Of a DNA stretch of 64,000 nt, positions 1 through 64,000 are shown piece by piece. A model generated the notes under the pieces. That model saw nothing but the letters and a program-made list of their open reading frames with translations. It did not search any database and was not told the origin of the DNA. This DNA is from Oceaniferula marina (GTDB taxonomy: Bacteria; Verrucomicrobiota; Verrucomicrobiia; Verrucomicrobiales; Akkermansiaceae): contig NZ_JACBAZ010000007.1 of the NCBI RefSeq assembly GCF_013391475.1, positions 1 through 64,000 of the forward strand, read 5' to 3'. Made by a program: the position numbers and the translations under genes. Numbering within the stretch: position 1 is the first letter of the stretch; every line of letters starts with the position of its first letter.

Positions 1-960
1 CGTCAGGTCATTGCCGATGGCGGGCAGGGGAACCTGCTGCAGATTCACAAGGATTACCCGAACCGTTGGAACGCCTGGGACGTGGATGTATTTTACAAAG
101 ATCAGGTGGAAAACCTGGATGGACCGGCGGAGGTGGAAGTTCTCGAAGACGGACCACTTCGTTCGGTGTTGCGCGTGACCCGTAAGTTCGGCCACTCCTG
201 CATGGTGCAGCGCATCGTGCTGAATGCCGGCAGCCGTCGCCTCGACTTCCATTGCGAAGCCGACTGGCAGGAACACGACCGCCTGCTCAAGGTGGCCTTC
301 CCGGTGGGTGTCAGCAGCCTGCGGGCGAGCTACGAAATCCAGTATGGCCACGTCGAACGCTCGACCCACGACAATACCAGTTGGGACGTTGCCAAGTTCG
401 AGGTGCCGGTGCACAAGTGGGCGGACCTTTCCGAGGGCGATTACGGAGTGGCGATGATCAACGACTGCAAGTATGCGGCAGATATCAGCGGAAATGTGAT
501 GCGCCTGACTCTGCTCAAGGCCGCGAATGCGCCTGACCCGACAGCTGACCGCGGCAAGCACAGCTTCAGTTATGCCATCCTGCCTCACGCGGGAAGCTTG
601 CAGGAAGGAGGCGTGATCGAAGAAGCCTATGCCTTCAACGTGCCGATGCTGGCGGTGGATGCCGCGGCATCATCCGGGGAGCTTCCCACGGAGAAATCCT
701 TCATCAGTGTGGATCGTCCGGGAGTGATTCTCGAGGCGGTGAAACCGGCCGAGAAATCGGATGCGGCCGTGGTGCGCTTCTACGAAGCCTACAACACCCG
801 CGGACCGGTGACGTTGAGCACGGATGTGCTGGAGGGCAAGGTAGGCGAGGTTGATTTGTTGGAAAATGCTTACACGGGTGAAAGCCCGGTGGAGGTGTCT
901 GACGGGGATGTGACCTTGCAGGTTAAGCCGTTTGAGATCCGCACACTGGCGTGGAAATAA
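1..960 (+). CDS. Alpha-mannosidase, GH38 family, C-terminal part (5' cut by window edge)
   Basis: The reading frame is open from base 1 and ends at TAA 958-960, leaving 319 residues of a larger protein. The first visible stretch (NLLQIHKDYPNRWNAWDVD, residues 11-29) and the following WQEHDRLLKV and HNTSWDVAKFEVPVHKWADLS-like segments are typical of the beta-sandwich C-terminal region of GH38 alpha-mannosidases, which hydrolyse alpha-mannosides. The catalytic N-terminal barrel lies outside the window, so activity cannot be judged. The last residues (PFEIRTLAWK) match the usual end of this family. A terminator follows directly. Family assignment is from motif memory; substrate is unknown. Confidence 0.85.
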   Translation, partial: RQVIADGGQGNLLQIHKDYPNRWNAWDVDVFYKDQVENLDGPAEVEVLEDGPLRSVLRVTRKFGHSCMVQRIVLNAGSRRLDFHCEADWQEHDRLLKVAFPVGVSSLRASYEIQYGHVERSTHDNTSWDVAKFEVPVHKWADLSEGDYGVAMINDCKYAADISGNVMRLTLLKAANAPDPTADRGKHSFSYAILPHAGSLQEGGVIEEAYAFNVPMLAVDAAASSGELPTEKSFISVDRPGVILEAVKPAEKSDAAVVRFYEAYNTRGPVTLSTDVLEGKVGEVDLLENAYTGESPVEVSDGDVTLQVKPFEIRTLAWK

Positions 961-1003
961 CACCGGTCGGCCGAACGGCTGAAACCGGTAACGGGTATTT
1001 GAT

Positions 1004-1037
1004 AAGCTGCATCTGCTTCCTGAGGTGCAGCTTTTTT
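1004..1037 (+). terminator. Rho-independent terminator after the mannosidase gene
   Basis: An 8-bp perfect stem (AAGCTGCA...TGCAGCTT) is followed by six T on the plus strand, 43 bases after the GH38 stop codon. Confidence 0.85.
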
Positions 1038-1068
1038 GATGTGGGGTGGGGTGTGTTAGAATTTATGT

Positions 1069-1710
1069 GTGGTGGGAGTCGGGGGGGGAGCGATTTCTAA
1101 TCGGTCGGCTGGTAGGGTGTGTGTGCTTGGGATGTGTTTTCCCAAAGCTTGCCGACAGGTTGGGAAACCTGTCCTACTGCGGGCGTGCACAGAGGTGCAC
1201 GGCTTGGCTGGGTGATGTGTGAGGGGGGTGGTTTTTTGTGTGGTGGGAGCCGGGGAAGAGTAGGACCGATTTCTAATCGGTCGGCTGGTAGGGGATGTGC
1301 GCTTGGGATGTGTTTTTCCAAAGCTTGTCGACAGGTTGGGAAACCTGTCCTACTGCGGGTGTGCGCAGAGGTGGGCGGCTTGGCTGGGTGATGTGTGAGG
1401 GGGTGGTTTTTTGTGTGGTGGGAGCCGGGGAAGAGTAGGACCGATTTTTAATCGGTCGGCTGGTAGGGTGTGTGTGCTTGGGATGTGTTTTCCAAAGCTT
1501 GTCGACAGGTTGGGAAACCTGTCCTACTGCGGGTGTGCGCAGAGGTGGGCGGCTTGGCTGGGTGATGTGTGAGGGGGTGGTTTTTTGTGTGGTGGGAGCC
1601 GGGGAAGAGTAGGACCGATTTCTAATCGGTCGGCTGGTAGGGGAGGTGTGCTTGGGATGTGTTTTCCCAAAGCTTGCCGACAGGTTGGGAAACCTGTCCT
1701 ACTGCGGGTG
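1069..1710. repeat. Four tandem ~174-bp direct repeats, each with two palindromes (REP/BIME-like)
   Basis: Copies begin at about 1069, 1240, 1415 and 1589 (spacing 171, 175, 174); the last is cut short near 1710. Each unit contains GACCGATT-TCT-AATCGGTC (one copy reads TTT in the loop; the first copy is degraded at its left side) and, about 60 bases later, ACAGGTT-GGGA-AACCTGT, both near the word GTAGGA or TCCTAC. No protein-like frame is conserved through the units. The block lies between a terminated plus-strand gene and a terminated minus-strand gene. I infer REP-type mobile palindromes amplified in tandem; there is no CRISPR-like spacer pattern. Confidence 0.85.
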
Positions 1711-1739
1711 CAAGTTATGCAGCGTAGCGTGGGTATAAG

Positions 1740-1767
1740 AAAAACCCCCATTCGATGCGAATGGGGG
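1740..1767 (-). terminator. Terminator of the PEP-CTERM gene
   Basis: A perfect 10-bp stem CCCCCATTCG / CGAATGGGGG with a 3-base loop is followed on the minus strand by five T. It lies 57 bases after the minus-strand stop at 1825. Confidence 0.9.
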
Positions 1768-1824
1768 CTTGGAAAAATAGAGGGGTCGCTAACCCGTAAT
1801 GTAGGCGGTGTTTCGCGGGGGGGA

Positions 1825-2475
1825 TTACTTCCGTCTCCTAAGGATAAGGGCTAAACCCCCCAGCCCAAGAAGTGCACTTGAACTCGGTTCGGGGATGGTG
1901 GTGACGTCTAATTGGAGATCCGCCAGTTGTAGTCCCCTGTCTGAACCTCCTCCACTTTCGTAGAAGCGAAGTTCAATAGTGTCGCCGGCATCCGCAGCGA
2001 TGAAGTCGAGGTTTTCGTTGTTAGCTGCCATTGTGTAGTTAGGATGGTTTACGGCTGCTTTTGCTCGCAGTGTTCGTGCATCTGTGATGTTGACGATCTC
2101 AAGGTCTCCTTCAAAGCCTCCGCTGCTTCCTCCTCCTATGCGTTGACCTGCTAGGAAGGTGAAGGTTCCGTCTTGGGTATCATCGAGGAGGGCGGGTAAG
2201 GTGATGCTGATGGTGACGGTGTTGGTTGTTGCTGCAGCAAGGACTTCGAGACCTCCCATGGGTGATGGCGGAACTCCGGAGTTGATACCCCTCACCGCGA
2301 ATCCTCCATTTGCGTAGGCTTCAAAGGCTGCGGGATCGGTCTGAGACCACGTTGCTGTGGCGGTGTTGGCAGGAGCATTGCCATTGGTGAATTCTTCGTC
2401 AAGTAGAGTAACCACAGCAGCTTGGCTGGTGTAAGCCGCAGTCAAGGATGTGAGGAGTAAAATAGTGCCTTTCAT
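1825..2475 (-). CDS. PEP-CTERM sorting domain protein
   Basis: A 216-residue exported protein. Residues 1-19 form a signal peptide ending at TSQAA. The body is a beta-rich, Gly/Thr-rich extracellular domain without cysteine. The C-terminus shows the complete sorting signal: PEP (within TTIPEPSS), a hydrophobic segment (ALLGLGGLALIL) and a basic tail RRRK. PEP-CTERM proteins are processed by exosortase/archaeosortase-type enzymes and are linked to exopolysaccharide and biofilm formation. No exosortase gene is in this window, so it must be elsewhere. The gene is monocistronic, with a strong terminator and an AT-rich upstream region. The body has no family I recognise. Confidence 0.85.
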   Translation of the reverse strand: MKGTILLLTSLTAAYTSQAAVVTLLDEEFTNGNAPANTATATWSQTDPAAFEAYANGGFAVRGINSGVPPSPMGGLEVLAAATTNTVTISITLPALLDDTQDGTFTFLAGQRIGGGSSGGFEGDLEIVNITDARTLRAKAAVNHPNYTMAANNENLDFIAADAGDTIELRFYESGGGSDRGLQLADLQLDVTTIPEPSSSALLGLGGLALILRRRK

Positions 2476-2568
2476 GTGATTTTGGTGGTTAGATTATATG
2501 TGAATGATCGACACTAGAGGTAGTGGGGTAGAGTGTCAATGCAAAAAAATATGCAAGAGAGCGCAGAG

Positions 2569-2598
2569 AAGCCGTCACCGGAGGTCCGGTAGCGGCTT
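2569..2598 (-). terminator. Probable terminator after the GH20 gene
   Basis: An imperfect stem (AAGCCGcTACCGG...CCGGTgACGGCTT on the minus strand) lies 25 bases after the stop of the 2623-4617 gene. The T tract is interrupted, so strength is uncertain. Confidence 0.5.
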
Positions 2599-2622
2599 TA
2601 AAGGGTAAGGTGTTAGATTTGT

Positions 2623-4617
2623 CTATTTGCTGATTTCAACCTCGCGGATGATCAGCCAAGTTCCTTGGTTGCCAGTTGCTTTAATCCGGAGTGCGGTGCT
2701 TCCCTTGGGCAGGGTTCCGTTGAACATGCCACCTTTGAAAGCACCGAGGGATTTCCATTCGTTGTTTGAGCCCTTGGCTTCCAGTTCCCCATTTTCGAGG
2801 TGGTCCTTGCCTCCGTCGGTCTCACCGGTAAGCACTTTGACCTTGGCCGTGCTGCTGGTGGCTTTCGGGAAAGTCACGGTGAAATGATCTCCTTTTTTGG
2901 GTGGTTTGGACGACCAGAATCGAGTTTTCAGGTTGCCGTCGATGGCAAAGATTTTGTCGTTGCCGCCATGCGTTGGTAGTGAGGTTTCAGCCTTCATACC
3001 GTTTTTTGCTTTGATGACAGGAGGATTGAAGACATCAAAGGCATTGACGCCGGCTTTTTTGTAGCGGGCCATCATTGGCTTGAGTCGCTTCATGAAGTCT
3101 TCAAAGTTACGACTTTCCTGTGGGGACCAGGCAACCTCGGCGAGGGCCGCAATCCGGGGGAAGGCACGGTATTCAACTTTGTCCCAGGTCTTCATGTATT
3201 CGGTCCAGAGTTGGGCCTGGCATCCGAGCACGTGTTTGGCTTTTTCCTTGCCTTGGAACTCTTTGGGGATCGGGTTAAAGGAATAGACGCTTTCGATGGT
3301 GCGGTGTCCGCCGATGGCTTCGTATTCCGGTCCTTGGCTGAGAATGGCGGCGGGAGTGTGCTGGTAGTGGTCGAAGTAGGTGTGGGACCCCGGGGCCATG
3401 ACGACATCGTGACCTTCGTTGATCGAGGCGACAGCGTGTCCCCATCCACGCCAGAGCATCATGGTGGCATTCGGTGAAAGCCCCCCTTCGCGGATCTCAT
3501 CCCAGCCGATCAGTTTGCGGCCTTTGTTTTCGAGCATTTTTTCAACGCGCTTGATGAAATAAGATTGGAGTTCGTGTTCATCCTTGAGTCCTTCACGCTT
3601 GATCACCGACTGGGCAAACTTGGATTGTTTCCACTGCCCTTTGGGGGCTTCATCACCGCCGATGTGGATGTAGGATGAAGGAAAGAGTTCGCAGATTTCG
3701 GTCAGGACGTCATCGACCCACTGGAAGGTTTCTTCCTTGGGGGCCAGCACGTAGGGGTGAACTCCCCAGTGGCACTTGACTTCCGGGTTGTAGTTCGGGA
3801 TGTCGTCGTTTCCAAGCTCGGGGTAGGCGGCGATGGCGGCAGCCATGTGGCCCGGCATGTCGATTTCAGGTACAATCGTGATGTGTCGTTGCTTGGCGTA
3901 AGCCACGATTTCCTTGATTTGTTCCTGGGTGTAGAACCCGCCGTAGCGTTTGCCGTCGGACCCTCCACGGTTACCGTAGGGAGGCGTTGACGCCCGGTAG
4001 GCACCGACGGTCGTGAGTTTTGGGTATTTCTTAATTTCTACCCGCCACCCCTGGTCTTCGGTGAGGTGCCAGTGGAAGGTGTTCAGCTTGTGGATGGCGA
4101 GCCAGTCGATGAATTTTTTGATATCTTCGGGAGCAAACATGTGGCGGCCGACGTCGAGGTGCATGCCGCGCCAACCGAAGCGGGGTTGGTCGGAGATGTT
4201 GCAACCGGGCACGGTCTTGTCCTCGTTGATGATCTGTAACAGCGATTGGACACCATAGAAGGCTCCCGCGGCATCGTTGCCTGTGATCTTGATCTGCTTG
4301 GGTGTGACGGTAAGTTGGTAGCCTTCTTTTGGTTCCTTTTTGTCGGAAAGGTCCAAGTAGATCTCGGATGGGAGCATGATCTTCAGCTCTTCCTTGACCA
4401 GTTTGGGTTTGGCTCCGGTGGTTTTTTTCAGAGCGGACGCGAGGAGTTCAGCCTCGCCGGAGAGTTTCGCGTCGTAGCGAATGGCGGTTTCTTTGCTGAT
4501 GGCAAAACTAGCGTCAGTGACCTTACTTTGAACGGGTTTGGGAATAATCGGCAGTTCCTGGGCATAGGCGCAGGTGCTGATGGCTGTGCCGAGTATTACA
4601 GCTTGGATAGTATTCAT
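2623..4617 (-). CDS. Beta-N-acetylhexosaminidase, GH20, secreted
   Basis: A 664-residue protein with a signal peptide (cleavage near CAYAQ, residue 20). Residues ~25-140 form the GH20b alpha/beta domain. Residues ~145-510 form the catalytic barrel: GMHLDVGRHM, FHWHLTEDQGWR, VPEIDMPGH and HIGGDEAPK. The Asp-Glu pair D322-E323 is the substrate-assisted catalytic dyad, and the W motifs (MLWRGWGHA, QAQLWTEYM) are present. Residues ~560-664 are a discoidin-like C-terminal domain (RFWSS...GDHFTVTFP) probably binding glycan. It removes terminal beta-linked GlcNAc/GalNAc in the periplasm or outside. It lies downstream of a larger tandem GH20 gene on the same strand, 170 bases away, and may share transcription. 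Confidence 0.93.
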   Translation of the reverse strand: MNTIQAVILGTAISTCAYAQELPIIPKPVQSKVTDASFAISKETAIRYDAKLSGEAELLASALKKTTGAKPKLVKEELKIMLPSEIYLDLSDKKEPKEGYQLTVTPKQIKITGNDAAGAFYGVQSLLQIINEDKTVPGCNISDQPRFGWRGMHLDVGRHMFAPEDIKKFIDWLAIHKLNTFHWHLTEDQGWRVEIKKYPKLTTVGAYRASTPPYGNRGGSDGKRYGGFYTQEQIKEIVAYAKQRHITIVPEIDMPGHMAAAIAAYPELGNDDIPNYNPEVKCHWGVHPYVLAPKEETFQWVDDVLTEICELFPSSYIHIGGDEAPKGQWKQSKFAQSVIKREGLKDEHELQSYFIKRVEKMLENKGRKLIGWDEIREGGLSPNATMMLWRGWGHAVASINEGHDVVMAPGSHTYFDHYQHTPAAILSQGPEYEAIGGHRTIESVYSFNPIPKEFQGKEKAKHVLGCQAQLWTEYMKTWDKVEYRAFPRIAALAEVAWSPQESRNFEDFMKRLKPMMARYKKAGVNAFDVFNPPVIKAKNGMKAETSLPTHGGNDKIFAIDGNLKTRFWSSKPPKKGDHFTVTFPKATSSTAKVKVLTGETDGGKDHLENGELEAKGSNNEWKSLGAFKGGMFNGTLPKGSTALRIKATGNQGTWLIIREVEISK

Positions 4618-4790
4618 AATGGTATCGAGATCGTGGGTGATCTGCAGAGCATTTTCAACTGGAGCCGCAGATGTGCAAGCGAGAATACCTTGTCTCTTTC
4701 AGAAACAGGTCGTGAGGCTGAGTCCCTGATTTTTTGTTCGGTCATTCGGGGGGGACTGCCGAGCGCCTTCCTCTGAAATCGAGGGTCCAA

Positions 4791-7700
4791 TCAATGAATG
4801 ACGGGGTCCTGAACCTTTAGCCAAGTGTTATTTTCTTTGCCCGTGGCTTTGATGCGAACGGCTTTGATGGGGTAGCTGAGTTTGCCGGTGGCTTTACCTT
4901 GTTTGAACTGAGAGAGCAGGACAAAGCTTTTGCCGTCTTTGGATATTTCCATCTGGCCACTTTTTAACCTGTCGCTGCTAGGATCATCCGGGGCACCGGT
5001 GGTGATGGTGATGGATCTGGCATCCACCGGACGCTGGAATGTCCAGGTGATGTGGTCGCCGTCTTTGGGGGCTCCTCGGCTCCAGAAGAAAGTTGAGTGT
5101 TTCCAGTCGGTGGTCATTTCCGGGGTGTGGGCACCGTAGGGCGTGAGGCTTGTAGTTACCTTGGTTGCGGGGCGTCGTGCTGATTTGTCGGCAAACGGGT
5201 CCACGGCCTTGACTGTTTGTTTGGTGCGGTTGGATCCGGTGTCTGGAGCGCACTGTTTCGAGTATTGGTCCAATGGCAGGGCCGGGTTGAGCTGAACGGT
5301 GGCAGAGCTATCACCCCAGAGTTGTTTGACATGGATGCGGAGCGTGATTTTCCCTTTCACGCTGGGCAACTTCAGAAGATACAGGCTGCTGGCATTGTGA
5401 AAAACCGAAGATTCGTAATCGTGCCAATCTTGGCCGGTGACTTTACCGTCATGGAGGAGTTCCATTCCGGTGAGTAAAAACTGACCTTCTCCGGGACCTT
5501 GACCGACAAAAATCTCTTGGAGTCCGGCTTGTGGGACTTTGCCACTGAGGTCGTATTGCATGATGCCCTTGTTCTTTTGAATATCGCCTGCATTCCAAGC
5601 TCCCACATTGATGGCGAGTGATTCCGGTTCCCAGAAGTAGGCGATGTCCATTGCCTCAAAGCGTTGACGCATCGGAGTGAGTCGGGCCAAGAAATGGTCC
5701 CAGTCCTTTTGTTCCGGCGCGGACCAGAGGGTTTCTCCGATCGCCCATGCGCGTGGGAACATCATGATGAACATGTGGTCGGCGCTTTTGATGCGCTCGG
5801 ACCAGAGGCAGGCTTCACCACCGAGGATGTGATGTCGTTTATCCGCAGGGATAGCGGGCAGTCCAACGTTAAAATAGTAGCAGTGGTTGAGATAGGATGC
5901 ATTGGCGCTGTAGGCAAAGGGGTTTTTCTTCGATCGGGTATTCGGGTGATCGAAATAAATTTGAGGTGTCGGGCTGAAGACCACATCGTGGCCGGCCTTG
6001 GCGGCGGCAATACCTGGGCGCATGCCTTTCCAGGAGAGAATCGTGAGATCCGGGTCAACCTTGGAGCTGAGAGCTTCGTTCCAGGCGAAGGGTTTGCGAT
6101 GGTGCTTTTTGACAATCGCGCAGCACTTGTTGATAAAATAGGTGTAGAGCTCGTGTGTGCTGTGGAGCTTTTCACGTTTCATCAACTCCAGGCACTCGGG
6201 GTGGTTTTTCCAATTGCCGGTTCCTACCTCGTCGGCTCCGATGTGAATGTTCGGGCTGTTGGGGAACTGTTTACAAACATCGGCGATGACATCGTTGATA
6301 AATTTGTAGGTGGCTTCGGCTCCCGGGTTCATGGTTCCAGTGATTTTTCCATCGGCTTTGCGGGTGGCAATTTCTGGATAGGCCCGGCAGGCTGCAGAAC
6401 TGTGCCCGGGCATGTCGATTTCAGGCATGATGGTGATGCCTAGTTTCTCTGCGTGATCGACGACTTCACGGATATCCTGACGTGTGTAGGAGACGTCCGG
6501 ATTTGAGGTGAGTTTCGGGTAACCCGCAATCGGGAGACGCCAGCCTTGGTCATCGGTGAGATGCCAGTGGAAGACATTGAATTTACAGGCTGCCATACCA
6601 TCGAGCAGTTTGATGATGGTGTCTTTGTTCTGAAAGCGCCGTGAGACATCCAGCATCAAGGCGCGCCAGGCATATTCTGGTGCATCGTTGATGGTGAGGC
6701 AGGGGAGGGTGATGTCTTTAAGCGTGCCTTTGCCATAGACCGATGGTGGCATCAGCTGGAGTAAACTTTCGGTGCCGCGCACGATTCCTTCTGCGCTGGC
6801 AGCGGTGATGATGATCCCTTTGTCATGGATTTGCAAGGTGTAGGCTTCCGGGGATCCCTTGCTGGCTACGATCTTGAGTTGGATGGTGCCTTGTTGGTTC
6901 GTTTGAACCTTCCACCCCGTCCCCTTGGCGAGCCTCTGGATGAAGTGCTTGCCAACAAGTTCGGTTCCTTGACCGAGTGATACCGTCGTCTCACGAGTGA
7001 GTGTGAACTTGTTTTTTGCCAATTGAATGGATTTGGGCATCGGGATCAGGTTGGCTGATTCCGTGCTGATCTTTTTTGGCTTGGCTGGAAGTTGGGGAGG
7101 GATCGCTTTGTTGTAGATGACGGCGTTGTGGATGGCTCCGTGGAAGGTGGTTCCCCACTTGGCGTCCCCGACACTTTTCAGCGGGCAGACCGCTTGAAGG
7201 TTAACGCGCTTGACCAGTTTGCCATCGGCGTAAAGCTCGGTGTATCCTTTATACCCGACAAAGGTGAGTTTGACCCGCTTGCCGATAGGCACTTGATAGC
7301 CAAAATCGATGACGTTATGGGTCAGGCTCGTCATCGGCATGGCCGCGGCTGAGCGTCCGGCACGGACGATGCAAACCCCCTTGCTTATGTTGGTTGGCAG
7401 TTTGGTTTTTTTGTCGATTTTACTGTAGTAATTGTAATCGAGGAAGAGTGTCGCGAGTTTCGAGTCCATCAGGGTTTCTTGCCCTTGAAGGATGGTGGAT
7501 CCTCCAATGTGACTGTCCGTGTAGCGGGTCAGGTCAAACGATGCGGTCCATGGGTAGCTGATGTGATCCGGGGAGCTTTCGATTTCCGGCTTGATCGAAT
7601 TCCACTGCATCAACTTGGTTTCTTTATCGAGCTTCCAGACGATGCCATCGGAGTCGGCTTTGATATGGCGCTTGAGGAAGGTGGTTCCGGGGAAATGCCC

Positions 7701-9200
7701 CAGCATTGGGTTCTTTACATCGTGGCGACTTTTGCTGCCGGGAGTGAATTCAAAGGCATCGTTTCCTGGTAGGACTGCGGCAGCTCGTTGTTGGAATGCG
7801 GTAAAGTCTTTTGAGCCTTTGCGTCCCCAGAGCTTTTCAGCGAAGGTCAAAAGCGATGGCATGGTAAGGCGCGCGACCTCGTTGTTGTTAAACCCGGCAA
7901 ATTGGTATCCACGGTCGTTCCAGATGTGGAATTTTCCTCCGAGGAGGTTCGGGCTGTCTTTGGGGATGATGCCACCTGGTTTCGAGCTAAAGTAATTGGG
8001 TGACCATTTTTGATAGACGTTGGCGTTATTGATGCCGTAGTAGGGAGCGCATGGTACGATGTAGGTCCAGCCGTGGTTGGAGTTGATGAAGGTATAGCCT
8101 TCCTTGACCTTGGCGGCGGCATCGGCGGTGACCCACATGTCGATGACGACATCTTTGTCGGGTTGGGTTGTGCCGGGCATGTGTTCGTAGCCGGACCAGA
8201 TGCGGGTGACTTTACCTTTTTTCTTCAGGTAGCTATTGAAGTGGTTGATGTAGCCACGGAAGAGTTCTCCCATTTCCTCTTTTTCTTTTTTGGAAAGTCC
8301 GCCGAGGCGAAGTTCGTCGGTGCCGATGTGGATGTGTTCGGATTCAAAGACGTCACAAATTTCATCGAGCACCTTTTCCATGAATGGGATGGTGGCGGGG
8401 TTGGTCAGGTCGAGGTTCTGGCTTGCCAGCTTCGGGTGCTGGAGGTCCGGGCGGTAGTAGGTAAAGGCGGAGGCGTGCGCCGGGGCGTCGATTTCGGGCA
8501 CGATGGTAATCCCCCTGGCTTTGGCGAATGCCTGCAAGGCTTTCATTTCCTCCTGGGTGTAGTGACCGTCCTGGTTCGCTAGCCCGGGAAGTGACTTCAT
8601 CTCAAGCCGGAAGCCTGGAGCAAATCCGATCGAGTCGTTGAGGTGCAGGTGGAGTTGGTTCATTTTGACGTAGCTCATCGCCCTGATCCAGTCCTTCATT
8701 TGATCGAAGGGGACAAATTTGCGACCGACATCCCACATCAATGAGCGAACCCGGTAGTCTGGCTGGTCGGTGATGGTTCCTCTGGGTAGATCTCCCTGAG
8801 CCATAAGCTGCAAGAGGGAGCGCGAGGCATAGAACAGGCCGGCAGGAGTCGAAGCCTTGAGAACTGCATGCTCGCCCATTTCCAGTTTGTAGCCTTCTTC
8901 ATGAGGGCACTCATCGGAAATTTTCAGAATAATGCTACCACCACGAGATGGTTTCCCCTTGCTGATGACAAAATCATCGCCCGTGACGTCTTTGATGTCT
9001 TGTTTGAGTTGGCTGGCCAGCTTTGTCGCGGCGGGCCCCTCGGCAATGATGGTTTTTGCGCTCAATCGGCATGAGCCTTCGGCCCCTTGCCACTGCTGCA
9101 CGGCTGGAATGATTTTGGGTTCGGCATTTTTTGCGAGACCAGGGGAGGTGACCGTGGCCATTGCCAGAACGGCCAATGGGATTCTGAATATTCGTTTCAT
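4791..9200 (-). CDS. Giant tandem-module GH20 hexosaminidase (GH20-LamG-GH20-discoidin-like)
   Basis: A 1469-residue secreted protein (signal peptide residues 1-23, SPGLAKN). Module A (~25-500) is a GH20 unit: VRSLMWDVGRKF, LHLHLNDS, VPEIDAPAH and HIGTDELR (~290-298), which keeps the catalytic Asp-Glu but has Thr in place of the usual second Gly. Residues ~545-695 resemble a LamG/concanavalin-like domain (ELYADGKLVKR). Module B (~710-1180) is a second complete GH20: WRALMLDVSRRF, FHWHLTDDQGWRLP, PEIDMPGHS and HIGADE at ~983. Residues ~1330-1469 look like the discoidin-like domain also found in the neighbouring hexosaminidase (FFWSRGAPKDGDHITWTF). Most GH20 enzymes have one catalytic module, so two in one chain is unusual. 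Both modules look intact. Confidence 0.9.
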   Translation of the reverse strand: MKRIFRIPLAVLAMATVTSPGLAKNAEPKIIPAVQQWQGAEGSCRLSAKTIIAEGPAATKLASQLKQDIKDVTGDDFVISKGKPSRGGSIILKISDECPHEEGYKLEMGEHAVLKASTPAGLFYASRSLLQLMAQGDLPRGTITDQPDYRVRSLMWDVGRKFVPFDQMKDWIRAMSYVKMNQLHLHLNDSIGFAPGFRLEMKSLPGLANQDGHYTQEEMKALQAFAKARGITIVPEIDAPAHASAFTYYRPDLQHPKLASQNLDLTNPATIPFMEKVLDEICDVFESEHIHIGTDELRLGGLSKKEKEEMGELFRGYINHFNSYLKKKGKVTRIWSGYEHMPGTTQPDKDVVIDMWVTADAAAKVKEGYTFINSNHGWTYIVPCAPYYGINNANVYQKWSPNYFSSKPGGIIPKDSPNLLGGKFHIWNDRGYQFAGFNNNEVARLTMPSLLTFAEKLWGRKGSKDFTAFQQRAAAVLPGNDAFEFTPGSKSRHDVKNPMLGHFPGTTFLKRHIKADSDGIVWKLDKETKLMQWNSIKPEIESSPDHISYPWTASFDLTRYTDSHIGGSTILQGQETLMDSKLATLFLDYNYYSKIDKKTKLPTNISKGVCIVRAGRSAAAMPMTSLTHNVIDFGYQVPIGKRVKLTFVGYKGYTELYADGKLVKRVNLQAVCPLKSVGDAKWGTTFHGAIHNAVIYNKAIPPQLPAKPKKISTESANLIPMPKSIQLAKNKFTLTRETTVSLGQGTELVGKHFIQRLAKGTGWKVQTNQQGTIQLKIVASKGSPEAYTLQIHDKGIIITAASAEGIVRGTESLLQLMPPSVYGKGTLKDITLPCLTINDAPEYAWRALMLDVSRRFQNKDTIIKLLDGMAACKFNVFHWHLTDDQGWRLPIAGYPKLTSNPDVSYTRQDIREVVDHAEKLGITIMPEIDMPGHSSAACRAYPEIATRKADGKITGTMNPGAEATYKFINDVIADVCKQFPNSPNIHIGADEVGTGNWKNHPECLELMKREKLHSTHELYTYFINKCCAIVKKHHRKPFAWNEALSSKVDPDLTILSWKGMRPGIAAAKAGHDVVFSPTPQIYFDHPNTRSKKNPFAYSANASYLNHCYYFNVGLPAIPADKRHHILGGEACLWSERIKSADHMFIMMFPRAWAIGETLWSAPEQKDWDHFLARLTPMRQRFEAMDIAYFWEPESLAINVGAWNAGDIQKNKGIMQYDLSGKVPQAGLQEIFVGQGPGEGQFLLTGMELLHDGKVTGQDWHDYESSVFHNASSLYLLKLPSVKGKITLRIHVKQLWGDSSATVQLNPALPLDQYSKQCAPDTGSNRTKQTVKAVDPFADKSARRPATKVTTSLTPYGAHTPEMTTDWKHSTFFWSRGAPKDGDHITWTFQRPVDARSITITTGAPDDPSSDRLKSGQMEISKDGKSFVLLSQFKQGKATGKLSYPIKAVRIKATGKENNTWLKVQDPVIH

Positions 9201-9452
9201 CTTATCTTTGGCTGGTGTTCAGATGTCTGCAATGGCTCTGGATGAGCACGGGCTATCGTGGCCCTGTTGCAAAACATGGACATCTCTGGGAACTGCCAGT
9301 GAATGAAGCGTGGGTATGTTGAGCTGTCCACACTGATGTCGTGCCGAGTAGCCGTAAACATTCAGATATGGATGATACCCATGTCGTAAAGGGCATGGGT
9401 CGCTGGGAGGCTTTGGCTCCCAACTGGTTTTTGGGAGAGAAAGGATGTGGGG

Positions 9453-10394
9453 CTAGCCTTTGCTCTGCTCAAGCATGCGTAGCAGCGGGGCTGTGGCCTT
9501 TTCCCGGATGTCAGCTGGCATATCGATTTGCGGTTGCAGGGATTGCAGGCAGTCGCGCAGTTTTTCCAGGGTGTTCATTTTCATGAAGTGGCAGTCGTTG
9601 CAGGCGCAGCGTTCGGTGGGGCCGGCAATGAGATTTTTCCCCGGAGCTTCCTTTTGCAGTCGGTGCAGCATGCCGCTTTCGGTGACGACGATGATGTTGT
9701 CGACCGGTGCGTTCTGGCAGTAGGGGATCATTTTTTCTGTCGAGCAGACTTCGTCGGCGAGCAGGCGTACGGCCGTGGTGCATTCCGGGTGGGCGACAAC
9801 GAGAGCGTCCGGGTGTTCTTCTTTGATCTTGTTGATCGACTCCCGGGTGAAATCCATGTGGACGTGGCAGGATCCGTTCCAGAGGTCCATTTTGCGTCCG
9901 GTTTGTTCCATGACCCAGGCGCCGAGGTTGGCGTCGGGGACGAAGAGGATCGGGCGGTCTGCCGGGGCTTGCTCAACAATTCTGACGGCATTGCCGGAGG
10001 TGCAGATGACATCACAGAGTGCCTTCACCCCGGCCGAGCAGTTGATGTAGGCGATGACGTAGTAATTTTTGTCAGCGTGTTGCTTGAGGTAGGATTTGAG
10101 GTCTTCTGCCGGGCACGATGCTTCGAGTGAACATCCGGCATCGAGGTCGGGCAGGACGACTGTTTTCCCTGGATTGACGATTTTGGCGGTTTCCGCCATG
10201 AAGTGGACCCCGCAGAAAGCGATGACGTCGGCGTCTGCTTCCTGGGCACGGTAGGCGAGCCCGAGGGAGTCGCCGACATAATCCGCCAGATCCTGGATAT
10301 CACCAGTCTGGTAGTTGTGGGCGAGGATGACGGCGTTGCGCTCTTTTTTCAAACGAAGGATCTCGTCTCGGAGGTCGAGGGATGTGCTTGGCAT
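9453..10394 (-). CDS. nadA: Quinolinate synthase A (NadA)
   Basis: A 313-residue cytoplasmic 4Fe-4S enzyme condensing iminoaspartate with dihydroxyacetone phosphate to quinolinate in NAD synthesis. Visible motifs are ILAHNYQ, DSLGLA, FCGVHFMAET (first cluster Cys), DVICTSGNA (second Cys), HPEC, TESGM and PTERCACNDCHFMKMNTLEKL (third Cys). The frame extends upstream to 10466, but that region contains the bactofilin terminator (10454-10485), so ATG 10394 (MPSTSLDLRDEI) is the better start and gives normal family length. No nadB or nadC is adjacent. Identification is secure. Confidence 0.96.
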   Translation of the reverse strand: MPSTSLDLRDEILRLKKERNAVILAHNYQTGDIQDLADYVGDSLGLAYRAQEADADVIAFCGVHFMAETAKIVNPGKTVVLPDLDAGCSLEASCPAEDLKSYLKQHADKNYYVIAYINCSAGVKALCDVICTSGNAVRIVEQAPADRPILFVPDANLGAWVMEQTGRKMDLWNGSCHVHMDFTRESINKIKEEHPDALVVAHPECTTAVRLLADEVCSTEKMIPYCQNAPVDNIIVVTESGMLHRLQKEAPGKNLIAGPTERCACNDCHFMKMNTLEKLRDCLQSLQPQIDMPADIREKATAPLLRMLEQSKG

Positions 10395-10453
10395 GGGGAA
10401 AGAGTCAGGAAGCTGGTGAAAAGAGTCAAGAAACAAGCTCGAGGCAGACAAAG

Positions 10454-10485
10454 AAAAACCCACCATCCGTCGAAACGGAGGTGGG
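10454..10485 (-). terminator. Terminator of the bactofilin gene
   Basis: On the minus strand, CCCACC-TCCGT ... ACGGA-GGTGGG (one bulged base) is followed by five T. It separates the bactofilin gene from nadA and argues against the longer nadA start. Confidence 0.88.
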
Positions 10486-10516
10486 TGGATTCAAAAGAGG
10501 TGATTTCAGTCGTCGC

Positions 10517-11290
10517 TTAGCGCTTGTTCATCGACTGAGGTCCTTTGCCCATGGGTTTTCCCATTGGCTTGCCCATCGGCTTTTGGTTGGAAGATTTTTG
10601 CTCGGCTGGCTTTTTCATTCCAGAGAGTTCCTGCTGCGCATGTTTGGGTAGTTTGGGGTCGCTGCCCTTTGCTGCTTGCTGGCCTTGTGGTGTTGTTGGA
10701 GCAGCGGCTGGCTTGCTTGGCTCGGATGGTTTTGCTGGAGCAGGGCTGCTGGTTGCAGGTTGACTGCTGGCCGGTGCTGCCTTTGGCTGTGCGGTTGGAG
10801 TTCCAACGGTTGATTTACCGACGAAGATGGCTCCGGGCTCGATGGAAAGGGAGGCGGCTTTGATGTCGCCGACAAGTTCGCAGTTGGCTTTCAGCTCAAC
10901 GTTGTGGCTGACTTCGATGTTGCCGTAGACTTTTCCGTAGATGACCACCGAACGGGTGCTGATTTCTGCCTGAATCCGTGCGTTCTCTCCTACAGTGAGT
11001 GATCCATCGGATTTGATTTCACCTTCGATCTTGCCATCGACAACGAGGTCGTTGGAGAATTTGATGCTGCCTTTGATTTCAACATCCGAGCTGAGCACGT
11101 TACGTCCACTTGGGCTGGGTGCAGCTGAAGGAGCGGAAGTGGTGGCTGGGGCCGGCTTACTTGGTTGGGATGCCGGTGATGGAGCGCTGGCTGCCGGGGC
11201 GCTGGTCGGCGGTTCTGCTGCCGGGCGCGTTGGGGCTTGGATTGGCTCTGGATTCGGTTGGGCTCCTTTGACTCTTTTAAATACGGACAC
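10517..11290 (-). CDS. Bactofilin (polymer-forming cytoskeletal protein)
   Basis: A 257-residue protein. The central ~95 residues (about 65-160) form the bactofilin right-handed beta-helix: VLSSDVEIKGSIKFSNDLVV, DGKIEGEI, GSLTVGENARIQAEI, VVIYGKVYGNI, AASLSIEPGAIFVG. The N-terminal ~60 residues and C-terminal ~95 residues are Pro/Ala/Ser-rich and probably disordered, and the C-terminus has a short PMGK repeat before a basic tail. Bactofilins self-assemble at the inner membrane and scaffold cell shape or envelope machinery. The gene has its own terminator and stands in a minus-strand cluster of housekeeping genes. The proline-rich tails are longer than in many members. Confidence 0.9.
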   Translation of the reverse strand: MSVFKRVKGAQPNPEPIQAPTRPAAEPPTSAPAASAPSPASQPSKPAPATTSAPSAAPSPSGRNVLSSDVEIKGSIKFSNDLVVDGKIEGEIKSDGSLTVGENARIQAEISTRSVVIYGKVYGNIEVSHNVELKANCELVGDIKAASLSIEPGAIFVGKSTVGTPTAQPKAAPASSQPATSSPAPAKPSEPSKPAAAPTTPQGQQAAKGSDPKLPKHAQQELSGMKKPAEQKSSNQKPMGKPMGKPMGKGPQSMNKR

Positions 11291-11368
11291 GATTCTTAAA
11301 TAATATGGTTGTTACGATGGGTAGGTATCAAATCACCCTTCTTTCTCAAGGGGAATCTTTGAAAATTT

Positions 11369-12196
11369 TTACGGAGCTTCAGAGGCTTCGCTTTCAGTTT
11401 TCTGCTTTTCTGCGGGATTGTTTTGTTCTGCCTCGCCTGGAGTAGGTGTTGGCGTAGCTGTTGGTTCCACAGGAGGCGTCACTGGTGCCGGTGGGGCGGG
11501 TGTGACCGCGGGCGCTGGTGGTGCCGGTGGGGCGACTGGTGCCGGTGGGGCTGGCTGAATTTTGGTGGGAGGTTCAGCATTCACAAGTGCCAAGCGGGCT
11601 GCGGCGGCTTGGCTGAAGGTGTTGCCCTGGGCTCCTTCGTCTGCCTGTGCTTTTTTATACCAGGTGGAGGCCTCTTCTTTTTTGCCTGCGGCCTTGGCGA
11701 TGTCGCCCAAGGTGATGCAGGCGAGAGGGGCGATGTAGCTGTCGCTCTCGTTTTCGGCAATTTCGGTGAGTAGGGTGCTGGCATCCTCCGTTTTACCTTC
11801 CTCGAGCATGCGCAGGGCCAGGCTGACCTGGGCACTTGCTTTGGCCGGGTGGTTCGGGTTGTTGTCGATGAATTCGTTCAGTGTCTGGATGGCGTCGGTT
11901 GGCGAGTCTTCTCCTTGCAAGTCGGCCAGTAGGGGGAGTGCCGTGGAAGCCGCTTTGCTTTCGGGCCATTGAGAAATGACTTTTTGGTAATCCTCGGCGG
12001 ATTCTGCGGTCAGCAGGGCGGCTCCAGCCTCCTCAGCTTTTCCTTTGGCAATGCCGGAATAAATGACATAGGCGATCATACCGAGGGCGAGCAGAATAGC
12101 GGCGATGATCAGTTTTTTCTGGTGGGCGTCGAGAAATTGATCGAGCTTGCTTGGGCCGTGGTCGATTTCTGCGAAGGGTGTGGGTGATTCAGCCAT
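11369..12196 (-). CDS. YfgM-like membrane-anchored TPR protein with proline-rich tail
   Basis: A 275-residue protein starting at ATG 12196 (MAESPTPFAEID). The upstream extension of the frame is proline-rich without a plausible signal and was rejected. Residues ~28-50 (KKLIIAAILLALGMIAYVIYSG) form one membrane segment. Residues ~55-205 are helical repeats of tetratricopeptide type (WPESKAASTALPLLADL, ASAQVSLALRMLEEGK, SYIAPLACITLGDIAKAAGKKEEASTWYKKA). Residues ~215-275 are a low-complexity Pro/Ala/Thr/Glu tail. The layout resembles YfgM/TPR_21-type proteins, ancillary to envelope protein export. This assignment is by architecture, not by a catalytic motif. The gene lies between bactofilin and Mrp genes on the same strand. 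Confidence 0.7.
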   Translation of the reverse strand: MAESPTPFAEIDHGPSKLDQFLDAHQKKLIIAAILLALGMIAYVIYSGIAKGKAEEAGAALLTAESAEDYQKVISQWPESKAASTALPLLADLQGEDSPTDAIQTLNEFIDNNPNHPAKASAQVSLALRMLEEGKTEDASTLLTEIAENESDSYIAPLACITLGDIAKAAGKKEEASTWYKKAQADEGAQGNTFSQAAAARLALVNAEPPTKIQPAPPAPVAPPAPPAPAVTPAPPAPVTPPVEPTATPTPTPGEAEQNNPAEKQKTESEASEAP

Positions 12197-12302
12197 AGAA
12201 TAGGTAAGTTGGGCGGGCGTGATAGCGGAGGTCGGAGGGCTTGGCAAGGGAATAGCTTTTAGAATCGTTTTTTCCCTTGGTGCGGGTTGCAGGGGGGCTC
12301 GA

Positions 12303-13340
12303 CTAACCGAGAAGCAGCACGGATTTGGCGATGTCGGCAAATGCGGCGCTTGTCGGATTGGCCGAGGGATCCGAGAGGGCGATGGGCTGGCCGCTGTCAC
12401 CTTGTTGTCGGGTCGGAATATTGATCGGGATTTGACCTAGCAGCGGGACTTTGAGTTTTTCCGCTTCACGGGCTCCTCCTCCTTCGCCAAAGATCGGGTA
12501 GCGGGTGCCGTGGTCACATTCAAACCAGGCCATGTTCTCGATCAGTCCGAGGATGGGAACGTTGACCTTGTCGAACATCGAGACCGCCTTTCTTGCATCG
12601 ATCAGGGCCACTTCCTGCGGAGTGGTGACGATGATGGCCCCGGTCAGGGCGATGGTCTGGACGATGGTTAGTTGAATGTCTCCGGTTCCGGGGGGCAGGT
12701 CGAGAATGAGGTAGTCGAGATCTCCCCAAAGGACGTGGGTGAGAAATTGCTGGGTGTAGCGGGTTGCCAGTGGTCCGCGGACGATGACCGGGGAGTCATC
12801 TTCCAGCAGGAAGCCCATGGACATCAGCTTGACGTCGTGGGCGGTGATGGGGATGATTTGGTTGTCCTCGGTTGCCAGGGGGCGTTCGTTTTTCCCAAAC
12901 ATCAGGGTGATCGACGGACCGCAGAGATCGCAATCGCAGAGTCCTACCTTGGCTCCGGTCTTGGAGAGGGCCACGGCAAGGTTGGAGGCCACGGTGGATT
13001 TACCGACGCCTCCTTTGCCTGAGGCCACGGCGATGATTTTTTTGACTCCCGGGATGTTGCTTTTTTCCTGTCCCTCGGCTGAACCCGCTTGGGTGCTGGG
13101 TTCTTGGACGTCGATTTCAATCTTGGCATGCTTGATTTCCGGAACCGGATCGAGCACCGCATGGCAGTTATTGAAAATTTGTTCTGGAACCGTGGGGTCC
13201 TTGGTTTGGATGCTGATCAGGACCGTGACAATACCGGCGTCGATTTGCACATCCTTGACCAGGCCGAAGGAGACGATGTCACGGCTGAAGCCGGGGTAGG
13301 GAACTTGTTTGAGAAGCTCAAGTATGGATTCAGGATTCAT
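12303..13340 (-). CDS. Mrp/ApbC-family Fe-S cluster carrier ATPase
   Basis: A 345-residue cytoplasmic P-loop ATPase. Residues ~1-85 are a MIP18/DUF59 domain (ESILELLKQVPYPGFSRDIVSFGLVKDV). The ParA/Mrp ATPase core follows: deviant Walker A SGKGGVGKSTV (~112-122), GLCDCDLCGPSI, YLILDLPPGTGDIQLT and ENMAWFECDHGTRYPIFGEGG. The C-x-x-C pair that binds the bridging cluster in many Mrp proteins is not obvious: here ENMAWFECDHG keeps only one Cys near the usual place. Mrp/ApbC proteins transfer Fe-S clusters to apoproteins, and the Fe-S enzyme NadA encoded close by is a plausible client. Length fits the family. Confidence 0.92.
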   Translation of the reverse strand: MNPESILELLKQVPYPGFSRDIVSFGLVKDVQIDAGIVTVLISIQTKDPTVPEQIFNNCHAVLDPVPEIKHAKIEIDVQEPSTQAGSAEGQEKSNIPGVKKIIAVASGKGGVGKSTVASNLAVALSKTGAKVGLCDCDLCGPSITLMFGKNERPLATEDNQIIPITAHDVKLMSMGFLLEDDSPVIVRGPLATRYTQQFLTHVLWGDLDYLILDLPPGTGDIQLTIVQTIALTGAIIVTTPQEVALIDARKAVSMFDKVNVPILGLIENMAWFECDHGTRYPIFGEGGGAREAEKLKVPLLGQIPINIPTRQQGDSGQPIALSDPSANPTSAAFADIAKSVLLLG

Positions 13341-13376
13341 GAAGAATGAGGAGTTTAGAAAGTAGAAGAAGGGGGC

Positions 13377-14102
13377 TTAGTGCTCTTCGTGGGTTGTTTG
13401 GCTCGATAGGTAGAGAATGCGTCCGCAGTTCTCACATTGGGTGATTTCTTTTTCCGCCTGAACATTGATCATGGTAGCGGCTACGAGTTTCATATGGCAG
13501 CCTTGGCATTGTCCGCGCTCAGCTGAAACAATGGCATCACCACCTTTGGATTTCATCAGCCGTTCATAAAGGGAGAGTTGGTCTTCATCGACGGCCGAAG
13601 CCAGAGAGTCACGATCAGACTGCACTTCCGTTTTTTGTTGTTGGCACTCTGCAGCTTTTTTGTCGAGCAGTTCGATTTCTTCATCGACCATACCCTGGGT
13701 GATGTCGAGAGCGGCCTGGGCCTTGTTCCGTATTTCTTGTAAGCCGTCGGCCTTTTCCATCAGTTCGAGCTCGGTTGTTTCCAGCGCATCGATTTCTTCC
13801 GTGTAGCGGGTGATTTCATTTCCGAGAGCCGTAAACTCTTCGTTTTTCTTGGTTTCATACTGCTGGACTTTCAGTTTTGTGAGGGTGTCTTTCCGCACGC
13901 CGATATCCAGTTCGACATTTTTGATGGCGATTTCGTTTTCCTGAATGGCGGATTTTGCCTGGGCTACGGTGTCGAGGTCGTTAGCCAGCCGTTCCTTGGC
14001 TCGTTGCTGATCATTGGGGATGCGTTTCAGCTCGTTGGTGAGTTTGAGGATACGTTGGTCCCGATCCTGGAGGATGAGTAAGGATTCGATTTCAGAAAGC
14101 AT
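13377..14102 (-). CDS. CT398/HP0958-type coiled-coil protein with C4 zinc ribbon
   Basis: A 241-residue protein. Residues ~1-170 are almost wholly heptad-rich coiled coil (long Glu/Lys/Leu stretches). The C-terminus carries a zinc ribbon with CQGCH (~199-203) and CENCGR (~223-228). This matches the C4-type zinc-ribbon family (DUF164; CT398 of Chlamydia, HP0958 of Helicobacter), which the PVC superphylum encodes widely. Family members act as chaperone or RNA-associated factors; the exact role here is unknown. It is 36 bases upstream of the mrp-like gene on the same strand and probably co-transcribed with it. Confidence 0.88.
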   Translation of the reverse strand: MLSEIESLLILQDRDQRILKLTNELKRIPNDQQRAKERLANDLDTVAQAKSAIQENEIAIKNVELDIGVRKDTLTKLKVQQYETKKNEEFTALGNEITRYTEEIDALETTELELMEKADGLQEIRNKAQAALDITQGMVDEEIELLDKKAAECQQQKTEVQSDRDSLASAVDEDQLSLYERLMKSKGGDAIVSAERGQCQGCHMKLVAATMINVQAEKEITQCENCGRILYLSSQTTHEEH

Positions 14103-14243
14103 GCATGGGTTCTACCCCCTGATTGGCCCTGGGGCAAGTGTAGCCTGTGTCGAGAAAGATGATTTTTCTTGGTAGCCAAAATTGGCGTCATCGGATAGGG
14201 TCTGGCTGTCGTTTGCGATGAGTCGACAAAGCCAAACCGAAAA

Positions 14244-15833
14244 ATGATGAAAATTGAGTGTCCAGAGTGTAGTCAACGATTTGATGTGACGGATGAGTTT
14301 ATGGGAAAGACCGTGGAGTGCGGGTCCTGTGATGGTCGTTTCAAGGTGGATGATGAAGTGTTGGTGAAGGAGAAACAAAAATTTTATCCAGGTGAGAAAC
14401 GGGGAGCGCATCTTGAGCGGTTTGCCAGCGCCAAGGCGAGCGCGGTTTCGGCCGCCCCGGAGGCGGTGCAAGTGGGCTTTCAGCAGGCACACTATCAGCC
14501 GGACCCTCATGCAGAGCTCGTGGGGCCACCTCGTCCCAGACGTACGGTGGCTGCGGTCCTTGGTGGTAGCTTGATGGTTTTGATTCTGATTGTCTTTTTA
14601 CTGGCAGGAGGAAAAGAGGGACCGATGAGGGATATGGAAACGCAGAATCGGTTTATTCTCTGCGGATTTACGGCACTATTGGGCTGTGGCTTGTTATTCT
14701 ATGGCATGGTGAAGAACCGGATGATGGGCGGATTGCTGTGTTTGCTTCTCGGTGGGGGCTTGATGGCGATGCCTGTGCTGTTTCCTGGAAACCCAACCAG
14801 CGCATCGGATGATTATGTCCCCGACCTGGTGGCAGAAAAAGAAGCGGAGGATGAGGCTGTGGCAGCCGATGATGAGGCGGATTATATGGACGAAATTGGC
14901 TACGAGCCCGTAGCCGAGTCCTTGCGGGTAGCTCCAGCTCACAGCATTGTGGCTATTTATTTGCGTAATGCCAACAAGGGGGTGCGGGAAAAAATCTCTG
15001 ATTACCTCTACGAGGAAACAGGCAAGCTTGCCCGTGGGATTTCTTATGACCGGGGAGATTTTCGCGACAGTGGATTGTATGGTCTGATTCTGCTTCAGCA
15101 ACAGACCAAAAGCATCGATGAGGTTGCCGTGCTGTGCAGTAAGTTCGGACGGATCAATAAAATTTACAAGAACCTACGGGTCGTGGATGTGACGGTTTCC
15201 AATTCCAAAATTGTGAAGCTCGACCCTGAATCGTCTCTGGATCCGAGCAGTTCGACGTATTACCGCGAACAGCTCAAGGCACTGCGTGGATTTGACCCCG
15301 AGCAAATTAAAAAGGCGGTCGCTCGACTGGGCGGGGTGGAGCCTAAAGCCCACCGGGATGATATTTCCAAGGAATTGCTGCGCTTGCTGGCGGAGAAGAA
15401 GGACAAGGAGCTCCGACTGGCTCTTTTTAAGGCGATTTCTGTCTGGTCTCAGCCGGGAGATGGTGCGGGTGTCGTGGTTCTTGCCGCTGTGAATGATTTA
15501 TACAAGGTCGGGGAGTCCAGTAAAATAGCCATGGAGTTCCTTATTGATCGTCAAGTGGATGGTTCCCAATTGGTTCTGATGGAGTTATGGAGCAAAGACC
15601 CCGTTGAGTGGTCTCCCTTGTTTTTGAAACTCGGTGAGGGTGCCCAGGTCTTGCTGCTCCCCTCGCTGAATCAAATGGATACCGTGCATGTGGTGGCCGC
15701 AGCCGATATTCTTGGTAAAGTCGGCTCCAAGGCCTGTGTTCCCGAGCTTGAAAAAGCGGCTGAGCAGCAGACTGAGGAATTAAGTAAAAATTCTCTGAAA
15801 GCTGCCATTGACGAAATTGAAAAGCGCTCCTAG
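14244..15833 (+). CDS. Zinc-ribbon membrane protein with HEAT-like C-terminal region
   Basis: A 529-residue protein. The N-terminus has two CxxC knuckles (IECPECSQRF, VECGSCDGRF) spaced as in MJ0042-type zinc ribbons common in Planctomycetes and Verrucomicrobia. About residues 100-120, 133-152 and 158-175 are hydrophobic and likely membrane-spanning (AVLGGSLMVLILIVFLLAG; GLLCLLLGGGLMAMPVLF). An acidic linker follows, then an extracytoplasmic or cytoplasmic domain with helical, HEAT-like repeats (EQIKKAVARLGGVEP, DISKELLRLLAEKKDKELRLALFKAI, ACVPELEKAAEQQTEEL). No enzyme motif is visible. It is divergent from the zinc-ribbon coiled-coil gene and precedes tRNA-Leu. Function unknown. Confidence 0.75.
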   Translation: MMKIECPECSQRFDVTDEFMGKTVECGSCDGRFKVDDEVLVKEKQKFYPGEKRGAHLERFASAKASAVSAAPEAVQVGFQQAHYQPDPHAELVGPPRPRRTVAAVLGGSLMVLILIVFLLAGGKEGPMRDMETQNRFILCGFTALLGCGLLFYGMVKNRMMGGLLCLLLGGGLMAMPVLFPGNPTSASDDYVPDLVAEKEAEDEAVAADDEADYMDEIGYEPVAESLRVAPAHSIVAIYLRNANKGVREKISDYLYEETGKLARGISYDRGDFRDSGLYGLILLQQQTKSIDEVAVLCSKFGRINKIYKNLRVVDVTVSNSKIVKLDPESSLDPSSSTYYREQLKALRGFDPEQIKKAVARLGGVEPKAHRDDISKELLRLLAEKKDKELRLALFKAISVWSQPGDGAGVVVLAAVNDLYKVGESSKIAMEFLIDRQVDGSQLVLMELWSKDPVEWSPLFLKLGEGAQVLLLPSLNQMDTVHVVAAADILGKVGSKACVPELEKAAEQQTEELSKNSLKAAIDEIEKRS

Positions 15834-15885
15834 TCTGCACGCCGTCTCCCGGGAAACCTCGGTGAGATAAGGATCATTTCCCAAT

Positions 15886-15971
15886 GCCGCCGTGGCGGAA
15901 TTGGTAGACGCGACGGATTTAAAATCCGTTGATTGGTAACAATCGTGCCGGTTCGATCCCGGCCGGCGGTA
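15886..15971 (+). tRNA. tRNA-Leu (anticodon TAA)
   Basis: An 86-nt class II tRNA. The acceptor stem is GCCGCCG/CGGCGGT with G-T at the first pair and discriminator A. The anticodon stem ACGGA/TCCGT encloses loop TTTAAAA, anticodon TAA. The long variable arm is GATTG-GTAA-CAATC. The T arm is GCCGG-TTCGATC-CCGGC. CCA is not encoded. It is followed by a terminator, and its 3' part is the left end of a 57-bp direct repeat that recurs at 26968. Confidence 0.96.
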
Positions 15972-15978
15972 TGGGGAA
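15922..15978 (+). repeat. attL-like 57-bp direct repeat (3' part of tRNA-Leu)
   Basis: Bases 15922-15978 (from the anticodon loop through the tRNA 3' end plus seven bases) are identical to 26968-27024. The identity stops abruptly on the left (A versus C) and becomes patchy on the right. A tRNA 3' end duplicated beside an integrase remnant is the standard sign of tyrosine-recombinase integration. Confidence 0.9.
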
Positions 15979-15993
15979 TCTCTTATGGAATAA

Positions 15994-16027
15994 AGGCTGT
16001 ATCCGATTTTGGTGCAGCCTTTTTTTT
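15994..16027 (+). terminator. Terminator after tRNA-Leu
   Basis: Stem AGGCTG ... CAGCCT with a 15-base loop, followed by a run of T. Confidence 0.75.
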
Positions 16028-16130
16028 GGGGTGTGCGAGTGTATTCGCTTCTGTTTTCTCCGATTTGCAGGAAAAAAGTGAGATAAATCGGAGACTGATA
16101 GATTCGATTTTCGGACCTAACTGACCACAC

Positions 16131-16363
16131 ATGCTGGATGTGATGCATTTGATCGAGCCTTCTCGGCAAGTGTTGGCGAGAATTCCCGATTCCAGGCGAG
16201 TGCCTACAGTCGTCAGCTTCCATAGTCTACGCTATACAGCCGTGACCATGCTCCATGACGCAGGCATCCCGGCAAGTTACCGTGGAAGAGTGGGTCGGCC
16301 ATGACAGTGTCGAGGTCCACAAGGCTTATATAAAGATTGGCTGTGAGTCGTATCAGATGCTCT
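16131..16363 (+). pseudogene. Tyrosine recombinase (phage-type integrase) C-terminal remnant, frameshifted
   Basis: The frame from 16131 reads VVSFHSLRYTAVTMLHDAGIPAS (first part 16209 on), which is the conserved HxLR box of tyrosine recombinases. It then runs into a stop. The continuation lies in another frame from about 16261: VTVEEWVGHDSVEVHKAYIKIG, giving the second His (GHDS) and the nucleophile-type Tyr (AYIKIG). At least one indel near 16255-16275 separates them, and the N-terminal and core-binding domains are absent, so the gene is dead. It starts 160 bases from the tRNA-Leu 3' end in the orientation expected for an integrase that inserted there. Confidence 0.85.
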
Positions 16364-16393
16364 GCCAGAACTGTAGAAGTCTGCGGCTTCCCT

Positions 16394-16981
16394 CTATTCC
16401 CTCTCTGCCATCTGAACCGATACTCGGCAGAAGAGGGCTTTGCGGCCGCTCTTGGGGACTTGGATGGTCTTGAGGGTGCCGTCACCTTCTACGGTGTAGT
16501 CAGCGGGACCTGACATGTCTGTGAGTGTCTCGGTGATGTGCAGGTAGTAGATGCGTCCAGGCTGAGATTGCCAGCGGACGGTCATGCTGCCTTGTGGGGC
16601 GTCTTCGGACTCCAAGGTTTCGATCTTAAAGACGGATGAGGCGTCCCGGGGATTGAGGCCTGCGATGTATTCAGCGAGGTTGTCCTGCCCGTCATTGTCT
16701 TGGTCCTGGCTTGCTGACATCGCTGTGTTGTTGCCGGTGTGTTTACGCTCCCACCAGTTGGGGATGCCATCAATGTCGGCATCGATAAACTCACCGCCGG
16801 TATCGAGCAGGAAGAAGTTACCCTCTGCATTGATTACAAAGACAAAGTCGGACTGGCCGGGGTGTAGACCTCTGCGGTATTCTTCGACGTTACTGTAGGC
16901 ATCGCCATCTGGATTCCCGGCAGCGTCATTCGCTGTGCGGGTCAGGCCGTATTTGTCCTCCCACGAGTCAAGCATGCCATC
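16394..16981 (-). pseudogene. C-terminal fragment of a large secreted calcium-repeat protein
   Basis: About 195 residues with a proper stop at 16394 and no credible start. The fragment contains three repeats in the style of thrombospondin-type-3/dockerin-like calcium loops common in verrucomicrobial exoproteins: SWEDKYGLTRTANDAAGNPDGDAYSNVEEYRRG, IDADIDGIPNWWERKHTGN and SASQDQDNDGQDNLAEYIAGLNP. A beta-rich C-terminal domain follows (TVRWQSQPGRIYYLHITETL). Such tails normally end proteins of many hundreds of residues. The upstream part is replaced near 16985 by unrelated transposase-like sequence in the opposite orientation, so this is a truncated gene. Original function is not recoverable. 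Confidence 0.7.
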
Positions 16982-16984
16982 CTC

Positions 16985-17336
16985 AAGGTGTGGGGCGGAG
17001 TGCCCCTGCTGTAAGGGCACCATGCGCCCCGTCCGCACCTTCCTCCGGCACGAGGAAATCCAATTCTTCCTCTGGCTCCACGGCCTCTGGGAAGGAATCA
17101 TCCATCTTCCCCGGCCACCGCCGCCGCCCTTCGACATCGAAACCATGGAGCCCATCGAGCCACCTTGGCAAGCCATCAAGGAATGGATACCCGACGACGA
17201 ACCTAATCTCACTTGGTTCAATCAGGAAAGGAAACCAGCAGGGGATGATTCCAGACAGTATGACCAAAGCCTCGCTTGGCAACCAACCGAAATACCTCTC
17301 GGCGATGGCCGCACCCTGGTTCTCGATCCCACATAA
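16985..17336 (+). pseudogene. Probable IS91-like transposase C-terminal remnant
   Basis: In the plus-strand frame ending at 17336, a cysteine knuckle (AECPCCKGTMRPVRTF, ~17000) is followed by FLWLHGLWEGIIHLPRPPPPPFD and a charged tail. A CxxC knuckle followed by a hydrophobic helix and a Pro run is the usual C-terminal end of IS91-type (Y1-HUH) transposases. No upstream catalytic region is present. The fragment directly abuts the truncated calcium-repeat gene. The assignment rests on this motif layout only. Confidence 0.4.
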
Positions 17337-17424
17337 ACTCCATTGACAATATTTCAAAAATCAACCCCCTATCTCCTCCTCGCATGATGCTCTCGACCAC
17401 CTTCCTCAAAAAGCAAATTCCTAG

Positions 17425-17586
17425 CAGTCCTGTTATATTGCAACCAAGCCCAAGATCAAAAGAGTGGTCGAGCAGGTTGTGAGTGCTCTTGAGTATTGGC
17501 CTGAGTTTGCCGAAAAGGCCAAGGTTGCGGAACAGCAGGCCCTGCAGATTGACCGTGTCATAGATCATCAACTCTCATTGAAATGA
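17425..17586 (+). pseudogene. HipA-type toxin kinase C-terminal remnant
   Basis: The open frame reads VVEQVVSALEYWPEFAEKAK then VAEQQALQIDRVIDHQLSLK and stops at 17584-17586. This resembles the last helices of HipA-family serine/threonine kinases (pattern W..FA..A.V......I). The kinase core and the antitoxin gene are missing. Assignment by pattern only; moderate doubt. Confidence 0.4.
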
Positions 17587-17679
17587 TGGGTGCTTGCGTT
17601 TTTTATCGCTGACCGCGAAATAGGTGAATGGCCGCGAAAAAGAACCGTAGAAACGGTTTTATACCATTTGAGCATTCAG

Positions 17680-17849
17680 ATTGTCGGAATGACGCAAGTC
17701 TTTTGGATTCTGGCAAGGAACAAGGAGGAAGCATAGCGATCTATGCGATCGACGCGAAACGCCGCTAGTCTTCAAAAGACACAGCGGCCCGCATCGCTCC
17801 AGCTTCGCTGGCAAAATAACAAAACCTAATATTTCCTCATTCCGACAAT
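17680..17849. mobile_element. 170-bp inverted-repeat element (MITE-like)
   Basis: Bounded by the perfect 13-bp inverted repeat ATTGTCGGAATGA (17680-17692) / TCATTCCGACAAT (17837-17849). No coding potential inside. It shares the core TGTCGGA with the next element. Confidence 0.6.
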
Positions 17850-17861
17850 ATGTCTGGGCGA

Positions 17862-18000
17862 CTGTCGGACTTAAGATTGAAGTTAGATTATCACCCTTAA
17901 ACTAGACACTTAACGCATCCAGTGTGAGCTGTAGCTACTTCAAAAAAGAGGCTATCCCCTCTAGGCCGCTCATAAAAGCTAAAATTTTTAAGTCCGACAG
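17862..18000. mobile_element. 139-bp inverted-repeat element (MITE-like)
   Basis: Bounded by the perfect 13-bp inverted repeat CTGTCGGACTTAA (17862-17874) / TTAAGTCCGACAG (17988-18000). Only 12 bases separate it from the preceding element, and the ends share TGTCGGA. No coding potential. Confidence 0.6.
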
Positions 18001-18462
18001 CCCCTCTGGGAGAATGGTATTGCTAGCGCTTTGCACAAGCGCATGGCTTCAATTGTCTGGCACGGATCACCGATCACAGCACACTGATCACCCTCCACCA
18101 GAACGGACTTCGGCGATTTCGGTCGATGGATTGCATGGAATCAAGTGATTTCGTGAATATACTTATGAGGCTTTTGAACGAACGAAGTTAACGGCTCTGA
18201 ATAGGTTTTTGTGAGGCTGGAATTATTTGAATACACCTATGAAGAAAAAACTCCAGCTCGCGGAGGGGGGATGGGTTTTGGTATTTTGATGGTCTTGAAC
18301 GCAAAATGGGGGCTGGTGCTGAATTTGAGCCAAAAACAATGCCTGAAGTGTTTTTGTATTATGACGTTAATGCCATTGTCTGAATTTCTATTAATGCGCG
18401 GAACGAAGTGTTGAAGATTCACTGAGAGTATCAGCGTGTTTGTTAGTTGTTTTGGTTTGTTG
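18001..18462. other. Gene-poor relic region inside the island
   Basis: No complete gene. A 33-residue plus-strand frame (18282-18383, YFDGLERKMGAGAEFEPKT then MPEVFLYYDVNAIV) and an overlapping frame from 18211 (LELFEYTYEEKTPARGG) look protein-like but are frameshifted relative to each other. They may be the tail of a decayed gene I cannot name. Confidence 0.4.
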
Positions 18463-18687
18463 CTACGGCCCGATTGCCTCGAATTGTTGGGCCTCAGCGG
18501 CCATGGTCCATTTTGCATCGATAGCGTGTGAATCAATGTGTTCTTTGATTTTTAAGATGTTGACGCGGAAAAACTCTTTGCTGCGGTTTCCCTTGTTGAC
18601 CCGTCCAGCTTCGAAAAATTTGTGGAGGATTAATTCAAAACTCGGAGCTTCTTTAGTGCAGATCCTAGCTTGAACTCGTTTAGGCAA
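18463..18687 (-). pseudogene. T5orf172/DUF4041 (GIY-YIG-like) protein C-terminal remnant
   Basis: The minus-strand frame of 74 residues contains EAPSFELILHKFFEAGRVNK and SKEFFRVNILKIKEHI, followed by WTMAAEAQQFEAI and a stop at 18463. The pattern (aPs.E..LH..F...RVN......EFF.V.l..I) is the conserved end of the T5orf172 nuclease-like domain found at the C-terminus of DUF4041 proteins, which are frequent in phages and mobile islands. The N-terminal part of such proteins (several hundred residues) is missing. Confidence 0.6.
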
Positions 18688-18811
18688 AGGTGAGTAGTAT
18701 TGTACTTATTTAGTAACTTATTATGAAACGTTATATCGATTGATTTGTTTAAAATGATGATTTTTTATTTCAAAGGTTTGTTTTTTGCCTCCTTTTAACA
18801 ATACAGTATGA

Positions 18812-19381
18812 ATGGTAGATATGAGCGATACGTTACAGCGCAGCAATGAGGGCGAGCCACAGCTTGCCTTTACGCGGTTGTTGATTGCTAACGAACGTGC
18901 GCTATACGGATTTTTGCTCTCTCTTGTGCATGATCGGTCAGCTGCTGACGACCTGCTCCAAGAGTTGGCTGGACGCTTGTGGAGGAAATTTGATGAGTAC
19001 GATAGCTCGCGACCTTTTATTGCTTGGGGGATTGGTTTTGCTCGTCTGCTTGCCTTTGAGTGGCGCCGTAAACAGCAGAAACTGCCAATCCCGATGGACG
19101 ATGAAATTCTCAATTCGCTGGCCGACGCCTCGGCAGAACATGCTGAGCAGTATGACGAACGTAGGTCGTACTTGTTGAAATGTATGAAAGGTCTAACTGA
19201 ACGGCAAAGACAAGCACTACACGCACATTATTTTGACGAGCAACCTGTGAAAAAGATCGCCCGTCTTTGGCAACGCACTGAAATGGCTGTGTATAAAATT
19301 CTTAAGCGTGCTCACAAGGCTATGTTTGATTGTATGCGTGAGTCCATGGCAAATACTCTGGGGAAGGGGGGCGACTCATGA
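18812..19381 (+). CDS. ECF RNA polymerase sigma factor (Rhodopirellula/Verrucomicrobium type)
   Basis: A 189-residue cytoplasmic sigma factor, first gene of the island operon. Region 2 is at ~16-85: FTRLLIANERALYGFLLSLV, DRSAADDLLQELAGRLWRKF, PFIAWGIGFARLLAFEWRRKQ. Region 4 is at ~122-175: LLKCMKGLTERQRQALHAHYFDEQPVKKIARLWQRTEMAVYKILKRAHKAM, a helix-turn-helix. ATG 18812 is used; ATG 18821 is an alternative. The stop overlaps the start of the next gene by four bases (ATGA), and that gene encodes its probable anti-sigma partner, so the pair is translationally coupled. It probably drives its own operon; the target promoter could not be read from sequence. Confidence 0.93.
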   Translation: MVDMSDTLQRSNEGEPQLAFTRLLIANERALYGFLLSLVHDRSAADDLLQELAGRLWRKFDEYDSSRPFIAWGIGFARLLAFEWRRKQQKLPIPMDDEILNSLADASAEHAEQYDERRSYLLKCMKGLTERQRQALHAHYFDEQPVKKIARLWQRTEMAVYKILKRAHKAMFDCMRESMANTLGKGGDS

Positions 19382-20427
19382 GCGATGTCACGCCAGCTCA
19401 AGCAAAGGTCTTTGATGAAACAGTGTGTCGTGTTTTGTTAGGTGAGGCTGAATGTGGAGACAGCGAATCACTCTGTTGCATGATCGATGATTCGGAAGAA
19501 TTGCGTCAGCGTTTTCTGGATCACGTAGCCATACAAAGTTTCTTAGTTGATGAGGGCAGGGCTGGAGGTTTTTCTGAGAACCCGAAGAGGTTATTTGAAG
19601 CTCTTGAGGAAACAGAGACTTTGCCCAAGGTAACACAGCTATTATCGCGTGGTCTTTCGCGCTGGATATCAGCCGTGGCGGCTGTTGTTGTGATTGGGCT
19701 TATTCTTGTTTTCACCGTGCAGCTGCCAAATCGTGTGAATGCAGCGTCTCAATCACTCGACCAGATTATCGCCGCTTTTGGACGCATGGATGATCGGGCT
19801 TATGTAATTCATGTAATCAATCAACACTCGTCAAAATCTAAAAGCCCTCACCGAGGAAGCCAAAAGAGAGGTGGGGCAGGACGTTATCCTCCACCCGTCT
19901 ATTTGGATAAAGCACAACTCTTTTTGCGTGGGGGTCGGCAGTTTGTTCTGAAACAAGAGCTACCGAACGGTGAACACCGCATCATGGGCGGCGATGGTGA
20001 AATTAGCTGGAGTTTCCGTGGTGACGGACCTGTGCGTATGAGTCATGACCCACAACGCTTCCGAGGTGGTTTGCCAGGGAGACAGCAAGATCTGGCATTC
20101 CTCGACCTTCGCACACAATTGAGCAATCTCAAAGATCTCTATCAGATCGAAATCATTAAGTCTAACTCGCAAACAGAAGTCGGGCTACAAGGACTGCGTG
20201 GATATCGTAATTCACGTGAGCAAGGAGGACCGAAGATCATAGAGATATGGTTCGATCCTAGCAATGGTATGATCCACCGGATGGTGCTCGAAGGGCTTCC
20301 TCGCCGCAATGAGCATCCAGGAGCTCTCAAGCTTGAGTTGGTGTCATCAGAAAGCCTGCCGACAGACTTTTTTTCTCACAATGCTCATCATGAACCAGGG
20401 CGAAGAATCGAAGCCGATAAAAAATAA
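19378..20427 (+). CDS. Membrane anti-sigma factor with large extracytoplasmic sensor domain
   Basis: A 349-residue protein. The cytoplasmic N-terminus (~1-90) has the short helical pattern of FecR/zinc-less anti-sigma regulators (VFDETVCRVLLGEAECGDSE, ELRQRFLDHVAIQSFLVDEG). One membrane helix is at ~96-114 (ISAVAAVVVIGLILVFTVQL). The extracytoplasmic ~230 residues begin with LDQIIAAFGRMDDRAYVIHV and are beta-rich (KAQLFLRGGRQFVLKQELP, EIWFDPSNGMIHRMVLEG). That layout recalls LolA/RseB-like folds, which is only an inference. It overlaps the sigma gene start-to-stop and the sulfatase start (TAATG), so it sits between regulator and effectors. The likely role is to hold the sigma factor until an external signal arrives. 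Confidence 0.75.
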   Translation: MSDVTPAQAKVFDETVCRVLLGEAECGDSESLCCMIDDSEELRQRFLDHVAIQSFLVDEGRAGGFSENPKRLFEALEETETLPKVTQLLSRGLSRWISAVAAVVVIGLILVFTVQLPNRVNAASQSLDQIIAAFGRMDDRAYVIHVINQHSSKSKSPHRGSQKRGGAGRYPPPVYLDKAQLFLRGGRQFVLKQELPNGEHRIMGGDGEISWSFRGDGPVRMSHDPQRFRGGLPGRQQDLAFLDLRTQLSNLKDLYQIEIIKSNSQTEVGLQGLRGYRNSREQGGPKIIEIWFDPSNGMIHRMVLEGLPRRNEHPGALKLELVSSESLPTDFFSHNAHHEPGRRIEADKK

Positions 20428-21854
20428 TGAAACGCACACTCATAATCTCGTCAGCCGTAATGTTAGCTTTCATCACAGGTGGTCACGCAGCCCAGAAGCC
20501 AAATATCATTTTCATGCTCTCTGATGATCAAAGCTGGAACGGCCTATCTGTAGCGATGCATCCGGAGTTTTCTGGATCAAAGAGCTCGCATGTTCGCACG
20601 CCCAACCTCGAGAAGCTCGCTGCGTCTGGCCTGCGATTTAGCTCGGCCTACGCACCTGCTTCCGTTTGCTCTCCTACGCGAATCGCTTTGCAAACAGGAA
20701 AGAGTCCCGCGCAACTTGGCTGGACGAAGGCAGCTCCTACGATGACCGCTGCTGATGGGTATAAAATGATCCCGCCAACCAACATCCGCTCGATATCAAA
20801 AGATGAGGTTACTGTGGCGGAACTACTCAAAACGGCTGGATATGCTACTGCGCATTACGGTAAATGGCACATCAATGGTGGTGGGCCGGAAGCACATGGC
20901 TACGACGAAAGCGACGGCGAAACCAGCAACAAAGACGCAGCGCCGTTCAAAGATCCTAATCCGGTTGATATCTTTGGTATGGCGAGTCGCGCGCAAGCGT
21001 TCATGGCTAAAAACCATAAACTCGGGAAGCCGTTCTTTATCCAAATGTCGTTCCACGCATTGCATTACCCTGAGAATGCACGGGCTGAAACCTTAGCGAA
21101 CGTCCGCAAACGTAATGTTGGAGGGAACGAAAAAAATGTCTTAAGAATCGCAATTGCCGAAGACCTCGATGCTGGAGTCGGAAAAGTGTTAGCCGCAATC
21201 GACAAACTTGGAATCGCTGACAACACCTATGTCATCTACATGTCCGACAATGGTGGTGGAGGGGGCGGAGGTATGCGAGATGGTCTCAGCGGTGGAAAGG
21301 GCTCCGTCTGGGAAGGTGGCATCCGTGTGCCCCTAATCATCGCAGGCCCTGGGATTAAAGGGGGGGGCTTCAATCATCAGCGCGTTATAGGCCAGGATTT
21401 TTTGCCGACCTTTTGTGAACTCGCTGGGGTCAAGGCCCCGATGCCAAAGGGTGTCGAGGGGGGGAGTTTTGTCCATTTACTGCATGGTGAGAGACATCCC
21501 GTAAAGCGTTTGCATGAAGAACTGGTTTTCCATTTTCCCCATTACCAAAGCTCTGACGGGCCGCATACCGCGCTGATCCTTGGTGACATAAAATTGATCA
21601 AGTTTTACGAAACCGGGGAGCTGAAACTTTTCGATCTATCGAAAGATCTCGCTGAAAAAGTCGAACTCTCAGAGAAACATCCTGAGCAAACTGAAGCACT
21701 CAACAAACGACTTAATAATTACCTGAGGGATGTCGGAGCCCGGCTACCTGTCCCCAATCCCAATTATGATCCATCCAAGCCACCTCAACCACCCAAGAAA
21801 GGTAAAAAGGGCAAGGGTAGCAACAAGAAAAAAAACCTCAGAGAGAAACAGTAA
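20427..21854 (+). CDS. Secreted sulfatase (type I, formylglycine-dependent)
   Basis: A 475-residue protein with a signal peptide (cut near GGHAA, residue 22). Metal-site DD is in FMLSDDQSW (~33-34). The formylglycine site is C81 in CSPTR (C-x-P-x-R). GKWHINGG and the second metal site MSDNGGGG are present. It hydrolyses sulfate esters of glycans in the periplasm or outside; the substrate is not predictable here. The C-terminal ~25 residues are Lys/Pro-rich, as in the other exported proteins of this operon. Start ATG overlaps the preceding stop by one base. The next gene follows after two bases. Confidence 0.95.
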   Translation: MKRTLIISSAVMLAFITGGHAAQKPNIIFMLSDDQSWNGLSVAMHPEFSGSKSSHVRTPNLEKLAASGLRFSSAYAPASVCSPTRIALQTGKSPAQLGWTKAAPTMTAADGYKMIPPTNIRSISKDEVTVAELLKTAGYATAHYGKWHINGGGPEAHGYDESDGETSNKDAAPFKDPNPVDIFGMASRAQAFMAKNHKLGKPFFIQMSFHALHYPENARAETLANVRKRNVGGNEKNVLRIAIAEDLDAGVGKVLAAIDKLGIADNTYVIYMSDNGGGGGGGMRDGLSGGKGSVWEGGIRVPLIIAGPGIKGGGFNHQRVIGQDFLPTFCELAGVKAPMPKGVEGGSFVHLLHGERHPVKRLHEELVFHFPHYQSSDGPHTALILGDIKLIKFYETGELKLFDLSKDLAEKVELSEKHPEQTEALNKRLNNYLRDVGARLPVPNPNYDPSKPPQPPKKGKKGKGSNKKKNLREKQ

Positions 21855-21856
21855 CG

Positions 21857-23863
21857 ATGAAAACAACCTACCCTTTCGCACTGCTCGCAGCTACATTTCT
21901 AACCCTCGTAGAAGCGCACGAACTCGGGCGACATCAAGGCAGTGGTTCACGAATCACGAAGCCGCGTATAGAGGACACGATCAAGGCCAGCGTTTATGCC
22001 GACAACTGGTTTAAACTCTATATTAACGGTGAACTCGTAGCGATGGATTCGATCAAGTTTATTCCGCACAATGTAGTAACGGTAGATATACTCCCAAGTT
22101 ATCCAATGACCATCGCGGTGATGGCGAAGGATAATGCCGATGCAAAGACGGGAATGGAATATAACAATACCCAGATCGGCGACGGTGGTTTCATCCTCAA
22201 GCTTGGTGATGGAACCGTTACCTCAGCGAAGTGGAAGGCAAAAAAAATCTTCTGGGGGCCGATTAACGGTGATACGAAGAATCTGCGGGTTGAAAAAATT
22301 CCGGTGCCAGAACATTGGTATGCTGTTGATTTCGATGATTCAGACTGGAAAAATGCTAGCGAGTTCACGCAAGAGGACGTTGACCCTAAGAAACCTTTTT
22401 TTGAGTATGACTTTAAAGGTGCGAAGTTTATTTGGAGTGCTGATCTTAAACTAGATAACACCGTGATCTTCCGCCATCGCGTCGAGAAAGCTCCGGATGG
22501 CAAAACCAAGTCTTGGGATATGTCAGCCCCCCCCTATGCGAATCCATCTACTCTGAAAACAACGCTGATACCGAAGGCTCAGACCACGGTCAATTCAAAG
22601 GGCAATCCTGCTCAGGCGATACCTTTTCTGAAGTTCTCTGACTCAGTAAAGCTGCGCTGGGATGACGCGTATTTCTACGTTGAGTCTAATGGTATGCCCG
22701 ATCACTCGATGATGGTGGGGATCACAGCATGGCAACAGCAGATACCTCTACCTCAACCCTACATGGGTGACAACGCATGGCGAATTCCTTTGCATCCTAT
22801 CCCAGCAAGAACACCGATGTCTGCGAAGAAGAACTTCTTTCGTGGTGCCATCGCCGTTGCTGCGAATGGAGTACCTATTTTCAACCCTATCAAAAATGAT
22901 GGACGTACAGATACATTTTTGGCAGGGGAGCTCGACAAGTGGGGAGGTCATTGCGGTCGTGCGGATGATTACCACTACCACATAGCTCCGGTTCATCTTC
23001 AGCAGAGACTCGGCAAGGACAAACCTCTTGCCTATGCTCTCGATGGCTACCCGATCTATGGATATGAAGAGCCTGATGGATCTCCGGTGACCGGCCTGGA
23101 CGAGTTTAACGGTCATAAGGATACCGCGGGGAACTATCACTATCACGCGACCAAAAGCTACCCCTACGTCAATGGAGGTTTCTACGGCAAGGTGACCGAG
23201 CGGAACGGTCAGGTCGATCCTCAACCGCGAGCACATGGAATGCGCCCTGCGTTGACTCCTCTGCGTGGAGCAAAGATTACAAAATTTCATTCTGAAGGAA
23301 GTCACTATCACCTTCATTATGATCTTGGTGGGCAAAGTTATGCGCTTAACTACGAAGTGCAGGATGACCGATCAGTCACGATTGAGCGTGTCGACCCCAG
23401 TGGCATATCTACCACTGAAACTCACAGCGGCAAACGTCAGGGTGGTGGTCCGGGCGGCAAGCAAAAGGATCGTAAATCTTGGATCAGTGCCCACAAAGAA
23501 GAGTTGGATAGGAACTCCGATGGTGACGTGACGCTAGTTGAAATGATGAACGAGGCGAAAAAAGTATTCAGAAGCTACGACGCTAACAACGACGGGGAAA
23601 TCTCTGCTGAAGAGTCAAAAGGCCCAGGAGTCAAAAGTGCCATGGGAGGATTTGTTCGTGGACACTTCGAGGAAATAGATCGTAATAGCTCCGGAGCAAT
23701 CTCTGCGAGAGAGCTAGCAGATAACGCAAAAAAAATGTTCTCCAAGGCCGATGCCAACAGCAATGGAAAAATCGAAGGCGAAGAATACAACCGCTCCGCC
23801 GGTGGAGGTAAGCGGAAGGGAGAAAAGGGGGGTGATGGAAGAAATAAGCGTGCCCAAAAATAA
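21857..23863 (+). CDS. Exported YHYH-domain protein with four EF-hand loops
   Basis: A 668-residue protein with a signal peptide (residues 1-20, ending VEA). Residues ~35-215 form a jelly-roll-like N-terminal domain (ASVYADNWFKLYINGE; HWYAVDFDDSDWKNASEF) of carbohydrate-binding appearance. Residues ~275-460 form the YHYH domain: WRIPLHPIPA, GGHCGRADDYHYHIAP (~370), YALDGYPIYGYEEPDG and GNYHYHATKSYPYVNGGF (~425). The many His suggest metal binding. The C-terminus has four EF-hand-type loops: DRNSDGDVTLVE (~550), DANNDGEISAEE (~575), DRNSSGAISARE (~608) and DANSNGKIEGEE (~631). It ends in a Lys/Gly-rich tail. YHYH proteins have no settled function. The position between two sulfatases suggests an extracellular, calcium-binding partner. 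Confidence 0.88.
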   Translation: MKTTYPFALLAATFLTLVEAHELGRHQGSGSRITKPRIEDTIKASVYADNWFKLYINGELVAMDSIKFIPHNVVTVDILPSYPMTIAVMAKDNADAKTGMEYNNTQIGDGGFILKLGDGTVTSAKWKAKKIFWGPINGDTKNLRVEKIPVPEHWYAVDFDDSDWKNASEFTQEDVDPKKPFFEYDFKGAKFIWSADLKLDNTVIFRHRVEKAPDGKTKSWDMSAPPYANPSTLKTTLIPKAQTTVNSKGNPAQAIPFLKFSDSVKLRWDDAYFYVESNGMPDHSMMVGITAWQQQIPLPQPYMGDNAWRIPLHPIPARTPMSAKKNFFRGAIAVAANGVPIFNPIKNDGRTDTFLAGELDKWGGHCGRADDYHYHIAPVHLQQRLGKDKPLAYALDGYPIYGYEEPDGSPVTGLDEFNGHKDTAGNYHYHATKSYPYVNGGFYGKVTERNGQVDPQPRAHGMRPALTPLRGAKITKFHSEGSHYHLHYDLGGQSYALNYEVQDDRSVTIERVDPSGISTTETHSGKRQGGGPGGKQKDRKSWISAHKEELDRNSDGDVTLVEMMNEAKKVFRSYDANNDGEISAEESKGPGVKSAMGGFVRGHFEEIDRNSSGAISARELADNAKKMFSKADANSNGKIEGEEYNRSAGGGKRKGEKGGDGRNKRAQK

Positions 23864-23917
23864 TCATGGAAGGGTTTGGTTATTAGCGTCTCGAGACAAT
23901 ACCTTTTGTAAACCGAT

Positions 23918-25369
23918 ATGAAAACACTCCACATTATTTTGATCTGCCTCTGCCTGCTAAATCCGTCAACTAGCTTAACGTTAGGGGCGACAGAAAAGCC
24001 TAACTTATTGGTCATTCTTATCGATGATATGGGTTGGAGAGATGTAGGGTTTGCAGGCAACAAGTTGATTGATACACCACACATCGATCGGCTGGCAAAT
24101 GCGGGAACGGTGTTCACCCAAGCCTACTCAAGCGCTCCCAACTGTGCCCCCACTCGTGCCTGCCTGATTACCGGACAATATCCGCCCAGGCATCAAGTTT
24201 TTACCGTGGTGGATGATCGGCATAAACCCGGCTCGGCACACCATCGACTCATCGCAGTAACAAGCCAATCCGAACTCGCTACCGAGTCTGTGACTATCGC
24301 AGAAGTTCTGAAGGAGGGAGGTTATGCCACAGCAATGATTGGTATGTGGAATCTTGGACGCGGCCGTAGAGGTCCCTGCACTCCTACTGGTCAAGGTTTT
24401 GATGTCAGCAAACAGGCCAAGGAGCTAGGATTTGAAAAAGATGCCTATCACGACGGCTCAGGTCGGTATTTAGCAGACGCTTTTGCTGAGGAGGCAGTGC
24501 AATTCATTAGACACAATAAGAGTAAACCATGGTTTCTTTACTTCGCCCCACACTCGGTGCACGCCCCCTTCGATCCGCCTCCTGCTCTGCTGGCCAAGTA
24601 TCAGAAAAAAGCGCTATCCAACCGCGATTTTGATGCCGCCCATGCTGCAAGCGTTGAAGCTCTTGATGTGGCAATCGGGCGGATTTTAACATCATTGAAA
24701 CAGCTCAATCTTGAAAAAAATACCCTTGTTGTTTTTACGTCGGACAACGGCGGTACACGCCAGTATGTGGCTCCGCTCCGGGGTGGTAAAGGTACAGTTT
24801 ATGAGGGGGGGATTAGAGTGCCGATGGTGGTGCGAGGGCCGGGTGTGAAGGCTGGCGTGAGTAGCGATACTCCGGTGCTTTCCATGGATATTTATCCAAC
24901 CTTAGCCGGCATAGCCCAAGTTAAACTGCCTAAAATCCACGTCGTCGACGGTGAGGATTTATCACCTGTTTTATCGGGCGAGGGAGATCTGAAGCGTGAT
25001 AGTGTCTACTGGCACTTTCCTAGCTATGTCGGTCGCAATGGCCCGGCCAGTGTAATTCGGCGAGGAGATTTCAAGCTGATCGAACATTTTGAATCCAAGA
25101 GTATCGAATTGTATAATTTGGTGAAAGATCCGAGTGAGGCTCGTGACTTGTCCAAAGATCAGAAAAAGGTAGCTGACGATCTTCTGGCCCGTTTGCACGC
25201 TTGGCAAAAGCAAACCAAAGCCCCGCGTCCTACCACCGCTAATCCAGCCTTCGATCCTAATGCTGAGCGTCCACGTGGACGGAATCAGAGAGGAAAAGGG
25301 AAAGGGCAGGGGGAACGTCAAAAACAAGGTCAAGATCGGAAAAAGAAAGCCAACAACAACACCAATTAA
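23918..25369 (+). CDS. Secreted sulfatase (type I), second in the island operon
   Basis: A 483-residue protein with a signal peptide (~1-24). Metal-site DD is in LIDDMGW (36-37). The formylglycine cysteine is C76 in CAPTR. Further landmarks are MIGMWNLG (a divergent form of the usual GKWHLG box: Lys and His replaced by Met and Asn), APHSVHAPFDPP and TSDNGG. The loss of Lys/His in that box is notable because those residues normally contact the sulfate, so substrate or activity may differ. The C-terminus is a basic Gln/Lys/Arg tail. It lies 54 bases after the YHYH gene and two bases before the next gene. Confidence 0.92.
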   Translation: MKTLHIILICLCLLNPSTSLTLGATEKPNLLVILIDDMGWRDVGFAGNKLIDTPHIDRLANAGTVFTQAYSSAPNCAPTRACLITGQYPPRHQVFTVVDDRHKPGSAHHRLIAVTSQSELATESVTIAEVLKEGGYATAMIGMWNLGRGRRGPCTPTGQGFDVSKQAKELGFEKDAYHDGSGRYLADAFAEEAVQFIRHNKSKPWFLYFAPHSVHAPFDPPPALLAKYQKKALSNRDFDAAHAASVEALDVAIGRILTSLKQLNLEKNTLVVFTSDNGGTRQYVAPLRGGKGTVYEGGIRVPMVVRGPGVKAGVSSDTPVLSMDIYPTLAGIAQVKLPKIHVVDGEDLSPVLSGEGDLKRDSVYWHFPSYVGRNGPASVIRRGDFKLIEHFESKSIELYNLVKDPSEARDLSKDQKKVADDLLARLHAWQKQTKAPRPTTANPAFDPNAERPRGRNQRGKGKGQGERQKQGQDRKKKANNNTN

Positions 25370-25371
25370 CC

Positions 25372-26745
25372 ATGAAAACACCACATTCAAACAACACAAA
25401 GATGAAGCATCTTTTCAGGCTGATGATGATCCCAGCGATTGGATCATGGGTAATCTCCACAACTTACAGTTATGCACAACAATCCGACGGCGAACCAGGC
25501 AAACGACCGCGTGCCGACCGGAATCAGAATGAAACTGGAAAAAAAGGAAGTAAAAGAGAAGGTAGAAAGGGTGGGGGGCGAAAAGGTCAGGGGAAGCAAA
25601 AATATTCCATTGAGCAAGCAGTGTCTGATCGTGCTCAACTTCATACGATTGCCTTCAGCGGAGTGGCATTTTTAACGGGGGACTTTGGTTCCTCAACATT
25701 CATTCCGCCCGGTAAGGTGTGTGATTATTTTGGTTTCCAATACATGCGCGATATTGACGTGGCTGAAAAAGGTCATAACCCGATGTTTTTAAATCGGGTG
25801 GCAGGAAACATTCTGCACATTCTGAATGACGATCAGAAACAAATGTTCTCAGATCTTGCCGAAGAACAGGCGGATCAGTTAGAAGGTCTTGCACGCATGC
25901 GTCTGCCACTGATCAAGGCTTTTCACACCGAGCGGGATAGCAAGTCTGCGGGGCTCAAAAAAGCGGCTGTCGTCAAGTGTGTGGGTGACATTTTTGAACG
26001 CGATGCCGAGCTGAGTATCCGCCGTGCCGAGGTCATGGCGAAGGTCTATCTTTCACTAGATGAAAAACAGAAAGCCTACCTAGCTAAGATGAAGTTTGGC
26101 GATTTCAACACCTGGCCAGCACTCGATGAACGTGATAAATTGAAGAAACGTGGCAGGGGTCGATCCAAGCTGTTTAACGTCGCCTACATGACCTATGCGA
26201 GCGAGTTCTTCAGCTGGACGGCAGGTAGCGTCAAGGCCGATACTTATTTCTGCCCGGAACGTCACGGCACCTACTTCGGGGGGTTCTACATGAAGGATAT
26301 GCCGGCGATGGGAAAACGTGACTTCGATATCAGCACATCAGTAACAGGCGAAAGCGGACGTATCCTCGTTGAGGAACTGCTCACGCGGAAACAGGCCGCA
26401 TCGATCACCGCAATCCCTGATATTCAGAGAAAATTATTAATGGAAACAATCGACATCCGACGCGCTTTTTCTATCGAGTTGAGAAAACTACTTGATGGTA
26501 AAAAGCCTGACCGGAAAAAGCTCCTAGCACTCGGCCGCCGCTACGGTGAGTTGGACGGAGAGATGTCATGGTTTTACACAATGGCTTTTTCCAAAGTGAA
26601 CCGCACACTGACTGATGAACAACGTGAGCAGCTTGTCAAACTGCGCAACTTACCCGGTTACCAAAGCGCTCCTTATTACATCTACTCACGTGGTCGAAAT
26701 GACGATCTCAAACTCGGTGACATCGAAAAGAAATTTTTTAAGTAG
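25372..26745 (+). CDS. Exported bilobed protein of unknown function (last gene of island operon)
   Basis: A 457-residue protein. A signal peptide precedes TYSYAQQ (~37), then a Lys/Gly/Arg-rich linker (~40-78) like the tails of its neighbours. The remainder looks internally duplicated. Lobe 1 (~85-245) has TFIPPGKVCDYFGFQYMRDI followed by helices with LNDDQKQMFSDLAEEQ and LDEKQKAYLAKM. Lobe 2 (~265-445) has DTYFCPERHGTYFGGFYMKDM followed by LLTRKQAASITAI and LTDEQREQLVKLR. The LTxEQ-type helices recall Spy/CpxP-like helical hairpins. No catalytic motif is recognised. Stop codon is directly adjacent to the stop of the convergent sulfatase remnant. Confidence 0.8.
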   Translation: MKTPHSNNTKMKHLFRLMMIPAIGSWVISTTYSYAQQSDGEPGKRPRADRNQNETGKKGSKREGRKGGGRKGQGKQKYSIEQAVSDRAQLHTIAFSGVAFLTGDFGSSTFIPPGKVCDYFGFQYMRDIDVAEKGHNPMFLNRVAGNILHILNDDQKQMFSDLAEEQADQLEGLARMRLPLIKAFHTERDSKSAGLKKAAVVKCVGDIFERDAELSIRRAEVMAKVYLSLDEKQKAYLAKMKFGDFNTWPALDERDKLKKRGRGRSKLFNVAYMTYASEFFSWTAGSVKADTYFCPERHGTYFGGFYMKDMPAMGKRDFDISTSVTGESGRILVEELLTRKQAASITAIPDIQRKLLMETIDIRRAFSIELRKLLDGKKPDRKKLLALGRRYGELDGEMSWFYTMAFSKVNRTLTDEQREQLVKLRNLPGYQSAPYYIYSRGRNDDLKLGDIEKKFFK

Positions 26746-26967
26746 TCACTTTCCGCTCGGAGTGCTTCGACCGCTGGATTTGTATTTCTCCAGCAGGGTG
26801 GTCAGTTCCTGAACAATTTCCGGGTGGGCTTGATAAACGTTTTTCGTTTCACGTACGTCCTTGCCCATATCGAAGAGCTGGATTTTATCTTTGATGGAAT
26901 TGTCGATTTTGGTGCGGCCACCGGAGCCTCGGCCGACGATGAGTTTCCACTTACCTTTGCGGATAGC
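26746..26967 (-). pseudogene. Sulfatase C-terminal remnant truncated at the right island boundary
   Basis: About 70 residues with stop at 26746 and the typical end of a type I sulfatase: FAIRKGKWKLIVGRGSGG, IQLFDMGKDVRETKNVYQA then HPEIVQELTTLLEKYKSSG. The frame runs upstream directly into the tRNA-Leu repeat at 26968, where homology ends, so the catalytic body was lost at the recombination boundary. The apparent start inside the repeat is accidental. It converges with the 25372-26745 gene with no bases between the stop codons. Confidence 0.85.
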
Positions 26968-27024
26968 AAATCCGTTGATTGGTAACAATCGTGCCGGTTC
27001 GATCCCGGCCGGCGGTATGGGGAA
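26968..27024 (+). repeat. attR-like 57-bp direct repeat (displaced 3' end of tRNA-Leu)
   Basis: Identical to 15922-15978. The 5' half of a tRNA (acceptor 5' strand, D arm, anticodon stem 5' side) is absent here, so it is not a functional tRNA. Weak similarity continues for some 20 bases beyond the repeat (CTTAT.GAATAAAGG), and a separate terminator follows. Confidence 0.9.
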
Positions 27025-27045
27025 ATGCTTATAGAATAAAGGATT

Positions 27046-27068
27046 AAGGCTGCTTCGGTAGCCTTTTT
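27046..27068 (+). terminator. Orphan tRNA-type terminator right of attR
   Basis: Stem AAGGCT-GCTTCGGT-AGCCTT followed by T; probably the original tRNA-Leu terminator displaced by the island. Confidence 0.65.
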
Positions 27069-27411
27069 ACGTTTTGGGTTGTGCGTCCACATTCCGGGGC
27101 AGCACCAAAGTTAGGGGCGAGTATTTTGATATTGGATGAGCTAGTGCCTCATGGATGTGACGCACCCCTCTCGCATTCGCAATAGAGCTCACCTCTTTCG
27201 TGATGGCTCATTTCGATAGCATGGAAGCGAGGCTGTGTGGGGGGCTGTTACGGCCGGATTGGCCATGTTTCCTCTCATTGGGGGGGATGAGGGAAATGTA
27301 TTGCCAATTGAGCGGTCATTGAGGGTATTTTACGCTGGGTCGTCGATTAATTGGCATGATCATTAAAAAATGTGTCACATTTTCTTTAAGTGGATATATA
27401 TAAGAAGATCG
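27069..27411. other. Non-coding stretch right of the island
   Basis: No convincing gene, RNA or repeat seen. AT-rich at its right end, where it probably contained the promoter of the truncated sigma factor. Confidence 0.5.
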
Positions 27412-27735
27412 ATGTTGGATTACGGAGAAAAGGAGGAGAAGGAGTTTGTTCGGCTATTGGTGGCTCACCAATCGTTGATTCAATCTTTTGTGGTGTCATT
27501 GATTCCGGGTTCTTCGGAAACCGAGGATGTTTTGCAGAGTACCAACGAGGTTCTTTGGGCAAAGCGAAAGCAGTTTGAGCTGGGGACCAATTTTAAGGGT
27601 TGGGCGCTCACGACAGCGCGCCTTCAGGTGATGAGCCTTCAGCGGCGGCTAAAGCGTGAAAAACGTGTGTATTTTGATGATGAGGCTTGTGAGGCGATTT
27701 TTCAAGAGGCTCTGCAACAGGATGAAGGTGAGACG
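27412..27735 (+). pseudogene. ECF sigma factor, truncated before region 4
   Basis: From ATG 27412 the frame has region 2 of a verrucomicrobial ECF sigma factor: EKEFVRLLVAHQSLIQSFVV, SSETEDVLQSTNEVLWAKR and NFKGWALTTARLQVMSLQRR. After about 108 residues (EALQQDEGE) homology stops and transposase-derived sequence takes over, so region 4 (DNA binding at -35) is missing. The frame ends at 27747 after a few foreign residues. Non-functional as a sigma factor. Confidence 0.75.
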
Positions 27736-28063
27736 AGGGCTGCATAGTGCAGACAATGAGAAAGCATTAGGAACTCTTAACATCCGCAGTGGGCTCTGCC
27801 CCCGTGACGTCAAGGTTCTCAATGAGCGCTTAATCAATGAACCAGGAATGCGCGAAGGGCTAAAAAGAAGAGCAGGAACCGAAGCCAGAGTGAGTATCAT
27901 TATACGAAACTTCATGGGAGCACCTGCCCGGGCGCAAGGGTTTGAACATCGAGAAATGATGGTTGGTTGGGCTGTATTGAGTCACAACCTATGGGTTCTT
28001 GCTCGGTTGGAGCAAGTCAGTCAGTCCGAAAAAATTGAACAAGAAATTCCTGAAGCCGCTTGA
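27736..28063 (+). pseudogene. Transposase C-terminal remnant
   Basis: The frame ending at 28063 reads HSADNEKALGTLNIRSGLCP, then GMREGLKRRAGTEARVSII, then FEHREMMVGWAVLSHNLWVLARL. The arrangement (Arg-rich RRAGTEARV with the Glu of a DDE site, followed by a G.AVL.HNLW.LA helix) is typical of the end of DDE transposases of IS5/ISNCY-like groups. Everything upstream is missing, replaced by the sigma factor fragment. Family assignment within DDE transposases is uncertain. Confidence 0.6.
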
Positions 28064-28468
28064 GGAAGCCTGTATCTTTCTGACCGATCCACTAACCTGC
28101 ACTTATTCGATAAGTGAAGCAGACCCGTGCTTTTGAAAGGCCTTAAAAGCGGTGAAATTGAGAGAGAAAGCCCTAAACATGGGTGAGTCACCATGATTGA
28201 GCTGTGTGATGGTGTCACCCTGATCAATTCGACAGCCTCGTGATTTTCAAAAATCAAAAACTCTGTTTTTTGGGACAAGCTCTAGCTAAAAAAACGCCAC
28301 ACTAGGTCACTGGGCGGCACGAAATATGATCCATCGACCATCAGTGATACCTCAGGCCAAATTGTAAAACCTTCACTAAGTCTTTCTTGAATGAAATGGG
28401 AAGGAGGGTAATATCTTAAATCATCTAGTATTAATCGACCGTCTCGCCATTACTTTCATCCCTTCTCC
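28064..28468. other. Non-coding stretch after the transposase remnant
   Basis: No gene seen. It probably includes the 3' end of the insertion element and the promoter of the following lipoprotein fragment; no terminal inverted repeat could be identified by eye. Confidence 0.4.
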
Positions 28469-28651
28469 ATGAACGATTCATTCAATCAGCATCTTGTGCT
28501 CGGTCGGGTGGTTTCAATGGTGATGGTTTTAGCCCTCAGCGCATGTTCTTCTAAACCTTATTTTAAAGAGCGAAGCCTCCATGCAAGCTATAAAGACTCC
28601 CCCGCCACCAATATGTTGATTACCAAGAAGACGGTTTCCTATACGATTTGA
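28469..28651 (+). pseudogene. Truncated lipoprotein (N-terminus of a lipase-like paralogue)
   Basis: A 60-residue frame with a lipoprotein signal (VSMVMVLALSAC, Cys at residue 26). After the Cys comes SSKPYFKERSLHASYKDSP, similar to CVPKPYFKSSGRSQAYHDSSG at the N-terminus of the lipoprotein lipase at 53649-55478. Similarity ends near 28600, where the DNA continues, in another frame, as the end of an outer-membrane barrel gene. This is therefore a gene start fused to a different gene end. Confidence 0.65.
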
Positions 28652-28692
28652 ACATTGGCGGCCCTGTTCTAGGAGCGGTTTACAAGTTCTAA
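28603..28692 (+). pseudogene. C-terminal end of an outer-membrane barrel paralogue
   Basis: Read in the frame ending at 28692: RHQYVDYQEDGFLY then DLNIGGPVLGAVYKF and stop. This is nearly the same as the end of the barrel protein at 39886-40683 (RHQYLDYSDGGFLY, DLDIGGPVLGAVYTF) and like the one at 61091-61876. The final aromatic residue is the usual outer-membrane insertion signal. The rest of the gene is missing. Confidence 0.85.
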
Positions 28693-29067
28693 TCATTTTA
28701 CTCCTTCTTTACATCTGGGGTTTTGCATCTTCGGATGCGGATCTTGGCATCAATCTGCGGTTAACATAATCACTTGTATTGAGCCAAATAGAATGACCCC
28801 CAGATGAAAGAGCTCTCTCGGTTCATGAGCATACAAAATTCATTCGAGTAAGGGCTCTGGGTAGAAGTTTTTGTGGGCTATATCAAATTGCTCGAAGTAT
28901 CTCATGGGTCTAATGACGTTAAAAAATCAACAGCCTCGTCTATCGAGATTAGTTCTGACAAGTCGGGCGCAGAGGGGAATAAATTCAATAGCTGCCTTCT
29001 CCGTTATGGTAGATGTGACTGGGAATCTGGCTCACCCATAAGGTGCATCATCACGATCACAAATGGG
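28693..29067. other. Non-coding stretch, probable decayed sequence
   Basis: No supportable gene on either strand. A plus-strand frame from 28873 runs antisense through the DUF1214 remnant and is not credible. Confidence 0.4.
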
Positions 29068-29256
29068 TTACTTCACCTTTTCCACATCGCCGAGTGTCCC
29101 AGTTTTCTCAAACAGTGGCTTGTCCGGGCCATACAGGCGGAACAACAGGAAGAAGTCTTCACCGATAGCTATCCAGCTCAATTCCTGACCTTCAGGGTCG
29201 AAATACAGATCTACACGAGCAACATTTTTAAAATCGATCATTCCTGTGCCTGCCAT
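29068..29256 (-). pseudogene. DUF1254/DUF1214 protein C-terminal remnant
   Basis: The last ~50 residues read VARVDLYFDPEGQELSWIAI, then EDFFLLFRLYGPDKPLFEK and GTLGDVEKVK before the stop at 29068. This matches the conserved end of DUF1214 domains (S.D.YF.P......W......FF...R.YGP...F.K.W...d.EKV). Full-length relatives have several hundred residues; only the tail is left. Confidence 0.7.
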
Positions 29257-29381
29257 CGCCCATCACACTGTTATTCTGGCGTTCATCGTGACGAGCCCCC
29301 CGGTCAGCCCTTCCTCATTACACGCTAAGAATGCGTGCTAAAACTCTTATAGAACTCGACTATTTTTAGTCCATTGATTAA

Positions 29382-31049
29382 ATGGCGTTCATCATGAAAA
29401 ACATTCGGAGTCACACCAACACCATTGCTAGCAAAGCAAAACGGCAGGCCGAAATCATCAAAGTTTTTAGTCACTACGGATTGGCCGATTGGTTTGCTAA
29501 AATCCCAGACGGGCGCATCAGTGATTTCCTCATAAAGCCTGAGCAAAAGACCATTGCCGAAAAAGCTCCTGCCGAACGGCTTCGCTTGGCACTCACCGCG
29601 CTCGGGCCAACGTTTATTAAGTTCGGCCAAGTTTTGAGCACGCGAGCGGACATGGTCGGCCCGGAGATTGCTGCGGAATTGCAGAAACTGCAATCTCACA
29701 CCCCCGCCGACCCACCGGAGCAAGTCGAAGCGTTAATCATCGAAGAGTTTGGGAAAAACCCTAACGAACTTTTTTCTAGTTTTGACTCCGTCGCCTTTTC
29801 ATCAGCATCCATCGGGCAGGTGCACCGGGCGAGGCTTAAGAGTGGCGATGATGTCGTCGTAAAAGTGCAGCACATAGGTATCGAACCTCAAATAAGGCTT
29901 GATCTGGATCTTCTAGGTGATTTCGCTAAACTCATCGAAAAACATGTGCCAGAGTCTGAGGCTTACCAGCCGGTGGCCACCACTCGGGAATTTGGCCGCA
30001 ACTTATTAAAGGAGCTTGATTTCACCTCAGAGCGCAGGAATATGGAACGATTCACTCGTAATTTCCAAGGAGACGAAACCCTCCATGTGCCGGTTGTTTT
30101 TGCCGAAACATCCAGTCGCCGTGTTTTGACAATGGAGTTACTGGAGGGAATCTCTGGCTCTCAACCCGAAGACATTGCCTCCAGCGGCGCGGACCTCAGT
30201 ACGTTTGCCAAGCGAGCCGCGAACATCTATCTGAACATGATTCTTCGAGATGGATTCTATCATGCAGACCCCCACCCGGGAAACTTCTACCTTCTCAACG
30301 GGGGTGTGTTGGGACTACTCGACAGCGGGATGGTTGGCAGGATCGATGATACGATGCGTGAGGAATTTGAAAATGTGCTTCTCGCACTGGTGCAAGCCGA
30401 TGCAGAAGAGCTTTCCGAGTTACTACTCCGCTATGGATCGGCTCCACAGAATGTGGATAAAGTCGGATTTCGTACCGACATCGGTGACCTCTTGGACGAC
30501 GCCATGAACAGCGGCATCGAAGACATTGATCTGGGTGATCTGCTAGCTCAAGTCGTTGTAATTATGCGACGATACAGCATCAGCATGTCCGCGCGTGTAG
30601 CTCTAATCATTAAGACGTTAGTGATGCTTGAAGGCACCTCTAAGCTGTTGAGTCCTCATTTTAGCCTTATTGAAGTGCTGGAGCCGTTTAGGCGAAAGAT
30701 TATTAAAGAGCGTCTCAATCCTCGCCACTGGTGGAAAAAAATGCGCCGCCAGGTCGGTGACATTGATCGGGTAATCACGTCCTCGCCGCGCGCTTTGGCT
30801 GATTTGATTGATAGCTTTCAGTCGGGCCAGCTCAAAATGAAACATGAAGTGCCTCGCCTTGAAATCACAATCAACCGTGTGGTGGCAGGTGTATTAATCG
30901 CCTCCTTCTTTCTTGGGTCCAGTTTGTTACTCAGCTTTGGGGTGCCTCCAAAGATTTTTGGCCTATCAGCGCTCGGCACGCTCGGCTGTTTAAGCAGCTT
31001 GTTCATCGGCCTCCAACTTTTGTGGAGTATTCGCAACAATATTAGATAG
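29382..31049 (+). CDS. ABC1/UbiB-family atypical protein kinase
   Basis: A 555-residue protein. Landmarks of the family are FIKFGQVLSTRAD (KxGQ box, ~86-98), SSASIGQVHRARL (Ala-rich loop in place of the Gly-rich loop), VVVKVQHIGI (lysine), ELDFTSERRNMERF, GFYHADPHPGNF (catalytic loop) and LLDSGMVGRID (metal site). Two hydrophobic segments at ~502-550 (VVAGVLIASFFLGSSLLLSFG; LGTLGCLSSLFIGLQLLW) anchor it in the membrane. UbiB-type ATPases support isoprenoid quinone biosynthesis or lipid homeostasis. ATG 29382 is used; ATG 29394 is possible. The AI-2E transporter gene follows after 15 bases. Confidence 0.93.
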   Translation: MAFIMKNIRSHTNTIASKAKRQAEIIKVFSHYGLADWFAKIPDGRISDFLIKPEQKTIAEKAPAERLRLALTALGPTFIKFGQVLSTRADMVGPEIAAELQKLQSHTPADPPEQVEALIIEEFGKNPNELFSSFDSVAFSSASIGQVHRARLKSGDDVVVKVQHIGIEPQIRLDLDLLGDFAKLIEKHVPESEAYQPVATTREFGRNLLKELDFTSERRNMERFTRNFQGDETLHVPVVFAETSSRRVLTMELLEGISGSQPEDIASSGADLSTFAKRAANIYLNMILRDGFYHADPHPGNFYLLNGGVLGLLDSGMVGRIDDTMREEFENVLLALVQADAEELSELLLRYGSAPQNVDKVGFRTDIGDLLDDAMNSGIEDIDLGDLLAQVVVIMRRYSISMSARVALIIKTLVMLEGTSKLLSPHFSLIEVLEPFRRKIIKERLNPRHWWKKMRRQVGDIDRVITSSPRALADLIDSFQSGQLKMKHEVPRLEITINRVVAGVLIASFFLGSSLLLSFGVPPKIFGLSALGTLGCLSSLFIGLQLLWSIRNNIR

Positions 31050-31064
31050 CCTACCACATCAGGA

Positions 31065-32132
31065 ATGACCGAACGATCGACACAACTCCGCGACACGGTA
31101 TTGACCCTGGCTGGCATCGGCGTGCTGTTCGCGATACTTCGCCTGTCCGCCGAGATCGTGGTGCCCTTCCTGCTTTCGTTGTTCATCGCCACCGTCGCGG
31201 CTACGCCGCTGGCCTGGCTCAAGCGGCGTGGCCTTTCGACGATGCTTTCGGTCGTCGCCGTGCTGCTGGCGATCATCATCGTAATGGGGGGGATCTCGAT
31301 GCTGTTGGCCGGAACGGCAACGGAATTTAATGACGCCCTGCCCGGATACCAGGAGCGTCTGAAAGAGGTGACGGGCAAGTCCTATGCGTGGCTTTCGAGC
31401 AAGGACTTGAACGTTGACGAGGTGGGGCTTTCCAAAATCATCGATCCTTCGGCGGTGTTTGGATTCGCCAACTCGATGTTTGCCGGGATTCGCGGCACCT
31501 TGAGCTATATACTGTTGATCATTTTCACCACGACCTTCATGCTTGCCGAGACTGCTGGCTTCCAGCGCAAACTGGCGGCGATCGATAGCAAAGAAGGCAG
31601 TGACGGCGACACGCTGCAGAGCATGGCGGCGATTGCTCGAAGCTTGAATCGCTACGTCGGAGCAAAAGCGATAGTTAGCCTAGCGACCGGTGTGCTGGTG
31701 TGGATTGCGCTCGAGTTGGTGGGGCTCGACTTCGCGCCGCTGTGGGGAGTGCTGGCTTTCCTGCTCAACTTCGTGCCCAATATTGGCTCGATCCTAGCAG
31801 CGGTTCCCGCGGTGCTGATCGCCGTCCTGCAACTACCGCCGCCAATGGTCGTCGTCGTCATTGCGATCTACCTGACGGTCAACCTCACCATTGGCAACGT
31901 CATTGAGCCGATGGTCATGGGGCAGCGGGTGGGGCTTTCCACCCTGACGGTTTTTCTTTCCCTAATATTCTGGGGCTGGATGTTCGGCGCGGTTGGCATG
32001 TTGCTGTCGGTGCCACTGAGCATGGTGGTGAAGTCGATCGCCGAGACCAATGCGCAGACTCACTGGTTCGCGGTGCTGATGGGGCCGGTTCCTCCGGTGG
32101 AGGAGGGGCGAGACGATGAAGCTGCGGAATGA
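31065..32132 (+). CDS. AI-2E family (PerM/YdiK-like) membrane transporter
   Basis: A 355-residue polytopic membrane protein with about eight hydrophobic segments, beginning TVLTLAGIGVLFAILRLSAEIVVPFLLSLFIATVAA-like. The family hallmark is LVGLDFAPLWGVLAFLLNFVPNIGSILAAVPA (split here at ~220-250), followed by GNVIEPMVMGQRVGLSTLTVFLSLIFWGWMFGAVGMLLSVPL. Family members have been linked to autoinducer export or Na+/H+ antiport; the substrate here is unknown. Its DNA is clearly richer in G and C, with more GCG/CTG codons than the genes on either side, which may indicate separate acquisition. It forms an operon with the UbiB-like gene. Confidence 0.92.
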   Translation: MTERSTQLRDTVLTLAGIGVLFAILRLSAEIVVPFLLSLFIATVAATPLAWLKRRGLSTMLSVVAVLLAIIIVMGGISMLLAGTATEFNDALPGYQERLKEVTGKSYAWLSSKDLNVDEVGLSKIIDPSAVFGFANSMFAGIRGTLSYILLIIFTTTFMLAETAGFQRKLAAIDSKEGSDGDTLQSMAAIARSLNRYVGAKAIVSLATGVLVWIALELVGLDFAPLWGVLAFLLNFVPNIGSILAAVPAVLIAVLQLPPPMVVVVIAIYLTVNLTIGNVIEPMVMGQRVGLSTLTVFLSLIFWGWMFGAVGMLLSVPLSMVVKSIAETNAQTHWFAVLMGPVPPVEEGRDDEAAE

Positions 32133-32390
32133 AGAAAGGGGGCGTATTGAATCTGAATGTAAGAAAGGCGATGGACGCCTCCTCATCTTGCCCCTCTGCC
32201 CAGGGCGTCCTCCGTGCGATGTGACCCAGCATGCCTTCTCATTAGGAGGTTCGTCTTTATCGCTATGAGCCATGCGAGCCGCAGCCTCGATTTCCCCGGG
32301 TAACCCTAGTTAAAGTAGATGTGTTGCTTCCAACTGGTGGAGTATGATTCTGTCGATTAGTTGTGATTAAATAGGGGCATGTGATAGCTA
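32133..32390. other. Non-coding stretch
   Basis: No gene or repeat recognised between the transporter gene and the terminator at 32397. Confidence 0.5.
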
Positions 32391-32396
32391 AAAAAA

Positions 32397-32426
32397 ACGC
32401 CTCACTGTTTATGGTGAGGCGTTTTT
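32397..32426. terminator. Bidirectional terminator
   Basis: Perfect 9-bp stem ACGCCTCAC / GTGAGGCGT with A-rich sequence on one side and T on the other. It can end both the transporter operon and the convergent DUF932 gene. Confidence 0.85.
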
Positions 32427-32435
32427 GTTATAGAC

Positions 32436-33176
32436 TTAGCTTGCCAGTGCTACATGTGAATCGAACAGGCCATGGAGTGCCTGTCCGCGTTTAACTGCCG
32501 TCTGAGGATTAACCGTCTTGTAGACCTCACTGAAAGCATTGAACAAACTCCACCCGTTACGGGGTAGGAACTCTTCATGCTGGGGTTTGCGCCATTCTTG
32601 AAGCACTGCTGGCACCTGACTAGTGGTGATGGCTCTACAATCGACAGCTCGGATCACAAGATCGTGGGCTGAGCGGTCGGGCAGATACTTCTGCTTATAC
32701 GTGACGATGCGGCGGTCGAGTTCGTGGAACTTATCACCGAGCTGTCCAACAGCCCGTGCTGTGAGTTGGCGCAAGTCTCTCTGAGCAAAGCGGGTATGCT
32801 TCCGAGACAGTTTCACTTCCCCGTTGAAAGCGAGGTTGTCACAGACGAATACCTGAGTGCCGGCGACGAGGCCAGCGGGTAGGCTTTTGTCGTGGCTGTT
32901 ACGCAGACCTACAACCCAACCGAAGTCATCTTCGTTCCGGGTGGGCAGGCTGACTTGGATCACTCCGAAGTAACGTGCCCCATCATGGGTAAGAGCATGG
33001 CTTTCACCTTTAATGATGAAGCCGCTCTCCCTGAGTTGTGTCTCAACCTCGTGTAACAAATCCCGGTGAGGGATGGGATACCATGTGTCGGTGCCGTTGG
33101 GGGTGATGACCTCGAAGAGATCCTGACGATCCACTACTTGTGCTCCACAGTGCAGCAGCAATCCCTTAGGACGCAC
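32436..33176 (-). CDS. DUF932 phage/plasmid-type protein
   Basis: About 246 residues from GTG 33176 (VRPKGLLLHCGAQVVDRQD); the frame extends further upstream but that part overlaps the unrelated esterase fragment on the other strand and reads like its antisense. Landmarks are TWYPIPHRDLL, HALTHDGARYFGVIQVS, VVGLRNSHDKSLPAGLV, VFVCDNLAFNGEVKLSRKHT and GWSLFNAFSEVYK, all typical of DUF932 proteins, which are widespread on plasmids and phages and have no settled function. The start is close to a rearrangement joint near 33178, so promoter and RBS may be lost. A terminator lies ten bases beyond the stop. Confidence 0.78.
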   Translation of the reverse strand: MRPKGLLLHCGAQVVDRQDLFEVITPNGTDTWYPIPHRDLLHEVETQLRESGFIIKGESHALTHDGARYFGVIQVSLPTRNEDDFGWVVGLRNSHDKSLPAGLVAGTQVFVCDNLAFNGEVKLSRKHTRFAQRDLRQLTARAVGQLGDKFHELDRRIVTYKQKYLPDRSAHDLVIRAVDCRAITTSQVPAVLQEWRKPQHEEFLPRNGWSLFNAFSEVYKTVNPQTAVKRGQALHGLFDSHVALAS

Positions 33177-33180
33177 TTCA

Positions 33181-34422
33181 GTGTTTAGCTCTGGTGGGTA
33201 TGATATTGCCGAAGTGGTGGTGTATGACCGTGTTCTCACTGATGTGGAGCTTGGGCAAGTGCACACCCACTTGAAAACCAAGTATACGTATCCAATCAGG
33301 GATACGTCGGTTCGGAGTTTGAGAGTGATCCTCCTCGGAGGAGGTGCGAATGCCGATGGTCGAGCGTTTCATTCTGAGCTGCCTACGACACCTGTCGATT
33401 TTCAATCACCCCAGAGTGATGTTGATGTTTATTATAAGGTTGAGGGTGCAGAACCAACTCTTACAAGCTTGCGACCTGGGCTTTCTGAAACAGGAGGATT
33501 TGGACCGGAAATATCCATTGGGCGCAAAATGGCCGATCTGTGGTCCGGTGAGGCAGATACTCGTGTGGCCCTTATTAAATATGCCAAGGGGGGAACCAAT
33601 CTGCATGTTGATTGGAAAGCCGGGGGCGATAGCTCTACCCTTGGAGACGGTTCTGAATATGTTCTTTTTCAAGAAACCGTGAATCGTGGGCGCGTTGCCT
33701 TGGCTGCAGCCTACCCGAATGCTGTTCAGCAGATAGAGGGAATGTTATGGGCTCACGGCGAGGCCGATGCCGATTCCGCGGGAGCCCCGGGCTATCAGCA
33801 TAACCTCACTCAATTGATTGATGATGTCCGTGCTACCTACGGTATGGATTTACCTTTTATGATCGCACGACTTTCCATGGCGCAGGCGGCTATCCAGTTT
33901 ACGTACTTAAACCAGATTCGGGCATCCCAGGATGCAGTGGAAGACCTTGATCCAAGGACGGGTATTGTTGACACCGATCATTTTGGTATGAATGCTGACG
34001 GTCTGCACTTTGATGGCAACGGTCTGCTGTCAATGGGGGCTGCTTTTTCAGAGAAACTTGCATATCACGAGTGGATGCTAGCTGCGTTTACTTCTGTTGA
34101 AATTAATAATGGGAAGGCCGAGCCCGATGCGGACCCTGATGGCGACGGTAAAACCAACCATGCCGAATTTCTTGGCAATTCAGGACCTAAAGATGCTTCG
34201 TCCCATTTTAGATCATGGATCTTCTCAGAGGATGATAAGACAGCCAGGATTCATTATGATTCATCCCCATACAGAGAATATGCGATAGAGCGCTATGAGA
34301 TGTTTTCAGGAACATGGCGCGAGATCTTACCTCGCGAAAAAGGGAATGGGGGAGTAAAAAGCCGCGTTGTTGATCTCGGCTCAACACCGGATTTATTTCG
34401 CGTTCGGAGCGAGCTTCCATAG
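33181..34422 (+). pseudogene. SASA-type (sialate O-acetylesterase-like) protein, 5'-truncated, nucleophile Ser replaced by Ala
   Basis: About 413 residues without a signal peptide or proper start. Residues 1-37 are the end of a LamG domain (DIAEVVVYDRVLTDVELGQVH). Residues ~46-300 resemble SASA/DUF303 esterases: ILLGGGANADGRAF (normally GQSNxxG, with Ser as nucleophile), LWAHGEADAD (QGE box) and DGLHFDGNG (Asp-His). The nucleophile codon is GCG (Ala), so hydrolysis is unlikely. Residues ~315-335 hold a calcium loop (DADPDGDGKTNHAEFLG), and a beta-rich tail completes the protein. The 5' part was lost at the joint with the DUF932 gene. Confidence 0.7.
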
Positions 34423-34491
34423 GGGGGGGCGTCATCCACAGAAAGGGGGGCTTTCTGATGGCGTGAGGCAGGCTTCAGACAAAATGACTTT

Positions 34492-35361
34492 TTACCGGCA
34501 AAGGTTGAGGATCATTGTCTGCGCCTGATTGGCGTAAGACGCGCCAAAGAGAACGGTGTGGTTCAGGATGTGATAGAGGTTGTAGAGCTCGCGTCGGCGC
34601 TGGTATCCAGGGGGTAGAGGCCAGACTTCATCGACGCCCTTCCAGAAGGCGGGACCGAAACTACCGAAGAGTTCACTCATGGCGAGGTCCACTTCCCGGT
34701 CACCGAGATACACGGCCGGGTCAAAGAGCACGGGGGTCGAGCTTCCACTTGTTTTGTTGGTAGTGTAATCGGCGTTGCCTGTCCATAGGTCGCCGTGGAC
34801 CAGTGAAGGGGCAGGATGATGATCGGCCAAAATGTCGGGGATGCGCTCGAGTAGTTGTTGGCTGCGCGGAAATTCAAAGCCTAGGTTGAGGCAGCGGTTG
34901 AGCATCGGTTCCAGACGTTGCTTTCTCCAAAAATCACTCCAGTTGGCGTTCCAACCATTGTTTTGTGGGGTGGATCCAATGAAGTTGTCCTGATGCCAAC
35001 CGAAGGTTGGGCGAGCATGGTTGCGGGCTGTCTGCTGGTGCATGCGTGTCAGCTCTTTTCCAAGTTGTCTTGGATTGGGGGGAGCCCCCATATCGATGTG
35101 ATCCAAGACAAGGTATGCTTGGGAGTCATATTCGCTGCAGAGGATGACCACGGGAGTCGTGACACATCGGGAGTCGGCTATGGCCATGAGCCCGTCGCTC
35201 TCTGCTCGGAACATGGCTGAGTGTGTGATGTGGTTGGTTTTGACAAAGTAGGGGCCCCAGTGGAAGGCTTTGGAGATACAACCCCCGCTGATCGGGGTCG
35301 GAGTGCCTAATGATCCGATGGCATCGTTGCTCAGCTGTTTCCGCAGATGATCCCAGATCAT
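34492..35361 (-). CDS. Fructosamine kinase family protein
   Basis: A 289-residue cytoplasmic protein from ATG 35361 (MIWDHLRKQLS). The frame continues upstream into the neighbouring gene, which is not credible. The APH-like kinase fold is visible: GGCISKAFHWG (Gly loop), YFVKTN (Lys), GKELTRMHQ, PSLVHGDLWTGN (catalytic loop, HGDLW is characteristic of fructosamine/ribulosamine kinases), VLFDPAVYLGDREVDLAMSELFG (metal Asp) and LYNLYHILNHTVLFG at the end. These enzymes phosphorylate glycated amines and start protein deglycation. The gene lies 22 bases after the zinc-finger gene on the same strand, probably one operon. Confidence 0.92.
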   Translation of the reverse strand: MIWDHLRKQLSNDAIGSLGTPTPISGGCISKAFHWGPYFVKTNHITHSAMFRAESDGLMAIADSRCVTTPVVILCSEYDSQAYLVLDHIDMGAPPNPRQLGKELTRMHQQTARNHARPTFGWHQDNFIGSTPQNNGWNANWSDFWRKQRLEPMLNRCLNLGFEFPRSQQLLERIPDILADHHPAPSLVHGDLWTGNADYTTNKTSGSSTPVLFDPAVYLGDREVDLAMSELFGSFGPAFWKGVDEVWPLPPGYQRRRELYNLYHILNHTVLFGASYANQAQTMILNLCR

Positions 35362-35383
35362 GGCTAGCCCAGGTCGTTGGTTC

Positions 35384-35926
35384 TTATTTGACGTTGTTGA
35401 GGTAGGCGAGGGCGAGGTCACGGTGCGGGTGGCTCTTGAGTTGCTCGCGCAGTGTTTGCAATTCTTCCAAGAGCGTCTCACCGAGGCGTTCGCTGAGCAT
35501 GTTCCGGTGGACTTCCTGGGCCGCAGCCATCATCACTGCATTTTGCCATGGTGCGGTGAAGATCAGATGGATTTCATCGTGGAAGTTGCGTGAGCGCAGG
35601 GCTTCCCATTCGCCTGCATCGAACCACACTCCGCCGGTGATCGAGCGGTCGATGGAAAAAGAAAACCCGTGACCTACCTTGTAATGGATCATGATTGTGC
35701 CGGTTTCCGGGCAGATTTTGGCGCTTTTGGGTTCAGAAGCGTCGGGCGCGATGTCCGGTGGTTGGGGGAGATGCTCGAGCCGTTCCGGCTGTTTTTTGAG
35801 CCAGGACCAGTAGGCTTGTAAGGTGATGTAATGACCTGAAGATTCAGGACAGCGGAATGCAATGAGACCTTCTTCCAAGGTGACTTGCTGCATCGGGAGG
35901 TGTTGACCAAGCGGGCTTTTCATCAT
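35384..35926 (-). CDS. TFIIB-type zinc-finger-like protein (degenerate)
   Basis: A 180-residue protein. Residues ~68-105 (ICPETGTIMIHYKVG then FSIDRSITGGVWFDAGEWEAL) follow the zf-TFIIB pattern (CPxCG.M......ID.C..C.GVWFD.GE), but three of four zinc Cys are replaced (CPETG; DRSITGG). The N-terminal FRCPESSGHYIT is a second degenerate knuckle. The C-terminal half is helical (AAAQEVHRNMLSERLGETLL, ELQTLREQLKSHPHRDLALAYL). Function unknown. It probably shares an operon with the fructosamine kinase gene. Confidence 0.7.
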   Translation of the reverse strand: MMKSPLGQHLPMQQVTLEEGLIAFRCPESSGHYITLQAYWSWLKKQPERLEHLPQPPDIAPDASEPKSAKICPETGTIMIHYKVGHGFSFSIDRSITGGVWFDAGEWEALRSRNFHDEIHLIFTAPWQNAVMMAAAQEVHRNMLSERLGETLLEELQTLREQLKSHPHRDLALAYLNNVK

Positions 35927-36024
35927 GAGTATGGAGAATCGATTGCTTGGACTCTAGCACCAATGTCGTGCTCGTGCAGGTCGAAATGTGGATTTTGCCA
36001 TCAGGCTGGAAGTGCCCGCAGCCA

Positions 36025-36528
36025 CTACAGGTGCATCTCAAGGTCGTGGGCTCTCGGTGACGGATCCCTCCAGATGAAAAAGCTACCGGAAATCCCTAGA
36101 AAAGAAAACAGCGTCAGGGCTGGATCGTAGAGGATTTGATAGGTTGCAGTGCGGAAGACTGAATCAAGGTCGGTAATCTGCAGGAGATGTGTGCTATCTC
36201 GATGGATAAAAATCAGGGTGATGAGGCATTCGGAACAAACGATCCCTATTAGGGTGAAACCTGTGGCGATCATTTGATAGATCAGCCCCCGACCACCTGA
36301 AAAATGTGAGGTGCAGAGTGCAATGACGCCACCGAAAACCAGAGCCAGCAATGGAATCCAAGATTGGGTGAGTGCGGCTAGGGCGATCCAGCAGATGGAA
36401 AGCAGCAGGCAGGAGGTGGCGGCCGCGAGAATGGCTATTTTCAGGGACCCCAGACTTTGACTGCAGAGGACGCACCGGCCGGGTTCGTTGTTATTCGCTG
36501 AGCAGGAGCGGCAGATGTAGTTAGTCAT
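36025..36528 (-). CDS. Small zinc-ribbon membrane protein
   Basis: A 167-residue protein. The N-terminal zinc knuckles are CRSCSANN and GRCVLCSQSLG. Four hydrophobic segments follow: IAILAAATSCLLLSICWIAL, WIPLLALVFGGVIALC, IYQMIATGFTLIGIVCSECL and DPALTLFSFLGISGSFFIW. No family is recognised. It is divergent from the ThuA-like gene and its stop lies 98 bases upstream of the zinc-finger gene on the same strand. Confidence 0.68.
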   Translation of the reverse strand: MTNYICRSCSANNNEPGRCVLCSQSLGSLKIAILAAATSCLLLSICWIALAALTQSWIPLLALVFGGVIALCTSHFSGGRGLIYQMIATGFTLIGIVCSECLITLIFIHRDSTHLLQITDLDSVFRTATYQILYDPALTLFSFLGISGSFFIWRDPSPRAHDLEMHL

Positions 36529-36693
36529 GATGGGGTAGTTGAAAGTTCAGCTTGTTGAAACGACCGAGGTGGAGCGTCATGGGCGCTTTTGCAGCTGCAG
36601 CTCATTGGTTGGCGCCGTTGTTCAAATCCGGAGATGCAATCGTATGATTTTAAATTTGGTTGTCAAACGTACTGGTTTTGGTAGGTCTGGACT

Positions 36694-37608
36694 ATGAATT
36701 TGAACATGACGATATCGGGTTTGCTTACAGCGGCCGTGCTGACAACGCTTGGTGTGAATGAGGGATACGCGGGGGATAGGAAGGTTGAAATTGCTAAGGC
36801 ACTGGAAGGACTGGAAGTCGAAAAGGCAAAGGCCCCGCGGAAGATGCTGGTGTTTACACTGACCCGTGGCTTCAAACATGCATCGATTAAGACCGGGGAG
36901 CTGATGATGCAGCTGATGGCAGAAAAATCCGGAGCCTTTGATGTGGTAGTCAGCAATGACCTGGCCAACTTTGAGCCTGAGAACCTTAAGCATTTTGACG
37001 CCGTGTGTTTTTTAAATACCACCTTGGAGGTGTTCAGTCCGGCCAAGGGAGCCTGGGCCAAGATGAGCGAGGATGACCGTAAGGTGTCCAAGGAGAATGA
37101 GTTGCGTTTGAAAAAGAGTTTAATGGACTTCATCAAAAGCGGGAAAGGATTTGTTGGGATTCATGCCGCGACGGATACTTTTTATGAGTGGCCGGAATAT
37201 GGTGAAATGATTGGAGGCTATTTCAATGGCCATCCATGGAATGCAAAGACCCAGGTCAGCGTGAAAGTCGAGGACGGTCAGGAAAAGCATACCTGCTGTG
37301 CGCATTTGGATGGTAAGAACCTCGAATTCAAGGAGGAGATCTACCAGTTTAAGGCACCCTACGATCCTAAGAAGCTACATATCTTGTTGAGATTGGATCC
37401 TGAAAAAATGGACCTGAGCATCGGCAAACGGGCAGATAAGGATTATGCCGTGAGCTGGGTAAAGCACCATGGCAAGGGGCGTGTGTTTTACTGTTCGTTA
37501 GGCCATAATCACCACATTTACGAAAACCCGAAGGTTTTGCAGCATTACCTGAGGGGGATGCAATGGGCGATCGGAGATGTGGAAGCTGAAGTAAAGGTCG
37601 GCCAATAA
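36694..37608 (+). CDS. Secreted ThuA-like (trehalose utilisation) protein
   Basis: A 304-residue protein with a signal peptide (ending GYAGD, ~26). The ThuA glutamine-amidotransferase-like fold is visible from ~47: MLVFTLTRGFKHASIKTGE, LKHFDAVCFLNTT, FIKSGKGFVGIHAATDTFYEWPEYGEMIGGYFNGHPWN (broken here at ~140-175), YAVSWVKHHGKGRVFYCSLGHNHHIYENP and YLRGMQWAIGD. ThuA-like proteins are linked to sugar (trehalose, glucoside) catabolism, and periplasmic members are abundant in Planctomycetes and Verrucomicrobia. The bile-acid symporter family gene follows after 22 bases and is probably co-transcribed. Confidence 0.9.
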   Translation: MNLNMTISGLLTAAVLTTLGVNEGYAGDRKVEIAKALEGLEVEKAKAPRKMLVFTLTRGFKHASIKTGELMMQLMAEKSGAFDVVVSNDLANFEPENLKHFDAVCFLNTTLEVFSPAKGAWAKMSEDDRKVSKENELRLKKSLMDFIKSGKGFVGIHAATDTFYEWPEYGEMIGGYFNGHPWNAKTQVSVKVEDGQEKHTCCAHLDGKNLEFKEEIYQFKAPYDPKKLHILLRLDPEKMDLSIGKRADKDYAVSWVKHHGKGRVFYCSLGHNHHIYENPKVLQHYLRGMQWAIGDVEAEVKVGQ

Positions 37609-37630
37609 TTGGGGGCGCGTTGCTCCCTGT

Positions 37631-38632
37631 ATGCCCTGCGACATGCAGTTGTTTTTCAACCGGGTGAATAACCTGTTTTGGCTCTGGACCATTTTGGGTT
37701 GTATCTGGGCTTGGTTTTTTCCTGCACATTTTATCTGGTTTATCCGGGATACCGTTCCCGGAACCGAGATCAAGCTGATCAACCTTGGTTTGGGTGTGAT
37801 CATGCTCGGGATGGGCATGACCCTCGGGGTGGAGGATTTTAAGGCCGTTTTACGACGACCTTGGATGTTGGGCTTGGGCGTAGGTGCCCAGTTTCTGATC
37901 ATGCCGATGTTGGGGTGGTCGGTGGCCGTGTTGTTTGATTTGCCCCCGATGTTGAAACTTGGGGTGATTTTGGTCAGTTGTTGTCCTGGCGGGACGGCAT
38001 CCAATGTCATTTGCTATTTGGCCCGTGCGAATGTGGCCTTGAGTGTTTTGATGACGATGGCATCGACCTTGCTGGCTATTGGATTGACGCCGTGGCTAAC
38101 CAAGGTGTATGCAAGTGCCATTCTGGATGTTGATGCCTGGGCGATGTTCCGTAGTATGGTGACGATTGTGCTTCTGCCGGTGCTTGGAGGCATACTTTTG
38201 AATCAGGTGTTTGGTCGTCGTTTGGATGCCTTGAGGAGGGTGTCACCTTTGGTTTCGATTCTGGTGATCGTCATGATTGTTGGTGGGGTGGTTGGGGCGA
38301 CCCAATCTTATATCCTTCAATATGCCGGCTCCTTGCTGGTCGCGATATTCATTCTTCATGCCTTGGGCTTTTTCCTCGGTTATGGGGTAGGGCGCTTGGT
38401 GCGTTTGAAGGAAAGGGAGTGCCGAACCTTGTCGGTAGAGGTTGGGATGCAAAATTCGGGTTTGGGAAGTGCGCTGGCCAAACAACATTTTAGTTTATTG
38501 GCTGCCAGTCCCTGCGCCATTTCGGCTTTATACCATTGTTTGATCGGAAGTTTTTTGGCTGCTATCTGGAGCAGGCAGAGTAAGGATGGGAAACAAAACG
38601 AGCCAGCGGGAGGCTCCGCTGACTCGTTGTAA
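37631..38632 (+). CDS. Bile acid:sodium symporter family (BASS) transporter
   Basis: A 333-residue inner-membrane protein with about nine to ten hydrophobic segments. BASS landmarks are LINLGLGVIMLGMGMTLGVEDF (~52-73), LVSCCPGGTASNVICYLARANVALSV (~121-146, the sodium-site GG.ASN loop), MTMASTLLAIGLTP and VEVGMQNSGLGSALAKQHF (~272-290, the E.G.QN second site). Substrates of bacterial BASS proteins include pantoate and other organic anions; the natural substrate here cannot be predicted. ATG 37631 is used; ATG 37643 (MQLFFNRV) is an equally possible start. The last codons overlap a terminator that serves the convergent DAHP synthase gene. Confidence 0.92.
   Translation: MPCDMQLFFNRVNNLFWLWTILGCIWAWFFPAHFIWFIRDTVPGTEIKLINLGLGVIMLGMGMTLGVEDFKAVLRRPWMLGLGVGAQFLIMPMLGWSVAVLFDLPPMLKLGVILVSCCPGGTASNVICYLARANVALSVLMTMASTLLAIGLTPWLTKVYASAILDVDAWAMFRSMVTIVLLPVLGGILLNQVFGRRLDALRRVSPLVSILVIVMIVGGVVGATQSYILQYAGSLLVAIFILHALGFFLGYGVGRLVRLKERECRTLSVEVGMQNSGLGSALAKQHFSLLAASPCAISALYHCLIGSFLAAIWSRQSKDGKQNEPAGGSADSL
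38597..38628 (-). terminator. Terminator of the DAHP synthase gene, inside the 3' end of the convergent gene
   Basis: Stem AACGAG-C-AGCGG / CCGCT-G-CTCGTT (with small mismatches), followed on the minus strand by TTTTGTTT. It overlaps the last codons of the BASS transporter. Confidence 0.75.
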
Positions 38633-38657
38633 AATGAGATGGGTTTGAGATTGGAGC

Positions 38658-39722
38658 TTATCCCTTGCGGCGTGATTGTACGGCTTTGGCAAACTCGGCA
38701 AGCATGGCCTCGGTCGTTTCCCAGTTGACGCACTCGTCGGTGACGGATTGGCCGTAAGTGAGGTCAGAGAGGTTGCTTGAGAGCTTCTGGGCACCGGCAA
38801 CGAGGTTGCTTTCGATCATGGTGGCGGTGATCGCCTTGTTGCCGTCGGCAATTTGGTCACAGATCGATTGGGCAACGGCGGGTTGGTTGCGGTAGTCCTT
38901 CAGGGAGTTGCCGTGAGAGCAATCGATCATGACGGTGGCAGGGAGGCCGGCACCTTCAAGTTGACCGGTGACGTCGGCTACACTTTCCTGATCGTAGTTC
39001 GGCCCTTTGGATGACCCGCGAAGAATGATGTGGCAGGCATCGTTTCCGGTGGTGGTGACGATGGCCGAGACCCCTTGTTTCGTAACGGAGAGAAAATGGT
39101 GGGGGCGGGCCGAGGCCTGAATGGCATCGAATGCGATTTGATTGGATCCTCCGGTTCCGTTTTTGAAGCCGACGGGCATGGAAAGTCCTGACGCGAGCTC
39201 ACGGTGGATTTGGGATTCGGTGGTGCGGGCTCCGATAGCCCCCCAGGTGATTAGGTCGGCGTAGTACTGGGGAGAGATGGTATCGAGAAACTCGGTTCCT
39301 GCAGGCACTCCCATTTCAGCGAGTTCGAGCAGCAGTTCGCGGGCAACGCGTAATCCGCGGTTGATATCGAAGGAGTCGTCGAGGTGGGGGTCATTGATCA
39401 GACCTTTCCAGCCGACGGTGGTGCGAGGTTTTTCAAAATAGACCCGCATGACAACCATCAGGTCATCGCTGTAGCGCTCGGCGGCTTCCTTGATACGTGC
39501 CGCATACTCGATGGCTGCTCCGGTGTCATGGATGGAGCAGGGACCAACAACGACCAGTAGGCGGTCGTCCTTGCCTGCAAGGATGGCTTCTGATGCCTCA
39601 CGGGCGGTGGCAACGGTTTCAGCTGCTTTGTCGCTGATGGGAAGGTAGTAGGATAGGACGGAGGGCGAAATCAGCGGCTTGACGGCGCTGATGCGGAGGT
39701 CGTCTGTCTGGAAATGGCTCAT
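38658..39722 (-). CDS. 3-deoxy-7-phosphoheptulonate (DAHP) synthase, class I AroF/G/H type
   Basis: A 354-residue enzyme starting at ATG 39722 (MSHFQTDDLRIS), close to the 350 residues of E. coli AroG. The longer frame to 40028 crosses the terminator of the upstream gene and was rejected. It condenses phosphoenolpyruvate and erythrose 4-phosphate, the first shikimate step. Motifs are LLVVVGPCSIHD, MRVYFEKPRTTVGWKGLINDP, GTEFLDTISPQYYADLITWGAIGARTTESQ, PVGFKNGTGG, HIILRGSSKGPNY and VMIDCSHGNSLKD. The gene has its own terminator. Which feedback type it is cannot be told by eye. Confidence 0.96.
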   Translation of the reverse strand: MSHFQTDDLRISAVKPLISPSVLSYYLPISDKAAETVATAREASEAILAGKDDRLLVVVGPCSIHDTGAAIEYAARIKEAAERYSDDLMVVMRVYFEKPRTTVGWKGLINDPHLDDSFDINRGLRVARELLLELAEMGVPAGTEFLDTISPQYYADLITWGAIGARTTESQIHRELASGLSMPVGFKNGTGGSNQIAFDAIQASARPHHFLSVTKQGVSAIVTTTGNDACHIILRGSSKGPNYDQESVADVTGQLEGAGLPATVMIDCSHGNSLKDYRNQPAVAQSICDQIADGNKAITATMIESNLVAGAQKLSSNLSDLTYGQSVTDECVNWETTEAMLAEFAKAVQSRRKG

Positions 39723-39810
39723 GTGGAGGCTTTTAGGCGCGATTCCCGAAAAACCAACCTCCAAATTGAGAAAAATCGGCGATGCCGGGGCAGCAAAGTG
39801 AGGTGGACAG

Positions 39811-39843
39811 AAAAAAAGCACTCCGGCGGTGTGCCGGAGTGCT
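39811..39843 (-). terminator. Terminator of the barrel protein gene (39886-40683)
   Basis: Perfect 11-bp stem AGCACTCCGGC / GCCGGAGTGCT with loop GGTGT, followed on the minus strand by seven T. Confidence 0.93.
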
Positions 39844-39885
39844 GGTGGTGGTTTGAGCGTTTGATGTCTCCGTGACCGAGAATCT

Positions 39886-40683
39886 TTAGAAGGTGTAGAC
39901 GGCTCCGAGAACCGGACCTCCGATATCGAGGTCATAGAGGAAGCCCCCGTCCGAGTAGTCGAGATACTGGTGACGATAGCCTCCAACGAGTCTCCAGCAG
40001 TCGTTGAGCTGATAGCCAATACCAGCAAGGACTTGCCACGTGCTGTCAGCGGAAACGCCGAATCCTCCTACTTGCCCTACGACGTGGGCGTTCCACTTTT
40101 CGTTGAACTGATGAGTCAGGGAGATTCCAATGGTCGGATCGATCCAGTCGGTGGATCCGTCGACGTCTTGAGTGAGCTTACCTTTGGTTTCCAGCTCGGT
40201 GTAGAAATAGGTGTATTGAAGGCCGGCCATGAGGCGGATCGTGGTTTTATCGTTGTGATAGATGCGGTATTTGGCTCCAAGTTCCATACGGAATTGTTCC
40301 AGGCCGATGTTGACTTTATTGATTAGAGGGCCTCCGGGACCCTCCTGTTCACCTTTCAATTTGATATATTGCATATCAGCATAATACCCCCAGTTGCCCT
40401 TATTGGCTTTGAATGAGAGGTATCCTGCAAAGTCGAGTAGGTCGATAATGTCATCCAGAGGTAGATCGATATCGGTAACGACGTTTTTGACTCCAGCCTG
40501 CCCTTCGATGCCTGAGAGCCAGAGGTAGGGGGCAATGTTGTATTCCCATGTATCCTCGGCCGCGACGGGGTCGGGGACGATGATGGAGGCGTTTTTGCTG
40601 TCGTCCTGTGCTTGAAGTGCACCGGCGGTGGAGATGAGGGATGAGATGACGCAGGTGGCAATCGTTTTATAAAACATGTTCAT
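39886..40683 (-). CDS. Outer-membrane beta-barrel protein (family member 1)
   Basis: A 265-residue protein with a signal peptide (~1-25, LQAQ). The rest alternates as amphipathic strands: WEYNIAPYLWLSGIEGQAGV, FAGYLSFKANKGNWGYYADMQ, LGAKYRIYHNDKTTIRLMAG and HQFNEKWNAHVVGQVGGFGV. The C-terminus is VLGAVYTF with terminal Phe, the standard barrel insertion signal. The family is not named with certainty; similar sequences are usually annotated only as hypothetical. A close paralogue is encoded at 61091-61876 and a fragment at 28603. Its own terminator follows. Probable small porin or membrane-stabilising barrel. Confidence 0.8.
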   Translation of the reverse strand: MNMFYKTIATCVISSLISTAGALQAQDDSKNASIIVPDPVAAEDTWEYNIAPYLWLSGIEGQAGVKNVVTDIDLPLDDIIDLLDFAGYLSFKANKGNWGYYADMQYIKLKGEQEGPGGPLINKVNIGLEQFRMELGAKYRIYHNDKTTIRLMAGLQYTYFYTELETKGKLTQDVDGSTDWIDPTIGISLTHQFNEKWNAHVVGQVGGFGVSADSTWQVLAGIGYQLNDCWRLVGGYRHQYLDYSDGGFLYDLDIGGPVLGAVYTF

Positions 40684-40808
40684 AAGGAATGGGTTAATAT
40701 GATGCTACGCTTAATAATTAAATTCCTGGATTGGCGCAAGATAATTATGAGATGGTCAGGCATGCTGGTTTTCGATATGCGTGAGGATACATGAGCTTAA
40801 ACAGAGAA

Positions 40809-40839
40809 AACGGCTCCAGCCAATAGAGGCGGGAACCGT
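40809..40839 (-). terminator. Possible terminator after the 40890-41903 gene
   Basis: Imperfect stem AACGGtTCCcGCC / GGCtGGAgCCGTT with TTTTC on the minus strand, 51 bases after the stop. Confidence 0.5.
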
Positions 40840-40889
40840 TGGGGAGATGAAAGTGAGCGTGTGATCAGGCTTCTATCCTCAGTCTGTGA

Positions 40890-41903
40890 TCAGTCTCCAA
40901 AGAGCCGGGGAATGATCGGGGTGAAAATGATACGGAAATTCCAATCGGCTCCGGCCCGATCCGGCTGATGCACGTAATACTGAGCTTCCATACCGACTCT
41001 GATTGGCACCTTGCCGATCTTGATCATATCGATGTAGCCCAAGCCGATGGGGACCGAGTAGCGATCGCTGCCGTCCTCCCTCCAGTTGACCCGGATATTG
41101 GGTGTCATGCCGATCAGTGCTGTGTGAGTGAGGCGATAGTTGATGAAATACTGAATGTCAGTTTGGCTGGTTTCGCTGCGGTCGTCATCACCGGCATAGG
41201 ACCACCAGTGCTGGGCAAGCAGACCATAGTTAAAGCTTTTCCATCCTTGTCCAGGCTCTGGCGCGATATGGGCAAAAAGGAAGGCGGGGCCTGCCTGAAA
41301 CTTGCCTTGTCCGAGAACGTCTTCTTGAGCTGTTGGGAAGATTTGGCTGGCTCCAATCCCCCAAATATTACCGTCCTCTTTATTGGGCCCAAGGAGAGTG
41401 AGCAGGATGGTGTCACCGAAGCCGGTGGTTGTGCCGAAGGGATCTGCAGCCAGCGAACTAAGCTCATCGCTATTGAAAATTTGTCCTTGGCTGGCTCCGA
41501 GCAGTTTTCCCGCGTCTTTATCGAGTGGAACAGAGTTGTATTGGAAAACGGGTCTGAGAATGAAGTTCCAGTCCCCTCCGATCACAGGGAAGGACATCAC
41601 GGGTTGAAATTTATAACTGTACATCCACTCATCATCATCGAGCAGGTCACCTTTGAATTTGGTTGAATCAACCTGGTTCCAAAGTAGCCAGAGGTCAGAA
41701 ATGGGGTTGGCGGTTTTTTTTGCCAGAAGAGCCATCTCGTCGGCACTTCCACCGGTCGACTCAATAGAGGCCGGTTCTGGGGCTTCTGATGCCTCGCTGG
41801 GGTGTGGGAGGCTGTCCCCGGCGTATGTTAAGGGGCTGGCTGTAATGGCTATCGCTAAATGCCTTATAGGGATCCAGCGAGTGAGGGTGTTGGTGATGTT
41901 CAT
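40890..41903 (-). CDS. Outer-membrane transporter-like protein (neuromedin U/phenol-MetA-type barrel)
   Basis: A 337-residue protein with a signal peptide (~1-28, SPLTYAGD) and a Pro/Ser/Glu-rich linker to ~55. The barrel strands include NPISDLWLLWNQVDSTKF, SYKFQPVMSFPVIGGDWNFI, GFGDTILLTLLGP, FNYGLLAQHWWSYAGDDDR, FINYRLTHTALIGMTPNIRV and KVPIRVGMEAQYYVHQPD. The pattern (NPIS/NPLA start, WN.I.RP, G.GD, QHWWSYAG, VE/EAQYY..P, W..R) is that of proteins annotated as neuromedin U-like or transporter in many Gram-negatives. It is related to 57811-58656. The true function is unknown. Confidence 0.75.
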   Translation of the reverse strand: MNITNTLTRWIPIRHLAIAITASPLTYAGDSLPHPSEASEAPEPASIESTGGSADEMALLAKKTANPISDLWLLWNQVDSTKFKGDLLDDDEWMYSYKFQPVMSFPVIGGDWNFILRPVFQYNSVPLDKDAGKLLGASQGQIFNSDELSSLAADPFGTTTGFGDTILLTLLGPNKEDGNIWGIGASQIFPTAQEDVLGQGKFQAGPAFLFAHIAPEPGQGWKSFNYGLLAQHWWSYAGDDDRSETSQTDIQYFINYRLTHTALIGMTPNIRVNWREDGSDRYSVPIGLGYIDMIKIGKVPIRVGMEAQYYVHQPDRAGADWNFRIIFTPIIPRLFGD

Positions 41904-41952
41904 GGTTGTTTATATGGGTTTGTTCCAGTTGAATCTGGTTTATGGTTTGAGG

Positions 41953-42945
41953 TTAGTTCGTTTTCTTTTCTGACTGATCTGGGAATATGGTTTTCCAATC
42001 TTTTTGCATACTAATGATTGTCCAGCCTCGTTGAGGTGCCTCAACGAGCCCTCGTTTCAGTTGGCCAATGTGGGAGGGGCTATCATATTGCCATTCGCGT
42101 TTGGCGTCGTCGTGATGGACATAAACGCCGAGGCGTAGGCCGCTTCCAGCGGTCGTCCATTCGAGCATTTCAAAGTCCCCATCGGAGTTTCCAAAGGCCG
42201 CTATGGGTCTTCGGCCGATGTGTTGATGGATGCCAACAGGTTTACCCGCTTTGTCGTCGATAAAGTTAAGCTCAGGAAGTTTCGTCAGAGTTGGTTTGCC
42301 ATTACGAATCTCATAAACAGCCTTAATGCTGCTTCCCATGACTTGTTCTGGTGGAATGCCGTAGGTTTCTTCCGCAAACACGCGGATAAAGTCAATGCCG
42401 CCGCCGGAGACAATGAAGGTTTTGAATCCGTTTGCGCGTAAGTAAGTTAAAACTTCCAGCATGGGTTGATAGATCATTTCATGATAAGGGCGATTGGTTG
42501 TCGGATGGCGTGCTGTTGCCAACCAATCACGCACACTTTGATTAAACTCCTCGGTGGTCACCCCTGCATGAGTTGCCATGGCCATTTCCAGGATGGCTTT
42601 ATGACCTCCGGATAGTGCGGTTTTGGTATCGCCTTTTAACACCGAGGCAAAGGGCTCCTTGTTTTTCCATTCAGGGTGTTGAGGAGCCAAGGCTTTGATC
42701 CGGTCAAAGATAAAAATGGCTTGAAAATACATCGGTTGCTCGCCCCAGAGTGTGCCGTCGTTATCAAACACCGCAATACGTTTGGCGGGCACGACATAAT
42801 CTTTCGATCCCTCCGTCGTAGTCTTGTTGACAAAATCAATAATAGAATTTTTCGAGGCACTCTTATTCCAAGAGGGGAGAGGGTCGGCCTGGAGGTTGGG
42901 GCTGATGAAGATAGCCAGGGCTATCAAGGATGGCAGTGATTTCAT
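41953..42945 (-). CDS. Secreted HAD-superfamily phosphatase
   Basis: A 330-residue protein with a signal peptide (~1-20, NLQAD). HAD motifs are FDNDGTLWGEQP (motif I, nucleophile Asp ~60), FIVSGGGIDFIR (motif II Ser/Thr region, ~178) and FGNSDGDFEMLEW (motif IV Asp pair, ~252). The long insertion after motif I (FQAIFIFDRIKALAPQHPEW, ETYGIPPEQVMGSS) is typical of periplasmic phosphoserine-phosphatase-like acid phosphatases. Probable role: release of phosphate from extracellular organophosphates. Stands alone on the minus strand. Confidence 0.87.
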   Translation of the reverse strand: MKSLPSLIALAIFISPNLQADPLPSWNKSASKNSIIDFVNKTTTEGSKDYVVPAKRIAVFDNDGTLWGEQPMYFQAIFIFDRIKALAPQHPEWKNKEPFASVLKGDTKTALSGGHKAILEMAMATHAGVTTEEFNQSVRDWLATARHPTTNRPYHEMIYQPMLEVLTYLRANGFKTFIVSGGGIDFIRVFAEETYGIPPEQVMGSSIKAVYEIRNGKPTLTKLPELNFIDDKAGKPVGIHQHIGRRPIAAFGNSDGDFEMLEWTTAGSGLRLGVYVHHDDAKREWQYDSPSHIGQLKRGLVEAPQRGWTIISMQKDWKTIFPDQSEKKTN

Positions 42946-43022
42946 GGAATCAGAATATGAGAACGTTGGAACCTTCTCTGGTTAGATGGCACAATTGCTC
43001 AATTGGAGGAGCTGAAAGATTG

Positions 43023-43053
43023 TAATGGGGCCCTTTTTCAAGAGCCCCATTAC
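43023..43053. terminator. Hairpin after the sulfatase gene 43078-44646
   Basis: Perfect 9-bp stem TAATGGGGC / GCCCCATTA (TGTAATGGGGC extends it by two bases); T run weak. It lies between two same-strand genes. Confidence 0.55.
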
Positions 43054-43077
43054 AAAGCGTTATGAGATAGGTCCGGG

Positions 43078-44646
43078 TTACTTGCCCTTGCTGCTAGCTG
43101 CGTCAGTCATTTTCTGCATGACTTGATCGATCGAGAAGCTGGCTGGTTTCATGCGTGGTGGGTATTCCTTGAATGTGCCCAAGAACTTACCAACATATTG
43201 CTGAGCGGGAACTAAGAGGAAAATGCGATCCATCATCCAATCATAGTAAGTGTTGGAGGTGAATTGAGCTCGCTCATAGGGGTCACGGCGGAGGTTAAAG
43301 ATCAAAGGGACGCGAAGTTCTACCCATGGATCAATCCATACGCGTAGTCCACCTTTCGTCTTTTGCTCAAGGAAAACCATTTTCCAATCGGCGTAGCGTA
43401 AGGCTGTGAGTTCGCCGGTATCTGAGAAATAGAAAACTTCTTTACGGGGGCTATCCACATTATCGGGATCTTTAAGATGCTCAGTGATGTTGTATCCATC
43501 GAGGTGGATTTTGTAGTCACGGTTGAGTGCTGATGACTTGTAGCCATCGAGTAGATCTTCTTTGATGTCGGTCTTGCCTGCAGCAGCAAGGAAGGTAGGC
43601 ATCATGTCCATGTGGTGAACCACTCCGTTGGATACTGAACCTGGCTGTACCACACCGGGCCAGCGAATCAGGCAAGGAACTCTCCATCCACCTTCGCCGT
43701 TACTATTTTTTTCATTCTCGAAAGGTGAAGATGCGGCATCGGGCCAAGAGTTCATATGAGGACCATTGTCGGTTGAATACATGACGATGGTATTGTCGGC
43801 GATTCCGAGATCGTCGAGTAGCTTCATGAACACCCCAATATGGATGTCATGTTCGATCATTCCCGCTTGGTATTCGTCCAGATGCTTGCCGGCAATTTCG
43901 TCGGCTTGCTTGCGCATTTCACTTTTGACATGGGTGCGGAAGTGCATCCGAGTACCGTTCCACCAGCAGAACCATGGCTTGCCTGATTTGTGTGAGCGTT
44001 GAATGAAGTCGACCGCTGCAGCGACAGTTTCATCATCGACTGTTTCCTGACGCTTTTTAGTCAGCGGACCAGTGTCTTGGATTTTTCCATCAGCTGAGGA
44101 TTTGATGACACCGCGGGGGCCGAATTTCTTTTTGAATTCTGGGTCGCGAGGGTAGTCTTCATTCTCTGGCTCTTCTTCTGCATTGAGGTGGTAAAGGTTA
44201 CCCAAAAATTCATCAAATCCATGATTGGTTGGAAGCATGTGATCCTGGTCACCGAAATGGTTTTTACCAAATTGACCGGTGACATAACCTTGGTCTTTCA
44301 AAAGTACTGCTATGGTAGGATCCAGAACATTGATTCCTTTGGGTGCTCCGGGTAGTCCCACTTTCGACAGGCCCGTTCTGTAAACGCTTTGGCCTAACAT
44401 GAATGAAGCTCGTCCAGCGGTGCAGGACTGCTCTCCGTAATAGTCAGTGAAAAGGATTCCCTCCTTGGCTATCCGGTCAATGTTAGGGGTTTTATAGCCC
44501 ATCATGCCGCGGGTATAAGCGCTTATGTTGGACTGACCGATGTCATCCCCCCAGATGACGAGGATGTTTGGTTTTTTCTCTGCAGCAACAGCACTTAAGC
44601 AAGTTATTAAGCCGGTTACCAGAGTTGTGCATAGTGTACGTTTCAT
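43078..44646 (-). CDS. Secreted sulfatase with CxAxR-type active-site motif
   Basis: A 522-residue protein with a signal peptide (~1-21). The metal DD is in IWGDDIGQSN (34-35). The formylglycine site is C75 in SCTAGRASFM, i.e. C-x-A-x-R rather than C-x-P-x-R; this variant is known among arylsulfatases and is accepted by some maturation systems. GQFGKNHFGD replaces the usual GKWHLG box, keeping Lys and His with Asn for Trp. YSTDNGPHMNSWPDA is the second metal site. The layout (NISAYTRGMMGYKTPNIDRIA) is that of the arylsulfatase group common on marine genomes. Transcribed alone. Confidence 0.94.
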   Translation of the reverse strand: MKRTLCTTLVTGLITCLSAVAAEKKPNILVIWGDDIGQSNISAYTRGMMGYKTPNIDRIAKEGILFTDYYGEQSCTAGRASFMLGQSVYRTGLSKVGLPGAPKGINVLDPTIAVLLKDQGYVTGQFGKNHFGDQDHMLPTNHGFDEFLGNLYHLNAEEEPENEDYPRDPEFKKKFGPRGVIKSSADGKIQDTGPLTKKRQETVDDETVAAAVDFIQRSHKSGKPWFCWWNGTRMHFRTHVKSEMRKQADEIAGKHLDEYQAGMIEHDIHIGVFMKLLDDLGIADNTIVMYSTDNGPHMNSWPDAASSPFENEKNSNGEGGWRVPCLIRWPGVVQPGSVSNGVVHHMDMMPTFLAAAGKTDIKEDLLDGYKSSALNRDYKIHLDGYNITEHLKDPDNVDSPRKEVFYFSDTGELTALRYADWKMVFLEQKTKGGLRVWIDPWVELRVPLIFNLRRDPYERAQFTSNTYYDWMMDRIFLLVPAQQYVGKFLGTFKEYPPRMKPASFSIDQVMQKMTDAASSKGK

Positions 44647-44777
44647 GGTTCTAATTGTTGGGCCGGATTGAGTTTTTTTAATCCGGTATCAATGAGAATA
44701 GAGTGACAACGCAAAAATGTCTACTCGGGTAACTCCCAGTTCAGCACAGTACTTTTACTAGGGGTTGGTGGGGTTGC

Positions 44778-45416
44778 TTATAAGTCAAGGTTGGTCTCCG
44801 AGGGTTGATTTTTTTGAGCTGCAAAATGAATGAGCTCGGCTGACTTTGTTAGTCCCAGTTTTTTCATCGCCTGGTATTTGTGATATTCGACAGTGCGAGG
44901 TGAAATGTTCAGTTGGGCACCAATTTCTTTGGCTATCAGGCCTTGAGCAAGCAACTGGATGATTTCCCGTTGTCTTTCGGTGATACGGTTGGTCTCGTTC
45001 GTCTGGTCTGACCATTCGAGTATGTCTCGTGTTAATTCTGATGGGATGTAAACCTTCCCGTGGAGAACCTCGCCTAGTAATGTTAGTAGTTTTTCAGGGG
45101 CCGTGTGTTTCAGAATATAGGCAGAAGCTCCAGCCTTGATGGCTGCTGATGCATATTCGGGCTCCATGTGCATTGTGAGTAGGATGAATTTAGCCCGACA
45201 CTGGCGATTGCGAAGTGTCCGTATTGCCGTAATCCCATTCGTCTTGGGCATGGATAGATCGGACACAACCAAATCAGGCTGATGTTTGAGGGCTAAATCG
45301 ATCAGTTCGTTGCCGTCTGTTGCCCGGGCCACGATTGTATAATGGGGATCGAGCAGGCTGTGTAACCCATTCAGAAAGATTTGATGGTCATCCGCTATGA
45401 TGATCGTTGGTTTCAT
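44778..45416 (-). CDS. NarL/FixJ-type response regulator
   Basis: A 212-residue protein. The receiver domain (~1-120) has IIADDHQIFLNGL (acidic pocket DD), VVSDLSMPKTNG (phospho-acceptor Asp ~55), LLTMHMEPEYASAAIKAGASAYILK (switch Thr and Lys). The C-terminal LuxR helix-turn-helix (~145-205) has ITERQREIIQLLAQGLIAKEIGAQLNISPRTVEYHKYQAMKKLG. The upstream kinase gene overlaps the start by four bases (ATGA), so the two form one translationally coupled two-component system. Target genes are unknown; none of the neighbours is clearly regulated. Confidence 0.95.
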   Translation of the reverse strand: MKPTIIIADDHQIFLNGLHSLLDPHYTIVARATDGNELIDLALKHQPDLVVSDLSMPKTNGITAIRTLRNRQCRAKFILLTMHMEPEYASAAIKAGASAYILKHTAPEKLLTLLGEVLHGKVYIPSELTRDILEWSDQTNETNRITERQREIIQLLAQGLIAKEIGAQLNISPRTVEYHKYQAMKKLGLTKSAELIHFAAQKNQPSETNLDL

Positions 45417-46981
45417 TTCAGGTGAGGGTTGTGGCGCTTTGTGAGTGGGAGTTCGATTTTTAACATGGTCCCTTGAAGGGGTTTTGAATGAATATTCAGA
45501 TGGCCATTACTCAAACGAACTCTCTCAGAGATACTGACTAATCCTAGCGACTCTTGGTTTTTTGCCGATTTCAGGTCAAAGCCGATGCCGTCATCTTTGA
45601 TTGTTAGTGTTGCTGATCGATTGTTATAGATGAGTTCGATGTGAACTTTCGATGCTTCGGCGTGACGGTGAATGTTCGTGAGGGCTTCTTGCAGCACTCG
45701 GTATGCGCAAAGCGCTTGTTCCTGGTCGAGTTGATTGGAGCTTGGGTGGAGCAATAGATGGACAGGTATTCCCGTTCGCTTTTTAAAGCGTAAGCATTTG
45801 GATCGGATGGCGGAGTTAAGCCCGAGATCCTCAAGGATTTTGGGATGAAGCTGGCGGCTGAGTTCTTGAGTGTCTACAGCAAGTTCCCCGAGCTTTTGCC
45901 CGAGGCTCAGCAGTTCCCTTTTTGTTGCTTGTTGCGATAACGAGCTTTGTTGGGCTATCCTCTTAATATCAAGGGCCATGGCGGCCAGTCTTTGGGTGAC
46001 ATCATCATGGAGTTCGCGAGCCAGATAGCGTTTTTCGCTCTCACGTGTGTCGACGAGTTTTTTGCCGAGTCTTTCCAAATCTCGTTGGATTTGATGTCGC
46101 TGATCGGCTTCTTGTTTTAGCTGCTTATTGCGAGTGTGTAAAAGTGTTTCAGACTGTTTGCGTTGTGTGACATCTGAAATGATACCGACGAAATGGCTGA
46201 GTTCATGATGATCATCAAAGACGGGAGCAATTTGTAGATAGTTCCAGAAGGTGGAGCCATCTTTCCGATAGTTGAGAAGCTCGCCATGATAAGGTTTCGC
46301 GGCATTGACGGCCTGGCGGATCAGCAGTAGTTGTTCAAGGGAGGTTTCAGGGCCTTGGAGAAACCGACAATTTTTACCCACTGTATCTGGAGAGTCGTAG
46401 CCGGTAATGGTGGTGAACTGTTTATTGTGATAGAGGATGGGCATCCCCTTAGCCTTGGCATCGACGATGACACAGCCGTCTCTCATTGTTTCAATCGCCA
46501 GAGAGCGCAGGCGGTTGGATTCTTCGGTTCTACGCAGTTGGGTGATGTCCCGTGCGGTGCCCCACAATCGAATCAACTGGTTGTTTTCAATCAGAGGAAT
46601 AAAATTGTTGAGCACTCGGATTTCCCGGCCGTCTTTATCTTGCTCGATGGTTTCAAAATCAACCACATCAAACTTTGCCCGGACCGCCCGAAGCAGCGTT
46701 GGCATCGTCGAGGGTAGTTCCTCGGGCATGATTTTTTCAAGCCGTTGGCCATTCATTTCAGCGACGCTAAGCCCGTAAAGTTTAGCAAAGGACTCATTCA
46801 CGTCTGTGAGGTAGGCGTGCTTGAAGAGATGCCGAGCTTGCTCCATCTCGTCGGTGTCGAGCTGAAGTGGTTGATCAAGTTCTAGGCACCAAATTTGTTC
46901 GGTGCTGTTTTTAAGAAAGTAAGCGAGATCTTCTTCTGAATGGAGAAGGGAAGCTTTGATGTTTGATGTCGGTGAGTCCAT
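45413..46981 (-). CDS. Soluble PAS-LOV sensor histidine kinase (HisKA_3/NarX type)
   Basis: A 522-residue cytoplasmic kinase with no membrane segment. PAS 1 is at ~55-150. PAS 2 (~160-282) has the LOV signature: ITGYDSPDTVGKNCRFLQG with the photo-adduct Cys at 205, LNYRKDGSTFWNYLQIAPV and FVGIISDVTQ. The flavin-contacting Gln usually found in the last strand (VGIQ.DVT) is Ile here. A coiled-coil linker precedes the dimerisation box ELHDDVTQRLAAMALDIKRI (phospho-His ~325), and the HATPase has EALTNIHRHAEASKVHIEL and IKDDGIGFD. It phosphorylates the NarL-type regulator encoded just downstream. Blue-light or redox sensing is inferred from the LOV Cys. Confidence 0.9.
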   Translation of the reverse strand: MDSPTSNIKASLLHSEEDLAYFLKNSTEQIWCLELDQPLQLDTDEMEQARHLFKHAYLTDVNESFAKLYGLSVAEMNGQRLEKIMPEELPSTMPTLLRAVRAKFDVVDFETIEQDKDGREIRVLNNFIPLIENNQLIRLWGTARDITQLRRTEESNRLRSLAIETMRDGCVIVDAKAKGMPILYHNKQFTTITGYDSPDTVGKNCRFLQGPETSLEQLLLIRQAVNAAKPYHGELLNYRKDGSTFWNYLQIAPVFDDHHELSHFVGIISDVTQRKQSETLLHTRNKQLKQEADQRHQIQRDLERLGKKLVDTRESEKRYLARELHDDVTQRLAAMALDIKRIAQQSSLSQQATKRELLSLGQKLGELAVDTQELSRQLHPKILEDLGLNSAIRSKCLRFKKRTGIPVHLLLHPSSNQLDQEQALCAYRVLQEALTNIHRHAEASKVHIELIYNNRSATLTIKDDGIGFDLKSAKNQESLGLVSISERVRLSNGHLNIHSKPLQGTMLKIELPLTKRHNPHLK

Positions 46982-47007
46982 GGCCTAGCTGGCAATGTGT
47001 TGGGTCT

Positions 47008-47424
47008 TCACTCATCCGAGGACGATTGAGGCGCCGTGGTTTGATCTTCGACATCCAGATGACGTAAGATGTTCGGATCTTCTTCGGAGAAGGATAGCTC
47101 CACGGCTTTAATCGCCATGGCAACAACAATGCCAGTCAGTAGAAGACCATTGATGCCAATGCAGATGGAGACGATGCGGGCTGGCCAGGTCTCGGGTGAG
47201 AGATCGCCATAGCCAACGGTCAATGATGTGATAAATGCCAGATATTGTCCTTCAATGATGGGAATGCTATCGAATAGTGAGATAAGTAAGCCCCCACCGA
47301 TGATATTGGCCAGTAGGATCAAAAGAACATTCCGCGTTTCTTTCGCCATAAACCACAGGCAGCCGATGAGCCGGCGAGCACGGAGGTGATCGATGGGAGG
47401 GGTGACCTTTTTTGATGAGGGCAT
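47008..47424 (-). CDS. Small two-TM potassium channel
   Basis: A 138-residue membrane protein: TM1 (NVLLILLANIIGGGLLISLF, ~32-51), pore helix and selectivity filter TVGYGD (~69-74), TM2 (IVSICIGINGLLLTGIVVAMAI, ~84-105), and a short acidic cytoplasmic tail without an RCK domain. This is the Ion_trans_2/KcsA-like minimal pore. It lies 14 bases after the antiporter gene on the same strand and is very probably co-transcribed with it. Confidence 0.92.
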   Translation of the reverse strand: MPSSKKVTPPIDHLRARRLIGCLWFMAKETRNVLLILLANIIGGGLLISLFDSIPIIEGQYLAFITSLTVGYGDLSPETWPARIVSICIGINGLLLTGIVVAMAIKAVELSFSEEDPNILRHLDVEDQTTAPQSSSDE

Positions 47425-47438
47425 TGTGAGGAGGAGGG

Positions 47439-49112
47439 TTAAAGAGCCATGATAATCGTGCCGGCAAATGTGAGTAAGACATTGGCAAAGGTGTAGGTGC
47501 CGGCGTAGCCAAGGGCTGGGATTTCGCTTTTTGCGGCATCCGTGATGACGTTGAGTGAGGGGGTGCTGGTCATGGCTCCGGTGATGGAGCCGAGTAAGAG
47601 GGCGGGGTTCATGTTCAGGACCTTTTTGCCAAAGAAATACCCGACAAAGACGGGGAGCAAGGTGACAACCATTCCTCCTAAAAGAAGGGGGATGCCAGCC
47701 GACATTAAGCCCTCCACGATACCGCCGCCAGCATTAAGCCCGACTCCAGCCATGAACATGACCAGCCCGAACTCCATGAGGATATTGCGGGCTGCTGGTG
47801 GGACGCCACCAAAGGATGGGTTGATCGATCGGATAAACCCGAAAACAATGCCGAGCAGCAGAAGCCCTCCGGCGCTGCCCAGGCCGATGGATACCCCCCC
47901 AAGTTTAAGCATGATCATGCCGATGAGTAAGCCGCCACCGATGCCGAAGGCAAAACTTAGGAGATCGGTTTGGGTTTCCTCGGCTTCGATGCGTCCTATT
48001 TTTTCGGCAAGCGCTTCGAGTCTGCTTGATTCCCCGGTGATGTAGAGGCGGTCACCTTTGTTGGTGGTGATCATGTTGTCGACGGGTAGATCGATGGAGG
48101 CGCGTTTGATGCCTCGAACATAGCAGCCGAAATCTGCGGTGATTGCGAGTTCAGAGAGTGTTTTGCCAACGGCCTCCTGGCGGATGACAACGATTTCTTT
48201 GGTGATGATGTCGTAGTTGAGTAACTCTGGGTCGAGTACTTCAACACCCGCTTCCTCTTTCCGGCGTTCGTGTTCATAGAGGCTGCCTATCACAGAAACG
48301 ACATCCCCTTTTTCAAGCACTGTGTCATCATGAATAGACAGAATTTTTCCTTGGCGGCGCATTTTCAGAGGCGTTGACTTTTTGCCAGCGGCAGCGCGGA
48401 GCACTTCGATGGTTTTTCCCTCCATGGCCTCGGGGATTTGATAGGCACGAATCAGTGGTACATGAGCGCTGTCATGCGCCAGCTTTTTCTTGGCGCTGAA
48501 GCCTCGTTCGTCGGCCAGTTTTTTTGCTTCTTCCGGCAGATCTATTTTTAAAATGAGTGGTAAATAGCGGATGAAAACGATCAGGCCGATGGTTCCAAAG
48601 ATGTAGGTGATGGCATAACCCACTGAGACGTTTTGCAGTGCTTTTTCAGGGGTCATTCCCTCCGGTATATTGGCCAAGCCGCTGCGCACTGCATCCTGGG
48701 CTCCGACAAGTGTCGGGGTGCTGGTGAGCGATCCGGCCAAGAGTCCGGCATTCAGCCCGTAATCAAGACCGATGATACGGGCGATGATCATCGCTGCACC
48801 AAATGCACTGGCTGCAACGACAACAGCCAAGGCTATATACTTGGCTCCATCTATTTTGAAGACACTGAAGAAAGTGGGGCCAGCTTGCAGACCCACGGCA
48901 AAGATAAAAATAGTAAAGCCAAAGGTGCCGAGAATGGGTTGGGATTCGAACCCGAAATGACCGAAAAGCAGACCAACCAGAAGAACGCCTGTGGTTGATC
49001 CTAGTTCAATGCTTCCAATTTTGAGGCGACCGAGGAGTAGTCCGAATGCGACGACCGAAAAGATCATCAAGGTCATGTTTTTGTTAAATAACTCGTAGAA
49101 GTTGATTTCCAT
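47439..49112 (-). CDS. AAE-family (aspartate:alanine exchanger-like, YidE/YbjL) transporter with two TrkA-C domains
   Basis: A 557-residue inner-membrane protein. Two homologous membrane halves each have about five helices: residues ~10-190 (LLVGLLFGHFGFESQPILGTFGFTIFIFAVGLQAGP, LLAGSLTSTPTLVGAQDA) and ~385-557 (GLVMFMAGVGLNAGG, LLLGSITGAMTSTPSLNVI). The G(A/S)xTSTP(S/T)L motif occurs in both halves. Between them are two TrkA-C (RCK-C) domains at ~215-275 and ~305-365 (EIVVIRQEAVGKTLSELAI). AAE proteins exchange dicarboxylates or amino acids; the substrate here is unknown. It leads an operon with a K+ channel gene. Confidence 0.92.
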   Translation of the reverse strand: MEINFYELFNKNMTLMIFSVVAFGLLLGRLKIGSIELGSTTGVLLVGLLFGHFGFESQPILGTFGFTIFIFAVGLQAGPTFFSVFKIDGAKYIALAVVVAASAFGAAMIIARIIGLDYGLNAGLLAGSLTSTPTLVGAQDAVRSGLANIPEGMTPEKALQNVSVGYAITYIFGTIGLIVFIRYLPLILKIDLPEEAKKLADERGFSAKKKLAHDSAHVPLIRAYQIPEAMEGKTIEVLRAAAGKKSTPLKMRRQGKILSIHDDTVLEKGDVVSVIGSLYEHERRKEEAGVEVLDPELLNYDIITKEIVVIRQEAVGKTLSELAITADFGCYVRGIKRASIDLPVDNMITTNKGDRLYITGESSRLEALAEKIGRIEAEETQTDLLSFAFGIGGGLLIGMIMLKLGGVSIGLGSAGGLLLLGIVFGFIRSINPSFGGVPPAARNILMEFGLVMFMAGVGLNAGGGIVEGLMSAGIPLLLGGMVVTLLPVFVGYFFGKKVLNMNPALLLGSITGAMTSTPSLNVITDAAKSEIPALGYAGTYTFANVLLTFAGTIIMAL

Positions 49113-49133
49113 AATAGTAGTGATTTTTCTGAA

Positions 49134-49166
49134 TAAAAAGAGCCTTTACCGTGGGTAAAGGCTCTT
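49134..49166 (-). terminator. Terminator of the RND efflux operon
   Basis: Perfect 13-bp stem AAGAGCCTTTACC / GGTAAAGGCTCTT with loop GTG, followed on the minus strand by TTTTTATTC. Confidence 0.93.
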
Positions 49167-49177
49167 GAAATTTTAAG

Positions 49178-52100
49178 TTAGGCCTTTTCTTTTGCAGGAG
49201 GTTTAATCTTAAAGAAGATGGTGTAACCCACTGGGATGACGATCAAGGTGAAGAGTGTGCCGAGGGTGAGCCCGGCCATGATGGTGACCGACATCGCAAC
49301 CCAGAAGATGTCTTGAAGTAGTGGTGCAACGCCCAGGATAGTGGTTGCGGCTCCTAACATGATGGGCATGGTCCGTGAGACGGCGGCTTCCACAACCGCC
49401 TTGTATGGGGGGAGTCCCTCGGCTTCGTTGGCCCGGATTTCATCGATCAAAACAATCGAGTTTTTAATCATCATTCCGGAGAGACTGATTGCCCCAATCA
49501 GAGCCATAAAGGAGAACGGGTTGTTCGTGATCAGTAATCCTCCAACAATGCCGATGATACCCAGTGGAACCACGATAAAGATCAGTGCGGGGATGCGAAC
49601 CGAGTTAAACAAGGCAACCATCAGGAAGAGCATCAGGACGAGTGAGGCAATAATTCCGGGAATCAGAGATAACTGGGAATCGAGAGTGCCGAAATATTCA
49701 CCACGCCATTCCAACTTGTAACCCGGAGGAAGGGGGATGGCTTCAAACTCTTCGCGGACGTCGCTGAGCAGGGTGGGGAAACTGACCCCATCTGGAGCGG
49801 CTTGAACGGTAATCGCCGGTCGGCGGTTCCATCGGACGCGGATCGGATCTTCCCATTCGAGCTTGATACCATTGGTGACGGAGTCGAGCGGTAGTGACTT
49901 GGTTGAGAGTGCAGGCCGGACCTGAAGGGTATCCAACGAGTCGCTCAGGCGCTGTCGCTCTTCGTCGACAAAACGAACCACCACAGGTTGCAGGCTATCG
50001 GCTTCGCGGTAGAGCCCGACTGGTAGTCCGTCGTGGGAGGCCCGAAGGGCGCTTGCGACGTTCACCCGGGAGACCACGGCCCAGCGCGCTTTTTCGTCGT
50101 CATATTGGGCAACCGCCTTTTGCACCGGTTGGCGCATGTCTGTTCTGACATCTTTCGCGTAAGCACTTTTGGCGAGGATTTTTTTCCCTTGCTCGGCAAG
50201 ATCTTTGAGAACTTCGGGGTCGGCGTTGGCTGGTCCACTGAAGCGGGCTTCAAAGGGCCAGGTGAAGCCCGGTCCGGCAGAGAATTTACGGACGCGAACC
50301 ATTGCTTGAGGTTGGGTTTCTCGGACCCACTTGGTCATTTCCTCGACCTGAGCCGTGACCGTTTTGAGGTCTTTGGTATTGACCACGATTTGGGCGTAGG
50401 ACTGGTAAGGGAATTCAGGGTCAACGGGCAGGTAGAAGCGAGGTGGTCCACCTCCGATGTAGGTGCTGATATTGAGCACTCGGTCATCGGCCATGAGTTT
50501 GTCTTCGATCTCTTTGAGGTCGGAGGAGACGTTTTGAATGCGTGTTCCTTCCGGGGCCCAGTAATCGATCATAAACTGGGTACGGGTGGAATCCGTGAAG
50601 AATGCCTGATCGACTTTCTGGAAGCCGAGAACGGCGGTGACAAACAGAATGATGAGACCGAGCACGGTGATGGCACGTTTGCGGATGGCTGTTTCCAAGA
50701 TCCGGCGGAACATGGTAAGAAAGCCGCTCTCGGATTGACTGGAGTCGGCATCGTCCTCCGTTTTTCCTCCCTTGGGGACTTTCAACATGGCCATGCATTG
50801 CAGGGGAGTCACTGTCATGGCGAGCACCCAGCTCAACATCAGGGAAATGCCGACCACGATGAACATGGTGCGGCCGTATTCACCACCATCGGTTTTGGAG
50901 GCAATACTGGGGTAGAAGGCGGCAACGGCAACCAGAGTGGCTCCCAACAAGGCGACGGCCGGTTTGGCGGTTGCTTGAATCGCGGCATCCCGTTTGTTCA
51001 TGCCTTTTTTGAGGCGGGATGAGATCCCGTCGGCGATCACAATTGAGTTGTCTACCATCATGCCGAGAGCGATCACAAAGGCTCCGAGTGAGACGCGGTG
51101 AAGATCGACTCCGAGGATGTTGAGGAAAATCAGGGTGCCGAGGATGGTCAGGGCGAGGCCGGAACCAACGATCAGACCAACGCGCAGGCCCATACCGAGG
51201 GCGATGACGACCAGAACGATGAGTACGGATTCAAGCAGGTTGATGATGAACCCTCCGACCGCTTGTTCGACCAGGTCTCCTTGCCATGCCACCCGGTCGA
51301 TTTCAATACCGACAGGGATCTCTTCCTTGAGTTCGTCGAGCCGTTCGGCGATGGCGTTGCCGGTGGCTGTGATGTCTCCGCCGGCGGTAGTTGCGACTGA
51401 AATAGCGATGGACGGGCGTCCTTGGAAGCGCATCTCAGTGAGTTGGGGCTCAAGGTATCCTCGGCGTACGGTAGCGACATCCTTGACTCGCAAGAGGTCC
51501 GTTCCTTTGCTGACCAGGCTTTGGCCAGTGAGTTGTTCACCAACATTGATGGAATTGTCGAGTAGGCTGGCCCGGACGGTGAGGTTTTCGATCTGTTCGA
51601 CCGAGGTGAAGTCGCCGGTGACCTCGAAGCGGATGCGTTTGTTTTGAATGTCGATGGCACCAGGGTCGACCACGATGTTTTGGCTGGTGAGGTTCATCAG
51701 CAGGGCTTCGGTGGTTAATCCGAGTTCGGCCAGTTGCTGTTCCTTGACATCAATGTAGATGACCTTGGGCTGCTGCCCCCAGAGTTCGACTCGTGCGACA
51801 CCCGGAACGAGGTTGAGTTCTTTGCGGATGTTTTTAACCTGCTCCTCGAGTTCAGCGTAGTTGTAACCATCTCCGGTGACGGCAATAACAAAGCCGTAAA
51901 CGAAGCTGAAGTCATCCATGACCATGGGTTTGGCTACTCCAGGGGGTAGCGTGTCAGAGACGTCATTGACCTTTTTACGCATTTCATCCCACACCTGGGG
52001 AAGTCGGTCGGCCCAGTATTCGGGCTGGATTTCCACTTTGATCAGGGAGCTTCCGGCACGTGAATAGGAAGTCAGGAAGCGTAGCTGTGTCATTTCCTGG

Positions 52101-52315
52101 AGGGCTCCCTCCAGTTTATCCGTGACTTCTTCTTCCACTTCCTCCGGGCTGGCGCCGGGATACTGGGTCATGATGATCGCGGTTTTCACCGTGAAATCAG
52201 GATCTTCCAGTTTGCCCAGGGTAAAGTAGCTGGCGATGCCCCCTACGGCGAGCAGGGCGGCAAAGAAGTAGGTGAAGACCGGTCGGTCGATGGCGAGAGA
52301 AACAAGAGTTTTCAT
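49178..52315 (-). CDS. RND-family efflux pump, inner-membrane subunit (AcrB-like)
   Basis: A 1045-residue protein of standard RND length: TM1 (~12-31), two large periplasmic loops (porter domains) and twelve membrane segments. Landmarks are GKLEDPDFTVKTAIIMTQYPGASPEEVEEEV at the start of loop 1, ALGMMVDNSIVIADGI in TM4 (Asp-Asn instead of the Asp-Asp of AcrB) and SLSGMMIKNSIVLIDEI in TM10-11. It uses the proton gradient to export drugs, dyes or lipids as a trimer. Its adaptor is encoded just upstream; no outer-membrane TolC-like gene is in the window. Ends with a strong terminator. Confidence 0.95.
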   Translation of the reverse strand: MKTLVSLAIDRPVFTYFFAALLAVGGIASYFTLGKLEDPDFTVKTAIIMTQYPGASPEEVEEEVTDKLEGALQEMTQLRFLTSYSRAGSSLIKVEIQPEYWADRLPQVWDEMRKKVNDVSDTLPPGVAKPMVMDDFSFVYGFVIAVTGDGYNYAELEEQVKNIRKELNLVPGVARVELWGQQPKVIYIDVKEQQLAELGLTTEALLMNLTSQNIVVDPGAIDIQNKRIRFEVTGDFTSVEQIENLTVRASLLDNSINVGEQLTGQSLVSKGTDLLRVKDVATVRRGYLEPQLTEMRFQGRPSIAISVATTAGGDITATGNAIAERLDELKEEIPVGIEIDRVAWQGDLVEQAVGGFIINLLESVLIVLVVIALGMGLRVGLIVGSGLALTILGTLIFLNILGVDLHRVSLGAFVIALGMMVDNSIVIADGISSRLKKGMNKRDAAIQATAKPAVALLGATLVAVAAFYPSIASKTDGGEYGRTMFIVVGISLMLSWVLAMTVTPLQCMAMLKVPKGGKTEDDADSSQSESGFLTMFRRILETAIRKRAITVLGLIILFVTAVLGFQKVDQAFFTDSTRTQFMIDYWAPEGTRIQNVSSDLKEIEDKLMADDRVLNISTYIGGGPPRFYLPVDPEFPYQSYAQIVVNTKDLKTVTAQVEEMTKWVRETQPQAMVRVRKFSAGPGFTWPFEARFSGPANADPEVLKDLAEQGKKILAKSAYAKDVRTDMRQPVQKAVAQYDDEKARWAVVSRVNVASALRASHDGLPVGLYREADSLQPVVVRFVDEERQRLSDSLDTLQVRPALSTKSLPLDSVTNGIKLEWEDPIRVRWNRRPAITVQAAPDGVSFPTLLSDVREEFEAIPLPPGYKLEWRGEYFGTLDSQLSLIPGIIASLVLMLFLMVALFNSVRIPALIFIVVPLGIIGIVGGLLITNNPFSFMALIGAISLSGMMIKNSIVLIDEIRANEAEGLPPYKAVVEAAVSRTMPIMLGAATTILGVAPLLQDIFWVAMSVTIMAGLTLGTLFTLIVIPVGYTIFFKIKPPAKEKA

Positions 52316-52342
52316 AGCGGGTAGGCTAGGGTTTCCAATGGG

Positions 52343-53401
52343 TTATTGCCCGAGAATGCGCACTTTTTGGCCTTCCGTGAGGGAGTGGGCTCCTGCCGTG
52401 GCGATCCATTGCCCGGGAGTGATGCCCTCGGTGATGACGACTCCGGATGGATTGATACGACTCACCGTGACCTTGGTTTTGGCAACCACTCCGGTATCAG
52501 GGTTGATGACCCAAACGTGGGAGTCTCCATTGGATGAGGCAACCGATGAAGGGAGCACGGTAATACCACCGGCAAACCGGTCGGCCGGAAGCTTGGCTGT
52601 TCCTATTGCCTCGCCTGCCATTCCGGGGAGAATTTGAATCCCCTTAGGCTGGTCCATGATCAGGGTGACCGGGTAAGTCCGGGTAAGTTCACTCGCTTCG
52701 GAACCGACCTGCTTGACCTTGGCCGGGATTTTCACATTGGGAAAGGCCGAGAAGGTGACATTGATGGTTTCGACGTAGGGGACGTTGGGGATCAATTTTT
52801 CAGGCACATTGACAACCATTTCAATCTTGCTGAGGTCGAGCAGGCGAAGCACCTTTTGTTTGGCGACCGTGTTTTCAAAGTTCTCCGCGTAAGTCGCTAC
52901 GATTCGTCCGGAGAAGGGCGCCCGGATGGTGGTGTCGTCGGATTGTTTTTTAGCAATCCTCAAAGCCGCTTCAGCTGCTTTGGTCTGGGCTTCCGCATTG
53001 GTCACGGTCTGGGCGGATACCGCATTACCTTTGAAGGCTTTTTGGACTCGCTGCAGCATGGCGGCAGCACGCTCGACTTCCGCTTCGGCAACCGTGACGG
53101 CGTTTTGGTAGTCCCGTGGGTCGAGTTGGGCGAGAATGTCACCTTCTTTGACCTCGTCTCCAACCTCAGCGGCGAAGGTTACGATGCGACCTGACACTTC
53201 GAAGGCAATGTTCACTTCGCGAGTCGCTTTGGCTTTGCCGTTGAGAATGGTTTTGTCAATATTCGAAACGACGCCGACTTGCATGGCCTCGATCGGTCGC
53301 ACGATTTCTTTTTTTTCTTTGTCCTTGGAGCATGCTGTTAAGAAAAGGCCGACACAGCCTAGGCATAGAGAGCTAATAAGTTGGGATTGTGTGTATTTCA
53401 T
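52343..53401 (-). CDS. RND efflux periplasmic adaptor (membrane fusion lipoprotein)
   Basis: A 352-residue protein from ATG 53401 (MKYTQSQLISSL); the 22-residue upstream extension lacks a signal and was rejected. Lipoprotein signal with lipobox LTAC (Cys ~24). The adaptor architecture is complete: barrel-sandwich strands VNIAFEVSGRIVTFAAEVGDEVKEGDILAQLDPRDY, a hairpin (~105-150, VAEAEVERAAAMLQRVQKAF, AEAQTKAAEAALRIAKKQ), the return strand TTIRAPFSGRIVATYAENFE, then beta-barrel and membrane-proximal domains. It links the RND pump to an outer-membrane channel. It is 27 bases upstream of the pump gene, one operon. Confidence 0.94.
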   Translation of the reverse strand: MKYTQSQLISSLCLGCVGLFLTACSKDKEKKEIVRPIEAMQVGVVSNIDKTILNGKAKATREVNIAFEVSGRIVTFAAEVGDEVKEGDILAQLDPRDYQNAVTVAEAEVERAAAMLQRVQKAFKGNAVSAQTVTNAEAQTKAAEAALRIAKKQSDDTTIRAPFSGRIVATYAENFENTVAKQKVLRLLDLSKIEMVVNVPEKLIPNVPYVETINVTFSAFPNVKIPAKVKQVGSEASELTRTYPVTLIMDQPKGIQILPGMAGEAIGTAKLPADRFAGGITVLPSSVASSNGDSHVWVINPDTGVVAKTKVTVSRINPSGVVITEGITPGQWIATAGAHSLTEGQKVRILGQ

Positions 53402-53648
53402 CGTTTGGGCAGTGATTGTTTGTGCAGATGGGGGGAGGCATCGAGAATGCCGTGCATGCATGCTCAATTTAGATTAAGGTTAATAACCTATTCAAATTAT
53501 TACGTGTTGTCGACTCTAGAGGGCCGCCCTAGTAATATTGCTAGGATTGGGTGTTTGTATCGTCTCAAGAAAGCGTGGCTTTGATGCGCGTCGGGGATTT
53601 TGTATTCATCGTCTGTGTTGTCGATTCGCTGCCGGCAGCTTCGTAAAT

Positions 53649-55478
53649 TCAGGGTTTCACGTGTTTCTTTTTCGCTAGATGGAGATGTAAAATGCGGGTC
53701 ATTTCACGATGCGCTTCCGGGTGCAACTGGGCATCGTGCAGTGATGGAACCAGTATTTCAGAGTCGGCCCCTTTCAGGTGGGAGCTCCAATACGGCACTA
53801 CACCGTCAGAGGATTTTTGGGGGTGATTTTGGTGCAGGCCACGGTTGCCCATGATCGAATGGTAGGTAATCCGTTTGTTGAATGGTTGTTTGCTGATCAA
53901 GGTCAGGGCCGGATTGTGAGACTTGAGGTAATTGACGGAGTTGGGAGATTCGGCGTTGCCTACCAATGCCCGCCCAAATTCAGTCATATTGTCACTGAAC
54001 ACATCTAGTTGCAGACTGCTCATGCTTTGTGGAAGTTTCACCAACGATGATCCCACTTGCCCGATCCAGTTGTCTGCTATGCCGCTTCCAAGGTGAGGCG
54101 TGGCAACAAAAATCGTGCGTTCGATTTGTTTGAGTGTTGGATGTTCGATTAGGATCTTGGTTTGTCCGTAAGCCGAGTCCTTACTGTAGCCTGTTGGCTT
54201 TTCGATATAAAGCAGGTCGAGTAGTTTGTTATCGAAAGTGCGACTTTGCATCGAGGATAACAAGCCTCCCATGCTGTGCCCGATGAGGACGGTGCGATCT
54301 AGCTGGTTTCCAGGGTGGTGGTCCTGGTTTTGGTAAAAATCAATGAGGGTTCTTCGGAATTGAGCTCCGGAGATGATGGGGTTTTGGCCGGTTTGGTAGA
54401 GGTAGTAGTAGAACTGATAGTTCTCTCGAATGAGAGGATCGGCCATCAGGTGGTTGGTCGCAGTGGTCCAGGTGGAGGGTTGTGAGATCAGCCCGTGGAC
54501 AAAAATAACCGGGATTTTGTTTGGATCCTGGAGTCCAATGGCAAATAACCCCATTTGAGCATTTGCTTGTTCGGGATTCAAGGCGAGGGATAACCCCATG
54601 AAGGATGATTCGGTTGAAGCAACGGCCGCAATCGGGGCCGAGTAGTCGGCAGAAAGCAATCTGCTTGTCCCGGTAATATGGGAGTATTGGGTCTGGAGTA
54701 AGTCCGTGATGGTCAGTCGAGGTTTTCCAGGGGCTGGAACATCAACGGTTATGTTGATCGGGGTGTCGAGACCGTTGGTCGGGATGTATGGATTCGATTG
54801 GAGCCGATGTGGGGTCCGGCTTTGGCGGCCAACGGCGGCGGCTCCTAGCCCCATTTGGCGATGATGGTATTTTCCGACATTGCCGTAGCTGAGGGTGTCC
54901 AAGGGTAAGATAGAATCAAACCGATCCGGGTGCAGGCTGTGCGGTGTAGATGTATTGATTTGAATTTGTTTATCTCCAACTTGGATAGGCGATGCCTTGT
55001 TTTGAGATTTTACGGCACGGCAGGCAAACATCGCGATTTGTCCGACCGAGTGGATGTAGAGTTGGTGGGCCAGAAGCTTGCGTTTGTGGCGTGAATCAAG
55101 ATAACCGGATGCGGGGTAGGGCGTTGTTCGGATGACTGGCCAGAGAAACTCGACGGCTTGGAGGTAGTGGAGGGTGGATTGTTCAGGAGACTTGGTCCGT
55201 GATTTTTTAGCCAAATGAACCGCTTCTTCGGCCAGGGCAATATGCTCGGAGTCGCTTTGTGGTGTTTGGTCTTTACGTGCTCGGATGTGCCTGAGGGTTT
55301 GACGGGAGGTTCTCGATATCCAAGCACGGTTGAGTGTCGATCCCGAAGAATCATGATAAGCTTGGCTCCGTCCAGAGCTCTTAAAATACGGTTTTGGCAC
55401 GCATGATTCCACCAGCAAGCAGAGGGGGAGAATGATGAGGGTCAGATGATAGATCGTTATTTTTCTGAGAGTAGCCAT
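53649..55478 (-). CDS. Alpha/beta-hydrolase lipoprotein (lipase/esterase-like)
   Basis: About 609 residues from ATG 55478 (MATLRKITIYHL), chosen because it begins a lipoprotein signal with lipobox LVESC (Cys ~26); the frame extends to 55643. After the Cys comes PKPYFKSSG, then a helical region (~75-160) and a poorly conserved middle. The alpha/beta-hydrolase domain (~360-600) has IPVIFVHGLISQPSTW (oxyanion HG), RTVLIGHSMGGLLSSM (nucleophile elbow GHSMG), TIFVATPHLGSGIAD, SSDGVVPYWSSHL (Asp region) and HPEAHREMTRILHLHL (His). It probably cleaves ester bonds of lipids at the envelope. A truncated paralogue start is found at 28469. Confidence 0.8.
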   Translation of the reverse strand: MATLRKITIYHLTLIILPLCLLVESCVPKPYFKSSGRSQAYHDSSGSTLNRAWISRTSRQTLRHIRARKDQTPQSDSEHIALAEEAVHLAKKSRTKSPEQSTLHYLQAVEFLWPVIRTTPYPASGYLDSRHKRKLLAHQLYIHSVGQIAMFACRAVKSQNKASPIQVGDKQIQINTSTPHSLHPDRFDSILPLDTLSYGNVGKYHHRQMGLGAAAVGRQSRTPHRLQSNPYIPTNGLDTPINITVDVPAPGKPRLTITDLLQTQYSHITGTSRLLSADYSAPIAAVASTESSFMGLSLALNPEQANAQMGLFAIGLQDPNKIPVIFVHGLISQPSTWTTATNHLMADPLIRENYQFYYYLYQTGQNPIISGAQFRRTLIDFYQNQDHHPGNQLDRTVLIGHSMGGLLSSMQSRTFDNKLLDLLYIEKPTGYSKDSAYGQTKILIEHPTLKQIERTIFVATPHLGSGIADNWIGQVGSSLVKLPQSMSSLQLDVFSDNMTEFGRALVGNAESPNSVNYLKSHNPALTLISKQPFNKRITYHSIMGNRGLHQNHPQKSSDGVVPYWSSHLKGADSEILVPSLHDAQLHPEAHREMTRILHLHLAKKKHVKP

Positions 55479-55974
55479 ACGAAGTCGCGGTCCAAAATAG
55501 ATCATGCCTCGTCTACCATTTGATGCAAGGGGATAAATGGGCCGGCTGCAGGGTTGTCCAGTTAGGAATGCCAGATCCTTGAAACCCGCCAGAGACACGC
55601 AACTCAGAACTTCGCTAATAAGAACGAACATGATACCCGCCATCGCTGAAGCTCTTCGCTTGCCGAGACTCTACTCGCAAAAAAAAAGCGTCTCCTCCGT
55701 GCCGGAGAGATACTGGGTATGAAACAAGTTGGATTCTGGTGCGCCTTCTGGCAGTTTGGGTTCCAAGTCGAAGGGGGCGCTTTTTCCATGCTACTGAAGC
55801 AATGACGCCGCTGAAGTGACGTAAGAAATACAAAAAGTAGCAAGATGACGAAGTGGCTGACGTAGATTGGCTGCGGCAGATGGTAATCAACGAGCTGTCA
55901 ACCCGACGGATTAGATGAAAGGTTGGGTTCGAATGGTTGGATCCAGAACGTCATTGAACCCTAAAAAATGAACC
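55479..55974. other. Intergenic region with probable dispersed repeat (55630-55830)
   Basis: No gene. The piece around 55634-55830 (CGCTGAAGCTCTTCGCTTGCC; hairpin CTCCTCCGTGCCGGAGAG) shows short matches to the element at 17680-17849 (CATCGCT..AGCT.TTCGCT.GCC; TGGATTCTGG), suggesting a dispersed non-coding repeat. The remainder up to 55974 probably carries the sulfatase promoter; no clear operator was found. Confidence 0.35.
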
Positions 55975-57456
55975 ATGAAATACAGCCTCTTTATTTTATT
56001 GATAAGTGCCACAGCTTTAGCGGCATCATGGAAACCCAATATCGTTTTCATTATGAGCGACGATCAAGGTTATGGCGATGTTTCTTGTTATGCCGAAGAC
56101 GCCAAGATCAAAACTCCGGCGATTGACAGCCTGGCGGCAGAAGGTATGCGTTTTACTGACGCTCATAGTGCCTCCTCGGTCTGCACTCCAACACGATATG
56201 GAGTGCTGACAGGCCGTTACCCTTGGCGAACCCGCTTGCAAAGTTTCGTGCTTCAGACCAAAGAGACCAAACGGGCAGACGGCTCTCTGAAAGTCGGTAC
56301 AGATCCTCTGATTGAGAAAGAGGTATTAACAGTGCCAGGATTTTTGAAACAGCATGGGTACAATACGGCCATGGTCGGCAAGTGGCATCTAGGTTTTCAA
56401 TACCGCTTAGCGAAGGGTAAAAAAATTGATAAAAATCACCAGCTCAAGAATGCCGTGCCAGTCGGCACCAAGGTCATCGATGGCCCCATTGAACGTGGCT
56501 TCGATCATTTTTGGGGATTTCATCATGCGGGCGAAATGCGCACCTGGATTGAACAGGATGTGGTGACGGAGAATTTTGACCACCCGAGCCAGATGCTGAA
56601 CCGCATTGCTGAGACCTCAGTCCAATACATCAAAAGCCAAACGAAGCAGGTGCCCTTTTTCCTGTATGTCCCCTTGAACTCACCACACGGCCCGACGGTT
56701 CCCAGCCAAGCATGGAAGGGTAAAAGTGATATCAACCCTTACGCTGATTTCGTGATGGAAACAGATGATGCGGTAGGCCGGATCCTTCAAGCTCTCGATG
56801 AAAAGGGAATGAAGGACAATACGATTGTTTTCTTTACCACGGATAACGGCTGTTCCCCCCATGCCAATATTCCGCAGTTGTTGAAGGCTGGTCACGATCC
56901 CTCCGCCGGGTTGCGCGGAACCAAAGCCGATATCTGGGAAGGTGGCCACCGTGTCCCTTATCTGGTCCGCTGGCCGGAGAATATTCAAGCAGGTGCCGTT
57001 TCCTCCGAGCCGATTTGCCATAACAACCTTCTAGCTACCTGTGCAGCTTTGCTTGACCAACCGTTACCAGTCGATGCAGGAGTCGATAGCTTTTCGATTT
57101 TGCCAGTGCTCAAGGGGGAAAAGCTGAGTGCCGCCACCCACCCGGTCATCATTCACGCTTCGGTCCAAGGCATGTTTGCCATCCGACAGGGAGATTGGAA
57201 ATACATTGCCTGCAAGAACTCCGGCGGTTGGAGTCGCGGCGGCGACAACAAACCCGCTCAGCTTTATCACATGAAGAAAGCCGTCGATGAACAGGTGAAC
57301 CTGATCGATTCGATGCCGGAAAAAGCCAAGGCGCTGCGGGCGCTGCTTGAGAAGTCGGTTGGCGACGGCTTCACGGTTCCCGGAAAAAAGGGCCGAAATG
57401 ATGTCGAGGTGGTGATCGATAAAAAAACAAAAAAGAAGCGCAAGAAACAAAAGTAA
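55975..57456 (+). CDS. Secreted sulfatase (arylsulfatase A-like)
   Basis: A 493-residue protein with a signal peptide (~1-17, TALAAS). DD is in FIMSDDQGYGDVSCYA (29-30). The formylglycine site is C70 in CTPTR. MVGKWHLGF and TTDNGCSPHANIPQLL are present, so all usual sulfatase landmarks are intact. The group resembles arylsulfatase A/cerebroside-type enzymes of marine bacteria acting on carbohydrate sulfates. Basic C-terminal tail KKKRKKQK. Stands alone on the plus strand; no co-transcribed partner. Confidence 0.95.
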   Translation: MKYSLFILLISATALAASWKPNIVFIMSDDQGYGDVSCYAEDAKIKTPAIDSLAAEGMRFTDAHSASSVCTPTRYGVLTGRYPWRTRLQSFVLQTKETKRADGSLKVGTDPLIEKEVLTVPGFLKQHGYNTAMVGKWHLGFQYRLAKGKKIDKNHQLKNAVPVGTKVIDGPIERGFDHFWGFHHAGEMRTWIEQDVVTENFDHPSQMLNRIAETSVQYIKSQTKQVPFFLYVPLNSPHGPTVPSQAWKGKSDINPYADFVMETDDAVGRILQALDEKGMKDNTIVFFTTDNGCSPHANIPQLLKAGHDPSAGLRGTKADIWEGGHRVPYLVRWPENIQAGAVSSEPICHNNLLATCAALLDQPLPVDAGVDSFSILPVLKGEKLSAATHPVIIHASVQGMFAIRQGDWKYIACKNSGGWSRGGDNKPAQLYHMKKAVDEQVNLIDSMPEKAKALRALLEKSVGDGFTVPGKKGRNDVEVVIDKKTKKKRKKQK

Positions 57457-57521
57457 GCGGGGCAGCTCGCCTTCTAGATCGACGTCGCTCTGCTTTCTCT
57501 TCCTCCAACAAGCAGGAAAAA

Positions 57522-57553
57522 ACAAAAATGCCTTCCCGGATAGGGAGGGCATT
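57522..57553 (-). terminator. Minus-strand terminator without an intact upstream gene
   Basis: An 11-bp stem AATGCCTTCCC / GGGAGGGCATT (one G-T pair) with T-rich sequence on the minus strand side only. The only minus-strand frame before it is the 35-residue remnant at 57630-57737. Confidence 0.7.
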
Positions 57554-57629
57554 GAAGTCGGTGGATATACGTGTCGTCAGAATGTGGCCTTATTTCAGTT
57601 TGATCACAATGCCCCTGCCATGTCAGTGG

Positions 57630-57737
57630 CTATCCTAGGTGCATCTCGTCGAGGGTGAGGTCCGCGGCTGGGGTGAGCGCGATGGTGTAGTAGGCTTCAA
57701 AGCTATACCACTCAACACGGAACGCGGTGGGCTTCAT
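57630..57737 (-). pseudogene. Short C-terminal-like remnant of an unknown gene
   Basis: A 35-residue minus-strand frame ([20 protein letters not shown] then LTPAADLTLDEMHLG, stop at 57630) directly upstream of a minus-strand terminator. Composition looks protein-like. I infer the end of a deleted gene; the family is not recognised. Confidence 0.3.
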
Positions 57738-57810
57738 CTTTCCTAATAGGCAAGCAGCGAACAATGGCTTGCTTCCCATACTTGATTATGGCGTAGTAGG
57801 GCTTGATCGA

Positions 57811-58656
57811 ATGAAATACATTATGAAAACTACAAAACGCTCCCTCGCCTCTCTAGCCACCATCGCTCTGGCGGCATGTCCTCTCAGTGCAAGTGCTGAA
57901 GTGGAGACCGCCATAGCTCCTGCGGATTCTGCTCCACTGGATGATGCCACCGCTGCAGCTCAAGCTAACAACCCCTTGGCCAATATGGTGGCCTTTAACA
58001 TTCAAAACTATTACGTCGGTAGTTTGACCGAAACCGATGAAGAGGCAAATACAGTCTGGCTTCGCTACGCCCAGCCGTTCAGCATTGGAGAAAGTAACTG
58101 GTTGATGAGGGCATCACTGCCTATCAATACTTTTCCGACCTCTGCCAGCGGTGACCACAAATCCGGCTTGGGCGACTTTAATATCTTTGCAGCCTATTTG
58201 ATTGATGTCGGTAACCCGGCGATCAGTTTTGGTATTGGACCCCAACTTACGGCTCCTACGGCCACCCGAAACAGTCTGGGATCTGAGCAATGGTCCGCAG
58301 GTTTGGCCAATGTGTATTTCAATGCCTCATCCAAAAAATTCCAATATGGCTACCTTCTCACTTGGCAGGGGAGTTTTGCCGGCAATGATGACCGCGCGGA
58401 TGTCAATATTGGAGCATTTCAACCGTTTGCGATGTATCAACTGGGTGAAGGTTGGTACCTGCGTTCCGCTCCGATCTGGGTCTACAACTTTGACAACGAT
58501 AATTATAGTATGCCGCTCGGACTCGGAGTTGGTAAGGTCATTCGCAAAAATGAAACCGTCTACAATATGTTTGTCGAACCTCAATTCTCTGTAGGTGATG
58601 ACGGTCCCGGGCAGCCCGACTGGCAGATTTACATGGGGTTGAATATGCAGTTTTAA
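57811..58656 (+). CDS. Outer-membrane transporter-like barrel (related to 40890-41903)
   Basis: A 281-residue protein from ATG 57811 ([14 protein letters not shown]); ATG 57823 is also possible; the frame further upstream has no signal. Signal peptide ends near ASAEVE (~30). The barrel strands start [18 protein letters not shown] and include [48 protein letters not shown] and [20 protein letters not shown], ending MGLNMQF with terminal Phe. The NPLA start, G.GD motif and P-x-G-x-G barrel match the neuromedin U/phenol-MetA-like group. Probable outer-membrane uptake or efflux barrel; specificity unknown. A terminator follows. Confidence 0.78.
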
Positions 58657-58679
58657 CTGCCTTATTTGTTTAATCTTTC

Positions 58680-58713
58680 AGCAGATGGTCTCATTGAGGC
58701 TGTCTGCTTTTTT
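58680..58713 (+). terminator. Terminator after the barrel gene
   Basis: Stem AGCAGA / TCTGCT with inner partial pairing, followed by seven T on the plus strand. Confidence 0.8.
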
Positions 58714-58913
58714 TATTGGGGGTTAGCGCGGGTTTGCAGCCTTTAACGCTACTTGGTTCTACGAAGGCTCCGTCTATCATGAGCCATACCTCGTATCGTT
58801 GACCACAGCGCCAATCGAATTGGGCAACTGCCATTCAGCGAGAAGGCTCTGAAGCGAGTTGTATCAGAACGGGGGCGGTTTCCTCGTCGCCCTGCATCAT
58901 CCATACTTCTCAA

Positions 58914-60944
58914 TTATCGTGAAATTTCAATGGTTGCCGGCTTGCCTGTCACGGGAAGTTCGGCAACAAACAAGCCGTTTCCTTTGGCTTGGAAGGTGAC
59001 TCCCTCGGCTTGGGGCTTGCCGTGCTTCAACCAGACAGCGAAAGGACCGGCTTCCGTGAGTCGAATGGTCAGCTTGGAAGGTGTTCTCTCTTTCACTTCC
59101 CCGGCGGCGGCTGAGAGATACTTATCCGTTCTGCCGATAAAGGACCATCCATCATCAATCGGGCTGAGTTGAAAAAGGCGCCCACCAAACCCTTGGATCT
59201 CGACATCCAAGCCGTCGGTCCCGAATACTTGGGCCGACTTGCTTTGGTGATTATATACAATCAAGCCTTCTCCGGGAATCTCCCACTTGCCGGCATAAGG
59301 TTGGATCATACCTGATGCGGCTTGATAAATGTGAGGAGTTAGTTTGGTGGAATAACTCGGAGCTACTTTTTTTCCGTCGCCGTGAAAATTGTGAACCACG
59401 ATGGCCACACTTCGATTGGCCAGTGGAGCCATCGCCCGGAATAATCCAGGGTCTTCTGATTCTCGGAAAATGTCTTCCGGGACCGGAGCACCTGGTGCCA
59501 GTGGTCGTAAGAGTTTTCCGTCTTGGTAGCACAGCGGCCAAACGACCTCGGGTACCAGGTGGCCAGGGTTATCCGAGAGATAGACGGGCCCTCCCGAAAG
59601 CGCCTTGGAAATAGCCATGACTCGCGCTGCCACAGGGTCGCCGGAATGAAACATGTCGTGGTCTCCCCACGCAACTTGCCCCAACCAAGGCATCGTGCCA
59701 TAGGACATATGCAAATGCTCGCTCGCTTTTTCTACACTCAACTTGTAATCCGAGCTGCAGCGCCCGACAACGTTCTCGCCCGAATTAAAGATAAACTGTG
59801 GGGTATGCCAATTGCAGTTCAGAAGCCCATCGAAGTGCTTAGCGACCACTTCCTGATAAATGCGTGAATATTTGACCGTTGTCGCATGAGGGTTAGCGAT
59901 CGCATTTTCATTGGATGCTGGAAATTGCGTCACCACCTTGCCTGATGCTGTACCAGCATAATACGCTAACAGAGTGCCGCAAAAATCAACCTTCAAAAAA
60001 TCAACTCCGTCCTTCTCAGATCGACTCACCAAATATTCCATAAAAGCCCTGATGGACTGCTCATCGGGTTTAGGTAAAGCCCTGCCATTCGGTAGGGTCA
60101 TCATCACCTCCGCAAGTTCGGGAGGTGTGCCCGGGTGCATGGCATTGGCATTTCCAGCAAGTGCATGCCACATGCCAATCCACTTGATGCCATCCTCATT
60201 GCGCAAGTTGGTGAGTGGCTTGTATCCTTGTGGAAATGTTGTCTTCAAAGGCATCAATGTTTGAGGAGAAAAATGCCCGTCATCGATCAACATGTAACGA
60301 ATGGGTAATTCGTTTTGTTCAAGCGTTTGATGCATTTTGACCAATGCCTTTGAACTGATTTTTTTGCGGAACTCTTCCCACGAACACCACCCGAGGTAAT
60401 GAAACATCCCGGGGTACGTTTTTTCCTCGCGCAACTTCATCCAGCCTTGGATCTGTTCAGTTTCGGAGGCCTTTTTCCATACTCGGTAGCATGCCTCGTA
60501 TGGATTGTCAGCACGGGACCAAGCCACTACCGGTATGTTTCCCTTCACCCGGGCCTTCCCTCGGGTTCCCAATCGAAGCTCCAGTTGACCGTCCCTAGGA
60601 GCGAACCATGCATAGGCGTGCTCTCCGCAAAGAGGTAGAATCGCCAGGTATTCGCCGTTGTTGAGTTCCAGGATGGAGAAAAAACCACCTTCCTTCGAAC
60701 TCTTGCTTAAACGCTCTCCCAGCCCTCGGTTGCCCCCGTATGGCCACCACGGCCCCCGGTAATACATCGCCTGTTTATAGCCGGGTAACTCGAGCTTGTA
60801 GCCGATGAGTGTGCCTGCTTTATCCGGACGTCCAGAGTATCCCTTCAATACCAAACTACCCTCCACCTCTTCCTTGAAATCGAGCACCTTCGACTCCATC
60901 GCTGAAACAGCAAATGCCGAACAGATTGTCAGTAAAATGATCAA
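58914..60944 (-). CDS. GH36 alpha-galactosidase / raffinose-synthase-like (Sip1) protein, secreted
   Basis: A 676-residue protein; the start at 60944 gives a short signal peptide (MIILLTICSAFAVSAME). The N-terminal beta domain includes YRGPWWPYGG. The barrel has YLGWCSWEEFRKKI (~190-203), MLIDDGHFSP, KWIGMWHALAG, VDFLKVDFCGTLLAYYAG (nucleophile Asp ~321) and NVVGRCSSDYKLSV (acid/base Asp ~395). Motifs fit the Sip1/raffinose synthase branch of GH36, which contains galactosidases and galactosyl-transfer enzymes. In this setting hydrolysis of alpha-galactosides from algal or mucin-like glycans is the likelier role. Stop at 58914, transcribed alone. Confidence 0.88.
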   Translation of the reverse strand: MIILLTICSAFAVSAMESKVLDFKEEVEGSLVLKGYSGRPDKAGTLIGYKLELPGYKQAMYYRGPWWPYGGNRGLGERLSKSSKEGGFFSILELNNGEYLAILPLCGEHAYAWFAPRDGQLELRLGTRGKARVKGNIPVVAWSRADNPYEACYRVWKKASETEQIQGWMKLREEKTYPGMFHYLGWCSWEEFRKKISSKALVKMHQTLEQNELPIRYMLIDDGHFSPQTLMPLKTTFPQGYKPLTNLRNEDGIKWIGMWHALAGNANAMHPGTPPELAEVMMTLPNGRALPKPDEQSIRAFMEYLVSRSEKDGVDFLKVDFCGTLLAYYAGTASGKVVTQFPASNENAIANPHATTVKYSRIYQEVVAKHFDGLLNCNWHTPQFIFNSGENVVGRCSSDYKLSVEKASEHLHMSYGTMPWLGQVAWGDHDMFHSGDPVAARVMAISKALSGGPVYLSDNPGHLVPEVVWPLCYQDGKLLRPLAPGAPVPEDIFRESEDPGLFRAMAPLANRSVAIVVHNFHGDGKKVAPSYSTKLTPHIYQAASGMIQPYAGKWEIPGEGLIVYNHQSKSAQVFGTDGLDVEIQGFGGRLFQLSPIDDGWSFIGRTDKYLSAAAGEVKERTPSKLTIRLTEAGPFAVWLKHGKPQAEGVTFQAKGNGLFVAELPVTGKPATIEISR

Positions 60945-61030
60945 TACTCCCTTCGTTATCGGAATGCCTAAGGTTCAGAGTTTGGTATTATATGTAAGCC
61001 CACGTGCGAGTTTGGCAAGGGCCACGATAG

Positions 61031-61062
61031 AAAAAATCCCCATCTGGTAGCCAGATGGGGAT
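61031..61062 (-). terminator. Terminator of the barrel gene 61091-61876
   Basis: Perfect 12-bp stem ATCCCCATCTGG / CCAGATGGGGAT, loop TAG, six T on the minus strand. Confidence 0.93.
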
Positions 61063-61090
61063 GATGGTTAGATGGAGAGAAGTGTGAGCC

Positions 61091-61876
61091 CTAAAATTCA
61101 TAGACAACACCAAGCATGGGGCCGCCGACGTTGATGTCGTAGAGGAAATCACCTTTTTCGTAGTCGATGTATTGATGACGGTAGCCGAGGATAGCCCGCC
61201 AGCAGTCGTTAATGGTGTATCCGACACCGCCCATGGCCATCCAGGCGCTATCTGATGCAACGCCAAACCCGCCGACTTGGCCGGTGAGGTGAAGGTTCCA
61301 TTTTTCGTTGAATTTGTGAATCAGGGTGAGTCCAATGGTCGGATCGATCCAGTCTTCCGAGTCGCCGATGGACGCCGAGATTCTTCCTTTGGCTTTTGCG
61401 TCAACGGAGAAGTAGGTGTATTGAGCTCCTGCCATGATTTGGACCAACGTTTTATCCGTTTGGTAGAGGCTGTATTTGACCCCGGCCTCGCTGGTGAATT
61501 GTTCGAGGTCGACAGTTAATTTATCTGCTAAAAATCCGATAGGTGTGGCCTGGCTACCGCTGAGTTTGAGGTATTGGAAGTCTGCGTAGTATCCCCATTT
61601 TCCTTTCTGGGCTTTGAATGCAAGATACCCAGCGAAGTCGAGCATGTCGATGGCGTCATCCAAGGGTATATCCACATCCACCTCCTGGCCATGGATCCCC
61701 GATGTTCCGTCGATACCAGAAAGCCAGAGATAGGGGGAGATGCTGTATTCCCAGGTGTTTTCTTCGATTGGGGCGGGGATGACCACTTTGGCGCCCTTGC
61801 TATCTGATTGGGCCATACAAGGTGTCGCTATAAGAGCGGCGCAGATGATGCTGTGAATGTATTTGGAGCTATTCAT
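61091..61876 (-). CDS. Outer-membrane beta-barrel protein (family member 2)
   Basis: A 261-residue paralogue of 39886-40683 (same length, same order of landmarks). Signal peptide ends near CMAQS (~22). Shared strands are NTWEYSISPYLWLSGIDGTSG, DDAIDMLDFAGYLAFKAQKG, KWGYYADFQYLKLSG, QIMAGAQYTYF, DWIDPTIGLTLIHKFNEKWN, VGGFGV and GYRHQYIDYEKGDFLYDINVGGPMLGVVYEF (interrupted by the terminal Phe). Its genome position next to a GH36 gene suggests service in glycan uptake, but this is inference. Monocistronic with a strong terminator. Confidence 0.8.
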   Translation of the reverse strand: MNSSKYIHSIICAALIATPCMAQSDSKGAKVVIPAPIEENTWEYSISPYLWLSGIDGTSGIHGQEVDVDIPLDDAIDMLDFAGYLAFKAQKGKWGYYADFQYLKLSGSQATPIGFLADKLTVDLEQFTSEAGVKYSLYQTDKTLVQIMAGAQYTYFSVDAKAKGRISASIGDSEDWIDPTIGLTLIHKFNEKWNLHLTGQVGGFGVASDSAWMAMGGVGYTINDCWRAILGYRHQYIDYEKGDFLYDINVGGPMLGVVYEF

Positions 61877-62110
61877 GACGACTTCGATTCTGGGTTAAAT
61901 GCATGGGATGACCAGAGAAAAAGTGGATGAATTTTAGTATATTTTTGCGGTTTTTTGATGTTTTAGATTTTTCTCGCCAAGCGTAGTGGGGTGCATTAGG
62001 TTTAAACCTCATTTAATTATATTAGTTTTTCAAATGAATCGACAGACGATTTGTTAATTTGGAGCCATGATCCAAATATATGATCCAAATATCGACCCCG
62101 CTATCTATAC

Positions 62111-62146
62111 AACCCATACAACCTATTCAACCTATTCAACCTATTC
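62111..62146. repeat. 9-bp tandem repeat (AACCTATTC) just before a sulfatase start
   Basis: Three perfect copies (62120-62146) and one degenerate copy (62111-62119) end six bases before ATG 62152. They read as Ile-Gln-Pro if the longer frame is used. Possible replication-slippage site in a leader. Confidence 0.7.
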
Positions 62147-62151
62147 AAACA

Positions 62152-63843
62152 ATGAAACAGAAACCAATAAAAACATGGAGTCAACTTGGCCTTATGGCCC
62201 TGTTTGCTGGAACCTTACCTGCGACAGCAGCTGAATTAATTCACGATGCTGATCATTATATTCTCAAGGCTCAGCATGGTGAGCAGTGGGCGAAGGATGA
62301 TGCCGCTGTGAATGCCAGGCTCGAGGAATTTAAAAAGAAAAACGGTGGGAAATCACCGAACATTCTTTATATTCTGATTGATGACATGGGCTATGGTGAC
62401 ATGGGCATCCCGGAACTGAATGGTCTGCGGGGTTATGAGACGCCTAATGTGAACAAGTTTTCGGACGAGTCGATGCGTCTCAACCGGATGTATACCGAGC
62501 CTTCCTGCACGCCTACTCGCTGTGCCTTTATGACCGGTCGTCAGCCTCATCGCTACAACATGGGGGATACGGCGGTCGATATTGCCGGCTTTGGACTTCC
62601 CGCCAAGGAAAAAACCTTGCCCGAGGTACTCTCAGAAGCGGGTTACAATACCACACACATTGGTAAATGGCATATGGGCGATATCAAAGAGTCTTGGCCT
62701 CACAACCAAGGCTTTGATTATGCTGCATTTCCGATTCACCAGCAAGGGCAGTTGACGGTTTTCAACGATGATGCCGCCAAGGAAGGTGTGGCTGTCTCAA
62801 TTGGGCCAGGTCAGTATAATGATCGATTCACCAAGGACAAATGGTTCCGTCCTAATCCTGCTGCGATGGTGGTGGGCTGTGAAGCCACCAAAGGCGGTAC
62901 CGTGCGCGAAGTGCACATGAAGCCGGGTGAACGCTGGACAGAAAAGAAATACGAGGAAATGAATCAACGCTATCAAGACCAGACGCTTGAACACCTGCGT
63001 AAGCTTGCCAAGCAGGATAAACCTTTCTTCTTGCAGTACTGGCCGCTGATTCCGCTCTCCAACCCTCGTGCCACCACGGATAACTACACCACTCCAAACG
63101 GCGGCACCTATGTTGAGAAAATGAAGAAGCTTGATGGTTGGATCGGTGATATCCTCGAGGAAGTCGATAAGCTTAAACTCGCTGAAAATACGATCGTTGT
63201 GATCATGGGTGACAATGGTCACTTTACTAAATACTCACCTGGGAGTGGCTACACGGCCATGATTTTCAAAGGTGGAAAAGCTGACACCACCGAAGGCGGT
63301 GTCCGTGTCGATGCCTTTGTCCGCTGGCCTGGCATGATTGAGAAAGATTCCATTGTGAATGACATTGTTCACGTGGCTGACCTTTACACCACACTTTCTG
63401 TGCTGGCAGGTGCCAAAGACAAGCTTCCTACCGATCGTTTGATCGATGGTGTTGACCAGTCTGCACTTCTGCTCGAAGGCGAAACCAAAGGGCGCCGTGA
63501 CACGGTCTTTATTTATTCGGGACCCAAAATGGAAGCTGTGGTGAAAGAGCATATCAAACTCAAGGTTCCCGGACCGGGAGAAAACCCGATTGGTGCCAAG
63601 TTCTATGACTTGCAGCGTGATACCCGTGAGGAATATCCAGTGTCCACGGAGATCGGTGCTTGGGGTGGAGCCGAAATGGTGCGTGTGATTCAGCGTCACA
63701 TGGTCATGAAGAAAAAGTATCCTGATACAGATGCTGACCGCGGTCTTCCTTATGATGGGATTGAAAACCTTCGCCCGGAAACCAAGGCTGCAGTGCAGGC
63801 CTTCCTGATTAAGAATAAGATACTGCTCGAGCAGAAGAAATAA
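62152..63843 (+). CDS. Secreted sulfatase with N-terminal extension
   Basis: A 563-residue protein from ATG 62152 (MKQKPIKTWSQ), which begins a good signal peptide ending at TLPATAA (~27). The frame is open to 62080 through the 9-bp repeat, and that start is rejected. A helical stretch (~28-66) is unusual before the core. DD is in LIDDMGYGD (77-78). The formylglycine site is C119 in CTPTR. HIGKWHMGD and IMGDNGHFTKYS (second metal site) follow. The group contains carbohydrate sulfatases of marine bacteria. A lipoprotein gene begins 36 bases downstream, so the two form an operon. Confidence 0.94.
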   Translation: MKQKPIKTWSQLGLMALFAGTLPATAAELIHDADHYILKAQHGEQWAKDDAAVNARLEEFKKKNGGKSPNILYILIDDMGYGDMGIPELNGLRGYETPNVNKFSDESMRLNRMYTEPSCTPTRCAFMTGRQPHRYNMGDTAVDIAGFGLPAKEKTLPEVLSEAGYNTTHIGKWHMGDIKESWPHNQGFDYAAFPIHQQGQLTVFNDDAAKEGVAVSIGPGQYNDRFTKDKWFRPNPAAMVVGCEATKGGTVREVHMKPGERWTEKKYEEMNQRYQDQTLEHLRKLAKQDKPFFLQYWPLIPLSNPRATTDNYTTPNGGTYVEKMKKLDGWIGDILEEVDKLKLAENTIVVIMGDNGHFTKYSPGSGYTAMIFKGGKADTTEGGVRVDAFVRWPGMIEKDSIVNDIVHVADLYTTLSVLAGAKDKLPTDRLIDGVDQSALLLEGETKGRRDTVFIYSGPKMEAVVKEHIKLKVPGPGENPIGAKFYDLQRDTREEYPVSTEIGAWGGAEMVRVIQRHMVMKKKYPDTDADRGLPYDGIENLRPETKAAVQAFLIKNKILLEQKK

Positions 63844-63878
63844 TGGCGAGATCGGAACCCCTTAGTCAACCTTATCTA

Positions 63879-64000
63879 ATGAAATTGAAGAGCTTAACAA
63901 GTCTGGGGGCAGCAGCAATGGCCCTGCTCCTTTCGTCCTGTGGTAATCAGTCTCCATCCGGATTCTTGAGTAACTATAATCAACTGTCACCAGGAGGGAA
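63879..64000 (+). CDS. DUF3313-like lipoprotein, 3' end outside window
   Basis: Forty codons are visible: MKLKSLTSLGAAAMALLLSSC (lipobox LSSC, Cys 21) followed by SGFLSNYNQLSPGG. The SGFL..Y..L pattern after the lipobox is characteristic of DUF3313 proteins. It starts 36 bases after the sulfatase stop. The family call rests on this short stretch only. Confidence 0.6.
   Translation, partial: MKLKSLTSLGAAAMALLLSSCGNQSPSGFLSNYNQLSPGG

Follow-up and report, generated by a model that had tools for sequence, protein, structure and literature searches.

A soluble LOV histidine kinase lacking the active-site glutamine, and its possible link to a neighbouring sulfatase gene in Oceaniferula marina

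The DNA analysed, called the window below, is a stretch of 64,000 nucleotides from Oceaniferula marina. An earlier note on this DNA had proposed a histidine kinase with a LOV photosensor signature at 45413-46981, had taken it to be soluble and had assigned it a NarL-type regulator as partner. All three proposals are borne out: the product of the minus-strand frame, 522 aa long, combines a LOV domain with a histidine kinase, membrane segments are absent, and the adjoining gene encodes a regulator of the expected type. The kinase and its neighbours are listed here, with reference to the related locus of another genome of the family (G021).

43078..44646, minus strand: sulfatase (PF00884), probable target gene (Pfam; linkage with G021)
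44778..45416, minus strand: NarL/LuxR-type response regulator, 212 aa, 4-bp overlap with the kinase gene; shares 48% of its residues with the regulator of G021 across 204 aa
45413..46981, minus strand: sensor histidine kinase, PAS1 - LOV - HisKA_3 - HATPase_c, without membrane segment; 522 aa from ATG (Pfam, model, hydropathy)
47008..47424, minus strand: small ion channel (Ion_trans_2, TVGYGD), its gene separated by 26 bp from that of the kinase downstream
47439..49112, minus strand: AspT-type antiporter, probable first operon gene, with 14 bp between it and the channel gene that follows
49138..49166, minus strand: terminator-like hairpin, 13 pairs and a T run, dividing the AspT operon from the gene of an RND pump; best of 16 sites

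The regulator is made up of a receiver (Response_reg, 90.2 bits) and a GerE helix-turn-helix domain (62.1 bits), and is separated from the sulfatase gene by a gap of 131 bp (44647-44777). In the kinase, Pfam recognises two PAS regions, HisKA_3 (30.5 bits, cut-off 24) and HATPase_c (40.7 bits, cut-off 26.4), which places the protein among the HisKA_3 histidine kinases; PAS_9 over the whole kinase reaches 111 bits, split across two stretches. The HDxxxQ phosphatase motif, whose meaning is taken from the excerpted text of PMC6798134, is present as H325-DDVT-Q330. The maximum 19-residue hydropathy is 0.55, against 2.52 in the channel, 2.52 in AspT and 1.98 in the G021 kinase, and a membrane segment is therefore absent. 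With 133.1 bits for the NCBIfam family BluLightHisKinLov (NF052306; curated cut-off 450) and 134.9 bits for YtvA_fam (NF052652; curated cut-off 250), the kinase stays below the threshold of both. Its parts can be placed as follows.

46532..46936, minus strand: PAS1, residues ~16-150 (41% identity with the G021 domain across 150 aa)
46166..46483, minus strand: LOV core, residues ~167-272 (Pfam, PDB sequence matches, fold, marker residues)
46367..46369, minus strand: codon of Cys205, predicted flavin-adduct cysteine (motif, alignment)
46178..46180, minus strand: codon of Ile268 (ATT), the site of the I-beta Gln in LOV domains (PDB matches, alignment, codon)
45947..46168, minus strand: predicted continuous helix, residues 272-345, from the LOV J-alpha into the DHp domain (full-length AlphaFold2 model)
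46007..46009, minus strand: codon of His325, predicted phospho-acceptor, within HDDVTQ (HDxxxQ motif; sequence, Pfam)

The second PAS region carries the two elements by which the LOV domain had been recognised, GKNCRFLQG with Cys205 and LNYRKDGSTFWN. In an alignment with related PAS/LOV stretches it has the full set of nine marker residues (GNCRFLQNN) and Ile in the position of the Gln; the published LOV criterion (Dietler et al., PMC9098866, in excerpt) requires no fewer than eight of the nine residues G, N, C, R, F, L, Q, N and N. The best matches in a PDB sequence search are LOV domains, headed by 9vf7 of Meiothermus ruber at an E-value of 1e-33. A chance occurrence of the motif was rejected in light of this match, the PAS_9 score, the complete set of markers and the absence of any match to a reversed control pattern. 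AlphaFold2 modelled the LOV domain from 22 aligned rows with a pLDDT of 94.8 and the order of elements seen in LOV domains. By Foldseek and VIA-align the model superposes on solved LOV domains and lies 0.6-1.0 Å from the closest of them (9vf7_A, MrLOVe: Z 22.2, rmsd 1.0 Å over 141 residues; 8pky_B, CagFbFP Q148V: Z 20.7, rmsd 0.7 Å over 105 residues). The full-length model (40 rows, pLDDT 89.5, pTM 0.57), in which domain placement is uncertain, has the helix of residues 272-345 running from the LOV domain past His325. The kinase is very probably a sensor of blue light.

The glutamine of strand I-beta was once thought essential for LOV sensors. At its place the kinase has Ile268, as had been claimed, so that the strand motif reads VGII (residues 265-268) as against VGIQ in LOV domains, and the kinase is not a canonical, Gln-bearing LOV protein. 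A single sequencing error was rejected as the cause, since ATT differs from CAA and CAG at all three positions. With its nine markers, the Ile at the I-beta site and a fold that includes the flanking helices, the kinase, as judged from sequence and model, is a member of the published Gln-less class (LOV-delta-Q).

About 350 natural receptors of this class, with at least eight of nine markers, no active-site Gln and predominantly Leu or Ile in its stead, are described in the excerpts of Dietler et al. 2022 (PMC9098866). One of them, a diguanylate cyclase (GGDEF) with Met at the site, was tested there and is repressed by blue light; in the present receptor the effector is instead a kinase of the HisKA_3 type, whose regulator is a protein of its own. 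Because natural receptors without the Gln are known, one of them light-responsive, Ile268 alone is not novel. The earlier note had also pointed to altered signalling or photocycle in other LOV proteins with this replacement. Responses reported in the same excerpts are often attenuated, but to conclude that signalling has to change goes too far: the Gln is described there as generally dispensable and its replacement usually left a productive response, although His and Pro are among the replacements that abolish signalling (PMC9098866). In engineered LOV reporters, changes of the Gln to Val or Lys gave blue-shifted spectra (PMC8131319, in excerpt). By analogy with these published replacements, Ile268 would leave a working photoreceptor that is probably slightly blue-shifted and possibly weaker in its response.

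LOV proteins in Verrucomicrobia were already known (PMC4844311, in excerpt). A pattern for the LOV motif has a single match in the 5.07-Mb window genome, and matches in six of 260 family genomes and eight of 386 order genomes. On translation a whole LOV domain is found only in the window genome and in one other (G376). The remaining matches fall in a frame of 88 codons near a contig end (G293), in four frames of 27-76 codons, and at a site where the translated peptide does not satisfy the motif (G329, L147); the idea that LOV domains bearing this exact motif are widespread in the group was thus rejected. The pattern overlooks looser LOV-like domains, such as one in the same family that has Cys and Gln and few other markers (GRKCSILQ; G251, L135). 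A protein search with the LOV domain across 387 genomes of the phylum gave PAS-type matches at E ≤ 1e-8 in at least 149, and the best-scoring 30 loci were examined. Together with the window these yield ten domains with at least eight of nine markers; the Gln is present in seven and absent in three, being replaced by Ile in the window, Leu at L155 and Cys at L150, and the last of these (genome G498) lacks the adduct Cys as well. Beyond the best 30, L148 (Ala) and L011 (Thr) also combine eight of nine markers with the absence of Gln. Among 86 aligned stretches from all loci gathered, the Cys is present in 15 and the Gln in nine of those 15, small numbers from a non-random set of loci for which no enrichment is claimed.

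The N-terminal PAS1 domain leads to the closest relatives of the kinase. Among the 260 family genomes, 24, including the window genome, have a PAS1 match at E ≤ 1e-3; besides the window genome only G021 and G284 fall below 1e-30, the next match being at 4.6e-10, and none of the 13 genomes of the same genus has a PAS1 match. The G021 kinase (1233 aa) consists of Reg_prop, Y_Y_Y, HisKA_3 and HATPase_c by Pfam, with PAS1 found by BLAST. It is related to the window kinase in PAS1 and in the kinase region (44% identity over 248 aa); between the two, BLAST finds no counterpart of the LOV domain. The distance from a DVT/DIT motif to the phospho-accepting His is 55 residues in both proteins, the motif being LOV-derived in the window kinase and PAS1-derived in G021. 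The G284 protein (1389 aa) has the order Reg_prop - Y_Y_Y - PAS1 (by BLAST) - LOV-like PAS - HisKA - HATPase_c, and from the DIT of PAS1 to the next DVT/DIT there are 125 residues both there and in the window kinase. In its LOV-like domain the Cys of GxNCRFLQ is gone and the Gln is retained, in WIQSDIT.

Because the 55- and 125-residue spacings are shared and the LOV domain is absent from G021, that domain has the look of a module that can be exchanged, inserted between one linker and the next. A 70-row tree places the LOV domain of the window and the LOV-like domain of G284 in a single group of LOV-type rows, but with weak support (93/48, 95/56) and a long G284 branch, and is too weak to establish close kinship of the two. 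Judged on the sequences, equal spacing is the better argument for their relation. Given the G284 domain without Cys, light sensing, as read from these residues, is not stable in the lineage.

These losses also bear on what the LOV domain does in the window kinase. It might still bind flavin but chiefly sense redox state or oxygen, or serve as a spacer, with light no longer the physiological signal, a reading that would accord with the loss of the Gln here, with the two LOV-like domains just described, one without Cys (G284) and one without either residue (G498), and with a descent of LOV domains from redox-active flavoproteins as suggested in the excerpts of Dietler et al. (PMC9098866). It is considered unlikely, in that Cys205 and the other published markers, which drift would not be expected to preserve, are intact, and receptors without the Gln still signal (PMC9098866). 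A very unlikely alternative makes PAS1 the dominant sensor, with the LOV domain only tuning its output: PAS1 is indeed conserved in G021 and G284, where the LOV domain is absent or altered, yet a sequence search of the PDB gives it no solved relative at E ≤ 1, no ligand is established for it, and it is the LOV domain that adjoins the kinase on one continuous predicted helix. The preferred reading keeps the LOV domain as a light sensor next to the kinase, with PAS1 as a second input.

In G021 the kinase gene is followed, in this order, by the genes of the regulator, an OprB porin, a sulfatase, an FGE-sulfatase and DUF1254. The sulfatase beside this pair is 57% identical to the window sulfatase over 545 columns. 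The two regulators are about 47-49% identical, and their HTH recognition regions are nearly alike (LNISPRTVEYHKY); in a regulator search of the 260 family genomes G021 stands at 49%, and no other of the matches listed exceeds 36%. Conserved linkage thus points to local control of the sulfatase as the likely output of the kinase/regulator pair, by blue light in the window genome. The LOV-less sister G021 suggests that this output may not need light. Several sulfatase genes lie in the 64-kb window. Photolyase was found in five of five genomes searched, the window genome and the LOV-less one included. Exposure to light is therefore plausible for each of these genomes without setting the window genome apart, and the photolyase is weak support for light control. 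A rhodopsin search of the window genome gave no match, and its control likewise gave none.

The pair also lies within a probable transporter and channel operon, which could be its true output. Intergenic distances of 14, 26 and -4 bp, together with the strong terminator-like hairpin upstream, suggest a single operon AspT-channel-kinase-regulator, so that a light-responsive system might control this operon, or distant genes, instead of the sulfatase. Across the region, terminator-like hairpins are not in excess (16, against 14.5 by chance in shuffles), and a promoter-like scan gave four sites against 10.3 expected, fewer than chance. Control of the AspT operon or of distant genes is judged decidedly unlikely. 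The 18-kb G021 stretch shares the sulfatase, and no relative of AspT or of the channel was found in it. GC3 is alike for kinase, regulator and sulfatase (0.50-0.51) and differs for the channel (0.55), AspT (0.59) and RND (0.65), with the HAD gene at 0.52; these values are in line with, and no proof of, a common journey of kinase, regulator and sulfatase genes. A further argument against control of the AspT operon comes from two elements in the gap before the sulfatase gene.

44748..44761, minus strand: candidate regulator site CTAGTAAAAGTACT, dyad AGTA-N4-TACT; the only match to CTRGTAAANNTACT in the window genome
44683..44697, minus strand: 15-bp block TCTCATTGATACCGG, present in identical form ahead of the OprB porin gene in G021

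The dyad occurs as AGTAAAAGTACT in the window gap. In G021 it is found as GGTAAATCTACT before OprB, as GGTAAAAGTACT between OprB and the sulfatase, and in a third copy, GGTAAATGTACT, which precedes a 155-aa ORF in that locus by about 310 bp. In the 18-kb stretch of G021 the loose pattern RGTANNNNTACY has three matches where 0.12 would be expected, a number reached in 0 of 200 shuffles. In the window it likewise has three, where 0.62 would be expected; three of 100 shuffles reach this number, and two of the window matches fall within long ORFs. In the 9.7-kb G284 stretch it has none, only 0.04 being expected there, so that this absence carries little weight. The tight pattern CTRGTAAANNTACT has one match in the window genome, three in G021 and none in G284, all at kinase/regulator loci, compared with eight, six and three, respectively, for reversed-pattern controls; it was derived from its own four sites, and the search adds only the absence of further matches. 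Upstream of AspT no dyad was found, even with the loose pattern, and the sole genome-wide match to the tight pattern precedes the sulfatase, both of which speak against the AspT operon as the output.

The 15-bp block TCTCATTGATACCGG is common to the window gap and a G021 gap, a length reached in none of 1000 Markov simulations and none of 1958 control tiles of the window, the block being the best of three pairwise gap comparisons. Exact matches across the three genomes are confined to the two loci, with three one-mismatch matches in G284. Taken by itself, the shared 11-mer is modest (10 of 1000 simulations, 35 of 1958 control tiles). The two G021 gaps share a 10-mer with each other, which at 192 of 1000 simulations was rejected as no better than chance, and the G021 block downstream of its dyad was not recognised in the window gap. 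The block follows the dyad after 51 bp in the window and after about 170 bp in G021, and its distance to the start codon differs too; dyad and block are therefore not one fixed unit. From these computational comparisons the dyad in the gap is proposed as a candidate binding site of the phosphorylated regulator.

Taken together, the explanation that seems on balance the probable one is a Gln-less LOV histidine kinase that, with its cognate NarL-type regulator, places the sulfatase under blue-light control through the dyad in the 131-bp gap. The LOV domain would bind FMN, and blue light would lead to a Cys205-flavin adduct, as the intact marker residues suggest. By analogy with proposals in print for Gln-less LOV proteins, protonation of flavin N5 could reach the beta-sheet by another route, for instance through water. 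The change would then travel along the predicted continuous J-alpha/DHp helix and shift the balance of kinase and phosphatase activity at His325, the HDxxxQ motif allowing both, and the regulator would bind the dyad and control the sulfatase gene, as the conserved linkage and the cis elements suggest. Blue-light control in a glycan degrader, which the earlier note had envisaged, thereby receives indirect support from the sulfatase directly downstream, the linkage conserved with the LOV-less sister and the locus-specific dyad. A bolder proposal is put forward tentatively, with more doubt than conviction: a two-component system related to glycans or sulfate would have been rewired to light by sensor exchange, such that the PAS1, kinase, regulator and DNA site that serve a periplasmic propeller sensor in a sister lineage now answer to a Gln-less LOV domain and blue light controls a sulfatase. 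On this view, LOV domains of the lineage, having lost the one or the other of Cys and Gln, would offer a natural test of which residue is dispensable.

New here are the PAS1 relatives in G021 and G284 (among 260 family genomes), the conserved sulfatase linkage, and the locus-specific dyad and block. No description of a LOV or blue-light link to a sulfatase, or of such a sensor exchange, was found in titles and abstracts in a narrow search of the open-licence literature. In Rhizobium, according to the title of a cited work, exopolysaccharide is affected by a LOV kinase, and a link between light and carbohydrate therefore has precedent. If the proposal is correct, the locus would provide a natural Gln-less LOV kinase with an output measurable at one defined promoter close by. 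LOV signalling without the Gln would thereby become testable in a native system, by comparison with an Ile268Gln variant, the LOV-less sister serving as control. Light would also be connected with sulfate removal in a bacterium with the sulfatase complement noted above.

Among known systems, the closest solved relative by sequence and by fold is MrLOV of Meiothermus ruber (Mrub_1259; PDB 9vf7/9vf8, "histidine kinase"), for which no paper was found in the open-licence literature. Its core is 52% identical to the LOV domain of the kinase and its GxNCRFLQ is intact; unlike the kinase (VGII), it keeps the Gln of VGIQ. CagFbFP Q148V and other variants at position 148 (PDB 8pky and others) have an aliphatic residue at the site of Ile268 on the same backbone (rmsd 0.7 Å), but they are engineered, with the Cys also changed to Ala, and serve as fluorescent reporters rather than signalling proteins. 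Brucella LOV-HK and the engineered YF1 differ from the present protein in kinase class and domain order, and in both the Gln is present. As here, a helical linker joins their LOV domain to the kinase, according to PDB matches of the kinase and to the excerpted literature, in which the Gln of YF1 is numbered Gln123 (PMC9098866). The published rule that relates LOV-to-kinase spacing to the sign of the response derives from YF1, another kinase class, and may not apply to the present kinase, for which the direction of the light effect cannot be told from sequence. Propeller kinases with Reg_prop and Y_Y_Y are the sensor type of glycan-sensing hybrid systems. The G021 sister is of this type, and has PAS1, kinase, regulator and sulfatase in common with the window system; the window kinase differs in having neither propeller nor membrane segment, and carries the LOV module instead.

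Further genes surround the LOV histidine kinase gene in the window, and one of them recurs near the kinase in related genomes:

window 47008-47424: small ion channel with a TVGYGD filter, in the probable kinase operon between the AspT-type antiporter and the kinase
window 53649-55643: alpha/beta-hydrolase-like gene
L179:4153-6003 (genome G021): related copy
L180:8219-9436 (genome G284): related copy
window 55975-57456 and 62080-63843: additional sulfatase genes

In each of these three genomes, no more than about 7 kb separates the kinase from the alpha/beta-hydrolase-like gene; the L179 and L180 copies are 29% and 36% identical, respectively, to that of the window.

In G021, three upstream stretches of about 75 bp (L179 at 2941, 11415 and 13127) have in common the dyad and an extra block near CGTAACACTGCGAGTTCACG, for which no counterpart was recognised in the 131-bp window gap between regulator and sulfatase genes. 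A short frame in the same locus (L179:13091-13658), flanked by OprB on one side and a sulfatase on the other, resembles a degenerate receiver domain on visual inspection.

LOV domains with other residues at the Gln site occur in two hybrid kinases:

L148 / L181:3983-6283 (G376): hybrid HisKA kinase with receiver domains and LOV
L155 / L182:6651-8771 (G432): hybrid kinase with LOV
L182:3-947 (G432): photolyase-related gene (PF04244)

The G376 domain, the second whole LOV domain recovered with the motif pattern among 386 genomes of the order, has Ala at the Gln site, and that of G432 has Leu. The photolyase-related gene lies about 6 kb from the G432 kinase.

Among the matches listed from the protein search of 387 phylum genomes, the top-scoring relative of the window LOV is the LOV-like domain L150 (G498). 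Adduct Cys and Gln are both missing there, replaced by Ala and Cys, respectively, and eight of the nine published LOV marker residues are present.
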